From: Methyloversatilis discipulorum
Lineage (GTDB): Bacteria > Pseudomonadota > Gammaproteobacteria > Burkholderiales > Rhodocyclaceae
NCBI RefSeq assembly: GCF_018780585.1
Contig: NZ_JADMJL010000001.1
Coordinates: 1-41,083 of the forward strand
Length of the DNA stretch: 41,083 bases
Direction of reading: 5' to 3'
Both the position numbers and the translations under genes were made by a program. Positions 1 through 41,083 of the stretch are shown piece after piece; position 1 is the stretch's first letter, and every line of letters begins with the position of its first letter. The notes beneath the pieces are model-generated. The model was not told the origin of the DNA and searched no databases. It was given only the letters and a program-made list of their open reading frames with translations.

Positions 1-2
1 TG

Positions 3-485
3 TTCGTCTGGATGGCCAAGTTCGGCGCCGCCTACGGCGTGCGCACCGGCATCCACGTCGGCGTCGATGTGCTGATCAACCAGTTGCAGCCGGCGCTGCG
101 CAACAAGTTCGTCGTGTTCGGTCTGGCGGCGGGCGCGCTGTTCACCGGCATCATCTGTGCGCTGGGCAGCCACTTCGTGTGGGAGAACGGCGCCGCCTAC
201 GCGGTGCTGAGCGCAATGGGCCAGGACACCGGCGATCTGTTCGAAGGGCCGACCACGCCCGATCTCGAATGGCCGACCTGGATCGTCTACATGGCCATTC
301 CGCTCGGTTCCGGCCTGATGTGCTTCCGCTTCCTGCAGGTGATGACAGCCTTCATCCGTACCGGTGAGCTGCCGCACCATGATCATGCGCACGTCGAAGG
401 CATGGAGGACGTCAAGCCGGTGCTGATCGGCGAGGCGGTTGAAGAAGCCGAAGAGCGCGAACATGCCAAGGGAGGCCGCCAATGA
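3..485 (+). CDS. TRAP transporter small permease (DctQ family), 5' end outside window
   Basis: Small membrane subunit of a tripartite (TRAP) secondary transporter, which with the large permease takes up an organic acid or similar solute delivered by a periplasmic binding protein. The reading frame is open from the first bases of the window, so the N-terminus is missing. About 160 residues remain. Two hydrophobic stretches are clear (around FGLAAGALFTGIICALG and WIVYMAIPLGSGLMCF), followed by an acidic, His-rich cytoplasmic tail. The stop codon overlaps the start of the next gene (ATGA), the usual dctQ-dctM coupling. The binding protein gene is not in view, so the substrate cannot be named. 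Confidence 0.85.
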   Translation, partial: FVWMAKFGAAYGVRTGIHVGVDVLINQLQPALRNKFVVFGLAAGALFTGIICALGSHFVWENGAAYAVLSAMGQDTGDLFEGPTTPDLEWPTWIVYMAIPLGSGLMCFRFLQVMTAFIRTGELPHHDHAHVEGMEDVKPVLIGEAVEEAEEREHAKGGRQ

Positions 486-1768
486 GCGCCGCCATCATCT
501 TTGCACTGCTGCTGGTGCTGATGCTCACCGGCATGCCGGTGTCGATCTCGCTGGGTCTGACCGTACTGACCTTCCTGTTCACGATGACCGATGTGCCGGT
601 CGAATCGGTGGCGCTGAAGCTGTTCACCGGCATCGAGAAGTTCGAAATCATGGCGATTCCGTTCTTCATCCTGGCCGGCAACTTCCTCACCCACGGCGGT
701 GTGGCGAAGCGGATGATCAACTTCGCGACCTCGCTGGTCGGCCATTTCCATGGCGGCCTGGGCATGGGCGGTGTGGTGGCCTGCGGTCTGTTCGCCGCCG
801 TGTCGGGCTCCAGCCCGGCGACGGTGGCGGCGATCGGCGCCATCCTGCTGCCGGCCATGGTGAAGCAGGGCTTCCCGATGAAGTTCGGGGCGGGCATCGT
901 CGCCAGCTCCGGTGCACTCGGCATCCTGATTCCGCCGTCCATCGTGATGGTGATGTATGCGGTGTCGACCAACTCGTCGATCGGCGCGCTTTTCATGGCC
1001 GGCATCATCCCGGGCGCGGTGCTGCTGTTCATGCTGGGCTTCACCACCTGGTGGCGCGCCAAGAGCAATAACTACCCGCGCATGCCGAAGGCGCCGATGG
1101 CCGATCGCATCAAGGCCTTCCGCGAATCCTTCTGGGGGCTGATGCTCATCGTCGTCGTGATGGGCGGCATCTACACCGGCATCTTCACGCCGACCGAGGC
1201 GGCCGCGATGAGCGCGGTGTACGCCTTCATCGTCGCGGTGTTCGTCTACCGCGACCTGCCGCTGAAGCGCATCCCCAAGGTGCTGCTCGATTCGGCAAAC
1301 ATGAGCGCGATGCTGCTCTACATCATCACCAACGCCATCCTGTTCTCCTTCCTGCTGACCTCGGAACAGATTCCGCAGGCGGTGGCGGCATGGCTGGTGG
1401 ATAGCGGCATGGGGGCGCTCGGCTTCCTGCTGGTGGTGAACATCCTGCTGCTGCTGGCCGGTAACATCATGGAGCCGTCGTCCATCATCCTGATCACCGC
1501 GCCCATCCTGTTCCCGGTGGCGATGGCGCTGGGCATCGACCCGGTGCATTTCGGCATCATCATCACGGTGAACATGGAAATCGGCATGATCACGCCGCCG
1601 GTGGGTCTCAACCTGTATGTCGGCAGCGGCATCGCAAAGCTGGGCATGACGGACATGACCAAGGCAGTGTCGCCGTGGCTGGTCACGATGCTCATCTTCC
1701 TGGTCATCGTCACCTACTGGCCGGCGCTGTCGCTGTGGCTGCCGCGCACCTTGGGCATGATCAGCTGA
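482..1768 (+). CDS. TRAP transporter large permease (DctM family)
   Basis: Large transport subunit of the TRAP system, 428 residues, the normal family length. The sequence is almost entirely hydrophobic segments. It has family landmarks such as GVVACGLFAAVSGSSPATVAAIG near residues 95-120 and a second-half repeat containing NIMEPSSIILITAPI and MEIGMITPPVGLNLYVG. The start ATG overlaps the stop of the small permease. An intrinsic terminator follows about 35 bp after the stop, so the operon ends here. Family assignment is firm; the substrate is unknown. A TRAP system beside an alcohol oxidation island could import an organic acid, but that is only inference. Confidence 0.93.
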   Translation: MSAAIIFALLLVLMLTGMPVSISLGLTVLTFLFTMTDVPVESVALKLFTGIEKFEIMAIPFFILAGNFLTHGGVAKRMINFATSLVGHFHGGLGMGGVVACGLFAAVSGSSPATVAAIGAILLPAMVKQGFPMKFGAGIVASSGALGILIPPSIVMVMYAVSTNSSIGALFMAGIIPGAVLLFMLGFTTWWRAKSNNYPRMPKAPMADRIKAFRESFWGLMLIVVVMGGIYTGIFTPTEAAAMSAVYAFIVAVFVYRDLPLKRIPKVLLDSANMSAMLLYIITNAILFSFLLTSEQIPQAVAAWLVDSGMGALGFLLVVNILLLLAGNIMEPSSIILITAPILFPVAMALGIDPVHFGIIITVNMEIGMITPPVGLNLYVGSGIAKLGMTDMTKAVSPWLVTMLIFLVIVTYWPALSLWLPRTLGMIS

Positions 1769-1802
1769 TGCGCAGCTGACACTGCTGCAACTCGCAGTTC
1801 TG

Positions 1803-1839
1803 ACGCCGCGTGAAGTTATGCGCGGCGTTCTTCTTTTTT
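1803..1839 (+). terminator. Intrinsic terminator of the TRAP operon
   Basis: Perfect 8-bp arms ACGCCGCG (1803-1810) and CGCGGCGT (1821-1828) enclose a 10-nt loop and are followed by the T-rich tract TCTTCTTTTTT. It lies directly after the large permease gene. Confidence 0.9.
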
Positions 1840-1919
1840 GCAAACCCCCTGCTCAAGTCCGCCGTGCCATGCGTCGTAAACGCTCCTACGAGGAGATCGA
1901 CGGTGCGCTTCCGTATAAC

Positions 1920-1946
1920 TAAAGTCCTATAAGCACCTGTCGATAT
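1920..1946 (+). promoter_or_regulatory. Sigma-28 (FliA) type promoter of the chemoreceptor gene
   Basis: TAAA (1920-1923), then exactly 15 nt, then GTCGATAT (1939-1946). The known flagellar/chemotaxis sigma-28 consensus is TAAA-N15-GCCGATAA, so the -35 is perfect, the spacing exact and the -10 matches 6 of 8. It lies about 35 bp before the chemoreceptor start codon and after the upstream terminator, which places this gene in the motility regulon. Confidence 0.7.
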
Positions 1947-1982
1947 TGGCCATGTAGTGAATCGAAAACAGGGAACAGACAC

Positions 1983-3149
1983 ATGAAGAACATGCTGAGC
2001 ATCCGCAAAGCCTTCCTTTTTCACTCCATCTTTGCGTCGGCAATATGCACGACCATTTTCGGCGTGCAGGAGTTTCTGTTCCCGGGTTGGACCGGCCTTG
2101 TCGTCTCGTCTGTCCTGAGTTCCGTCTTCATCATGGGCGTTGGCATCTGGTTCGGCACCGGCTTCGGCCAGCGCGCCGAACTGCTGGTCAACGCCATGCA
2201 CAGCCTTGCCGAAGGCAAGCTCAATCACAAGCTCAGCCTGTCCGGCAAGGACGATTTCGCCTGGCTGGGCTATGAGTACAACCAGGCCTGCAAGTCTTTC
2301 CGCAAGCTGATCGAGAAGATGACGACCCTGTCGTCGACGCTCACCAGTTCGGCCGAAGAACTGTCCAAGCTGACCATTGCCGCCAACGAGACCGGCTCGC
2401 GCCAGGCCGACCGCATCCGTACCGTCGCCGAGGCGATGGAGCAGATGACCGCCTCGGCCCGCCAGGTCGCAGACCTGTCGGCCGACATGGACAGCATCGT
2501 GCGCGCCGCCGGCGACAGCACGCGCAGCGGCAAGACCGACCTCGAAGTGTCGATGGAGGGCGTCAGCCGTATCGCCAAGGAGATGGAAGAGTCGCTGCAG
2601 GTGATCGAACGCCTGGTCAAGGATTCCGAAGAGATCGCCAAGATCAACGACGTGGTGAAGGACATTTCCGACCAGACCAACCTGCTGGCGCTCAACGCGG
2701 CCATCGAGGCGGCACGGGCCGGCGAGCAGGGCCGCGGTTTCGCGGTGGTGGCCGACGAGGTGCGCAAGCTGGCGCAGCGCACCCAGGGTTCGACCGCGGA
2801 CATCGAGCAGATCGTTGCCAAGATCCGCCACGACGCTCAGGAAACGGTCGAGCGCGTCGGTCAGGCCAGCGAACGCGTCAGCGGTGCGGTGACCACCTCG
2901 CGCGGCGCGGTGGAGACGTTCGAGTCCATCCTGCACCGCATGGAAGAACTGGTGAACAAGTCGGGTGAAGTGGCGACCAGCATGCGCGAACAGGACACCA
3001 CGGCGCACGCCATCCTGCGCAACGCGGGCGAGCTGTCCGCACTGTCCGAAGACAACGCACGCGGCGTGGCGCAGACCGCGTCGCAGGGCGAATCGGTCGC
3101 CGGCTCGGCGCGCGAGCTCGAAGCCAGCCTGCGCACCTTCCAGATCTGA
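1983..3149 (+). CDS. Methyl-accepting chemotaxis protein without a periplasmic sensor domain
   Basis: Chemoreceptor, 388 residues, expected to control the CheA kinase through CheW. Two hydrophobic segments near residues 8-30 and 36-58 are separated by only a few residues, so there is no periplasmic ligand-binding domain. A HAMP-like linker follows, then a long coiled-coil signalling domain with the conserved hairpin tip ([20 protein letters not shown] and [15 protein letters not shown]). Without an outer domain it may sense membrane state, redox or an internal signal, or act through a partner. The gene stands alone between a sigma-28 type promoter and a terminator. The start has only a weak purine-rich site (GGGAACA) before it. 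Confidence 0.93.
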
Positions 3150-3169
3150 ACCGCGTCGATTCCGACCAA

Positions 3170-3198
3170 AAAAAGCCGGCGCATCGCGCCGGCTTTTT
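3170..3198. terminator. Bidirectional terminator between chemoreceptor and c-type cytochrome
   Basis: Inverted repeat AAAAAGCCGGC (3170-3180) and GCCGGCTTTTT (3188-3198) with a 7-nt loop. The symmetrical A and T runs allow it to end transcripts from the plus-strand chemoreceptor and the minus-strand cytochrome. Confidence 0.9.
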
Positions 3199-3217
3199 CA
3201 TTTGTCGCGGGTGAGTT

Positions 3218-3727
3218 TCAGCGTGCCGCGGTCTTCCCCTGCGCCTTGATCCGCGCATCCTCGTCGATACGGGCCTCGATGAAGGTCTTGATCGCCCACA
3301 CCGCCTCCTGCGCCAGTACCTTGTCCCACGGCGGCATGTGCTGCACGTCGAGCACCCGCTTGCCCTTGCGGACCGTCTTGACGAAGTAGTGATCGACGTC
3401 GCTGAGGCAGCGCGGCAACAGTTCCGGCTCGGTCACCTTGCGACAGCCGCGGTGCAGGCGCAGCAGGTTGGGGCCGACCTGGTTCTTGTGATTGACATCG
3501 GTGCCGTGGCAGACGGCGCAGGATTCGTTGTAGAGCGCGCGACCGGTATCAACGACGGCGGCGTTGCCGCGGTAGGGATTGCTGTCCTTCCATGCATCGC
3601 CGACCGGCGGCAGCGCCGAAATGTCGGTCTTGGGCGGGTGCGCCTCCATCGCAGGGTCTCCTGCGTATGCCGACGCGATGCCGAGTGCGGCCGCCAGCAC
3701 CAGTGGTGCAGCCACTTTCCTGATCAT
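3218..3727 (-). CDS. PedF-like periplasmic cytochrome c550 paralogue
   Basis: Secreted monohaem cytochrome c, 169 residues, with signal peptide MIRKVAAPLVLAAALGIASAYA. Haem site C70-AVC73-H74; Met131 in HMPPW is the likely axial ligand. The framework (W..SNPYRGN, then Y..SCAVCHG, a central hydrophobic part, and the MPPW region) matches the PedF-like cytochrome at 12930-13370, so it probably accepts electrons from a PQQ alcohol dehydrogenase. It differs by an insertion with two extra cysteines, C95 and C107, that could form a disulfide. GGAG stands 10 nt before the start. It lies 28 bp downstream of the pentapeptide-repeat gene and probably shares its transcript. Confidence 0.85.
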   Translation of the reverse strand: MIRKVAAPLVLAAALGIASAYAGDPAMEAHPPKTDISALPPVGDAWKDSNPYRGNAAVVDTGRALYNESCAVCHGTDVNHKNQVGPNLLRLHRGCRKVTEPELLPRCLSDVDHYFVKTVRKGKRVLDVQHMPPWDKVLAQEAVWAIKTFIEARIDEDARIKAQGKTAAR

Positions 3728-3755
3728 GTCCTTTATCTCCTTGTGCGGACGGTGC

Positions 3756-4337
3756 TTACCAATCGACTGGACAACCCTTGCAGTCGTCGAAATTGGCGTC
3801 GAGGAAGACGGTGTAGCGCGTCACGCAGCCTTCCATGATGGCGTTGCGGAAATCGGCGCTGCCAAACTTGGTTTCCTGCAGGTTGGCGTTGACCAGCCGG
3901 GCATAGTGGAAGCGCGCGAACATCGGGCGGGCCGCTTCCAGGTTGGCGGCGGTCAGGTCGGCGTAGCTGAAGTCGACGCGGAACATGCGCGCGAACTCCA
4001 TGTCCGTACCGACCAGCCGCGCGCCGCGCAGGCTGGCGGCGGGAATGTTGGCCTTCTGCAGGCGGGCTGAGCTGAGATCGGCGCGGTCCAGTATCGCGCC
4101 TGCAAGATTGGCGGCACGCAGGTCGGCGCGCACCATGTTCGCACCGGTGAAGTCGGCGCCGGCGAGGTCCTTTGCCGACAGGTCGGCATGGCGCAGGTCG
4201 GCACCCGGGCAGCGGGTGTAGGGCCAAATCGGGCAGCCATTGACGACCAGTGTTTCGCTCGCCGGCATATCTTCGGCGACGGCCGGCGCGGCCAGGCCGA
4301 GCAGTACCAGCAGTGTTACGGGGAAAAGTCTTCGCAT
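3756..4337 (-). CDS. Secreted pentapeptide-repeat protein
   Basis: About 193 residues from the start chosen here, MRRLFPVTLL, which gives a clean signal peptide ending ...AAPAVAED; an upstream Met would add 10 residues and spoil it. The mature part is an A(D/N)LXX repeat array (ADLRHADLSAKDLAGADF and onward), expected to fold as a right-handed quadrilateral beta helix. Cys pairs lie near both ends (GCPIWPYTRC and CKGCPVDW). Its role is unknown. A pentapeptide-repeat gene next to the PQQ ethanol dehydrogenase is also annotated in the P. putida ped cluster, from my recollection, so a link to dehydrogenase maturation or complex formation is plausible but unproven. Confidence 0.8.
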   Translation of the reverse strand: MRRLFPVTLLVLLGLAAPAVAEDMPASETLVVNGCPIWPYTRCPGADLRHADLSAKDLAGADFTGANMVRADLRAANLAGAILDRADLSSARLQKANIPAASLRGARLVGTDMEFARMFRVDFSYADLTAANLEAARPMFARFHYARLVNANLQETKFGSADFRNAIMEGCVTRYTVFLDANFDDCKGCPVDW

Positions 4338-4478
4338 CCAGGACTCCGGACAGAAAGAACCTGGCAACCGCGCATCTTGGGCCGACGCTGACGCGACGGC
4401 ACCGGAAACCCTCGGGAGACCTTATCGCAGTTGCCAGGTAAAGGCCGGCCACGCAGGGCCGGCAGGAGGAGTGGCCGG

Positions 4479-4498
4479 CCCCCGCCGGGCGGCGGGGG
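4479..4498 (-). other. Very stable GC hairpin after the calcium-type dehydrogenase gene
   Basis: CCCCCGCC (4479-4486), 4-nt loop, GGCGGGGG (4491-4498), about 10 bp beyond the stop codon of the minus-strand dehydrogenase. No T tract follows in either direction. It could be a 3' mRNA stabiliser or a pause site rather than a classical terminator. Confidence 0.5.
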
Positions 4499-4509
4499 CG
4501 CGCCGTCAA

Positions 4510-6372
4510 TCAGCGCTTCGGCAGCTTGAAGGCCCAGAACGAGCCGCCCTGGCTGACCTGCTTGGTCAGCTCGGCCATGTCGCCGCCCCACAGTGGCACG
4601 GCGCCGCCGTAGCCGGAAGAAATGCCGATGTACTGTTCGCCATCCTGTTCCCAGGTGATGGGCACCGACACCACGCCGGAGCCGGTCTGGAATTTCCAGA
4701 CTTCCTTGCCGGTCTTGGCGTCGAAGGCCTTCACGTAGCCATCGGAGGTGCCGGTGAACACCAGGCCGCCGGCGGTGGTCAGCGTGCCGGCCCACAGCGG
4801 GAACTGTTCCTTGTGCTCCCAGGCGATCTTGCCGGTCTTCGGATCGATCGCGCGCAGGACGCCGACGTGGTCGTCGAACAGCTTCTTGATCCGGAAGCCC
4901 TGGCCGAGGTAGGCGGCACCCGGCTTGTAGGTCACGTTCTCGGTCCAGTAGTCCATCGCCCAGTGGTTGGCCGGGATGTAGAACAGCTCGGTGTCCGGGC
5001 TGTACGACATCGGCATCCAGTTGGTGCCGCCGAGGAAGGGCGGCGACACGAAGATGGATTCGCCCTTGTCCGCACCGGCCTTGGGCTTCGGCGGATACTG
5101 GCTCTCGACCACGTTGGGCAGGCCGGTCTTCGGATCGAAGCCCTTGGACCAGGTGATACCGTCGACGAAGGGCCAGGCGCCGATCAGCGCGGTCTGCTTC
5201 CACGGGTAGCCGGCGCCGGTGGCCAGCTTTTCGCGGTCGGTCACGAAGAAGTAGCCGTTGCGGTCGGCGTGCGCCGATGCCTTCACCAGCTTGCCGGTCT
5301 TCGGATCCTTGTACTCGAACAGCAGCACCGAGTTGTTGCCGGAGAAGTCCCAGGCGTCGTTCGGCGTGTGCGAGAAGAAGCCCTTCAGTTCGCCGGTCGA
5401 GGCATCGACATAGGCCTGGCCGGAGGTGAACAGGCTGGGCCACTTGGTCGGGCTGTCGCCTTCCTTGGTCCGTTTCCAGGTGTTCCAGGGGGCCGGGTTG
5501 CCGGTGCCGATCACCACCATGTTCTGTTCGACGTCGAACGAGGCGGTCTGCCACGGGGCTCCGCCGCCATGGCTCCAGGCCTCGACCTTGCCGGTTTCGC
5601 GGCTGGGATCATCCGGCCACGACGGCGCCTTGGCGTCGCCGGTCGTCGTGCTGTCCTTGCCGTTCAGGCGACCCATGTGGCCCTCGACCATCGGACGCGC
5701 CCAGATTTCCTCGCCGGTATCGACGTCGCGCGCAAACAGATAGCCGATCACGCCGAATTCGTCACCGGACGAACCGTGCACCAGCATCACGCGACCGGAC
5801 TTCTTGTCCTTGACGATGAAAGGGGCACCCGACATCGTGTAGCCGACCTTGTGGTCGCCCCACTTCTTCGACCAGACGACCTTGCCGGTGTCCTTGTTCA
5901 AGGCCACCATGCCGGCGTCCAGCGTGCCGAAGTACACCTTGTCACCATAGATGGCGGCGCCGCGGTTCACCACGTCGCAGCACGGACGAATGTCGTCCGG
6001 CAGCCGATGTTCGTACGCCCACAGACGCTTGCCGGTCTTGGCGTCGATGGCGTACATGCGGGAGTAGGAGCCGGTGATGTAGATGACGCCGTCGTGCACC
6101 AGCGCCTGGCCTTCCTGGCCGCGCTGCTTCTCGCCGCCGAAGGAATAGGACCAGGCGGGGCTCAGCGATGCGACGGTCTGCGTGTTGATCTGCTTGAGCG
6201 GGCTGTGGCGCTGGGCCTTCATGCCTAGACCATAGGTCAGCACGTCCTTCGTCGTTTTGTCGTCGTTGACGATATCTTCCCAGCTCACCGTCTTGGCGGC
6301 GTGCACCGGGCCTGCTGCGAGGATGCCCAGCGCGATCAGCAGTGCCGGGTTCCTGAGGGCAAACGTTTTCAT
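4510..6372 (-). CDS. PQQ-dependent alcohol dehydrogenase, calcium type (PedE/ExaA-like)
   Basis: Periplasmic quinoprotein oxidising primary alcohols to aldehydes and passing electrons to a cytochrome c550; 620 residues from MKTFALRN, chosen because GAGGAG precedes it and a signal peptide (to VHAA) follows. An eight-bladed propeller is implied by repeated tryptophan-docking segments (DAKTGK..W). The vicinal cysteines C131-C132 (PCCDVVNRG) that stack on PQQ are present. In NDAWDFSGNN the catalytic Asp is D342 and position +2 is Ser344. Known lanthanide enzymes have Asp at +2, so this is predicted to be Ca-dependent. It is transcribed divergently from the SoxYZ-like gene. I find no sigma-54 -24/-12 pair (GG-N10-GC) on the minus strand in its upstream region. 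Confidence 0.93.
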   Translation of the reverse strand: MKTFALRNPALLIALGILAAGPVHAAKTVSWEDIVNDDKTTKDVLTYGLGMKAQRHSPLKQINTQTVASLSPAWSYSFGGEKQRGQEGQALVHDGVIYITGSYSRMYAIDAKTGKRLWAYEHRLPDDIRPCCDVVNRGAAIYGDKVYFGTLDAGMVALNKDTGKVVWSKKWGDHKVGYTMSGAPFIVKDKKSGRVMLVHGSSGDEFGVIGYLFARDVDTGEEIWARPMVEGHMGRLNGKDSTTTGDAKAPSWPDDPSRETGKVEAWSHGGGAPWQTASFDVEQNMVVIGTGNPAPWNTWKRTKEGDSPTKWPSLFTSGQAYVDASTGELKGFFSHTPNDAWDFSGNNSVLLFEYKDPKTGKLVKASAHADRNGYFFVTDREKLATGAGYPWKQTALIGAWPFVDGITWSKGFDPKTGLPNVVESQYPPKPKAGADKGESIFVSPPFLGGTNWMPMSYSPDTELFYIPANHWAMDYWTENVTYKPGAAYLGQGFRIKKLFDDHVGVLRAIDPKTGKIAWEHKEQFPLWAGTLTTAGGLVFTGTSDGYVKAFDAKTGKEVWKFQTGSGVVSVPITWEQDGEQYIGISSGYGGAVPLWGGDMAELTKQVSQGGSFWAFKLPKR

Positions 6373-6563
6373 CCTGACTCCTCTTTCAGTGTTGATCTGT
6401 CGTGTCGTCATCGCGGCCCCGCTTGTTTCGCGGACACAGGGTCGTGATGCGCACTGCAGGTTAGGCAGCACGTGGAGGTGTCGAAGGTTCAAAGCTCCCG
6501 CAGAATCAGGGAGTCGGTCCCGTTTTTCCGGACTGTTTCAGGGATGGACACTTAGTTGTCGAG

Positions 6564-6576
6564 GTCTGTAACAGAC
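6564..6576. promoter_or_regulatory. Palindrome in the divergent promoter region
   Basis: GTCTGT-A-ACAGAC, a perfect 13-bp palindrome in the 348-bp gap between the two divergent transcription units (6373-6720), about 58 bp upstream of the putative -24 element at 6634. It could be an operator or activator site; the protein is unknown. The rest of this gap shows only the sigma-54 candidates. Confidence 0.4.
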
Positions 6577-6633
6577 GGCTGTTCGGCAAGCTTTATGCCG
6601 GATGCGAGGCGCTCTGCCGGTCCCGGGCGGCGA

Positions 6634-6649
6634 TGGTCTTCGTCTTGCT
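6634..6649 (+). promoter_or_regulatory. Probable sigma-54 promoter of the SoxYZ-like/metallohydrolase operon
   Basis: TGGTCT-TCGTC-TTGCT: GG at 6635-6636 and GC at 6647-6648, exactly 10 nt apart, as in the known TGGCAC-N5-TTGCA consensus. The expected start is near 6660, giving a 60-nt leader to the ATG at 6721. A second, poorer GG-N10-GC pair lies at 6585-6598. Confidence 0.5.
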
Positions 6650-6720
6650 TGCCTCGCTGCACGGGGACCGGTTTCTGGCGCCGTTTACATATAGAAGATG
6701 CAATGGAGGAGTTTGTCCCG

Positions 6721-7476
6721 ATGAAGAAGGTGATTGCGGCCCTCGGGCTCGCGCTTGCGTTGGCCGGCACCGTGCAGGCGGCCGATGCCGATCCGCTGAA
6801 TTCCTCGCGCTGGCCGGATCTGCAGCGCGAATATCTGAACGATGCGCCAGTGGCTTTCGATCCGCGCATCGAAGTGCTGGCGCCCAAGGTGGCCGAGGAT
6901 TCGATGAACGTGCCGGTGACGGTCAGGCTGAAAGGCTTGCCGGACGTCAAGCGCGTGCTGGTGATCGCCGACTTCAATCCCATCGTCAAGGTGCTCGACT
7001 TCCAGCCGCTGCTGGCGCAGCCCGGCCTGTCCTTCCGCATCAAGCTGCAGCAGGCGAGCCCGATCCGCGCGCTGGTGCAGACCGGCGACGGCAACTGGCT
7101 GGCCGGCGGGGTCTGGGTGGATGCTGCCGGCGGCGGCTGTACCGCACCGAGCACCGGCCGCAGTGCGCCGGACTGGGCGCAGAAACTCAATCAAGTGCAG
7201 GGCAGGGTGTGGCGCGACGGACAGAACCAGCGTGTTCGCCTGCGCATCATGCATCCGATGGACACCGGTCTTGCGCCGGGCATCCCGGCCTTCTTCATAG
7301 AACAGCTCGCCATCGTCGACGACAAGGGCGACGCCATGCTCAAGCTCGAGACGTTCGAGCCCTTGAGCGAGAACCCGGTGTTCTCGTTCGATCTGCCGGA
7401 CACCGGCGCGGTGGCGCTGCGCGTCGTCGGCCGCGACAACAACGGCAACCGCATCGACGCCAAGGTGCAGCCATGA
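6721..7476 (+). CDS. Quinoprotein dehydrogenase-associated SoxYZ-like carrier protein
   Basis: Periplasmic protein of 251 residues with signal peptide MKKVIAALGLALALAGTVQA. The N-terminal half resembles SoxY and ends in GGGC140, the equivalent of the swinging-arm cysteine of SoxY; the C-terminal half (about 155-251, with RIMHPMDTG near 180) resembles SoxZ. In thiosulfate oxidisers SoxYZ carries sulfur intermediates on that Cys. Fused versions recur beside PQQ dehydrogenases, where their job is not established. The start follows GGAGGAG by about 10 nt; an upstream in-frame extension would lack a signal peptide. The stop overlaps the start of the metallohydrolase (ATGA), so the two are translationally coupled. 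Confidence 0.85.
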   Translation: MKKVIAALGLALALAGTVQAADADPLNSSRWPDLQREYLNDAPVAFDPRIEVLAPKVAEDSMNVPVTVRLKGLPDVKRVLVIADFNPIVKVLDFQPLLAQPGLSFRIKLQQASPIRALVQTGDGNWLAGGVWVDAAGGGCTAPSTGRSAPDWAQKLNQVQGRVWRDGQNQRVRLRIMHPMDTGLAPGIPAFFIEQLAIVDDKGDAMLKLETFEPLSENPVFSFDLPDTGAVALRVVGRDNNGNRIDAKVQP

Positions 7477-8429
7477 TGGCCCGCCTTCTTGCTGCACTGG
7501 TCGCCTTTGCGCTGAGCGTCGCCGCACCCGCGGCGGCACCTTTCGACTATCGCCTGAAGCCGGAGAAGATCGCGGACGACACCTGGGTGCTGATCGGCAG
7601 CACCGAGGACATCACGCGCGGCAACGGCGGCAATATCGTGAACACCGCCTTCGTCGTAACCAAGGAGGGCGTGGTCGTGATCGACAGCGGTCCGTCGCGC
7701 CGCTATGGCGAACAGATGAGGGCGGCCATCGCCCGCGTCACCGACAAGCCGGTCGTGCGCGTGTTCAATACGCACCATCACCCCGATCACTTCCTCGGCA
7801 ATCAGGCTTACGCGGATGTTCCGATCGCCGCATTGCCCGCCACGCGCGCCGGCGAGCGTGACGACGGCGGGGCCTTCGCCGACAACATGTACCGGATGGC
7901 GGGCGACTGGGCATCCGGCACCGAACCTCAGGTTGCGCAGCAGGACGTGAAACCCGGACGGCTGACGGTGGGCGGACACGAGTTCGAACTGATTGCGCTG
8001 GAAGGGCACACCGCCGGCGATCTGGCCATCCTCGATCACCGGACCGGCGTGCTGTTCGCCGGCGATCTGGTGTTCCTCGATCGAGCCCCGACCACGCCGC
8101 ACGCGTCGGTGCAACGCTGGCTGAAGTCGCTCGACGCGCTGGCGGCGCTGGGCGCGAAGAAGACGCTACCCGGTCACGGTCCCGTGCATGCGGGTAGCGC
8201 CGGCATCGAGCAGACGCGTGACTGGCTCAAGTGGCTTGATCAGACCCTGATGCAGTCGGCGGCAAACGGTCTCGATATGGCCGAGGTGATGCGCCTGCCG
8301 CTGCCCGAGCGCTTCGAGCGCATGCCGCTCGCCCGCAGCGAGTTCGAGCGTTCGGTCACCCACCTGTACGGCGCCTACGAGTTGCGGGCGCTGGACAGTG
8401 TTGCACTGCCTGTGTTGCAACAAAAATGA
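7473..8429 (+). CDS. Quinoprotein-associated zinc metallohydrolase (metallo-beta-lactamase fold)
   Basis: Periplasmic hydrolase, 318 residues, with signal peptide MMARLLAALVAFALSVAAPAAA (an ATGATG start leaves one residue of ambiguity). The zinc site is intact: H101-H-H103-P-D105-H106, H179 (EGHTAGD) and D197 (FAGDLVF), with a later His in LPGHGPVH. It resembles SoxH-related proteins found with PQQ enzymes. It overlaps the SoxYZ-like gene by 4 nt, suggesting the pair works on one intermediate, perhaps releasing a group from the carrier cysteine. That job is inference. The gene ends about 65 bp before the sigma-54 promoter of the next dehydrogenase gene. Confidence 0.87.
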   Translation: MMARLLAALVAFALSVAAPAAAPFDYRLKPEKIADDTWVLIGSTEDITRGNGGNIVNTAFVVTKEGVVVIDSGPSRRYGEQMRAAIARVTDKPVVRVFNTHHHPDHFLGNQAYADVPIAALPATRAGERDDGGAFADNMYRMAGDWASGTEPQVAQQDVKPGRLTVGGHEFELIALEGHTAGDLAILDHRTGVLFAGDLVFLDRAPTTPHASVQRWLKSLDALAALGAKKTLPGHGPVHAGSAGIEQTRDWLKWLDQTLMQSAANGLDMAEVMRLPLPERFERMPLARSEFERSVTHLYGAYELRALDSVALPVLQQK

Positions 8430-8442
8430 ACACCTGACCCGT

Positions 8443-8468
8443 TTCGCATCGCAGGAGTGCGGTGCGAA
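8443..8468. promoter_or_regulatory. Inverted repeat upstream of the lanthanide-type dehydrogenase promoter
   Basis: TTCGCATCGCA (8443-8453) and TGCGGTGCGAA (8458-8468) pair over 11 positions, with one G-T wobble and a GGAG loop. It lies 13 bp after the metallohydrolase stop and 26 bp upstream of the -24 GG. It may end the upstream transcript (the T run after it is weak) or serve as an activator site. Confidence 0.5.
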
Positions 8469-8492
8469 CGGGATTTTCTCCTTGTTTTGGGC

Positions 8493-8508
8493 TGGCCCGG
8501 TTTTTGCG
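8493..8508 (+). promoter_or_regulatory. Sigma-54 promoter of the lanthanide-type alcohol dehydrogenase
   Basis: TGGCCC-GGTTT-TTGCG with GG at 8494-8495 and GC at 8506-8507, exactly 10 nt apart. The expected start near 8519 leaves a 60-nt leader ending in GAGGAGGAAGT just before the ATG at 8579. An AcoR-like sigma-54 activator is encoded in the same island. Confidence 0.75.
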
Positions 8509-8578
8509 GTCGGTCTCCTGCCGAAAAAGGGAACCATTCCCTTCGTGCAAGAGAGAAATTCACCAACGAGGAGGAAGT

Positions 8579-10333
8579 ATGAAAGGCTTGCGTAATTCCA
8601 CGCTGTCCAGCCTGCTGGTTGCGGCGTTCGCCGCGATGGCAGCACCGCAGGTCATGGCCGGTGTGACCGACCGTGACATCGAAAACGACGCGAAGACGAC
8701 CGGCGATGTGCTGTCGTGGGGCATGGGCACGGAAGGCCAGCGCTACAGCCCGCTCGACAAGATCAACGTCGGCAACGTCAAGAACCTGGTTCCGGTTTGG
8801 TCGTTCTCGTTCGGCGGCGAAAAGCAGCGCGGTCAGGAATCGCAGCCGCTCGTCGTCAACGGCAAGATGTTCGTTACGGGTTCCTACTCCCGCCTGTACG
8901 CACTCGATGCCAAGACCGGCGCCAAGCTGTGGCAATACGAGCACCGCCTGCCGGACGGCATCATGCCGTGCTGCGACGTGGTGAACCGCGGCGCCGCCGT
9001 GTATGACAACCTGGTCATCTTCAGCACGCTGGACGCACAACTGGTTGCTCTCGACCAGAACACCGGCAAGGTCGTCTGGAAGGAAAAGATCGACGACTAT
9101 CAGGCTGGTTACTCCAATACCGCAGCTCCGATCATTGCCAAGGGCCTGATCCTGACCGGCGTGTCCGGCGGCGAGTTCGGCATCGTTGGCCGTGTCGAGG
9201 CGCGCGACGCCAAGACGGGCAAGATGGTGTGGAGCCGTCCGACCGTCGAAGGCCACATGGGCTACAAGTTCGATGCCGCCGGCAACAAGACCGAAAACGG
9301 CATCAGCGGCACGACCAACGCGACCTGGCAGGGTGACCTGTGGAAGACCGGCGGCGCAGCCACCTGGCTCGGCGGCTCCTACGACGCCAAGACCGGTCTG
9401 GCCTACTTCGGCACCGGCAACCCGGCTCCGTGGAACAGCCACCTGCGTCCCGGCGACAACCTGTACTCCTGCGCGACCGTGGCCATCGACGTTGCCACCG
9501 GCCAGATCAAGTGGCACTTCCAGGGCACGCCGAACGACGGCTGGGACTATGACGGCGTGAACGAATTCGTCACGTTCGACATGAACGGCAAGCGCATGGG
9601 CGGCAAGGCTGACCGTAACGGCTTCTTCTACGTGCTGGACGCGAACACCGGCAAGTTCGAGCGCGGCTTCCCCTTCGTCAAGAAGATCACCTGGGCCAAG
9701 GGCCTGGATGCAGCCGGCAAGCCGATCTTCGATCCGGCCAACCGCCCTGGCGACCCGTCCAAGGGTGCCGACGGCAAGAAGGGTGAAGTGGTGTTCTCCG
9801 CTCCGTCCTTCCTCGGCGGCAAGAACCAGATGCCGATGGCCTACAGCCCGGACACCGGCCTGTTCTACGTGCCGGCCAACGAGTGGGGCATGGAAATCTG
9901 GAACGAGCCGATCACCTACAAGAAGGGTGCTGCCTATCTGGGCGCCGGCTTCACCATCAAGACCATCGACGACAAGTACATCGGCGCGCTGCGCGCGGTC
10001 GATCCCAAGACTGGCAAGATCGTCTGGGAAGTCACCAACAACGCTCCGCTGTGGGGTGGTGTGATGACGACCAAGGGTGGCCTGGTGTTCTGGGGTACGC
10101 CTGAAGGTTTCCTGAAGGCCGCCGACGCGAAGACCGGCAAGGAAGTGTGGTCCTTCCAGACCGGTACCGGCGTCGTGGCGCCCCCGATCACCTGGGAACA
10201 GGACGGCGAGCAGTACATCGGCGTCGCTGCCGGCTGGGGTGGCGCTGTGCCGCTGTGGGGCGGGGACGTGGCCAAGAAGGTCAACTACCTGAACCAGGGT
10301 GGTTCGATGTGGGTGTTCAAGCTGCACAAGTAA
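8579..10333 (+). CDS. PQQ-dependent alcohol dehydrogenase, lanthanide type (PedH-like)
   Basis: Periplasmic quinoprotein alcohol dehydrogenase, 584 residues, signal peptide ending ...AAPQVMAG. It shares with its neighbour the vicinal cysteines C131-C132 (PCCDVVNRG), the propeller docking repeats (DAKTGK.VW) and the C-terminal [11 protein letters not shown]. In [11 protein letters not shown] the catalytic Asp is D323, and the residue two on is D325. That extra Asp is the known hallmark of lanthanide-dependent XoxF and PedH enzymes, so La, Ce, Pr or Nd rather than Ca is predicted as cofactor. A strong ribosome site (GAGGAGG) and its own sigma-54 promoter suggest high, switchable expression. Another sigma-54 promoter lies 20 bp after the stop. 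Confidence 0.93.
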
Positions 10334-10352
10334 TGACATCGACGACCTGTGC

Positions 10353-10368
10353 TGGCATAGCGCTTGCC
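10353..10368 (+). promoter_or_regulatory. Sigma-54 promoter with no downstream protein gene
   Basis: TGGCAT-AGCGC-TTGCC, with GG at 10354-10355 and GC at 10366-10367, exactly 10 nt apart; it is one of the two best matches in the window. The predicted start is near 10379, the first base of a hairpin. No plausible plus-strand gene with a ribosome site follows before the terminator at 10570-10599. Confidence 0.7.
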
Positions 10369-10378
10369 TAAGTCGTAT

Positions 10379-10599
10379 ATCCCGGCGCCTGTGGGCGTCG
10401 GGATAAAGGAAACAAGCGGGCAGGTCGCGGCGGACTGGAGCGACGTACTGGAACTTCAGGCCGAGCCCGCTTCCGGTGGTGTGATCCATCCCCGGTTTCG
10501 CGGCCGTATCCGTTCCGTTACAGGCAGTTTCGGGGTGGTGTTGTTCTCTTCAGTTAGACATGGCTCTTTGGCCGGCTTACCCAAGCCGGCCATTTTTTT
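10379..10599 (+). ncRNA. Candidate sigma-54-dependent structured small RNA (about 220 nt)
   Basis: The predicted transcript starts at a hairpin, ATCCCGGCGCC (10379-10389)/GGCGTCGGGAT (10394-10404), 11 pairs with one wobble and a TGTG loop. Next, AAGCGGG (10414-10420) can pair with CCCGCTT (10466-10472), enclosing a small stem GTCGC (10424-10428)/GCGAC (10440-10444) and a second weak hairpin (CTG...CAG) near 10448-10459, as in a branched RNA. Later CCATCCCC (about 10486) can pair with GGGGTGG (about 10533). It ends at an intrinsic terminator with seven Ts. There is no credible open reading frame: a possible 85-codon frame would have to start at TTG upstream of the predicted transcript start. 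It might also be the 3' UTR of the dehydrogenase mRNA, as no terminator separates them. I recognise no known RNA family. Confidence 0.5.
10570..10599 (+). terminator. Strong intrinsic terminator after the candidate small RNA
   Basis: GGCCGGCTT (10570-10578) and AAGCCGGCC (10583-10591), 9 perfect pairs with a 4-nt loop, followed by A and seven Ts. The T run is on the plus strand only, so it ends transcripts from the dehydrogenase/small-RNA side, not the activator gene. Confidence 0.93.
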
Positions 10600-10726
10600 G
10601 CCTGTCCGAAACGGGCGCTGAGGCACGTGCGGGAGCGATTCCCGCCCGCTGTACAGGTGGAACGTTACTGTACGAAGTGTTCAGTTCCGTGGCTGCCGTC
10701 CTGGCAGTGCCGAGATCAGAGCCTGA

Positions 10727-12694
10727 TCAGCCTTCCTTCAGCTTGCGATAGAGCGTGGTCCGGCTGATGCCGAGCTCGCGCGCTGTAGCGGCCACGTTTC
10801 CTTCGTTGCGCGATAGCGACTCGCGTATTGCGCGCAGCGTGAGGCTGTCGAGGTCACAGGGTGCCTGGGCAGCGACCGCACGGAACTCCGGTTCGCTTGG
10901 TGCGAACGTCGGCGCTCCGCCCAGTTCATCGATGAAGTCGTCCGGGAGGTGGGTCTTGCGGATGCAGCCATCGTCGGCGGCCATCACGCCGGCGGTGCGC
11001 AAAAGATTCGCCAGCTGGCGCATATTGCCCGGCCACGGATGCCGCTCGAACAGCGCGACCACTTCGTCGTCGATGCGCAGCCCCTGCGGAATGGATTCCT
11101 CGCTGGCGAGAATGCGATGCACCAGCGCGCGCAGATCGCTGCGTTCGCGCAGCGGCGGCAGCATCACGGTCAGACCGTTCAGGCGATAGTAGAGGTCGGC
11201 GCGGAAGCTGCCCTGGGCGACCAGGTCGCGCAGCTTACGGTGGGTCGCGCAGATGATGGACAGATCGACCGGTGTTGCGCGGCCGCTGCCCAGCGGAACC
11301 ACGGTGCGCTCCTGCAGCACGCGCAGCAGGCGCGCCTGCAGTGCCAGCGGCATGTCGCCGATTTCGTCGAGGAAGAGGGTGCCACCGTCCGCCTGCATGA
11401 TGCGGCCCGGGTAGCCTTTGCGACGCGCACCGGTGAAAGCACCTTCCTCGTAGCCGAACAGCTCCGACTCGATCAGGCCATCGGGGATGGCGGCGCAGTT
11501 CACGGCTACGAAGGTCTGGTCGCGGCGCGGGCCTTCGTCGTGAATGGCGCGCGCGAGCAGTTCCTTGCCGGTGCCGGTCTCCCCCTGGATCAGCACCGGG
11601 ATGTCCCGCCCGAGCACGCGACGAACCTTTTCTACGACCGCATCCATCTGCGCGTCGCCGGTGCTCAGCCGAGCCAGTCCGCGGTCCTTGGCGATCTGCA
11701 CCCGACTGACCGACTGACCGGATTCCGGACGCTGAACGTCCATGCTGATCACACGGGCCGGCGGACGGCTCTGATTGCCGGCTTGCGGGCGACCGAACAG
11801 CGTGCGCCCGCCGAACAGGCGCAGTTCGAGCATGTCGGTGCCGCGCAGCAGCGGGTCGTACAGTGCGCCCAGCGGCTTGTCGAACATGGAACTGAAGGAG
11901 TGCGTCAGCAGTTCGGCGTGGCTGCGGCCGATCAGCCGACAGGCGCTGCGGTTGGCGGACAGCACGCGACCATCCTGGTCGAAGGCGAGCAGGGCCTCGA
12001 ACACGGTGCCGATCAGTTCCTGCTGGACATGACAGTGCAGCAGGAAACCGTCCGGGAAGGCGTGCGCGAACATCTGGTTCTCGATGGTCTGCACCGCCAG
12101 ATTGATCAGCGCGAGGCTGTGATGCGACGGATTGCGCGAGTCGCCCGTGACGTCAAGCACGCCGAGCATGCGGCTGCAAGGGTCGAAGATGGGCGAGGCC
12201 GAACAGGTGAGGAAGTGGTTGGCCGAGAAGAAGTGCTGCGAACCGTGCACCGACACCGGGACCTTTTCCACCAGCGCCGTGCCGATGGCGTTGGTGCCCT
12301 TGCTTTCCTCCGACCATTCGACGCCGGGCGACAGCGCGACCTTGGAGGCGCGGTCGAGGAAGGTCTGGTCGCCAACCGAATGGATGATGAAGCCCGAGGC
12401 GTTGGTCAGCACGATCATGCTGCCCGAGCGTGCGATCTGCGCGTACAGGCCGTTCATCACCGGCGCCGCGTGCTTGAGCAGCGACTCGTTGCGCTCACGT
12501 TCGGTCAGCAGCAGGTCGCGCCGGGCTCTTTCGACTTCGCGACTGTTCTTGTCGGCGTCGAGGCCGCGGCTGATGCAGCGGCTCCACGACGTTTCGATCA
12601 GCGCCGGCAGGACGCCTGCCGGCACTTCACCGGCGCTGCGCATGATTTCGTGTGCCTGCTCGCTGCGCGCGATGTCGGCGGGGCTTGATTCCAT
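10727..12694 (-). CDS. AcoR-like sigma-54-dependent transcriptional activator
   Basis: Bacterial enhancer-binding protein, 655 residues from MESSPADIAR, chosen because CGGAGGA precedes it. An N-terminal GAF-type sensor region (about 75-210) is followed by a PAS-like region (about 225-290). The AAA+ domain has Walker A GETGTGKE (371-378), the sigma-54-contacting loop GAFTGA (418-423) and Walker B TLFLDEIGD. A Fis-type helix-turn-helix ends the protein (NVAATARELGISRTTLYRKL). There is no phosphorylatable receiver domain, so it probably senses a small molecule directly, perhaps an alcohol or aldehyde. It is divergent from cytochrome c550, whose promoter is sigma-54 type, and other -24/-12 promoters lie around it. 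That makes it the likely controller of the island. Confidence 0.93.
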   Translation of the reverse strand: MESSPADIARSEQAHEIMRSAGEVPAGVLPALIETSWSRCISRGLDADKNSREVERARRDLLLTERERNESLLKHAAPVMNGLYAQIARSGSMIVLTNASGFIIHSVGDQTFLDRASKVALSPGVEWSEESKGTNAIGTALVEKVPVSVHGSQHFFSANHFLTCSASPIFDPCSRMLGVLDVTGDSRNPSHHSLALINLAVQTIENQMFAHAFPDGFLLHCHVQQELIGTVFEALLAFDQDGRVLSANRSACRLIGRSHAELLTHSFSSMFDKPLGALYDPLLRGTDMLELRLFGGRTLFGRPQAGNQSRPPARVISMDVQRPESGQSVSRVQIAKDRGLARLSTGDAQMDAVVEKVRRVLGRDIPVLIQGETGTGKELLARAIHDEGPRRDQTFVAVNCAAIPDGLIESELFGYEEGAFTGARRKGYPGRIMQADGGTLFLDEIGDMPLALQARLLRVLQERTVVPLGSGRATPVDLSIICATHRKLRDLVAQGSFRADLYYRLNGLTVMLPPLRERSDLRALVHRILASEESIPQGLRIDDEVVALFERHPWPGNMRQLANLLRTAGVMAADDGCIRKTHLPDDFIDELGGAPTFAPSEPEFRAVAAQAPCDLDSLTLRAIRESLSRNEGNVAATARELGISRTTLYRKLKEG

Positions 12695-12833
12695 GGTCTC
12701 CTCCGAGCCCGTTTCCGGGATGCACGGCCGGTTGTACCGGCTCTCGCCTCCGGCAGGTTGGCGGCAGCTCGTGCCTGCGCCATCGTCCCACCGGACTGTC
12801 GAAGCTTTATAACGTGATTCGCTTCGCCGCGCT

Positions 12834-12844
12834 ACACCTGTCTC
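12834..12844 (+). promoter_or_regulatory. Possible activator half-site ACACCTGTCTC
   Basis: The 11-mer ACACCTGTCTC lies 17 bp upstream of the -24 element of the cytochrome promoter. The same 11-mer recurs at 14237-14247, and a relative, TGAACACCTGACC, occurs at 8427-8439 upstream of the lanthanide-type dehydrogenase promoter. It is a candidate recognition element for the nearby sigma-54 activator (inference). Confidence 0.4.
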
Positions 12845-12860
12845 AAAGTGAAGCTGAACT

Positions 12861-12876
12861 TGGCACGATTCGTGCA
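12861..12876 (+). promoter_or_regulatory. Sigma-54 promoter of cytochrome c550 (pedF-like)
   Basis: TGGCAC-GATTC-GTGCA: a perfect -24 hexamer, with GG at 12862-12863 and GC at 12874-12875 exactly 10 nt apart. The expected start near 12887 gives a leader of about 43 nt with GGAGGAG before the ATG at 12930. Confidence 0.85.
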
Positions 12877-12929
12877 AACAGGCACACCCGCAAGCTGACT
12901 TGCAGCATGTGAACATCCACGGAGGAGTT

Positions 12930-13370
12930 ATGAAAGCAGGAGCCGCAACTTTGAAGACGACGGCCATCGTCACCGCGCTGATCGCACTGGGCAGCATGAC
13001 CACGATGCGTGTCGAAGCTCACGGCGACGTCGTGCCGCAGGCCGTCGATGTCAGCACGCTGAAGGCGCTGGGCGCCGAGTGGCGCAAAGAGAATCCCTAC
13101 CGCGGCGACAAGGAAGCGGTCCGCGTCGGCAGCTCCGCCTACAACCAGAACTGTGCGCGCTGCCACGGTCTGGAAGCCGTCAGCGGCGGCATTGCCCCGG
13201 ATCTGCGCATGCTCCCGATCGACGCCGAAACCGACGACTATTTCATCAACACCGTGCGCCGCGGCCGCGTGCGCAACGGCGCCGTCTACATGCCGCCGTT
13301 CGAGGAAGCGCTGTCGCAGGAAGCCATGTGGGCCATCCGTGCCTACATCGAAACCCGTCATGAAGACTGA
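12930..13370 (+). CDS. pedF: Cytochrome c550, PedF type
   Basis: Periplasmic monohaem cytochrome of 146 residues that takes electrons from PQQ alcohol dehydrogenases and hands them to the respiratory chain. The signal peptide ends ...VEA before HGDVVPQAVD. Haem is bound at C75-ARC78-H79, and Met121 in VYMPPF is the likely axial ligand. ALGAEWRKENPYRGD and YNQNCARCHGLEAVSGGIAPDLR (read in two parts, residues 48-60 and 71-93) are typical of PedF-type c550 proteins, so I use that symbol. The start follows GGAGGAG. Its 3' end overlaps the next gene by 11 nt. Confidence 0.9.
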   Translation: MKAGAATLKTTAIVTALIALGSMTTMRVEAHGDVVPQAVDVSTLKALGAEWRKENPYRGDKEAVRVGSSAYNQNCARCHGLEAVSGGIAPDLRMLPIDAETDDYFINTVRRGRVRNGAVYMPPFEEALSQEAMWAIRAYIETRHED

Positions 13371-14205
13371 TATTGGGGCTCAGCGCCGCCGCCTGCTGCT
13401 CGCCGGCGCCGGCCTGGCATTGACCGGGCTGCCCGCGTGGGCGGAGGGCGACGAGGTGTGGGCCGGCGTGAAGAAATCCGGTCTGCTGCGCGTCGCCTTC
13501 TACAAGGACTTTGCGCCGTTCTCGAACGAGGGCAAGGGCTCCGACGTCGACATCGCCGCCGCGCTGGCGGCACGCATGGGACTGAAGATGTCACCGATGT
13601 TCTTCGACGCCGACGAGAACATGGGCGATGACCTGCGCAATATGGTCTGGAAGGGCCACTACATGGGCTACGGCCCGGCCGACATGATGATGCACGCGCC
13701 GGTCGACCGCGAGTACATGGCCCGTCAGGACAAGGTGGAATTCATCGCGCCGTATCACCGCGAGCGCTATGCCGTCGCCTACGACAGACGCCGCGTGGAT
13801 AGCCTCGAAACGATGGCGCCGTTCGAAAAGCTGCCCTGTGGCGTGGTGGTCGATACGCTGCCCGACTCGCTGATGCTGTCGGCCGACGGCGGGCGCTATC
13901 GCAGTCAGCTCAAGCATTACAAGACGCTGACCGAGGCGATGGCTGCACTGCGCTCCGGCGAGGTTGCAGGAGTGATGGCGCTGCAGGGCGAACTGGAAGG
14001 AGCGGTCGCTGGTGACGCGAACTTCCCGGTCGGCCCGGCTCCGATCGCATTGCTCAATACTCGCCAGTGGCCGGTCGGCATCGCCATCCGCAAGGGTGAG
14101 CAGCTGCTCGGTCGCGCCATCATGGAGGCGATGAATGCGCTGGTCGCCGACGGCGAAATCGAGCGCATCATGGCGCGGCACAATATCAAGTGGCGTGCAC
14201 CCTGA
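13360..14205 (+). CDS. Quinoprotein-associated periplasmic substrate-binding protein
   Basis: Solute-binding-protein fold (SBP family 3), 281 residues. The N-terminus QRRRLLLAGAGLALTGLPAWA looks like a Tat signal (twin arginine, then a hydrophobic stretch). The mature protein starts with a typical bi-lobed motif (LRVAFYKDFAPFSNEGKGSDVDIA) and ends with a GEIERIMARHNI helix. No ABC permease or ATPase gene is near, so it is not part of an ordinary importer. Homologues sit beside PQQ dehydrogenases and cytochrome c550 (pedG in P. putida, XoxJ-like in methylotrophs). Help in dehydrogenase activation or cofactor loading has been proposed for this group. It overlaps the cytochrome gene by 11 nt. 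Confidence 0.87.
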   Translation: MKTDIGAQRRRLLLAGAGLALTGLPAWAEGDEVWAGVKKSGLLRVAFYKDFAPFSNEGKGSDVDIAAALAARMGLKMSPMFFDADENMGDDLRNMVWKGHYMGYGPADMMMHAPVDREYMARQDKVEFIAPYHRERYAVAYDRRRVDSLETMAPFEKLPCGVVVDTLPDSLMLSADGGRYRSQLKHYKTLTEAMAALRSGEVAGVMALQGELEGAVAGDANFPVGPAPIALLNTRQWPVGIAIRKGEQLLGRAIMEAMNALVADGEIERIMARHNIKWRAP

Positions 14206-14240
14206 GTGTTCAGGTGTCCAGTTTATGGACACCTGAACAC
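14206..14240. promoter_or_regulatory. Perfect 15-bp inverted repeat before the aldehyde oxidoreductase operon
   Basis: GTGTTCAGGTGTCCA (14206-14220), a 5-nt loop, then TGGACACCTGAACAC (14226-14240). It begins at the base after the binding-protein stop codon. No T tract follows, so it is not a standard terminator. It holds the 10-mer TGAACACCTG that also occurs at 8427-8436, and it may be a regulator site or an RNA hairpin that reduces read-through. Confidence 0.65.
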
Positions 14241-14271
14241 CTGTCTCGCAAATAAGGATTTTTTGAGACAG
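14241..14271. promoter_or_regulatory. CTGTCTC / GAGACAG inverted repeat
   Basis: CTGTCTC (14241-14247) and GAGACAG (14265-14271), 17 nt apart, directly abutting the 15-bp palindrome. The half-site CTGTCTCAAA also occurs at 12839-12848. Such a spaced repeat is typical of a dimeric regulator site. No good sigma-54 or sigma-70 promoter was found between here and the ferredoxin gene. Confidence 0.4.
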
Positions 14272-14396
14272 CGGAAGCGCACAGGCGCCAAATTCCGAGC
14301 GCTAAAATATGAAGCGTTTTTCATAGCGGGGCGACTTTCCCGCCAAAATAACCCTGCGAACCGTGTCACGCCCAGAACGTGGAGGAGCGAATCAAT

Positions 14397-14867
14397 ATGC
14401 AGAAGTCCCTACACATCGATCCCTCGAAATGCACCAGCTGCCTGCAATGCGAAATGGCCTGTTCGTTCGAGAACTACGGTGTATTCAACAACTCGCTGTC
14501 GCGCATCAAGGTGTTCGACTTCCACCATACGGGCGCCAAGGTTCCCTATACCTGTACGCAGTGCGATGAAGCCTGGTGCATGCACGCCTGTCCGGTAGAG
14601 GCGATCAAGCTCGACAAGACCAACGGCGCCAAGGTCGTGTTCGAGGATGTGTGCGTGGGCTGCAAGGTGTGCACGATCGCCTGTCCGTTCGGCACCGTGA
14701 ACTACGTGGCCGAGACCGGCAAGGTGCAGAAGTGCGATCTGTGCGGCGGCAACCCGGCCTGTGCAGAAGCCTGTCCGACCGGCGCCATCACCTATGTGGA
14801 CGCCAACTGGACCGGTCTGGACCGCATGCGCCAGTGGGCCGACAAGCTCGGCAACCAGCCCGCCTGA
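14397..14867 (+). CDS. Ferredoxin-like subunit of tungsten aldehyde oxidoreductase (AorA type)
   Basis: Electron-transfer subunit, 156 residues, with four four-cysteine groups: CTSCLQCEMAC, CTQCDEAWCMHAC, CVGCKVCTIAC and CDLCGGNPACAEAC. These should bind four [4Fe-4S] clusters, as in HycB/DmsB-type proteins. It would move electrons between the tungsten subunit and the FAD subunit encoded downstream, as in the AorABC enzyme of Aromatoleum aromaticum. The start MQKSLHIDPSK follows GGAGGAG with normal spacing; an upstream Met six residues earlier has no ribosome site. There is no signal peptide, so the enzyme is cytoplasmic. The next gene starts 18 bp after its stop. Confidence 0.9.
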   Translation: MQKSLHIDPSKCTSCLQCEMACSFENYGVFNNSLSRIKVFDFHHTGAKVPYTCTQCDEAWCMHACPVEAIKLDKTNGAKVVFEDVCVGCKVCTIACPFGTVNYVAETGKVQKCDLCGGNPACAEACPTGAITYVDANWTGLDRMRQWADKLGNQPA

Positions 14868-14885
14868 TTTTCGGAGGAACACAAA

Positions 14886-16733
14886 ATGGCATGGACCCGC
14901 AAAATCCTGCGCGTTAACCTGACCGACCGCACCTGCAAGAGCGAGCCCCTGAACATGCAGTGGGCTCAGGACTATCTCGGCCAGCGTGGTCTGGCAACGA
15001 AGTATCTGGTGTCGGAGATCGATCCCAAGGTCGATCCGCTGTCGCCGGACAACAAGATCATCTGGGCGACCGGTCCGCTGACCGGCACCATGGCCTCGAC
15101 CGGCGGCCGCTACTCGGTCGTCACCAAGGGCCCGCTGACCGGCGCCATCGCCTGTTCGAATTCCGGTGGTTACTTCGGCGCCGAGCTGAAGTTCGCCGGC
15201 TGGGACATGGTCATCATCGAAGGCCGTGCGTCGAGCCCGGTCTATCTGTCGATCGAGAACGACAAGGTCGAAATCCGCGACGCGTCCCATCTGTGGGGCA
15301 AGACCGTCTGGGAAACCGAAGAGGCGATCAAGGCGGCCCATCAGGATCCGCAGGTACGCGTGTCCTGTATCGGCCGTACCGGCGAAGCCGGCGTGCTGTA
15401 TGCCGCGATCGTCAATGACCTGCACCGCGCAGCCGGCCGTTCCGGCGTCGGCGCGGTCGCCGGCTCGAAGAACCTGAAGGCACTCGTGGTGCGTGGCACC
15501 CTCGGCGTCGGCAATCTGGCCAACCCGAAGGAGTTCATGAAGGTTACCTACGAGAAGAAGAAGATCCTCAAGGAGAATGCGGTCACCGGTCAGGGCCTGC
15601 CGACCTACGGCACCCAGGTGCTGATGAACGTGATCAACGAGATCGGCGCCATGCCGACGCGCAACCACAAGGACGTGCAGTTCGAGGGCGCGCGCAAGAT
15701 CTCGGCCGAAGCGATGCACGAGCCGCGCGAATCCGACGGCAAGGCGCAGCTGGTGAACAACCAGGGCTGCTTCGGCTGCACCATCGCCTGTGGCCGCATT
15801 TCGAAGATCGACCAGACCCACTACACCGTGGTGAACAGCCCGAAGTACTGGGGCGCCTCCGGCGGTCTCGAGTACGAAGCGGCGTGGTCGCTCGGTTGTG
15901 CCAACGGTGTCGACGACATCGAGGCGCTGCAGTACGCCAACATGCTGTGCAACGAAGATGGTTTCGACCCGATTTCCTTCGGCGCCACCATCGGTGCGGT
16001 GATGGAACTGTACGAAATGGGCGTGCTGACCAAGGAAGAGATCGGCATCGAGGCGCCGTTTGGCTCGGCCCGCGCGCTCACCTTCCTGGCCGAACAGACG
16101 GCCCGTGGCGAAGGCTTCGGCAAGATCGTCGGTCTCGGCTCCAAGCGCCTGTGCGAGAAGTACGGTCATCCCGAGCTGTCGATGTCGGTCAAGGGCCAGG
16201 AATTCCCGGCCTATGACGCGCGGGGCGTGCAGGGCATGGGTCTGACCTACGCCACGTCGAACCGCGGTGCCTGCCACCTGCGTTCGTACACGATTTCGTC
16301 CGAAGTGCTCGGCATCCCGGTCAAGACCGATCCGCTGACCACCGAAGGCAAGCCTGCACTGGTCAAGGCCTTCCAGGACGCGACTGCGGTGGTCGATTCG
16401 TCCGGCCTGTGCGTGTTCACGACCTTCGCCTGGGCGCTGTCGGACATCCAGCCGCAACTGCAGGCTGCCTGCGAAGGCGACTGGTCGATGGAGAAGCTGG
16501 ACCTGATGGGCGAGCGCATCTGGAACATGGAGCGTCAGTTCAACAACGCAGCCGGCTTTACACGCAAGGACGACGATCTGCCGCCACGTCTGAAGAACGA
16601 AGCCGCCAAGGCCGGTCCGGCCAAGGGTCTGGTGTCGGGCATCGACAAGATGATTCCCGAGTACTACGAACTGCGCGGCTGGGACACCGAAGGCCGTCCG
16701 ACGGCGGAGACGGTTGCCCGCCTGGGTCTCTGA
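14886..16733 (+). CDS. Tungsten-containing aldehyde:ferredoxin oxidoreductase large subunit (AorB type)
   Basis: Catalytic subunit that oxidises aldehydes to carboxylic acids (and can reduce acids in reverse) at a tungsten bis-pterin site; 615 residues, the usual AOR size. The N-terminal domain shows the family landmarks LGQRGLATKYL, ATGPLTGTMASTGGRYSVVTKGP (in part) and NSGGYFGAELKFAGWD. A [4Fe-4S] site is formed by C295-FGC298-TIAC302 plus C509 (SSGLC). No signal peptide, hence cytoplasmic. GGAGG lies 8 bp before the start. Aldehydes made in the periplasm by the two quinoproteins would be its natural substrates. Tungsten rather than molybdenum is inferred from the family. Confidence 0.92.
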   Translation: MAWTRKILRVNLTDRTCKSEPLNMQWAQDYLGQRGLATKYLVSEIDPKVDPLSPDNKIIWATGPLTGTMASTGGRYSVVTKGPLTGAIACSNSGGYFGAELKFAGWDMVIIEGRASSPVYLSIENDKVEIRDASHLWGKTVWETEEAIKAAHQDPQVRVSCIGRTGEAGVLYAAIVNDLHRAAGRSGVGAVAGSKNLKALVVRGTLGVGNLANPKEFMKVTYEKKKILKENAVTGQGLPTYGTQVLMNVINEIGAMPTRNHKDVQFEGARKISAEAMHEPRESDGKAQLVNNQGCFGCTIACGRISKIDQTHYTVVNSPKYWGASGGLEYEAAWSLGCANGVDDIEALQYANMLCNEDGFDPISFGATIGAVMELYEMGVLTKEEIGIEAPFGSARALTFLAEQTARGEGFGKIVGLGSKRLCEKYGHPELSMSVKGQEFPAYDARGVQGMGLTYATSNRGACHLRSYTISSEVLGIPVKTDPLTTEGKPALVKAFQDATAVVDSSGLCVFTTFAWALSDIQPQLQAACEGDWSMEKLDLMGERIWNMERQFNNAAGFTRKDDDLPPRLKNEAAKAGPAKGLVSGIDKMIPEYYELRGWDTEGRPTAETVARLGL

Positions 16734-16754
16734 TCGAAGTCGTCGCATGAACAC

Positions 16755-16776
16755 AGCGCGCCCTCCGGGGCGCGCT
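16755..16776 (+). other. Hairpin between the W subunit and FAD subunit genes
   Basis: AGCGCGCCC (16755-16763), TCCG loop, GGGCGCGCT (16768-16776): 9 perfect pairs in the 63-bp intergenic gap, without a T tract. It is likely an mRNA processing, stability or partial attenuation element setting the ratio of the subunits (inference). Confidence 0.6.
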
Positions 16777-16796
16777 GCATTTCAGGAGCATCACTC

Positions 16797-18068
16797 ATGA
16801 AGCACGTCATCATCGGCAACGGTCCGGCCGGCGTGGTCGCCGCCGAAGCGATCCGCCGTGCGGATCGCAATGCCGAAATCGTCATGATCGGCGACGAACC
16901 CGAGCCGCCGTATTCGCGCATGGCCATTCCCTACCTGCTGGTCGGCAACATCCAGGAAAAGGGCACCTGGCTGCGCAAGACCGACGGTCATTTCGCGTCG
17001 CTGAACATCAAGGAAGTGCTCGGGCGCGCGAAGTCGGTGGACACCGCCGGTCGCGTCGTCCATATGGAGGACGGCGCCTCCTTCGCCTACGATCGCCTGC
17101 TCATCTGTACCGGTTCGCATCCGCTCAAGCTGCCGGTGCCGGGCATCGATTCGCCGAACGTGCACAGCTGCTGGACGCTGGACGACGCCCGCCACATCGC
17201 CGCCAAGGCAAAGAAGGGCGCGCGCGTGCTGCAGATCGGCGCCGGCTTCATCGGCTGCATCATCATGGAAGCGCTCGCCTCGCGAGGCGTGAAGCTGGAC
17301 ATCGTCGAAATGGGCGACCGCATGGTGCCGCGCATGATGACGTCCAAGGCCGGCAGCATGATCGCGCGCTGGGTGAAACAGAAGGGTGTCAATGTGCACA
17401 CCAGCGCCCGCGTCACCTCGATCCGCCCGAACGGCGATGAGCTGATTGCCACGCTGGGTGACGGCACCGAAGTGGTGGCCGATCTCATCATCGCGTCGGC
17501 GGGCGTGAAGCCCAATGTCGCCTTCCTGCAGGGCAGCGGCATTGCCTGCGCGACCGGCATCCTGATTGACGAACGCTGCGAGACCAACATCCCCGGCGTG
17601 TTTGCGGCGGGTGACGTGGCAGAAGCAGTCGATTTCTCGACCGGCGAGCGTCTGGTCAATGCGATTCAGCCGAATGCGGTCGATCAGGGCCGAGTCGCGG
17701 CGATGAACATGGTGGGGCGCAACACGCGCTCGCAAGGCACGATGGCGATCAACGTGCTCGACACGCTGGGCCTGATTTCAGCCTCCTTCGGGCAGTGGTG
17801 GGGTGCCGACGGCGGCGATTCGGTCGAGCTGATCGACGAAGAGCGCTTCCGCTACATCAGTCTGCAGTTCAAGGACGACGTGCTGGTGGGTGCGACCTCG
17901 ATCGGCCTGACTGACCACGTCGGCGTGCTGCGCGGCCTGATCCAGACCCGTACGCCGCTGGGCAGCTGGAAGCAGCGCCTGATGCACGACCCGCTGCGCG
18001 TGATGGAGGCCTATCTGTCGATGGCCCAGGCGCAGAGCGCGCCGCCGCTGACCGAAGCGCTGCACTGA
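16797..18068 (+). CDS. FAD-dependent NAD(H) oxidoreductase subunit (AorC type)
   Basis: Pyridine-nucleotide-disulfide reductase family protein, 423 residues, expected to carry FAD and pass electrons from the ferredoxin subunit to NAD+. The FAD site starts at the N-terminus (VIIGNGPAGVVAAEAIR), a second Rossmann motif follows near residue 145 (VLQIGAGFIGCIIMEALASRG), and the second FAD motif is NIPGVFAAGDVAEA. It lacks the redox-active CxxxxC of disulfide reductases. The start follows CAGGAG. It lies after the W subunit gene and 2 bp before the MoaD-like gene, so it belongs to the aor operon. Confidence 0.88.
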   Translation: MKHVIIGNGPAGVVAAEAIRRADRNAEIVMIGDEPEPPYSRMAIPYLLVGNIQEKGTWLRKTDGHFASLNIKEVLGRAKSVDTAGRVVHMEDGASFAYDRLLICTGSHPLKLPVPGIDSPNVHSCWTLDDARHIAAKAKKGARVLQIGAGFIGCIIMEALASRGVKLDIVEMGDRMVPRMMTSKAGSMIARWVKQKGVNVHTSARVTSIRPNGDELIATLGDGTEVVADLIIASAGVKPNVAFLQGSGIACATGILIDERCETNIPGVFAAGDVAEAVDFSTGERLVNAIQPNAVDQGRVAAMNMVGRNTRSQGTMAINVLDTLGLISASFGQWWGADGGDSVELIDEERFRYISLQFKDDVLVGATSIGLTDHVGVLRGLIQTRTPLGSWKQRLMHDPLRVMEAYLSMAQAQSAPPLTEALH

Positions 18069-18070
18069 AG

Positions 18071-18325
18071 ATGCGGGTGACGCTGAAGCTGTACGCCTCG
18101 CTGTCCGATTTCCTGCCGGACGAGGCGAAGCGCACCAACGAGTGGCCGATGGACGTGCCCGAAGGAACGACGGTTGGCGATATGATCGCGCGCCATCAAC
18201 TTCCTGCGCGGCTCGTCCATCTGGTTCTCGTGAACGGTCATTTCATTCCTCCCGTCAGCCGCGATGCGCGCGCGCTGGTCGATAACGACGTACTCGCCAT
18301 CTGGCCGCCGGTGGCGGGGGGATGA
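18071..18325 (+). CDS. MoaD/ThiS-like sulfur carrier protein for the AOR operon
   Basis: Small ubiquitin-like protein, 84 residues, ending in the exposed di-glycine AGG needed for C-terminal thiocarboxylate formation. It has the family pattern: beta strand MRVTLKLYASLSDFLP, the segment EGTTVGDMIARHQLP, and VDNDVLAIWPPVAGG. It probably supplies sulfur for the dithiolene of the tungsten pterin of this enzyme, as suggested for the MoaD-like protein in other aor operons. It starts 2 bp after the FAD subunit gene and overlaps the next gene by 4 nt (ATGA). Confidence 0.88.
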   Translation: MRVTLKLYASLSDFLPDEAKRTNEWPMDVPEGTTVGDMIARHQLPARLVHLVLVNGHFIPPVSRDARALVDNDVLAIWPPVAGG

Positions 18326-18630
18326 GCGCCGCCTTTCCGCTGAAGCCCGAGGAACTTGCCTCCGGTCAGGTCGTGCGCGTGATGAGCATAGGGCGCGAAG
18401 AGTTCTTCCAGATGCTGCCCGGCGCGGTCGAACTGCCCATCGTCCATCGCGGTGACAGCGTCAGCGGCCGCGGCTGGACGGTGTCCGCAGAGGTGTTGCC
18501 GGCGCTTCACATCGCGCTGCTGAGTCTGCCTCGCCTGCGGGTACAGATCGACTTCACGGTTCGCGATGTCGATTTCATGGCCGCCTTCATGGCGCGCTTC
18601 GACCGTCATTTCCAGCGCGGCGGCGGCTGA
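18322..18630 (+). CDS. Small unknown protein, last gene of the AOR operon
   Basis: 102 residues, cytoplasmic, no cysteine, no known motif I can name. Visible features: an N-terminal region with REEFFQMLPGAVELP, a central part GDSVSGRGWTVSAEVLPALHIALLSLPRLRVQIDF, and a tail FMARFDRHFQRGGG. Translational coupling to the MoaD-like gene (ATGA overlap) points to a role in maturation of the tungsten enzyme, perhaps as a partner of the sulfur carrier. A small gene at this position is, as I recall, also part of the aor operon in Aromatoleum. The function is unassigned. Confidence 0.75.
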   Translation: MSAAFPLKPEELASGQVVRVMSIGREEFFQMLPGAVELPIVHRGDSVSGRGWTVSAEVLPALHIALLSLPRLRVQIDFTVRDVDFMAAFMARFDRHFQRGGG

Positions 18631-18679
18631 GTCCAGCCAGAATTTCAGGTCGGGCTGGTCGAGAGGGGGGCTCCCGGGT

Positions 18680-18685
18680 TAATAT
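18680..18685 (+). promoter_or_regulatory. -10 element for signal recognition particle RNA
   Basis: TAATAT at 18680-18685, about 6 nt before the first base of the predicted SRP RNA. The matching -35 region (around 18657-18662) is weak. Confidence 0.45.
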
Positions 18686-18690
18686 TCGGC

Positions 18691-18790
18691 GTGGCGGGTC
18701 TCCCCGCATCGTGGCGCGGTGAACCTGGTCAGGTCCGGAAGGAAGCAGCCACAGCTGCTCACCACGAGTGCCGGGGGTCAGGCTCGCCAC
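18691..18790 (+). ncRNA. ffs: Signal recognition particle 4.5S RNA
   Basis: Scaffold RNA of the bacterial SRP, which with Ffh targets membrane proteins to the translocon. The universally conserved domain IV sequence GGTCAGGTCCGGAAGGAAGC (with the GGAA tetraloop) is at 18727-18746, continuing AGCC, and is matched by GTGCCGGGGGTCAGG on the 3' side. The ends pair as GTGGCG (18691-18696) with CGCCAC (18785-18790), giving the about 100-nt rod seen in proteobacteria. A T-containing tract (CCTCCCTTTTCTGC) follows. A position just before dnaX is common. Exact ends are estimated from pairing. Confidence 0.93.
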
Positions 18791-18840
18791 CCCTCCCTTT
18801 TCTGCAGTCCGCACAGCCGTCCTCTTACGCCAGCGTCCAG

Positions 18841-20550
18841 ATGACTTATCAGGTTCTTGCGCGCAAGTGGCGTCCCCGCAGCTTCGAAACCCTGGTCGGT
18901 CAGGATCACGTCGTGCGTGCGTTGACGCACGCGCTCGAACAGCAGCGCCTGCATCACGCCTATCTGTTTACCGGCACCCGCGGCGTCGGCAAGACGACGA
19001 TCTCGCGCATCCTGGCCAAGAGCCTGAACTGTGAAACTGGCATTACGGCAAAGCCGTGTGGCACCTGCGCCGCCTGCACCGAAATCGATGCCGGCCGTTT
19101 CGTCGACTACGTCGAAATGGACGCCGCGTCGAACCGCAGCGTGGACGACATGGCCGCGCTGCTCGAAAAGGCGGCCTACGCGCCGGCGCGCGGGCGATAC
19201 AAGGTCTACATGATCGACGAAGTCCACATGCTGACCGGGCACGCCTTCAACGCGATGCTTAAAACGCTCGAAGAGCCGCCGGAGCACGTGAAGTTCATCC
19301 TCGCGACCACCGATCCGCAGAAGATTCCGGTCACCGTACTGAGCCGCTGCCTGCAGTTCAACCTGAAGCAGATGCCGCCGGACGCCATCGTGCGTCATCT
19401 GTCGGGCGTGCTCGACGCCGAAGGTGTCGAGTACGAGCCGGCCGCACTGCGGCCGATCGCGAAGGGCGCCGCCGGTTCGATGCGCGATGCGCTGTCGCTG
19501 CTCGATCAGGCCATTGCGCATGGTGCCGGCCGGCTGGTCGAACAGGATGTGCTCGACATGCTGGGCACGGTGGGCGACGAACACCTCTACCTCATTCTCG
19601 ATGCGCTGCTCGCCGGAGACGGCGCAGCACTGATGACCCTGACCGCGCAGATGCGCGCGCGCAGTGTCGATTTCGACCAGGCGTTGCGTGAACTGGCGGT
19701 GCTGCTGCACCGCGTCGCAGTGGCGCAGAAGGTGCCGGACGCGATCACCGACGAAGGTGAAAAGGCGCGGCTTGAACCCTACGCTGCAGCGATGGACGCC
19801 GAATCGGTGCAGCTGGCGTACCAGATCGTCGTCCAGGGCTGCAACGATCTGGCGCTGGCGCCGGACGAAGTCACCGGGTTCTCGATGACCCTGCTGCGTC
19901 TGCTGGCCTTCCGCCCGGAGACGCCGCCGGCGCTGGGCACCACCCCGCGCGGCCAGAGCGCTGCGCTGCAGGCGCCCAACCGTGTCGCGCGCACCAGCGC
20001 GCCGGTGCCGCCCCCCGTTGCGGCGGCACCGGTCGCCGCGTCGTTGCCGCGTGAAACGCCGTCGCCTGCCGCGCAGGCGCAAGCGGTCGACGCGAATCCC
20101 GCGCCGCCGCCGTGGGAAGACGACGAGCCGGTCAATGTCGCGCCGCCCGCCGCGGCCGCGGGAGCGATGCCGCGTACCAACGCCGACTGGCATGCGCTCG
20201 TGGATACGCTGGAGGTTGCCGCGCTGAGCAAGCAGCTGGCGCACCAGAGCGAGTGGCTGGCCAGCGAAGGCGAGGCGATTCGCCTGCGCCTGTCGCGTGA
20301 CATGGCGCACCTGATCACCTCCGGACAGGACAAGTTGCGCGCTGCGCTGCAGACCCGCCTCGGCGTCAATGTCCGGCTGCATTTCGAACAGGGTGACCCG
20401 GTCGGACAGACCGTTGCCCAGCGACTGAACGCAGAACAGCGCGCGCGCCATGAACAGGCGTGCGCGTCGATGAAGAATGACCCCTTCGTACAGCAGGTGA
20501 TTGAACAGTTCGGCGCCCGGCTGATCGAAGACTCGATCAAACCCCTTTGA
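18841..20550 (+). CDS. dnaX: DNA polymerase III subunit tau/gamma
   Basis: Clamp-loader ATPase and replisome organiser, 569 residues. Starts [20 protein letters not shown] as in the family. Walker A GTRGVGKT (45-52), zinc-binding cysteines C64, C73, C76, C79 (CGTCAAC), and Walker B region [11 protein letters not shown] Pro/Ala-rich linker near 365-430 leads to the C-terminal tau domain. I saw no obvious A-AAA-AAG type frameshift site, so a shorter gamma form is not predicted here. The start is only about 50 bp from the end of the SRP RNA and has a poor ribosome site. It leads the dnaX-ybaB-recR cluster. Confidence 0.96.
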
Positions 20551-20560
20551 GGACAGCACC

Positions 20561-20884
20561 ATGATGAAAGGTGGCATCGGTGGCCTGATGAAGCAGGCCC
20601 AGCAGATGCAGGAAAACATGAAGAAGATGCAGGAGCAGCTGGCCAGCGTCGAGGTCGAGGGCCAGTCCGGTGCCGGCATGGTCAAGGTGCTCATGACCTG
20701 CAAGCACGACGTGCGCCGCGTGTCCATCGACCCGTCGGTGATGGACGACCGCGAAATGCTGGAGGACCTGCTCGCGGCCGCCGTCAATGACGCGGTGCGC
20801 CGCGTCGAGGCGACCACCCAGGAAAAGATGGCCGGCTTCACGTCGGGCCTGAACCTGCCGCCGGGCTTCAAGCTGCCGTTCTGA
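20561..20884 (+). CDS. ybaB: YbaB/EbfC family nucleoid-associated protein
   Basis: DNA-binding protein, 107 residues, typical length. It begins [34 protein letters not shown], a helix rich in Met and Gln, followed by the central sheet ([19 protein letters not shown]) and the conserved C-terminal helix ending GFKLPF. It lies 10 bp after dnaX and 19 bp before recR, the usual gene order, and GAGG precedes the start. Confidence 0.95.
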
Positions 20885-20903
20885 GTCCGGTCCTGCGCCC
20901 GTC

Positions 20904-21497
20904 ATGAGTACAGGTGTGCTGGACGAGCTGGTCAGCGCGCTGCGCTGCCTGCCCTCGGTCGGCCCGAAAAGCGCGCAGCGCATGGCCTTCCATCTGCTGC
21001 AGCGCGACCGCGGCGGCGCCGAGAAGCTGGCGCGCGCGCTCGGCAATGCACTGACGCGGCTGCACAACTGCGCGCGCTGCAACACCTTCACCGAACTCGA
21101 GGTGTGCGAGCGCTGCAGTTCGCCGCGTCGCGACGCCAGTCTGCTGTGCGTGGTCGAAACACCGGCCGACATGCTCATGATGGAGCAGACGCACAGCTAC
21201 GCCGGACTCTATTTCTGCCTGATGGGGCGCATCGCGCCACTCGAAGGCGTCGGTCCGAAGGAGCTGCGGCTGGATCGCCTGCTGGAGCGTGCGGCGGATC
21301 CCGCCGTGCGCGAGGTCATTCTGGCGACCAATTTCACCAACGAGGGCGAGGCGACCGCACATTACCTCGGCGAAATGCTGCGCGCGCGCGGCCTCGCGGT
21401 CAGCCGCATCGCCCGCGGTCTGCCGGTCGGTGGCGAACTGGAACACACCGATATTGGAACCATCGCCCAGGCGCTGTCGGAAAGGCGGCCGGCGTGA
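20904..21497 (+). CDS. recR: Recombination mediator RecR
   Basis: Recombination protein that with RecO (and RecF) loads RecA on gapped DNA; 197 residues. N-terminal helix-hairpin-helix ([17 protein letters not shown]), a four-cysteine zinc finger ([16 protein letters not shown], about residues 54-69), and a Toprim domain ([13 protein letters not shown] to [15 protein letters not shown]). The stop overlaps the GTG start of the next gene. Confidence 0.96.
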
Positions 21498-22705
21498 GCA
21501 CGCAGGCACGTCCGCTCGATGGCCTGAAGGTGGTCGAACTGGGTACGCTGATCGCCGGCCCGTTTGCCTCGCGCATCCTGGCCGAGTTCGGCGCCGAGGT
21601 GATCAAGATCGAATCACCCGACGGTGGCGACCCCTTGCGCAAGTGGCGCCTGCTGTACGAAGGCACCTCGCTGTGGTGGTTCGTGCAGGCACGCAACAAG
21701 AAGTCGGTCACACTGAACCTGAAGCATCCGGACGCGATCGCGGTGCTGAAGAAGCTGCTGGCGGACGCCGACGTGCTGGTTGAGAACTTCCGCCCGGGCG
21801 TGCTCGACAAGCTCGGTTTGCCGGAAGCGGTGCTGAAGGACATCAATCCGTCGCTGGTCATCGTGCGACTGTCCGGTTTTGGCCAGACCGGACCGATGGC
21901 GCAGCAGCCGGGTTTCGGTGCCATCGGCGAATCGATGGGCGGGCTGCGCTACATCACCGGTTTTCCCGATCGCCCGCCGGTAAAGGTGGGCATTTCGATC
22001 GGCGATTCGATCGCCGCGCTGTGGGGGGTGATCGGTGCGCTGATGGCCTTGCGCCATCGCGACGCCACCGGCGGGCGCGGGGCAGGGCAGGGCCAGACCG
22101 TCGATGTCGCGCTGTACGAGGCGGTGTTCGCGATGATGGAGAGCATGTTGCCGGAGTTCGACGTGTTCGGTTTCATCCGCGGCCGCACCGGCAACATCAT
22201 GCCCGGCATCACGCCGTCGAACACGCACACCGCGCGCGACGGCCGTCACATCATCATCGGCGGCAACGGCGACGCCATCTTCCGTCGGCTGATGACCGCG
22301 ATGGGGCGGCCGGATCTGGCCGACGATCCCACGCTGGCCGACAACGCCGGGCGCGACGCGCGCCGCGACGAGATCTACGGCCTGATCGACGCCTGGGTCG
22401 CCGCGCGCGACGGCGACGAGGTGCTGCACCTGCTCGGCGAGGCCGACGTGCCGGTGAGCCGCGTCTACTCGATCGAGGACATCGCCTCGGATCCGCAGTA
22501 TCTGGCGCGGGCGGTGTTCGAAACCGCGCGCCTTCCTGACGGTCGCACGTTCAAGGCGCCGGCCCCGATGCCGCGGCTGTCGGAAACACCCGGGCGCACC
22601 GACTGGATCGGGCCGGCGCTGGGTGAGCACACGGACGAAGTGCTGGCTGGGCTCGGATACGGCGCCGGCGACATCGCCGCGCTGCATGCCCGGGGCGCGC
22701 TTTGA
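21494..22705 (+). CDS. Class III CoA transferase (CaiB/BaiF family)
   Basis: Transfers CoA between organic acids; 403 residues from a GTG start that overlaps the recR stop. Family landmarks: [32 protein letters not shown] (in part), [17 protein letters not shown] and [15 protein letters not shown]. The likely catalytic Asp is D171 in SIGDSIAAL, by alignment with the Asp of formyl-CoA transferase. The substrate is not predictable from sequence; it could activate an acid made by the upstream oxidation island, but its placement behind recR suggests no direct link. The start could be revised, as no strong ribosome site is visible. Confidence 0.88.
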
Positions 22706-22762
22706 AATCATCGGAAATCGGCTTCTCTCGCCGCTTCCGCGTTGTTTGCAGTGCAGCAGGGC

Positions 22763-22792
22763 TTTAAACGGGGCACCGCTTGAGGGTATAAT
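22763..22792 (+). promoter_or_regulatory. Sigma-70 promoter of the cytochrome bc1 operon
   Basis: Perfect -10 TATAAT (22787-22792) with a -35-like TTTAAA (22763-22768) at 18-bp spacing. The expected start near 22799 leaves about 34 nt before the petA start codon. Confidence 0.75.
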
Positions 22793-22832
22793 CGCAGGTT
22801 GTGCAGAATCAATTGTCTAGACGGGATAAAGC

Positions 22833-23441
22833 ATGAGTGGCAATGAACGGAAAGCGGATTGCGGCCGGCGCAATCTGCTCGTGGCAACAGCCTGTGCTGG
22901 CGGTGTGGCCGGGCTTGCGGTGGCAGTGCCTTTTCTCACCAGTCTCTCCCCTTCGGAGCGCGCGAAAGCGGCCGGCGCTCCGGTCGAGGTGGACATCTCC
23001 AAACTCGGTCCCGGTGAAATGACCACCGTCGAGTGGCAAGGCAAGCCGGTGTGGATCATGCGCCGTACGCCGACCCAGCTCGAAGCGCTGGCCAAGATCG
23101 AGGACAAGCTGGCCGACCCGAAGTCGGAGCGCAATCCTTCCGAGTTCACTCCCGAATACGCACGCAACGTTCAGCGCTCGCGTGAAGACCACGCCGATGT
23201 GCTGGTCGTCGTCGCGATCTGTACCCACCTCGGCTGTTCGCCGTCGGGCCCCTTCGAGTCGGGCTCCAACGCACAGCTCGGCGATGTCGCCGGCTTCGTG
23301 TGTCCGTGCCACGGTTCGACCTTCGACCTGTCCGGTCGTGTGTTCAAGGCCATGCCGGCCCCGGACAACCTGAAGGTTCCGCCGTACATGTTCCTGTCTG
23401 ACTCGCGCATCCTGGTCGGCCAGGATTCCAAGGAGGGTTGA
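22833..23441 (+). CDS. petA: Ubiquinol-cytochrome c reductase Rieske iron-sulfur subunit
   Basis: Iron-sulfur subunit of respiratory complex III, 202 residues. The N-terminus has CGRRNLLVATACAGGVAGLAV, a Tat-type signal anchor (twin Arg then hydrophobic). The [2Fe-2S] ligands are C130 and H132 (CTHLGC) and C157 and H160 (CPCHGS); C135 and C159 form the usual disulfide. First gene of petABC; petB starts 3 bp after its stop. It takes electrons from ubiquinol to cytochrome c1. Confidence 0.96.
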   Translation: MSGNERKADCGRRNLLVATACAGGVAGLAVAVPFLTSLSPSERAKAAGAPVEVDISKLGPGEMTTVEWQGKPVWIMRRTPTQLEALAKIEDKLADPKSERNPSEFTPEYARNVQRSREDHADVLVVVAICTHLGCSPSGPFESGSNAQLGDVAGFVCPCHGSTFDLSGRVFKAMPAPDNLKVPPYMFLSDSRILVGQDSKEG

Positions 23442-23444
23442 TCG

Positions 23445-24728
23445 ATGGCTGGCGAAAAGGTAGTGACCACGACCGGCCTGCTCGGCTGGATCGACGAGCG
23501 TTTCCCGCTCACCTCGCTCTGGAAGGAACACCTTTCGGAGTACTACGCACCGAAGAACTTCAACTTCTGGTATTTCTTCGGCTCGCTGGCGCTGCTGGTG
23601 CTGGTGATCCAGATCGTGACCGGCATCTTCCTGGTCATGCACTTCAAGCCGGACGCGTCGCTGAACGCCTCGGGCGTGCCGGTGGCCTTCGCCAGCGTCG
23701 AATACATCATGCGCGACGTGCCGTGGGGCTGGCTCATCCGCTACATGCACTCGACCGGCGCTTCGGCGTTCTTCGTCGTCGTGTACATGCACATGTTCCG
23801 CGGCCTGCTTTACGGTTCCTACCGCAAGCCGCGCGAGCTGGTGTGGATCTTCGGCTGCCTGATCTTCCTGTGCCTGATGGCCGAAGCCTTCATGGGCTAC
23901 CTGCTGCCGTGGGGCCAGATGTCGTACTGGGGCGCCCAGGTCATCATCAACCTGTTCTCGGCCATCCCGCTGATCGGCAACGACCTGTCGACCTGGCTGC
24001 GTGGTGACTTCGTGATCGGTGATGCGACGCTGAACCGCTTCTTCTCCTTCCACGTCATCGCCGTGCCGCTGGTGCTGATCGGCCTCGTCGCCGCCCACAT
24101 CATCGCGCTGCACGAAGTCGGGTCGAACAACCCGGACGGCGTCGAGATCAAGAAGAACAAGGACCCGAAGACCGGCATCCCGCTGGACGGCATCCCGTTC
24201 CATCCGTACTACACGGTGAAGGACATCGTCGGCGTCGTCGTCTTCCTGATCTGCTTCTCGGCCGTGGTGTTCTTCGGTCCCGAGTTCGGCGGCTACTTCC
24301 TGGAGTACAACAACTTCATCCCGGCTGACCCGATGAAGACGCCGCCGCACATCGCGCCGGTCTGGTACTTCACGCCGTTCTACTCGATCCTGCGTGCCAA
24401 CACGATCAACTTCTTCTGGGTCGATGCGAAGCTGTGGGGCGTCATCTTCATGGGCCTGTCGGTCATGGTCTTCTTCGCGCTGCCGTGGCTGGACCGCTCG
24501 CCGGTGAAGTCGATCCGCTACAAGGGCCCGATCTTCAAGTCGGCTCTGGTGGTGTTCGTGATCGCCTTCCTGATCCTGGGCTACCTCGGCATGCAGGCGC
24601 CGACGCCGATGGGCACGCTGGTTTCGCAGATCTGCACGGTCATCTACTTCCTGTTCTTCGCGCTGATGCCCTGGTACACCGCGATCGACAAGTGCAAGCC
24701 CGAACCCGCGCGCGTGACCGGTCACTGA
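23445..24728 (+). CDS. petB: Cytochrome b of the bc1 complex
   Basis: Membrane core of complex III, 427 residues with eight or nine hydrophobic segments. Haem-binding His are found in the helices with MHSTGASAFFVVVYMHMFRG and FSFHVIAVPLVLIGLVAAHI (both read in part). The Qo-site motif, PEWY in most organisms, is P305-V-W-Y here (APVWYFTPF), a known natural variant in some proteobacteria. A segment near 225-245 (KKNKDPKTGIPLDGIPFHPYY) links the helices. It is translated just after petA and followed 13 bp later by petC. Confidence 0.96.
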   Translation: MAGEKVVTTTGLLGWIDERFPLTSLWKEHLSEYYAPKNFNFWYFFGSLALLVLVIQIVTGIFLVMHFKPDASLNASGVPVAFASVEYIMRDVPWGWLIRYMHSTGASAFFVVVYMHMFRGLLYGSYRKPRELVWIFGCLIFLCLMAEAFMGYLLPWGQMSYWGAQVIINLFSAIPLIGNDLSTWLRGDFVIGDATLNRFFSFHVIAVPLVLIGLVAAHIIALHEVGSNNPDGVEIKKNKDPKTGIPLDGIPFHPYYTVKDIVGVVVFLICFSAVVFFGPEFGGYFLEYNNFIPADPMKTPPHIAPVWYFTPFYSILRANTINFFWVDAKLWGVIFMGLSVMVFFALPWLDRSPVKSIRYKGPIFKSALVVFVIAFLILGYLGMQAPTPMGTLVSQICTVIYFLFFALMPWYTAIDKCKPEPARVTGH

Positions 24729-24741
24729 GAGCCAGAGAACC

Positions 24742-25500
24742 ATGAAACAACTCAAAAAACTGTTTCTCGGCGCGCTGTGCGCGCCCCTGCTGGCGATTGC
24801 CAGTTCCGAACCGGTGCAGCTCGATCGTGCGCCGACCGAGAAATTCCGCGACGCCATCGCCATCCAGCGCGGCGCCCAGGTTTTCGTCAATTACTGCCTG
24901 AACTGCCATTCGGCGTCCTACATGCGCTACAACCGCCTGAAGGATGTCGGTCTGACCGACGAGCAGATCAAGGACAACCTCATGTTCACCGCCGACAAGG
25001 TCGGTGAAACGATGAAGGTGGCCCTGACCCGCAGCGACGGTCAGGCATGGTTCGGCGCCGCGCCGCCCGACCTTACGGTGATCGCGCGTTCGCGTGCTTC
25101 GGCCGATGGCAGTGGCGCAGACTGGCTCTACACCTATCTGCGCAACTTCTATCGCGACGAGAACCGTCCGACCGGCTGGAACAACACCACCTTCGCCAAT
25201 GTCGGCATGCCGCACGTCCTGTACGAACTGCAGGGCGAGCAGACGGCCAAGCACGTCAAGGTGGCTGACGGTCACGGCGGCGAGAAGGAAGTCATTCAGC
25301 TCGAGCTCACCAAGCCGGGCAAGATGAGCAAGTCCGAATACGACTCGATGGTCGGCGATCTCGTCGCCTATCTGGTCTACATGGGCGAACCGGGCGCTGA
25401 AAAGCGCCGTCAGACCGGTCTTCTGGTCATCATCGGTCTTTCCGTTCTTCTCGTTCTGAGCTACCTGCTCAAGCGCGAATTCTGGAAAGACATTCACTAA
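24742..25500 (+). CDS. petC: Cytochrome c1 of the bc1 complex
   Basis: Haem c subunit of complex III, 252 residues. Signal peptide at the N-terminus (LKKLFLGALCAPLLAIASSEP), haem motif C-LNC-H near residues 52-56, Met in NVGMPHVLYELQG as probable axial ligand, and a C-terminal membrane anchor (TGLLVIIGLSVLLVLSYLL) ending REFWKDIH. AGAGAAC precedes the start. It passes electrons from the Rieske protein to soluble c cytochromes, which is also where c550 from the alcohol dehydrogenases would have to bypass or join. Confidence 0.95.
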   Translation: MKQLKKLFLGALCAPLLAIASSEPVQLDRAPTEKFRDAIAIQRGAQVFVNYCLNCHSASYMRYNRLKDVGLTDEQIKDNLMFTADKVGETMKVALTRSDGQAWFGAAPPDLTVIARSRASADGSGADWLYTYLRNFYRDENRPTGWNNTTFANVGMPHVLYELQGEQTAKHVKVADGHGGEKEVIQLELTKPGKMSKSEYDSMVGDLVAYLVYMGEPGAEKRRQTGLLVIIGLSVLLVLSYLLKREFWKDIH

Positions 25501-25546
25501 TCAATACGCCCGAAAGTCATGCAAGCTCTCGGTCATCGCGAAGCGA

Positions 25547-25575
25547 CCTCATCACGCGTCAGACGCGTGGTGAGG
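25547..25575 (+). other. 13-bp hairpin between petC and sspA
   Basis: CCTCATCACGCGT (25547-25559), 3-nt loop, ACGCGTGGTGAGG (25563-25575), with a single G-T wobble. No T tract follows. It could be a weak terminator or an operator for sspA; the 105-bp gap holds nothing else clear. Confidence 0.6.
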
Positions 25576-25605
25576 GATGCCGAGTACTCCTGGGGTGTTA
25601 ACACC

Positions 25606-26202
25606 ATGATGAATCTGTACTCGGGGACTACCGATCCCTTTTCCCATCGTTGCCGGATCGTGCTCTACGAAAAGGGCATGGATTTCCAGGTCATCGATGT
25701 CGACCTCTATAACAAGCCGGAAGATATCGCGGTCATCAATCCCTACAACCGCGTGCCGGTTCTGGTCGATCGCGATCTCATCCTGTATGACTCGAACATC
25801 ATCAACGAGTACATCGACGAGCGCTTTCCGCATCCGCAGCTGATGCCGCCGGATCCGATCATGCGCGCGCGGGCACGCCAGTTGCTGCATACGGTCGAAA
25901 ACGAGCTGTTCTCGCACATCGAGGCGCTCGAGAAGAACGCACGCACGGCCGACAAGTCGCGCACCCACCTGCGCGACCGCCTGACCGAGCTGACCGCGAT
26001 CTTCGCCAAGCAGAAGTACATGCTGGGCGAGGAATTTTCCATGCTTGACGTGGCCATCGCTCCGTTACTATGGCGCCTTGACCACTACGGTATCGAGCTG
26101 CCGAAGTCGGCTGCACCGCTGATGAAGTACGCTGAGCGCATCTTCTCCCGTCAAGGGTTCATTGATGCGCTCACGCCGTCCGAAAAGGTGATGCGTCGCT
26201 GA
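25606..26202 (+). CDS. sspA: Stringent starvation protein A
   Basis: RNA-polymerase-associated protein of the glutathione S-transferase fold, 198 residues from MMNLYSGTTD (two adjacent ATGs; either may be used). The N-terminal thioredoxin-like part has DPFSHRCRIVLYEKGMDFQVIDVD and NPYNRVPVLVDRD (read in part); the helical domain has MLDVAIAPLLWRLDHYGI. In-frame sequence upstream lacks family similarity. It lies between petC and sspB, a conserved betaproteobacterial order. Confidence 0.94.
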   Translation: MMNLYSGTTDPFSHRCRIVLYEKGMDFQVIDVDLYNKPEDIAVINPYNRVPVLVDRDLILYDSNIINEYIDERFPHPQLMPPDPIMRARARQLLHTVENELFSHIEALEKNARTADKSRTHLRDRLTELTAIFAKQKYMLGEEFSMLDVAIAPLLWRLDHYGIELPKSAAPLMKYAERIFSRQGFIDALTPSEKVMRR

Positions 26203-26230
26203 CCCGCGTCGGCTCTGCGCGAAAGTCTTC

Positions 26231-26668
26231 ATGGACGTCATGAGTTCCGTTTCCACCAAGCCCTACCTGTTGCGCGCACTGTTCGACTGGTGCGCCGATC
26301 AGGGGCTGACGCCGTACATCGCGGTCGTTGTTGACGACCGCGCCGGCGTGCCTCGCCAGTATGTGAAGGATGGCCAGATCATCCTGAACATCGGCCGCGA
26401 GGCGGTGCACCAGCTGGTGATGGGCAATGAGCTCATCACCTGTTCCGCCCGCTTCGGCGGCGTGGCGCAGGAACTGACGATTCCGGTCGAGTGCGTCGCC
26501 GCGATCTACGCGCGCGAAAACGGCCACGGCATGGCGTTCGAAGTGACGCCGGGCCAGCCGGTCCGTGCCGATCTGGCGCCCAACCCGGTCACCGACCGGG
26601 TCGAGCATCCGGTGCTGACGACACCGGAAAAGCCGGCGGCGCGACCGCATCTGCGGCGAATCAAGTAG
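26231..26668 (+). CDS. sspB: ClpXP adaptor SspB
   Basis: Delivers ssrA-tagged proteins to the ClpXP protease; 145 residues. The N-terminal dimer and tag-binding domain (KPYLLRALFDWCADQGLTPYI, NIGREAVHQLVMGNELI) is followed by a flexible tail that ends RPHLRRIK, the short ClpX-docking motif. Two Met codons near the start (MDVM) leave three residues of uncertainty. A strong terminator follows. Confidence 0.95.
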   Translation: MDVMSSVSTKPYLLRALFDWCADQGLTPYIAVVVDDRAGVPRQYVKDGQIILNIGREAVHQLVMGNELITCSARFGGVAQELTIPVECVAAIYARENGHGMAFEVTPGQPVRADLAPNPVTDRVEHPVLTTPEKPAARPHLRRIK

Positions 26669-26672
26669 GAAG

Positions 26673-26696
26673 AAAACCGGCGCAAGCCGGTTTTTT
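26673..26696 (+). terminator. Intrinsic terminator after sspB
   Basis: AAAACCGGC (26673-26681), GCAA loop, GCCGGTTTT (26686-26694), continuing into a T-rich run. Confidence 0.92.
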
Positions 26697-26812
26697 CTTT
26701 CCATCCCATTGATTTACAGAGGTAATCCGGCTGCTGCGGCCGCTTGCACGCGGCACGAGCCGTCGCGCCCTCGACGCGCTAGAATTGCGCACCTTTGTTT
26801 GTGGTCAGCCTG

Positions 26813-27781
26813 ATGAAAACAACCTTTCTCGATTTCGAACAGCCGATCGCCGAGCTCGAAGCCAAGATCGAAGAGCTCCGCTTTGTCCAGGATGACTCCG
26901 CTGTCGATATATCCGAGGAAATCACGCGACTCGAGGGCAAGAGCCAGGCGCTGACCAAGGACATCTACGCCAAGCTCACGCCGTGGCAGATCGCCCAGGT
27001 GGCGCGCCACCCACAGCGCCCCTACACGCTCGATTACCTGCGCCTGATGTTCTCCGATTTTCAGGAACTGCACGGTGATCGCGCTTTCGCCGACGACCAT
27101 GCCATCGTCGGCGGTATCGCCCGTTTCAATGGCCAGTCCTGCATGGTGATCGGTCACCAGAAGGGCCGCGACACCAAGGAGAAGATCCTCCGAAATTTCG
27201 GCATGCCGCGCCCGGAGGGCTATCGCAAGGCGCTGCGCCTGATGAAGCTGGCCGAGAAGTTCGGCATTCCGGTATTCACCTTCGTCGATACACCGGGTGC
27301 CTATCCGGGCATCGATGCCGAGGAACGCGGCCAGTCCGAGGCGATCGGCCACAATCTTTACGCGATGGCCGAACTGCGGGTACCCATCGTATCCACCATC
27401 ATCGGTGAGGGCGGTTCCGGTGGCGCGCTGGCGATCGCCGTCGCGGATACGCTGATGATGCTGCAGTACTCCACCTACTCGGTCATTTCGCCCGAAGGCT
27501 GTGCGTCCATCCTGTGGAAGAGCGCGGACAAGGCCGCCGACGCCGCCGAGATCATGGGCATCACAGCGTCGCGACTGAAGACGTTGGGCCTGATCGACAA
27601 GGTCGTGAACGAACCTGCCGGTGGCGCGCACCGCGACCATGCCGCAGTGGCGGCTTCGCTGAAGCGCGCGCTGGCCGAATCGCTGCGCCAGCTGGCCGAC
27701 CTGACCCCCACCCAGCTGGTCGAGCGCCGTTTCGAGCGCCTCATGTCCTATGGAAAGTTCAAGGAGCAGGCGGTCGCCTGA
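26813..27781 (+). CDS. accA: Acetyl-CoA carboxylase carboxyltransferase subunit alpha
   Basis: With AccD, transfers the carboxyl group from biotin to acetyl-CoA to make malonyl-CoA for fatty acid synthesis. 322 residues from [23 protein letters not shown], close to the 319 of E. coli. Conserved regions: [42 protein letters not shown] and [20 protein letters not shown] sequence at 26780-26785 could be a -10 box, but no good -35 is seen. The 3' end overlaps tilS by 32 nt. Confidence 0.96.
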
Positions 27782-29132
27782 TCTGTACGCCCGCATCGCC
27801 GCCAGCGCGGCGGCGCATCTGGCCGACGGCGCCCAGCTGCTGATCGGCCTCAGCGGCGGGCTTGATTCAACCGTATTGCTGCACGCACTGGCCGCGGCCC
27901 GCGATGTCCATCGCTGGCGGTTGGCGTGCGCGCACGTCCACCACGGGCTGAGCCCGAACGCCGATGCCTGGGCCGATCACTGCGCGGTGCAGGCGGCCGC
28001 GCTCGGCATTCCGTTCTCGCTGCATCGCGTGCAGGTCGACACGGCCAGCCCGGACGGGCTTGAATGCGCCGCCCGCGACGCCCGTTACCGGGCCCTCAAC
28101 GCGCAGGCGCAGGCCCTGGGTGCCGACGCACTGCTGACCGCCCACCACGCCGACGACCAGGCGGAAACGCTGCTGCACAACATGGTGCGCGGCGCCGGGC
28201 TGCTCGGCCTGGCCGGCATGCCCGTCTGGCGCCCGCCCACCCCGTCGCGTCCGGCCCAGTTGCGGCCGCTGCTCGGCCTGTCCCGCGTCTCGCTGGAGAT
28301 GTGCGCACGCGCGCACGGACTCGTGTGGATGGAGGACGAATCCAATGCCGACATCCGTTACGCACGCAATTACCTGCGCCGCGAGGTGATGCCGCGGCTG
28401 GCCGCTCGCTGGCCGCGCACCGCCGAAACCATGTCCGGCGTCGCCCGCCGGCTGGCGGAGGCGCAGACCTTGCTCGACGGCCTGGCCGACGCCGATGCGG
28501 CCGCACTGTCCATGGCGACCGAATGGGGCATCGCCTGGTCCATCGACGGGCTGCGTGCGCTCGACGACGCGCGCAGCCGCAACCTGCTGCGTCGCCTGCT
28601 GCGCGTACATGGCGCTCGCACGGCACCGACCGAAGCGTGGCTGGACGAATGGTTGCGCCAGATCCGCGCTTGGCAGCCGGGCGCCGAATGCCCGGTGACA
28701 CACGCCGGCGTCGCCGGCTTCTGTCATCGCGGCCTGCTGTGGCTGATGCCCGATCAGCCACCGCCCGCAGCTGTCGTCTGGCAGGGCGAAACCGACATCG
28801 CCTGGGGTCCGGGATGCCTGCGTTTCGACGCCGTGATCGGGCGCGGGTTTGCGCCATCCGCACTGCCCACGGGCTCGCTCACGATACGTGCCCGCCAGCC
28901 CAAGGACCGCGTCTGCCGCGGTCCCGGGCGACCGCGTGCCGGCGTCAAGCAGATCGCGCAGGAATGTGGCCTGCCGCCCTGGCTGCGCGATCGCGCTCCC
29001 ATCCTTGCGGTCGGCCGCGAGGCGCTGTGGATGCCCGGCTGCGAGCCGGCGCCACCCTGGCAGGCCGCGCCGGGCGAACCGGGATGGCTGCCCGTGTGGA
29101 CGCCGGTCGTGGCGCAGTCGACACCCGGGTGA
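27750..29132 (+). CDS. tilS: tRNA(Ile)-lysidine synthase
   Basis: Modifies the CAU-anticodon tRNA-Ile so that it reads AUA codons; essential in bacteria. 460 residues. PP-loop ATP site SGGLDS (35-40), then [24 protein letters not shown] and [17 protein letters not shown] (read in part). The C-terminal domain ends ...[13 protein letters not shown] region typical of TilS. Its start lies within the end of accA. accA-tilS is a common betaproteobacterial pair. Confidence 0.94.
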
Positions 29133-29147
29133 CGTTGTAACGGTTGG

Positions 29148-29164
29148 TGACATTTCCATGTCGC
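29148..29164 (+). promoter_or_regulatory. Palindromic element GACAT-N4-ATGTC, copy 1
   Basis: TGACATTTCCATGTCGC, 50 bp upstream of the CPBP protease gene. It matches 16 of 17 bases of the element at 33434-33450. Its dyad symmetry and recurrence suggest a shared operator. A possible -10 TATGAT follows at 29175. Confidence 0.5.
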
Positions 29165-29213
29165 ATGGCGGCCGTATGATCCGGCCATTCCGGACCTTCC
29201 CGCCACGGCCCTG

Positions 29214-29906
29214 ATGAGCCCGACCACCGCAGCATCCAGGCGTGCAGTGCTCGCACGCGTACTTCCGTTCGCCCTCTACATCGTCTTCCTTGTCATCTCC
29301 GCGCCGCTGGCCGAGCTGGCCGGTGTCGACGTGCGCTGGATGTATGCGGTGCAGATCGCCAGCGTCATTGCCGCTCTGCTGTACTTTCAGCGCGACTACG
29401 TGGAACTGCGCGAAGCGCCGCCATCCGGGCCGTTGGCCGGTGCCGCCGGCTGGGTCGCGGCGCTGGTGTCCGGCGCGGTCGTCTGGGCGATCTGGATATG
29501 GCTCGACTTCTCGCCCTTCGCCTTCGCGCCGGGCAAGGGCTACCAGCCACTGGACGAGGCCGGTGCGCTCATCCTTCCCGTGGTCGTCGTACGCATCTTC
29601 GGTGCCGCCGTCGTCGTGCCTGTCATGGAAGAGCTGTTCTGGCGCTCCTTCATCCAGCGCTGGCTCGATTCCCCGAATTTCCTTGCGGTGGCCGCGCGCT
29701 CGGTCACGCTGCGCAGCATGCTGTTCTGCTCGATCGCATTCGGCTTCGAGCATGGCCAGTGGGCGGCAGGCATCGTCGCCGGGCTGGCCTACGGTCAGTT
29801 GTACCGGGCGAGTGGGCGCCTGTGGTTGCCCATCGTTTCGCACGCGCTGACCAATCTGCTGCTGGGCCTGTGGGTGGTGCACACGGCACAATGGCAGTTC
29901 TGGTAG
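29214..29906 (+). CDS. CPBP/CAAX-type intramembrane metalloprotease (exosortase-associated subtype)
   Basis: Membrane protease, 230 residues with six or more hydrophobic segments. The three catalytic motifs are present: E139-E140-LFW-R144, F-x-x-x-H180 (FGFEHGQW) and H210-xxx-N214 (SHALTNLL). The segment EELFWRSFIQRWLDSPNF and the C-terminal W-Q-F-W are like the CAAX-protease-related proteins associated with PEP-CTERM/exosortase systems, but no exosortase or PEP-CTERM protein is in this window. Substrate unknown. It stands before lapG-lapD in the same direction with a 68-bp gap. Confidence 0.85.
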   Translation: MSPTTAASRRAVLARVLPFALYIVFLVISAPLAELAGVDVRWMYAVQIASVIAALLYFQRDYVELREAPPSGPLAGAAGWVAALVSGAVVWAIWIWLDFSPFAFAPGKGYQPLDEAGALILPVVVVRIFGAAVVVPVMEELFWRSFIQRWLDSPNFLAVAARSVTLRSMLFCSIAFGFEHGQWAAGIVAGLAYGQLYRASGRLWLPIVSHALTNLLLGLWVVHTAQWQFW

Positions 29907-29974
29907 CGCCCGCTCCGCATCAAGGCGAAGCACGGTACGACCGTTAAAGGAGAACTGTCCTTTGCCCCGTCGCC

Positions 29975-30676
29975 ATGACACCGTTGCCCGCCCTGACTGT
30001 CGTGCTGTCCCGTCCGCGCCTGATCGCCTGCCTGCTGCTGGTGTTCATGGCGGCACAGGCGACTGCGTTCACCTACCAGGGTTATCTGCTCACCGTGCGC
30101 ACTGAGCTGCAGCAGAATATGACGGCGCGTTTCGGCGACAAGGCCGGACCGCGCATGGCCGAGCTGGCCGAGGCGCTGAATGCCGCCGGCCGCATCGCCG
30201 ACGAAGCGGTTCGCGTCGAGCGGATCAACCAGATCGCCAATCGCGCGCGTTACGTGACCGATCCGCAGCTCTGGCAGTCGGAAGACTATTGGGCGACGCC
30301 GGTGGAATTCGCCGCGCTGTCTGCCGGCGACTGCGAGGATTACTCGCTGGCCAAGTACTTCGCGCTGCGCGAACTGGGCATGCCAGCCGACAAGCTGCGC
30401 ATCACCTACGTGCGGCTGCTCCGCCAGGGGCGCCTGGAAAACCACATGGTGCTCGCCTATTACCCGGAGCCCGGCGCCGAGCCCTGGGTGCTCGACAATC
30501 TCGAAAAGCGTTTCATGCTGGCGCGCGACCGGCCCGACCTGACGCCGGTCTACAGCTTCAATGACGACCGCGTGTGGAAGGTGCAGAGCGGCGGCGACCG
30601 CGAGCTGGGCTCGCCGCAGCAGTTGCGCAAGTGGCGCGAACTGCTCGATCGGGTCGAGGCCGAGGTGCGCGGATGA
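29975..30676 (+). CDS. lapG: LapG-like periplasmic cysteine protease
   Basis: Transglutaminase-like protease that in Pseudomonas cleaves the large adhesin LapA from the cell surface when c-di-GMP is low. 233 residues with an N-terminal hydrophobic signal (about 12-31). The catalytic triad is visible: C120 in SAGDCEDYS, H157 in ENHMVL and D174 in WVLDN. The region RARYVTDPQLWQSEDYWATP is typical of the family. Its stop overlaps the start of the LapD-like gene (ATGA), so protease and its receptor are coupled. Confidence 0.9.
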   Translation: MTPLPALTVVLSRPRLIACLLLVFMAAQATAFTYQGYLLTVRTELQQNMTARFGDKAGPRMAELAEALNAAGRIADEAVRVERINQIANRARYVTDPQLWQSEDYWATPVEFAALSAGDCEDYSLAKYFALRELGMPADKLRITYVRLLRQGRLENHMVLAYYPEPGAEPWVLDNLEKRFMLARDRPDLTPVYSFNDDRVWKVQSGGDRELGSPQQLRKWRELLDRVEAEVRG

Positions 30677-32616
30677 ACAGCCTGCGCCTGCGTCTGCTGG
30701 CAGCGCTGCTCGGCGTCGGTGTCGTCGCCTTCGCGGCGGCGCTGGCCACCGCGCTTTGGGTGTCGCGCGACCGGGTCGAGGCGCAGATGGCCAGCCAGGC
30801 GCAGTCGATCGCGCTGTCGCTGACGGTGGCGCTGACCGCCGGCGGCGAACCGGCGCTGCAGAATGCCGAAAGCCTGGTCGAGCCTGTGTTCGATCAGAGC
30901 TACCTTCGCCGCATCGAGGTGCGCGATGCCAAGGGTGCGGTGATCGCCGCGCGGCAGGCACCGGCGCGGCTGGCCGGCGGTGCGCCGCAATGGTTCATCG
31001 ACCTGCTGCCGCTGGCGGCCGGCGCGCAGAGTGCCGACATCATGCATGGCTGGCGCATTGCCGGCAGCGTGGTGGTCGAGCCGCATCCGCACTGGGCCCA
31101 GCTGCAGCTGTGGGCGATAGCCGAGACACTGGCGCTGTGGATGGGCGGCGGTCTGGCGGTCGCCAGTGTGCTCGGCCTGATGGCCTTGCGCTGGGGTCTG
31201 CGCCCGCTGCGCCGCGTGCAGCGTTCGGCGGTGGCGGCGGCATCGCGCAAGTTCGTGCCCATCGACGAAACGCGCATGCCGATCGAACTGCAGCCACTGG
31301 TCGGTGCCTTCAACCGCATGCTCACCGCCATGGCCGGCGCGCTCGAAAGCGAAGCCGGGCGCGCTGCGCAGTTCCGCGACCAGGCGCTGGTGGATGAACT
31401 GACCGGCCTGCCGAACCGTCGCGGCTTCCGCGCCGCGCTCGAAGCGCGCATCGAAGCCGGTACGCGCAGCGGCTGGCTGGCCTTGTTGCGCGTCGAGGGG
31501 CTGGAGGACCTGAACCATCTGTATGGTCGCGAAGCGGTCGACGATCTGCTGACCGAATCGGCCGGTTTCATGGCGGCCATCGATACGGTTGAACTGAGCG
31601 GCCGCGTCGAGGGTGCCTGCTTCGCGCTGCTGTTCGATGCCGACGAGTACACGACGCACGACGCGCTGACGGCATTGCTCGCGCGGCTCAACAGCCTCGC
31701 CGCCGCCGCCGGGGCAGGTCAGGCCTACGCCTGGCGGGCCGGTGCGGCCGACTGCGCCGGCGACGGCGACGCAGCGCACTGGCTTGCAGCGGCCGATCGC
31801 GCGCTGCATCAGTGGCGCATCGAAAGTGGCGCGGCGCCGGTGCTGGCACACGCGCGTTTGGCGGAAGCGGGCGGCGGCAGTCTGCGTACCCGCGTGCGCG
31901 AGCTGATCGGGGCCGGGCGCATCGCCTTTGCCGAACAGACCACGCGGGCACTCGATGGCGAACACATCGGAGCGCCGCTGCACGTCGAGCTGCGTGCCAC
32001 GCTGGACGACGGCCAGCGCCTGATCCGCGCCGCCGAGTACATCGCCTACGCGAGCGAAACCCGCGTGTCGGCCGCGCTCGACGGCGCCTGCCTGATGCGC
32101 GCGCTGGAACACGCGAAGGCGCGTCGCGACGGCATTGCTACCGTGGTCAATGTCGGTGCGGCGACGCTGACCGACCCCGACATCCAGCGCTGGCTGCGCG
32201 GTTACCGTCACGACCCGCGCGTCGGCACGCTGGTGCTCGAGTTCCCCGAGTCGGCACTGCTCGGCGACCCGGACGCCGCCGAGGCCTTTGCCCATCAGGC
32301 ACAGGCCAACGGTCTGGCGCTGGGCATCAAGCATTTCGGCCTTCATGCAAACGCGCTGACGCTGCTGCGCCGCCTGCGTCCGGCGCACGTGAAGTTCTCG
32401 GTCACGCTGACGCGCGAAGCGCTGCTGAACCCGGACTCCGGTGCTTACGTGAGCTCGCTGGCCGGCATTGCGTCGGCGCTGTCGATCACGCCGATGGCGG
32501 TGGCGGTCGAACACGCGGAGACGCTGGCCGGGCTGTACGCGCTGGGCATCCGTGCGGTGCAGGGCGAAGCGGTGTCGGCCGAACAGGTGCCGGCTCCGGG
32601 CAGCAGCGGCCGCTGA
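30673..32616 (+). CDS. lapD: LapD-like c-di-GMP receptor with degenerate GGDEF and EAL domains
   Basis: Inner-membrane protein, 647 residues. First membrane helix about 7-30, a periplasmic domain to about 145 (QSYLRRIEVRDAKGAVI), second helix about 147-172, then HAMP, a GGDEF-type domain (about 235-390) and an EAL-type domain (about 415-640). The GGDEF signature is replaced by SGRVEGACF and the EAL motif by HVELRATL, so both enzymatic activities should be lost, as in LapD. When c-di-GMP binds the EAL-like domain, LapD holds LapG away from the adhesin. The target adhesin is not in the window. Confidence 0.88.
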   Translation: MNSLRLRLLAALLGVGVVAFAAALATALWVSRDRVEAQMASQAQSIALSLTVALTAGGEPALQNAESLVEPVFDQSYLRRIEVRDAKGAVIAARQAPARLAGGAPQWFIDLLPLAAGAQSADIMHGWRIAGSVVVEPHPHWAQLQLWAIAETLALWMGGGLAVASVLGLMALRWGLRPLRRVQRSAVAAASRKFVPIDETRMPIELQPLVGAFNRMLTAMAGALESEAGRAAQFRDQALVDELTGLPNRRGFRAALEARIEAGTRSGWLALLRVEGLEDLNHLYGREAVDDLLTESAGFMAAIDTVELSGRVEGACFALLFDADEYTTHDALTALLARLNSLAAAAGAGQAYAWRAGAADCAGDGDAAHWLAAADRALHQWRIESGAAPVLAHARLAEAGGGSLRTRVRELIGAGRIAFAEQTTRALDGEHIGAPLHVELRATLDDGQRLIRAAEYIAYASETRVSAALDGACLMRALEHAKARRDGIATVVNVGAATLTDPDIQRWLRGYRHDPRVGTLVLEFPESALLGDPDAAEAFAHQAQANGLALGIKHFGLHANALTLLRRLRPAHVKFSVTLTREALLNPDSGAYVSSLAGIASALSITPMAVAVEHAETLAGLYALGIRAVQGEAVSAEQVPAPGSSGR

Positions 32617-32633
32617 GCGGCGGGCCGTCTCAT

Positions 32634-33308
32634 TCAGTGCAGCGGTGTCCGCGGGTCGTGCGCGAGGCAGGCCGGCGGCACGACCATGTCCAGATGCAGC
32701 AGGCGGGCGGGCGCGCCGACGCGTTCACAGGTGCGTTCGGGCCCGAACTCGCGAAACCCGAACTCGCGCCGGTAGTAGCGCGCATGGCGCGGGTTGACCT
32801 CGATCACGCAGTCGGTGGCGCCGAGCGCGACGTGCCCCAGCAGCAGTGCGCGGCGCATCAGTTGCGGCGCGAGATCGTCCGGCAGCGCCCGCTCGCGGTC
32901 GATGGCGAAACGGGTGTATTCGACCAGCCGGCGCCCCTGCCGGCGCAGTTCGCCGACGTGTTCGGCATAGCCTGCTTCCGCCTGCAGACGCAGCCGTGTG
33001 CCGCAGCGCACGGTCAGCGTGCCGACCACTTCGCCCTCCAGCCGCGCGAGCAAGGTCGTTTCACCCTGCCGTGCGGCGCGCTGCTCGACGCCATAGCCAC
33101 GCCAGCCATAGCAGCGCACGACGAGCGCCTCTGCTGCCGCCAGGTCTGCCGCATCGGCGGCAATCGTGAATTCGATGGCGGCTGGCAGCGCCGCCGCATG
33201 TTGCAGCGCCGCCGGAGCGACCGCGCGCAGCCGCGGTCGCGGGCGCAGCAGCGGGAAGGGCCGGAAGAGTGCGTCGTTCGCGGCGTCGTGCAAAGTGCGG
33301 GGAGACAT
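32634..33308 (-). CDS. FeeM-like acyltransferase (GNAT fold)
   Basis: 224 residues from MSPRTLHDAANDALF. The body matches the pattern of N-acyl amino acid synthases of the FeeM group and their exosortase-associated relatives: VGTLTVRCGTRLRLQAEAGY, LRRQGRRLVEYTRFAID, and VNPRHARYYRREFGF leading to APARLLHLDM (each read in part). These enzymes transfer an acyl chain, often from acyl-ACP, to an amino group. Substrate unknown. The long open frame continues upstream, but that part has abnormal composition and no similarity. It converges on the LapD-like gene with a 17-bp gap and has the palindrome at 33434 upstream. Confidence 0.7.
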   Translation of the reverse strand: MSPRTLHDAANDALFRPFPLLRPRPRLRAVAPAALQHAAALPAAIEFTIAADAADLAAAEALVVRCYGWRGYGVEQRAARQGETTLLARLEGEVVGTLTVRCGTRLRLQAEAGYAEHVGELRRQGRRLVEYTRFAIDRERALPDDLAPQLMRRALLLGHVALGATDCVIEVNPRHARYYRREFGFREFGPERTCERVGAPARLLHLDMVVPPACLAHDPRTPLH

Positions 33309-33433
33309 GGGGAGGCGCCTCGTGTATCGGTGACCGGTATGCAAACTTCGGCAAAGAGATCCTGTGCCGTGATCTGCTTCCTTGCCGCCTGCGCAGCCTG
33401 ATCGATGCCGGTTGCAACGAGTTGATGCGGACT

Positions 33434-33450
33434 TGACATTTTCATGTCGC
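33434..33450 (-). promoter_or_regulatory. Palindromic element GACAT-N4-ATGTC, copy 2
   Basis: TGACATTTTCATGTCGC (plus-strand reading) about 126 bp upstream of the acyltransferase start, 16 of 17 identical to 29148-29164. Nothing else lies between it and the acyltransferase gene. Confidence 0.5.
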
Positions 33451-33502
33451 CGACAGATGGTCCGGCGATGATCCGCAGCGCTGGACCGCGTGTGTGAGCG
33501 GT

Positions 33503-33571
33503 ATCGCGAATGAGGCCGCTCCCACCGCGTGTGCGCTCGAACAGCCGCAGGAGCGGTCTTCCGACCGCGAC
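33503..33571. repeat. Pair of REP palindromes
   Basis: ATCGCGAATGAGGCCGCTCCCAC (33503-33525, 23 nt written here in two parts as ATCGCGAATGAGG and CCGCTCCCAC) and GGAGCGGTCTTCCGACCGCGAC (33550-33571, given as GGAGCGGTCTTC plus CGACCGCGAC). The shared tails GCTCCCAC/ATCGCG match the REP units at 40168-41047 and form an opposed pair. It occupies the 381-bp gap 33309-33689; the rest of that gap shows only the palindrome at 33434. Confidence 0.75.
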
Positions 33572-33689
33572 GGCAGCGGTGGATGGTGCGCGGCGAGGGC
33601 TGGAGATGCCGTCCGCAGCATTGCGGCTTTCCGCAGCGATACGGGCTCGGGGGCTGTGACCCTGCTGCGGGAGAGCGCAGCGCCAACGA

Positions 33690-34601
33690 TCAGTGCATCG
33701 TGCCCATGCGCTTCACCGCGGCGGCGGTGGCTTCGGCTGACGCGTCGGCCACGTCCATCCAGACCGCGCCGTCCTCGCCCAGGCGAGAGGCAAGGCCCAT
33801 TGCGCCCAGCACGGCGATCACGCGCGTGCGCAGCATGTCCAGCTGCAGCGCGCGCGCCTCCCCCTCGCTGGCAGTGGCGCCGGCCAGCAGCGCGGCGATA
33901 CGCGGCCATTCCCGACCGAGCAGCGAGGCGTCGATGCCCGCCTTCAGTTCGGGTGCGATATCGGCAACGGTACGGCCGAGACCGGCCAGGTAGCCGAGGC
34001 TGAAGGCGGTGGTCTGCATCAGCAGCGCCAGACGCGCCATCGAAATGCCGGCCAGCGCGTCGAGATTGCCATCGAGCCGGTAGTCGGCCAGCGCCCGTTC
34101 GCAGGCAGCCGGCAGTTCCTCCAGCAGGCCGAGCAGGTGGGGCAGCAGCAGGTCGGCCTTGGCCGGCAGCGACCACGCGCTGGCGCGGTTGGCGCGGTAT
34201 TCGTCGAACATGCGCGCGACGATGGGCGCGAACTGCGCCGCCAGCGCGTCCGCCGGTGCCGCGGCGACCGGGTCGAGCGTCAGCTGGCCGCGCCACATTT
34301 CGCGGTGCAGCAGGTGCACCAGCTGCAGCAACTGGTCGGTGTCGCCGCCCAGCGCCTGTTCGACATAGGGCGCCGCCAGCGTGATCGTGCAGCCGTCGGC
34401 ATGGTCCTCGCGCACCAGCGGCGGCGCTTCGGCCTGGCCCTGCGCCGGCACGGCGACGTCGTCGGTCACCACCAGCGCCGTCAGGCGTGATGCATCGAGC
34501 GCGCCGTCGCGCGCGTAAAGGCGGTCGAGCAGGTCGGCGAGCGTGCTGCGCAGCGTGGCCGCGCCAGCGAGGCGGTCGCCGCGGAGTTCTATCGTGGGCA
34601 T
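33690..34601 (-). CDS. Unknown alpha-helical protein
   Basis: 303 residues from MPTIELRGDRLAG; an upstream Met 16 residues earlier is possible. No signal peptide or membrane segment. The sequence is Ala/Leu-rich and predicted helical, with the recognisable stretches LLHREMWRGQLTLDP, FAPIVARMFDEYRANRASAW and MQTTAFSLGYLAGLGRTVADIAPELK (in part). I cannot assign a family. The composition and reading-frame quality match its neighbours, so it is likely real. It is divergent from the alpha-2-macroglobulin gene (218-bp gap). Confidence 0.7.
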   Translation of the reverse strand: MPTIELRGDRLAGAATLRSTLADLLDRLYARDGALDASRLTALVVTDDVAVPAQGQAEAPPLVREDHADGCTITLAAPYVEQALGGDTDQLLQLVHLLHREMWRGQLTLDPVAAAPADALAAQFAPIVARMFDEYRANRASAWSLPAKADLLLPHLLGLLEELPAACERALADYRLDGNLDALAGISMARLALLMQTTAFSLGYLAGLGRTVADIAPELKAGIDASLLGREWPRIAALLAGATASEGEARALQLDMLRTRVIAVLGAMGLASRLGEDGAVWMDVADASAEATAAAVKRMGTMH

Positions 34602-34819
34602 GGCGGTAAGGCGTTGATTCGTCAGGCCGCGCAGCATAGCGGCGAGCACCGGGCACGTCCACGCATGGACTCATGCACGCCGGCCCATATCGCCGGATGA
34701 GGGGCTGGCGATTGCCGCAGTGGTGCGGGAAGCCAACTCCGTCGCAGTGTGGAGAACGACGCCGGCCTCGTGCATTCGTCCGCCATTACGCCCCGGCAGC
34801 GAGGATAATCCGTCGCGTC

Positions 34820-37800
34820 ATGACATACGGGCGGTCCGCGATGGCGAACGGGAAGGTGGTCGGATGGTTGGCGGCAGCGGTCGTGGTGGCCGCATCGGCC
34901 GGCGCATGGTGGCAGTTCGGGCGCACGCCCGGAGCCGACGTGGCGGCGATCGGTGACGACCCGTCAACGCCGTTTGCGGTCATGAACTGCACTGCGCGCA
35001 GCCGCGACGAGGGGCCTGTGCTGGCGGTGACCTTCAGCCGGCCGCTGGCCGCACGGCAGACACTGAACGACCTGATGAAAGTGACCGACCTCGGCGAAGC
35101 CGACGCCGGGCGCGATGCCGCCGACAAGGTGGCCGGTCACTGGCGCGTCGGCGACAACCCGCGCGTTGCCTTCTTTTCCGGCGTGCTGCCCAAGCGTCGC
35201 TACCGCATCGACATCGCGACCGGCGTGGCGGCGCGATCCGGTGATCAGCTGGCCGGCGCCCACCAGTGCGAAACCCTGGTCGAGGACATGCCGCCGGCGC
35301 ACTTCTTTGCCAGCCGCGGCACCGTGCTGCCCGCCGGCCAGAACGGCGGCCTGCCGGTGGTCACCGTCAACACGCCGGAGGTCGACGTGCAGTTCCTGCG
35401 CGTCGAGCCGGCACAGCTGCCGGCTTTCCTCGACAAGGTGTACGGCATCCGCCGCACCCAGGCCGAGGAGGGCGCAGACGGCGAAGGCGAGGTCTACGAC
35501 GAGGACTACTACGACGGCGGAACGGTCGATCTGCGCGGCCGCACCTCGGGCTGGTATCTCGACCGGCTGAAGGACCTGTCGACCAGCGTCTATCTCGGCC
35601 GCTTCCTGACCGACGACAAGAAGGACCGCCGGCACGTGAGCTTCCTGCCGGTCGAGAACATCAAGGAGCTGAAGGAGCCCGGCGTCTACATCGCGGTGAT
35701 GAGCGCGCCCGGCAGTTTCGCCGGCGACTACCAGACCACCTATTTCTACGTCAGCGACATCGGTCTGCACCTGCACCGCAACGGTGGCCGCATCGACGCC
35801 TTCGCCACGTCGCTGAAGTCGGGTACGGCCCTCGACGGCGTCGAATTCGAACTGCTCGACGGCGACGGCAAGCGGGTCGGCACGGTGAAGGGCGACGGCG
35901 ACGGTCGCGCCAGCTTCGAGGCGGCACCGGCCGATGCGCGGCTGGTGATCGCGCGGCGCGGGCGTGAACTGTCGGTCGTGTCGCTGGCCGAGGCGGCGCT
36001 GGACCTGTCGGAATTCGACACGTCGGGACTGCTGCCGACCAGCACCAAGCTGTTCGCGTACAGCGGTCGCGACCTCTACCGGCCGGGCGAAACCTTCGAC
36101 GTGTCGGTGCTGGCGCGCGACGCCGACGGCCGCGCGATCGAGCCGCTGCCGCTCACCGCGGTGCTGAAGCGGCCGGATGGCCGCACCGTGAGCCAGCGCG
36201 TCTGGAAAAGCTCGGGCGAACAACCGGGTTACTACCGTCAGCCGCTGGCCATACCGGCCGACGCGCAGACCGGCGCCTGGACACTGGAACTGCGTGCTGA
36301 CCCGGCAGCGAAGCGGCCGGATGCGGTCATGCGTTTCAAGATCGAAGAATTCCTTCCCGAGCGCATGAAGCTTGCGATGAAGAGCGACGAGCGCGTGCTC
36401 GCCGAAGGCGCACCCTTCGACATCGGTGTGCAGGGCGACTACCTGTTCGGCGCGCCGGCCTCCGGCAACCGCCTGCTCGGCGCGCTCGCCACCGAGCGGC
36501 TGCGCTTCGCGCTGGCGCAGAAGAAACCGGGCTTCATCTTCGGCGACTTCGCCGACGATGCGCTGAAGGGGCGGCGCGAACTGGAGGAAACGGCGCTCGA
36601 CGACAGCGGCGCCGCGACCATCGAGGTGACTTACGACCCGGGTACCGCACGCTCGCCGCTGCAGCTTCGGGTCAGCCTGAGCCTGCTCGAATCCGCCGGC
36701 CGCCCGGTCGTGCGTTCGATCGAACGCGCGTGGTGGCCGGCGCCGGCGCTGATCGCCGTGCGTCCGCTGTTCGACGGTGACGTCGCGCGCGAATCGGCGC
36801 TGGCCGAATTCGAGGTCGGCCGTTTCCTGCCCGACGCCGCCTTCGCGCCGATCGACAAGGCCAATGTGCGGCTGTTCAGGGAAGAGCGTCAGTACTACTG
36901 GCGCTTCGACGACCAGCGCGGCTGGCATTCAGGTTTCAGCGAGAACGACGAACTGGTCGACAGCCGCAGCGTCGCGCTGAAGGCGCAGACCAAGCTCGGT
37001 TTCCCGGTCACCTGGGGTCGCTACCGGCTGGAGATCGATGATCCGCAGACCAAGCTCACGATGCGCTACCGCTTCTACGCCGGCTGGGGCGCGCAGGACA
37101 ACGAGGCGCTCGGCAACCGGCCGGACCGCGTGCAGGTGCGGCTCGAAGGCGCGCCCTACAGGGCGGGCGACACGGTGAAGGCACACCTGACGCCGCCGCA
37201 CGACGGCGAGGCGCTGGTGCTGATCGAGGGCGATCGCGTGCTGTGGGCGAAGCGCGTCAAGGTGAGCGCATCCGGTACCGCCATCGATCTGCCGCTGGAC
37301 AAGAGCTGGAACCGCCACGATCTCTACGTGTCGGTGCTGGCCTTCCGGCCGGGCAGCGAAGGCAGTCGCGTCACGCCGGCGCGCGCGCTCGGACTGGCGC
37401 ACATCCCGCTCGCGCGTGAGGACCGCCGGCTCAAGGTGGCGCTGGACGCGCCGGCCAAGGTCGAACCGGAGACGAAAACCACGGTGAAGGTGAAGGTCGA
37501 TGGCGCGACCGGGCAGGCCGCCTGGGTGACGCTGTCGGCGGTGGACCAGGGCATCCTCAACATCACGAAGTTCGCCACCCCCGACCCGCACGGCTACTTC
37601 TTCGGCAAGCAGCGTTACGCGCCCGACCTGCTCGACATCTACGGCCGGCTGATCGAGAAGATGGACGGCTCGCGCGGCAAGCTCAAGTGGGGCGGCGACG
37701 CCGGCATGCGCGACTCGCAGAGCATGCCGAAGAAGGTGAAGCTGGTCGATCTGTTCTCCGGGCCGGTGAAGCTCGACGACAAGGGCGAGGCGGCGATCAC

Positions 37801-39874
37801 GCTGACGCTGCCCGACTTCAACGGCAGCCTGCGCCTGATGGCGGTCGCCTCGACGCCCGAGCGTTACGGCCACGGCGAGCGCGAACTGACGGTGGCGGCA
37901 CCCATCGTCGCCGAGCTGTCGACGCCGCGCTTCATCGCGCCGGGCGACAGCGCGAAGGTGGCGCTGGAGGTAACCAATCTGACCGAGTCACCGCAGCAGA
38001 TCCGGCTCACGCTGTCGGCCGAGTCGCCGGCGCGCATCGCCGACGGCGCGCGCACGCTGACGCTGGCGCCGAAGCAGCGCGAAACGCTGCGCTTCGACGC
38101 CGAGGCGGTCGAGGCGGAAGGGCTGGCGCGGCTGAAGCTGGTGCTCGACGCCAGTGGCGGCGCGAAGCCCATCCACATCGAGCGCGAAGCCGCGCTGCAG
38201 GTGACGCCGCCGGTCGCGCTCGAACGCAGCGTGCTGCGCCTGAAGGTCGAGCCGGGCGCGCGCCAGGCCATCGACGCCGCGCTGCTGGATAAATTCTGGC
38301 CGGCCTCGGCCACGCTGAACGTCAGCGCCTCGTCCAGCCCGCCGCTGAACATCCGCGAAAGCGTGCGCGGCCTGCTGCGCTATCCCTATGGCTGCGCTGA
38401 GCAGACGGTCAGCTCCGCCTGGCCGCACGTCATCATCGACGAGACCTACGCGAAGGAACTGGGTCTGAAGCAGTACTCGCGTGCGGAACGCGCAACCATG
38501 GTCGAGGGCGCCATCGGCCGGCTGGCCGGCATGCAGGGCGCGTCCGGCGGCATGACGATGTGGGGCGGCGGCGAGTACGAATACTGGATCAGTGCCTATG
38601 TCGCCGGTTTCCTGATCGACGCCAAGGCGGGCGGTTTCACCGTGCCCGAAGCCTTCCAGAAGAAGCTGGGCGACTGGATGCTGAAGGAGTTCCAGCTCGC
38701 GCCGTCGCAGATGCCGCGGCTGCCGGCGCAAGCCGGCAACCAGCCCGGCCAGATGGACCTCGTGCGCGGTGCCCACCTGCGTTTTGCCAACGCTGCCCAC
38801 CTCGGCTATGTGCTGGCGCGCGAGCAGCGCGCGCCACTGGCCACGCTGCGCCTGCTGCATGACGAGCACCGGCAGCTGGCGAAGTCGCCGCTGGCGCTGG
38901 CCCACCTCGGGCTGGCGCTGAAGCTGATGGGCGACGAGGCGCGTTCGCGCGTCGCGCTCGATGAGGCGCTGGCCAAGCCCTACGGACTGCGCGGCAACGA
39001 CAGCGAATACGAATGGCTGGGCGATTATGGCAGTCCGCTGCGCGACCGCGCCACGCTGTACGCGCTGCTCGCCCGTCACGAGGTCAAGCTCGACCGCGCC
39101 GCCAACCTGTTGTTCGAGTTGTCGAATGACACGGCGAAGCGACGCTGGCTGTCGACGCAGGAACAGATCTCGCTGGTGATGGCCGGCCGCGCCGCCGGTC
39201 TGGGCGCTGGCAAGCCGTGGGCGCTCACGCTGGAAGGCGGTGCTGACTTCAAGGGCGACAAACCGGCGTTGCTCCCCGTCGACGCGGCCGCGGCGCGCAA
39301 GGGCGCAGCGATCAGCAACACCGGCGACGCGCCGCTCTACGTCGAAATCGAGGGCGCGGGTTACCCGAAGGTTGCGCCGCCGGTGGATAACGGACTGGGC
39401 ACGGCGCAGCGCACGCTGTTCGAAGCCGACGGGCGTCCGTGGGGCGGTCGCGCGCTGAAAGTGGGCGAACTGATGCTGGTGCGGGTCGAGGTCAGGCCGA
39501 CCCGGCGTGCCGATGACGCACTGGTCGTCGACCGCCTGCCGGCCGGTCTGGAAATCGAGAACCAGAATCTGTCGCAGGGGCCGCAGGCGACTGAATTCAC
39601 GCTGCAGCTGCCGAACGGCCAGTCGCTGCGGGTGATGGACACGCTGATGGACAACCGGGTGAAACACCGCGAATACCGCGACGACCGCTTCGTCGCCGCG
39701 GTGAAGCTCGATTCGGCGCCGATGAACCTCGTCTATATGGTGCGGGTGGTCACCCCCGGCCGTTACACCGTGCCCGGCACCTTCGTCGAGGACATGTACC
39801 GGCCGGAACTGCGCATCGTCGGTGAACGCGGCGCGATGCTGGACGTTATCGATGTTCCCGCGGCAAAGCGCTGA
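34820..39874 (+). CDS. Bacterial alpha-2-macroglobulin, membrane anchored
   Basis: Giant periplasmic protease trap, 1684 residues from MTYGRSAMANGKV (a start at 34841 is the alternative). The hydrophobic segment VVGWLAAAVVVAASAGAWW is a signal anchor; no lipobox Cys is seen, unlike E. coli YfhM. The protein has the large MG-domain array, the bait region, and the thioester motif C1192-A-E-Q1195 in YPYGCAEQ, so it should trap proteases covalently. Other landmarks are ATPDPHGYFFGKQRYAPDLLDIYGRLI and LPDFNGSLRLMAVAST (in part). The usual partner, penicillin-binding protein 1C, is not next door. No good ribosome site is visible. Confidence 0.92.
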   Translation: MTYGRSAMANGKVVGWLAAAVVVAASAGAWWQFGRTPGADVAAIGDDPSTPFAVMNCTARSRDEGPVLAVTFSRPLAARQTLNDLMKVTDLGEADAGRDAADKVAGHWRVGDNPRVAFFSGVLPKRRYRIDIATGVAARSGDQLAGAHQCETLVEDMPPAHFFASRGTVLPAGQNGGLPVVTVNTPEVDVQFLRVEPAQLPAFLDKVYGIRRTQAEEGADGEGEVYDEDYYDGGTVDLRGRTSGWYLDRLKDLSTSVYLGRFLTDDKKDRRHVSFLPVENIKELKEPGVYIAVMSAPGSFAGDYQTTYFYVSDIGLHLHRNGGRIDAFATSLKSGTALDGVEFELLDGDGKRVGTVKGDGDGRASFEAAPADARLVIARRGRELSVVSLAEAALDLSEFDTSGLLPTSTKLFAYSGRDLYRPGETFDVSVLARDADGRAIEPLPLTAVLKRPDGRTVSQRVWKSSGEQPGYYRQPLAIPADAQTGAWTLELRADPAAKRPDAVMRFKIEEFLPERMKLAMKSDERVLAEGAPFDIGVQGDYLFGAPASGNRLLGALATERLRFALAQKKPGFIFGDFADDALKGRRELEETALDDSGAATIEVTYDPGTARSPLQLRVSLSLLESAGRPVVRSIERAWWPAPALIAVRPLFDGDVARESALAEFEVGRFLPDAAFAPIDKANVRLFREERQYYWRFDDQRGWHSGFSENDELVDSRSVALKAQTKLGFPVTWGRYRLEIDDPQTKLTMRYRFYAGWGAQDNEALGNRPDRVQVRLEGAPYRAGDTVKAHLTPPHDGEALVLIEGDRVLWAKRVKVSASGTAIDLPLDKSWNRHDLYVSVLAFRPGSEGSRVTPARALGLAHIPLAREDRRLKVALDAPAKVEPETKTTVKVKVDGATGQAAWVTLSAVDQGILNITKFATPDPHGYFFGKQRYAPDLLDIYGRLIEKMDGSRGKLKWGGDAGMRDSQSMPKKVKLVDLFSGPVKLDDKGEAAITLTLPDFNGSLRLMAVASTPERYGHGERELTVAAPIVAELSTPRFIAPGDSAKVALEVTNLTESPQQIRLTLSAESPARIADGARTLTLAPKQRETLRFDAEAVEAEGLARLKLVLDASGGAKPIHIEREAALQVTPPVALERSVLRLKVEPGARQAIDAALLDKFWPASATLNVSASSSPPLNIRESVRGLLRYPYGCAEQTVSSAWPHVIIDETYAKELGLKQYSRAERATMVEGAIGRLAGMQGASGGMTMWGGGEYEYWISAYVAGFLIDAKAGGFTVPEAFQKKLGDWMLKEFQLAPSQMPRLPAQAGNQPGQMDLVRGAHLRFANAAHLGYVLAREQRAPLATLRLLHDEHRQLAKSPLALAHLGLALKLMGDEARSRVALDEALAKPYGLRGNDSEYEWLGDYGSPLRDRATLYALLARHEVKLDRAANLLFELSNDTAKRRWLSTQEQISLVMAGRAAGLGAGKPWALTLEGGADFKGDKPALLPVDAAAARKGAAISNTGDAPLYVEIEGAGYPKVAPPVDNGLGTAQRTLFEADGRPWGGRALKVGELMLVRVEVRPTRRADDALVVDRLPAGLEIENQNLSQGPQATEFTLQLPNGQSLRVMDTLMDNRVKHREYRDDRFVAAVKLDSAPMNLVYMVRVVTPGRYTVPGTFVEDMYRPELRIVGERGAMLDVIDVPAAKR

Positions 39875-40163
39875 GCGTTTTCTGTGCTGCATCGCCCTGC
39901 TGTGTGCGCCAGCGCAGGCGGAGCAGGGCAGCGTGGAGTGTCCGCCTGCAGCCATGGCCGACGATGCGCCGGATCGCGTCCGTCTGTTCCGTTGCCGGGC
40001 CGAAGCGCTGATTTCGGAAGGCCTGATCCCGCCAGCGCGTACTGAACGTTGTCATGAGCGATCGGGCGCACTGTGGGGTAATCGACCGGGCGAGCGGGAA
40101 GAATCGCTGTGGCAGTGCTTGCGGCGTGAGCGTGAAAGGGCGACCGCAGGCGGCGATCGTTGA
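39852..40163 (+). CDS. Possible small secreted Cys-rich protein
   Basis: 103 residues starting inside the end of the alpha-2-macroglobulin gene (23-nt overlap). The start MFPRQSAERFLCCIALLCAPAQA looks like a signal peptide, and the mature part has five Cys-bearing positions (VECPP, LFRCRAE, TERCHE, WQCLRR). The frame ends just before the REP block. No family is recognised. It could be a chance frame in GC-rich DNA, so it is only moderately supported. Confidence 0.4.
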   Translation: MFPRQSAERFLCCIALLCAPAQAEQGSVECPPAAMADDAPDRVRLFRCRAEALISEGLIPPARTERCHERSGALWGNRPGEREESLWQCLRRERERATAGGDR

Positions 40164-40167
40164 GCCT

Positions 40168-40356
40168 ATCGCGAGCAAGCTCGCACCCACGGAAATCTGG
40201 CCCAGACGATGGATCGGGCGTGCTTTTGTGGGAGCGGCCTTGGCCGCGATGCGGCAGGTGAAGCCGTGGTGCCCATGTTCCGGTCGGGATCGCGAGCAAG
40301 CTCGCTCCCACCAGGTGGGGCGGCGCGGGTAGGTGGGAGCGACCTCTGGTCGCGAT
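40168..40356. repeat. REP/BIME cluster upstream-side of the RAYT gene
   Basis: Four REP units in alternating orientation: 40168-40190 (ATCGCGAGCAAGCTCGCACC), 40228-40250 (GTGGGAGCGGCCTTGGCCGC), 40289-40311 (ATCGCGAGCAAGCTCGCTCC) and 40333-40356 (GTGGGAGCGACCTCTGGTCG). Each contains a short hairpin (GCGAGC/GCTCGC or GCGGCC/GGCCGC). The spacer GAAATCTGG...GACGATGGATCGGG recurs in the cluster at 40909-41047. Confidence 0.92.
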
Positions 40357-40398
40357 GCAGCACTGGCTCACCGCTGCCCTGCGACCCTCGCAACCCAT

Positions 40399-40842
40399 TC
40401 AGATCCAGATTGCATCCGAATGCGGATAATCGCCGACCGTTTCAACGAGACCCGCTCGCAGTGGGTTTGCAACGATGTAGCGCGCTTGATTGCGTACATC
40501 CTCGCCCTCACGCGCGCCGCGGTCATGGAATCCGGCCTGCCAGAGTGCTCGCCGGATCCTGTGCGCACTCACCGACTTCACCCGCTGCACGACTTGCGAC
40601 AGCGTGGCCGCCGCGTCGAGCCTGAACAGCCAGTGCAGGTGGTCGGGCATCACGACGAACGCAAGGGTTCGGCTCATTCCGACGCGATCAGCCTCCATCA
40701 ATACGCCAATCAGGATTCTCGCTGACCGCAGATCCTCAAACACCGGTTCACGCGCCCGGGTAACCGTCGTCACCAGGTAGGCGCGTCCAGGCTCGGAGAC
40801 CCGGCCGCGACGAAGCCGGTGCGAGGAGGGTAGCTTGTTCAT
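40399..40842 (-). CDS. REP-associated tyrosine transposase (RAYT)
   Basis: HUH single-strand endonuclease of the Y1 (IS200-like) fold that mobilises REP palindromes; 147 residues, a normal length. N-terminal GRAYLVTTVTRAREPVF, the metal-binding HUH motif in VVMPDHLHWLF, and the catalytic Tyr in QARYIVANPLRAGLVE. WQAGFHDRGARE precedes it as in the family. Both flanks carry REP units whose hairpins are the presumed substrate. No terminal repeats of a conventional insertion sequence are visible. These genes behave as domesticated transposases. Confidence 0.92.
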   Translation of the reverse strand: MNKLPSSHRLRRGRVSEPGRAYLVTTVTRAREPVFEDLRSARILIGVLMEADRVGMSRTLAFVVMPDHLHWLFRLDAAATLSQVVQRVKSVSAHRIRRALWQAGFHDRGAREGEDVRNQARYIVANPLRAGLVETVGDYPHSDAIWI

Positions 40843-40908
40843 GACTTTGGAATGCTAGTTCAACGGAACGCATTTCGCGAAGCCTAGGCTCGTTATTTGC
40901 CGGCGAGC

Positions 40909-41047
40909 TCGCGAGCAAGCTCGCTCCCACAGAAATCTGGCTCCGACGATGGATCGGGAAGGCTTTGGTGGGCGCGGCCTTGGCCGCGATGGGGCGGGTG
41001 GCGCCGTGGCGTCCTTGTTTTAGGCCGGATCGCGAGCAAGCTCGCTT
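40909..41047. repeat. REP/BIME cluster on the other side of the RAYT gene
   Basis: Three REP units: 40909-40930 (TCGCGAGCAAGCTCGCTCCC), 40968-40990 (GTGGGCGCGGCCTTGGCCGC) and 41029-41047 (ATCGCGAGCAAGCTCGCTT). Together with their spacers they form an imperfect direct repeat of 40168-40308 of about 120-140 bp. The block runs to the window edge and may continue. Confidence 0.92.
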
Positions 41048-41083
41048 GTATGTTCTGCCCTGGCAAGCGTAGGAATAGCTTGT

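Follow-up and report, generated by a model that had tools for sequence, protein, structure and literature searches.

A predicted sigma-54-type small RNA gene, conserved within Methyloversatilis, between a lanthanide-type alcohol dehydrogenase gene and a sigma-54 activator gene

The Methyloversatilis discipulorum DNA analysed here (the window, 41,083 nucleotides) carries two convergent genes, between which a candidate small RNA gene is found (Table 1). The first encodes a PQQ alcohol dehydrogenase whose stop codon ends at position 10333. Its translation contains the motif WDYDG, where that of another gene of the window (4510-6492) reads WDFSG; we take DYD to be the mark of a lanthanide-type enzyme and the WDFSG gene to specify the calcium enzyme. 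The second gene, whose start was assigned at an ATG with a ribosome site, encodes a sigma-54 activator. Comparison of 13 Methyloversatilis genomes showed that the two genes flank the RNA stretch in every one of them, identity to the 12 relatives being 92-99.6% for the dehydrogenase (over the part present) and 83-99.6% for the activator. The gap between the two, both stop codons counted, ranges from 156 to 399 nt, and much of it is unalignable across the genus.

Table 1. Features of the dehydrogenase-activator region (window coordinates).
Feature	Position	Strand	Remarks
PQQ alcohol dehydrogenase, lanthanide type (PedH/ExaF-like)	8462..10333	+	Pfam PQQ, TIGR03075; start as mechanically listed
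Inverted repeat, 13 pairs, holding the promoter	10344..10374	.	128/143 cells pair in 11 promoter-bearing sequences
Sigma-54 type -24/-12 promoter, TGGCAT-N5-TTGC	10353..10367	+	GGCAY-N5-TTGC in 11/13 genomes; strict form rare genome-wide
Predicted small RNA, 221 nt here	10379..10599	+	3′ part kept in 13/13 genus genomes; both ends predicted
5′ terminal hairpin at predicted +1	10379..10404	+	Helix from base 1 or 2 in 11/11 promoter-bearing genomes
Outer helix 10414-10421/10465-10472 around inner hairpin 10435-10440/10454-10459	10414..10472	+	Compensatory changes; one position has four pair types
Possible pseudoknot or alternative helix 10423-10429/10499-10505	10423..10505	+	All cells pair in 6 rows
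Adjacent hairpin 10473-10480/10488-10495	10473..10495	+	4/7 pairs changed on both sides, all cells paired
Invariant 11-mer ACATGGCTCTT, candidate seed	10558..10568	+	13/13 genomes
Intrinsic terminator, 10-bp stem + T7	10569..10599	+	Both-side changes in 2/8 counted pairs
Sigma-54 activator, convergent with dehydrogenase	10727..12694	-	Pfam AAA+, Fis-type HTH; GAFTGA motif
Second sigma-54-like site TGGCACGATTCGTGCA	12861..12876	+	53 nt before divergent cytochrome c gene
Cytochrome c gene, divergent from activator	12930-13370	+	Cytochrome c domains

The first-pass annotation of this DNA had noted a near-consensus -24/-12 site after the dehydrogenase stop codon. The site is indeed present: TGGCATAGCGCTTGCC, at 10353-10368, agrees with the sigma-54 consensus TGGCACG-N4-TTGC (as printed in PMC3224663) at 9 of its 11 fixed bases. 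Without the genus comparison it would be unremarkable, because looser sigma-54-like matches (two mismatches at most) are no commoner in the window (16) than in shuffled sequences (21.3). Eleven of the 13 genomes have GGCAY-N5-TTGC, starting at position 7-26 from the first base of the stop codon, and these 11 represent five sequence types with differing surroundings. The fixed letters of the motif among the 11 result from selection of the sequences, the part not so constructed being its presence in 11/13 genomes and its shared place. A scan of the whole own genome for the strict motif TGGCAYN5TTGCA gave 9 places, and its reversed control gave 1. The nine do not include the window copy, which has TTGCC at its end, unlike the orthologues in G001, G010 and G004 with TTGCA. 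The two genomes from which the motif is absent (L006 and L011; best other sites there, 8 and 7 of 11) retain the 11-mer and the terminator. The occurrence of the motif in most of the genus, close after the stop codon and in five sequence types, together with the rarity of its strict form, favours a promoter belonging to the RNA itself.

Counting 12 nt from the promoter GC leads to 10379, exactly where the annotation had put the start; an 11-bp hairpin (10379-10404) opens with this base. The base at GC+12 opens a stable helix, as base 1 or 2, in all five sequence types, the sequence of the helix differing between clades; in L009 the helix at the predicted start closes a larger fold. The mean energy of 36-nt windows beginning 2-30 nt past the GC is lowest at 10-12 nt (-18.0, -18.3 and -18.0), amounts to -17.3 at 9 and 13 nt, and lies at -5 to -8 from 18 nt onward. 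This profile supports the predicted +1 at 10379, with the start to be read as approximately GC+12 and its exact base left unfixed because the minimum is broad. The breadth of the minimum and the selected invariance of the promoter letters slightly temper our confidence in the promoter and in the interpretation as a whole. Even so, the comparison suggests that the RNA probably uses a sigma-54 promoter of its own.

The promoter lies within an inverted repeat. When the arms of the repeat are slid, 40-70 cells pair, as opposed to 128/143 in register, and up to four pair types are seen per position; the stem letters around the promoter vary across the five sequence types while the site stays. The repeat could form a hairpin in dehydrogenase mRNA that reads through, and such a hairpin over the promoter may protect or shape the 3′ part of that mRNA. 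It may be selected for a reason other than the promoter, because L006 and L011 have a hairpin at the matching place and no promoter; in our judgement, promoter and hairpin represent two constraints on one stretch. These observations bear on an explanation in which the conserved part is the 3′ UTR of the dehydrogenase mRNA with its terminator, the RNA is excised from this transcript, and the sigma-54-like site plays a minor part or merely accompanies the hairpin. The two motif-less genomes, which keep the 11-mer and the terminator, fit this explanation, as does the folding of the first 62 nt into a hairpin just past the stop codon in 12 of 13 genomes (the minimum-energy fold of L001 differs). 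Furthermore, there is no other terminator-like site on the + strand between 10333 and 10569, and the terminator is common to the RNA and the upstream dehydrogenase mRNA, as in 3′ UTR-derived small RNAs. The explanation is nonetheless unlikely, given that GGCAY-N5-TTGC is found in 11/13 genomes and five types despite the changing stem letters, and that a 5′ helix starts from GC+12 in all five. Alternatively, one pool might be fed by primary transcripts from the sigma-54 promoter as well as by processed read-through of the dehydrogenase gene, the RNA reporting both the state of the activator and the expression of the dehydrogenase. The absence of a terminator-like site between the dehydrogenase stop codon and the RNA's terminator and the tolerated loss of the promoter in 2/13 genomes would suit such a dual source, in which the processing step would be an assumption; we regard this alternative as doubtful.

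The 232-nt stretch folds better than its shuffled versions (z -3.0; 1 of 200 as good). Pairing was counted in an alignment of six rows carrying a long form of the element, three of which are near identical, so that about four lineages are represented; L009 and L011, of middle length, are outside the count. Among 38 pairs in five helices, 96.9% of the 228 cells pair, against 30-50% in slid versions. Both-side changes affect 16 of the 38 pairs, against 4.7 in shuffles, and 0 of 500 shuffles reach 16, the scored structure being favoured in that it was partly derived from the same six sequences. With no structure supplied, RNAalifold recovers from the same alignment the outer helix, the inner hairpin, the adjacent hairpin and the terminator. 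The 10423-10429/10499-10505 helix is not part of this consensus; it crosses the outer helix and shows one both-side and one one-side change, hence its weaker support. The compensatory changes back four internal helices of the long form, one of them a possible pseudoknot, to differing degrees. The three-way-like fold of the annotation is partly upheld: the AAGCGGGC/GCCCGCTT helix is real and covarying, and in the consensus encloses one extended hairpin rather than two small stems, the second hairpin lying just outside.

Methyloversatilis universalis EHg5 (G004/L024) carries the long form. In five other genomes, a short form of 86-87 nt consists of the 5′ hairpin, a linker with the 11-mer and the terminator, the structured middle being absent. 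According to the predicted folds, the 11-mer is partly unpaired in the short form and weakly paired in the long-form consensus, where RNAalifold matches it with an upstream G/U-rich stretch showing no both-side change.

The 3′ part is the most constant portion of the element. In 13/13 genomes ACATGGCTCTT runs directly into a terminator that is rich in GC and has a T-run of 7-8. The terminator stem spans 10569-10592, with T7 behind it; the annotation was right about stem and T-run and gave the stem 9 bp where there are 10. All 80 cells of the counted terminator pairs are paired while the stem sequence varies, and the 11-mer, outside the stem, does not vary. An invariant segment of this sort, kept in 13/13 genomes, is a feature of trans-acting base-pairing small RNAs. 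The shared synteny and the preservation of the 11-mer, when much of the gap cannot be aligned, favour the presence of an RNA gene.

These data also bear on the idea that the region is a plain terminator region with chance motifs and no functional RNA. Similar stems are common: a covariance model covering the 3′-terminal 63 nt gives many weak matches at model positions 35-63, and 113 of 300 genomes of the order (the own one included) are matched at E <=0.05. Chance motifs would hardly explain, however, an 11-mer that stays unvarying beside a varying stem in 13/13 genomes, nor helices that covary far from the terminator. Moreover, a second dehydrogenase copy in the own genome, 82% identical, is followed by a terminator and lacks the 11-mer. 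We consider the plain-terminator explanation very improbable, and the genus comparison makes it highly likely that the element is a functional RNA. Behind the second copy (L084), GAGCGAGCTTGCT recurs, which is part of TGGGAGCGAGCTTGCT, an identical 16-mer at 40295-40310 and 40914-40929 (-) of the window, and resembles a dispersed palindromic repeat.

Coding capacity could be set aside with greater assurance still. An 85-codon TTG frame spans the region and an ATG falls inside the 11-mer, the two points in favour of a small protein gene. The open frames, however, shift between relatives, have no common start and run through the terminator, and the ATG frame ends after 3 codons in L007, L008 and L011. 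A small protein gene is thus scarcely credible, in agreement with the annotation, which had seen no fitting coding frame. Non-coding character and an intrinsic terminator, both seen here, are expected of a sigma-54-dependent bacterial small RNA.

A search of 150 related genomes with the stretch gave 14 matches: the own genome, 12 of the same genus, and G018, where the match is 31 nt of terminator only. Locus L014 was left out of the alignments, its match being confined to the terminator. A strict 3′ pattern retrieved 10 stretches from the named genome collection, nine from genus members and one from a Treponema MAG (L019), which we take as chance. The covariance model, built from the 13 genomes so that their scores are high by construction, gives a single strong match in each genus genome (61-85.5 bits), followed by 26.8 bits for the next match. 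Over the 300 genomes of the order, the own copy scores 85.5 bits and the next 35.6; the 11-mer is in none of the best seven off-genus matches, whose alignments were read. Eighteen places were inspected for the 11-mer core: the second dehydrogenase copy and the calcium gene of the own genome, plus 16 dehydrogenase places spread over 14 other genomes. None is followed by it. Ten of the 18 have a T-run of at least 6 at 64-150 nt past the stop codon, and in four a weak sigma-54-like site (8/10 fixed bases) is found within 250 nt; the window copy has 10/10 with Y allowed. The dehydrogenase-activator neighbourhood occurs in other families without the RNA, as L076 and L081 have a related activator (51% and 47%) adjoining the dehydrogenase and nothing of the element. 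Conservation of promoter, stems and terminator among relatives, suggested in the annotation as a test, therefore holds within the genus and does not extend across Rhodocyclales, nothing similar being found outside. In one other genus (L072, L074, L077 and L078), the 3′ UTR of a dehydrogenase homologue contains a C/U-rich stretch, CTTTTTCTCCTCAC, before a terminator, L083 being loosely similar; this is possibly another 3′ UTR RNA.

Searching Rfam 15 with the whole window at gathering score returned the bacterial small SRP RNA and nothing else (RF00169, 79.9 bits, 18693-18791, + strand, just before a dnaX-like gene), and no family near its cut-off was obtained with 11 of the 13 genus loci at E <=5. 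The near-matches to anti-hemB, Bp1_781 and suhB were rejected as terminator resemblance. The annotation knew of no described RNA here, which is borne out to the extent that no Rfam family reached its gathering score. Within the accessible portions of the open-licence PMC literature, we found no RNA regulator of a PQQ or lanthanide alcohol dehydrogenase, nor a Methyloversatilis or methylotroph small RNA of such kind, a retrieved RNA-seq paper on Bacillus methanolicus dealing with a methylotroph of another type; no such RNA was found in the accessible part of PMC6028718, and a 2026 paper on the Pseudomonas ped cluster (PMC12997753) never mentions sRNA, small RNA or RpoN.

The promoter had been described as an orphan. 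It is not, in that an activator gene adjoins it and a second sigma-54-like site stands at 12861, a positional counterpart of which exists in 10 of the 13 regions. By this arrangement, the activator gene would have a sigma-54 target on either side. The two sigma-54-like promoters were not found to share a binding site. In four genomes, this one included, the RNA is followed by the palindrome CTGTACGAAGTGTTCAG (at 10668 here) with the neighbouring CTGTACAGGTG (10650-10684), a weak lead to a possible activator site. On the strength of the gene order, we lean towards the neighbouring activator as the one that drives the RNA; any link of the RNA to alcohol sensing would likewise follow from the identity of this neighbour.

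Taken together, the data are most likely explained by a sigma-54-controlled, base-pairing small RNA confined to Methyloversatilis. Transcription by sigma-54 RNA polymerase would begin near 10379 under the control of an enhancer-binding activator, for which the product of 10727-12694 is the simplest candidate. The RNA would then fold into the 5′ hairpin, the structured middle (missing in five genomes) and the terminator hairpin. Target mRNAs might be bound, perhaps across their start codons, by the invariant segment ACAUGGCUCUU that precedes the terminator and by the U-tract, which would together serve as pairing seed and Hfq-type module. Judged from sequence comparison, the locus is a real conserved structured RNA element and very probably a sigma-54-type small RNA gene, a new family of a known kind; the annotation's sigma-54-type promoter, folded body and terminator are supported. 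For 10379-10599 as a regulatory small RNA gene in the full sense, with sigma-54, the adjoining activator and an Hfq-type pairing module, the evidence is reasonably favourable, and base pairing as the mode of regulation is somewhat favoured. The small RNA gene interpretation is weakened by the two genomes without the promoter, by the absence of the middle in five and by the failure of the target checks to reveal a conserved target (see below). It is further weakened by the location of the promoter inside a covarying inverted repeat, by the C that ends the window's -12 box, by the weak pairing of the 11-mer in the long-form consensus and by the restriction of the activator-site candidate to four genomes. 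If it is correct, a conserved, single-copy RNA between the lanthanide enzyme and an activator gene offers a specific locus for deletion. This would open post-transcriptional regulation of lanthanide-dependent alcohol oxidation to direct tests, for example in Methyloversatilis universalis EHg5 with its long form.

Besides the RNAs compared here, the Qrr RNAs are a further example of RNAs dependent on sigma-54. NrsZ and CrcZ are sigma-54 RNAs encoded beside the genes of their activators (PMC8395346). Pseudomonas NrsZ (NtrC/RpoN), about 226 nt long, comes from the intergenic region beside ntrC (PMC8395346); the RNA described here differs in having no Rfam match, an alcohol-oxidation rather than a nitrogen neighbourhood, and a genus-specific structure. 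CrcZ, also of Pseudomonas (CbrB/RpoN), resembles it in its RpoN promoter, its position adjoining the activator gene and its connection with carbon metabolism (PMC8395346 and PMC6296734). CrcZ is, however, a 407-nt decoy that sequesters a protein, whereas the present RNA is shorter and has one invariant 11-mer. Escherichia coli GlmY (QseF) likewise has a sigma-54 promoter (PMC7073468). It is a RapZ decoy in a different neighbourhood, unlike the present RNA, which has no Rfam match. The Burkholderia small RNAs anti-hemB (RF02837) and Bp1_781 (RF02423) share the hairpin-linker-terminator layout; their best scores of 30.3 and 23.4 bits are far under the gathering scores of 49.5 and 80, clear agreement being in the terminator. 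Sigma-54 regulation within the same enzyme class is represented by the Azospirillum exaA quinoprotein alcohol dehydrogenase (cited in PMC6115532), where, in the part of that paper accessible, the enzyme gene itself is the target, the regulator is LuxR-type and no RNA is mentioned.

The 11-mer is the complement of AAGAGCCAUGU, a sequence that is similar to the surroundings of a start codon. The annotation had named the calcium enzyme as a possible target. This candidate was rejected: around the start of its gene, the window shows no complementarity of at least 8 nt to the invariant segment. In 3 of 13 regions an 8-mer lies far within the coding sequence, position in the 12 relatives being judged by distance from the RNA. 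The exact 10-mer AAGAGCCATG occurs in the own genome on the RNA's own opposite strand and at one place antisense to a likely coding frame, and thus yields no target. AAGAGCCA is found at 45 places in this genome, against 208 for the reversed control; 30 loci and 12 further stretches were inspected, the other 3 being the RNA itself, 26939 and C77:264708. With one mismatch allowed, the complement of the 11-mer has 21 places, 20 besides itself, and 9 of the 20 put the ATG of the motif at a plausible start, a share that has no matched control (the reversed pattern has 27 places).

Among individual genes, fdsG (NAD-formate dehydrogenase gamma subunit, NF004638) shows 11/11 pairing with an end G-U in G000, G001 and G010 and exact pairing in G005. 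This pairing is lost in G004, G002 and G007, and is thus kept in 4 of the 7 genomes having the gene; fdsG was not found in 6 of the 13, a group that includes every one of the five short-form genomes. As pairing or gene is missing in part of the genus, including six genomes that retain the 11-mer, fdsG cannot explain the constancy of the 11-mer and was rejected as a conserved target. The pqqA copy at C3:28165 has AAGAGCCAT at -32 to -24, with the 9-mer in G000, G001 and G010, and a 7-mer in G004; of the 29 copies parsed (44 strong places, 30 with loci), the remaining 25 have neither. Complementary 8-9-mers also lie near the starts of flgA and of a formate-dehydrogenase-like operon in the own genome (names from translations). 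None of the fdsG, pqqA, calcium enzyme and exact 10-mer checks revealed a genus-wide conserved complementarity. A more elaborate version would have the sigma-54-controlled alcohol-island RNA mask start codons of downstream one-carbon genes (fdsG and others) with its invariant segment and bind ahead of the pqqA copy. The activator would thus tune later oxidation steps and cofactor supply post-transcriptionally, with the pseudoknotted domain of the long form gating the seed; we rate this version as distinctly improbable. The own genome has four scattered strong pqqA places (24-residue PQQ precursor), at C3:28054, C3:38492, C9:22375 and C77:71979, and the one inspected closely (L136) has a terminator of its own and no pqqB directly behind it.
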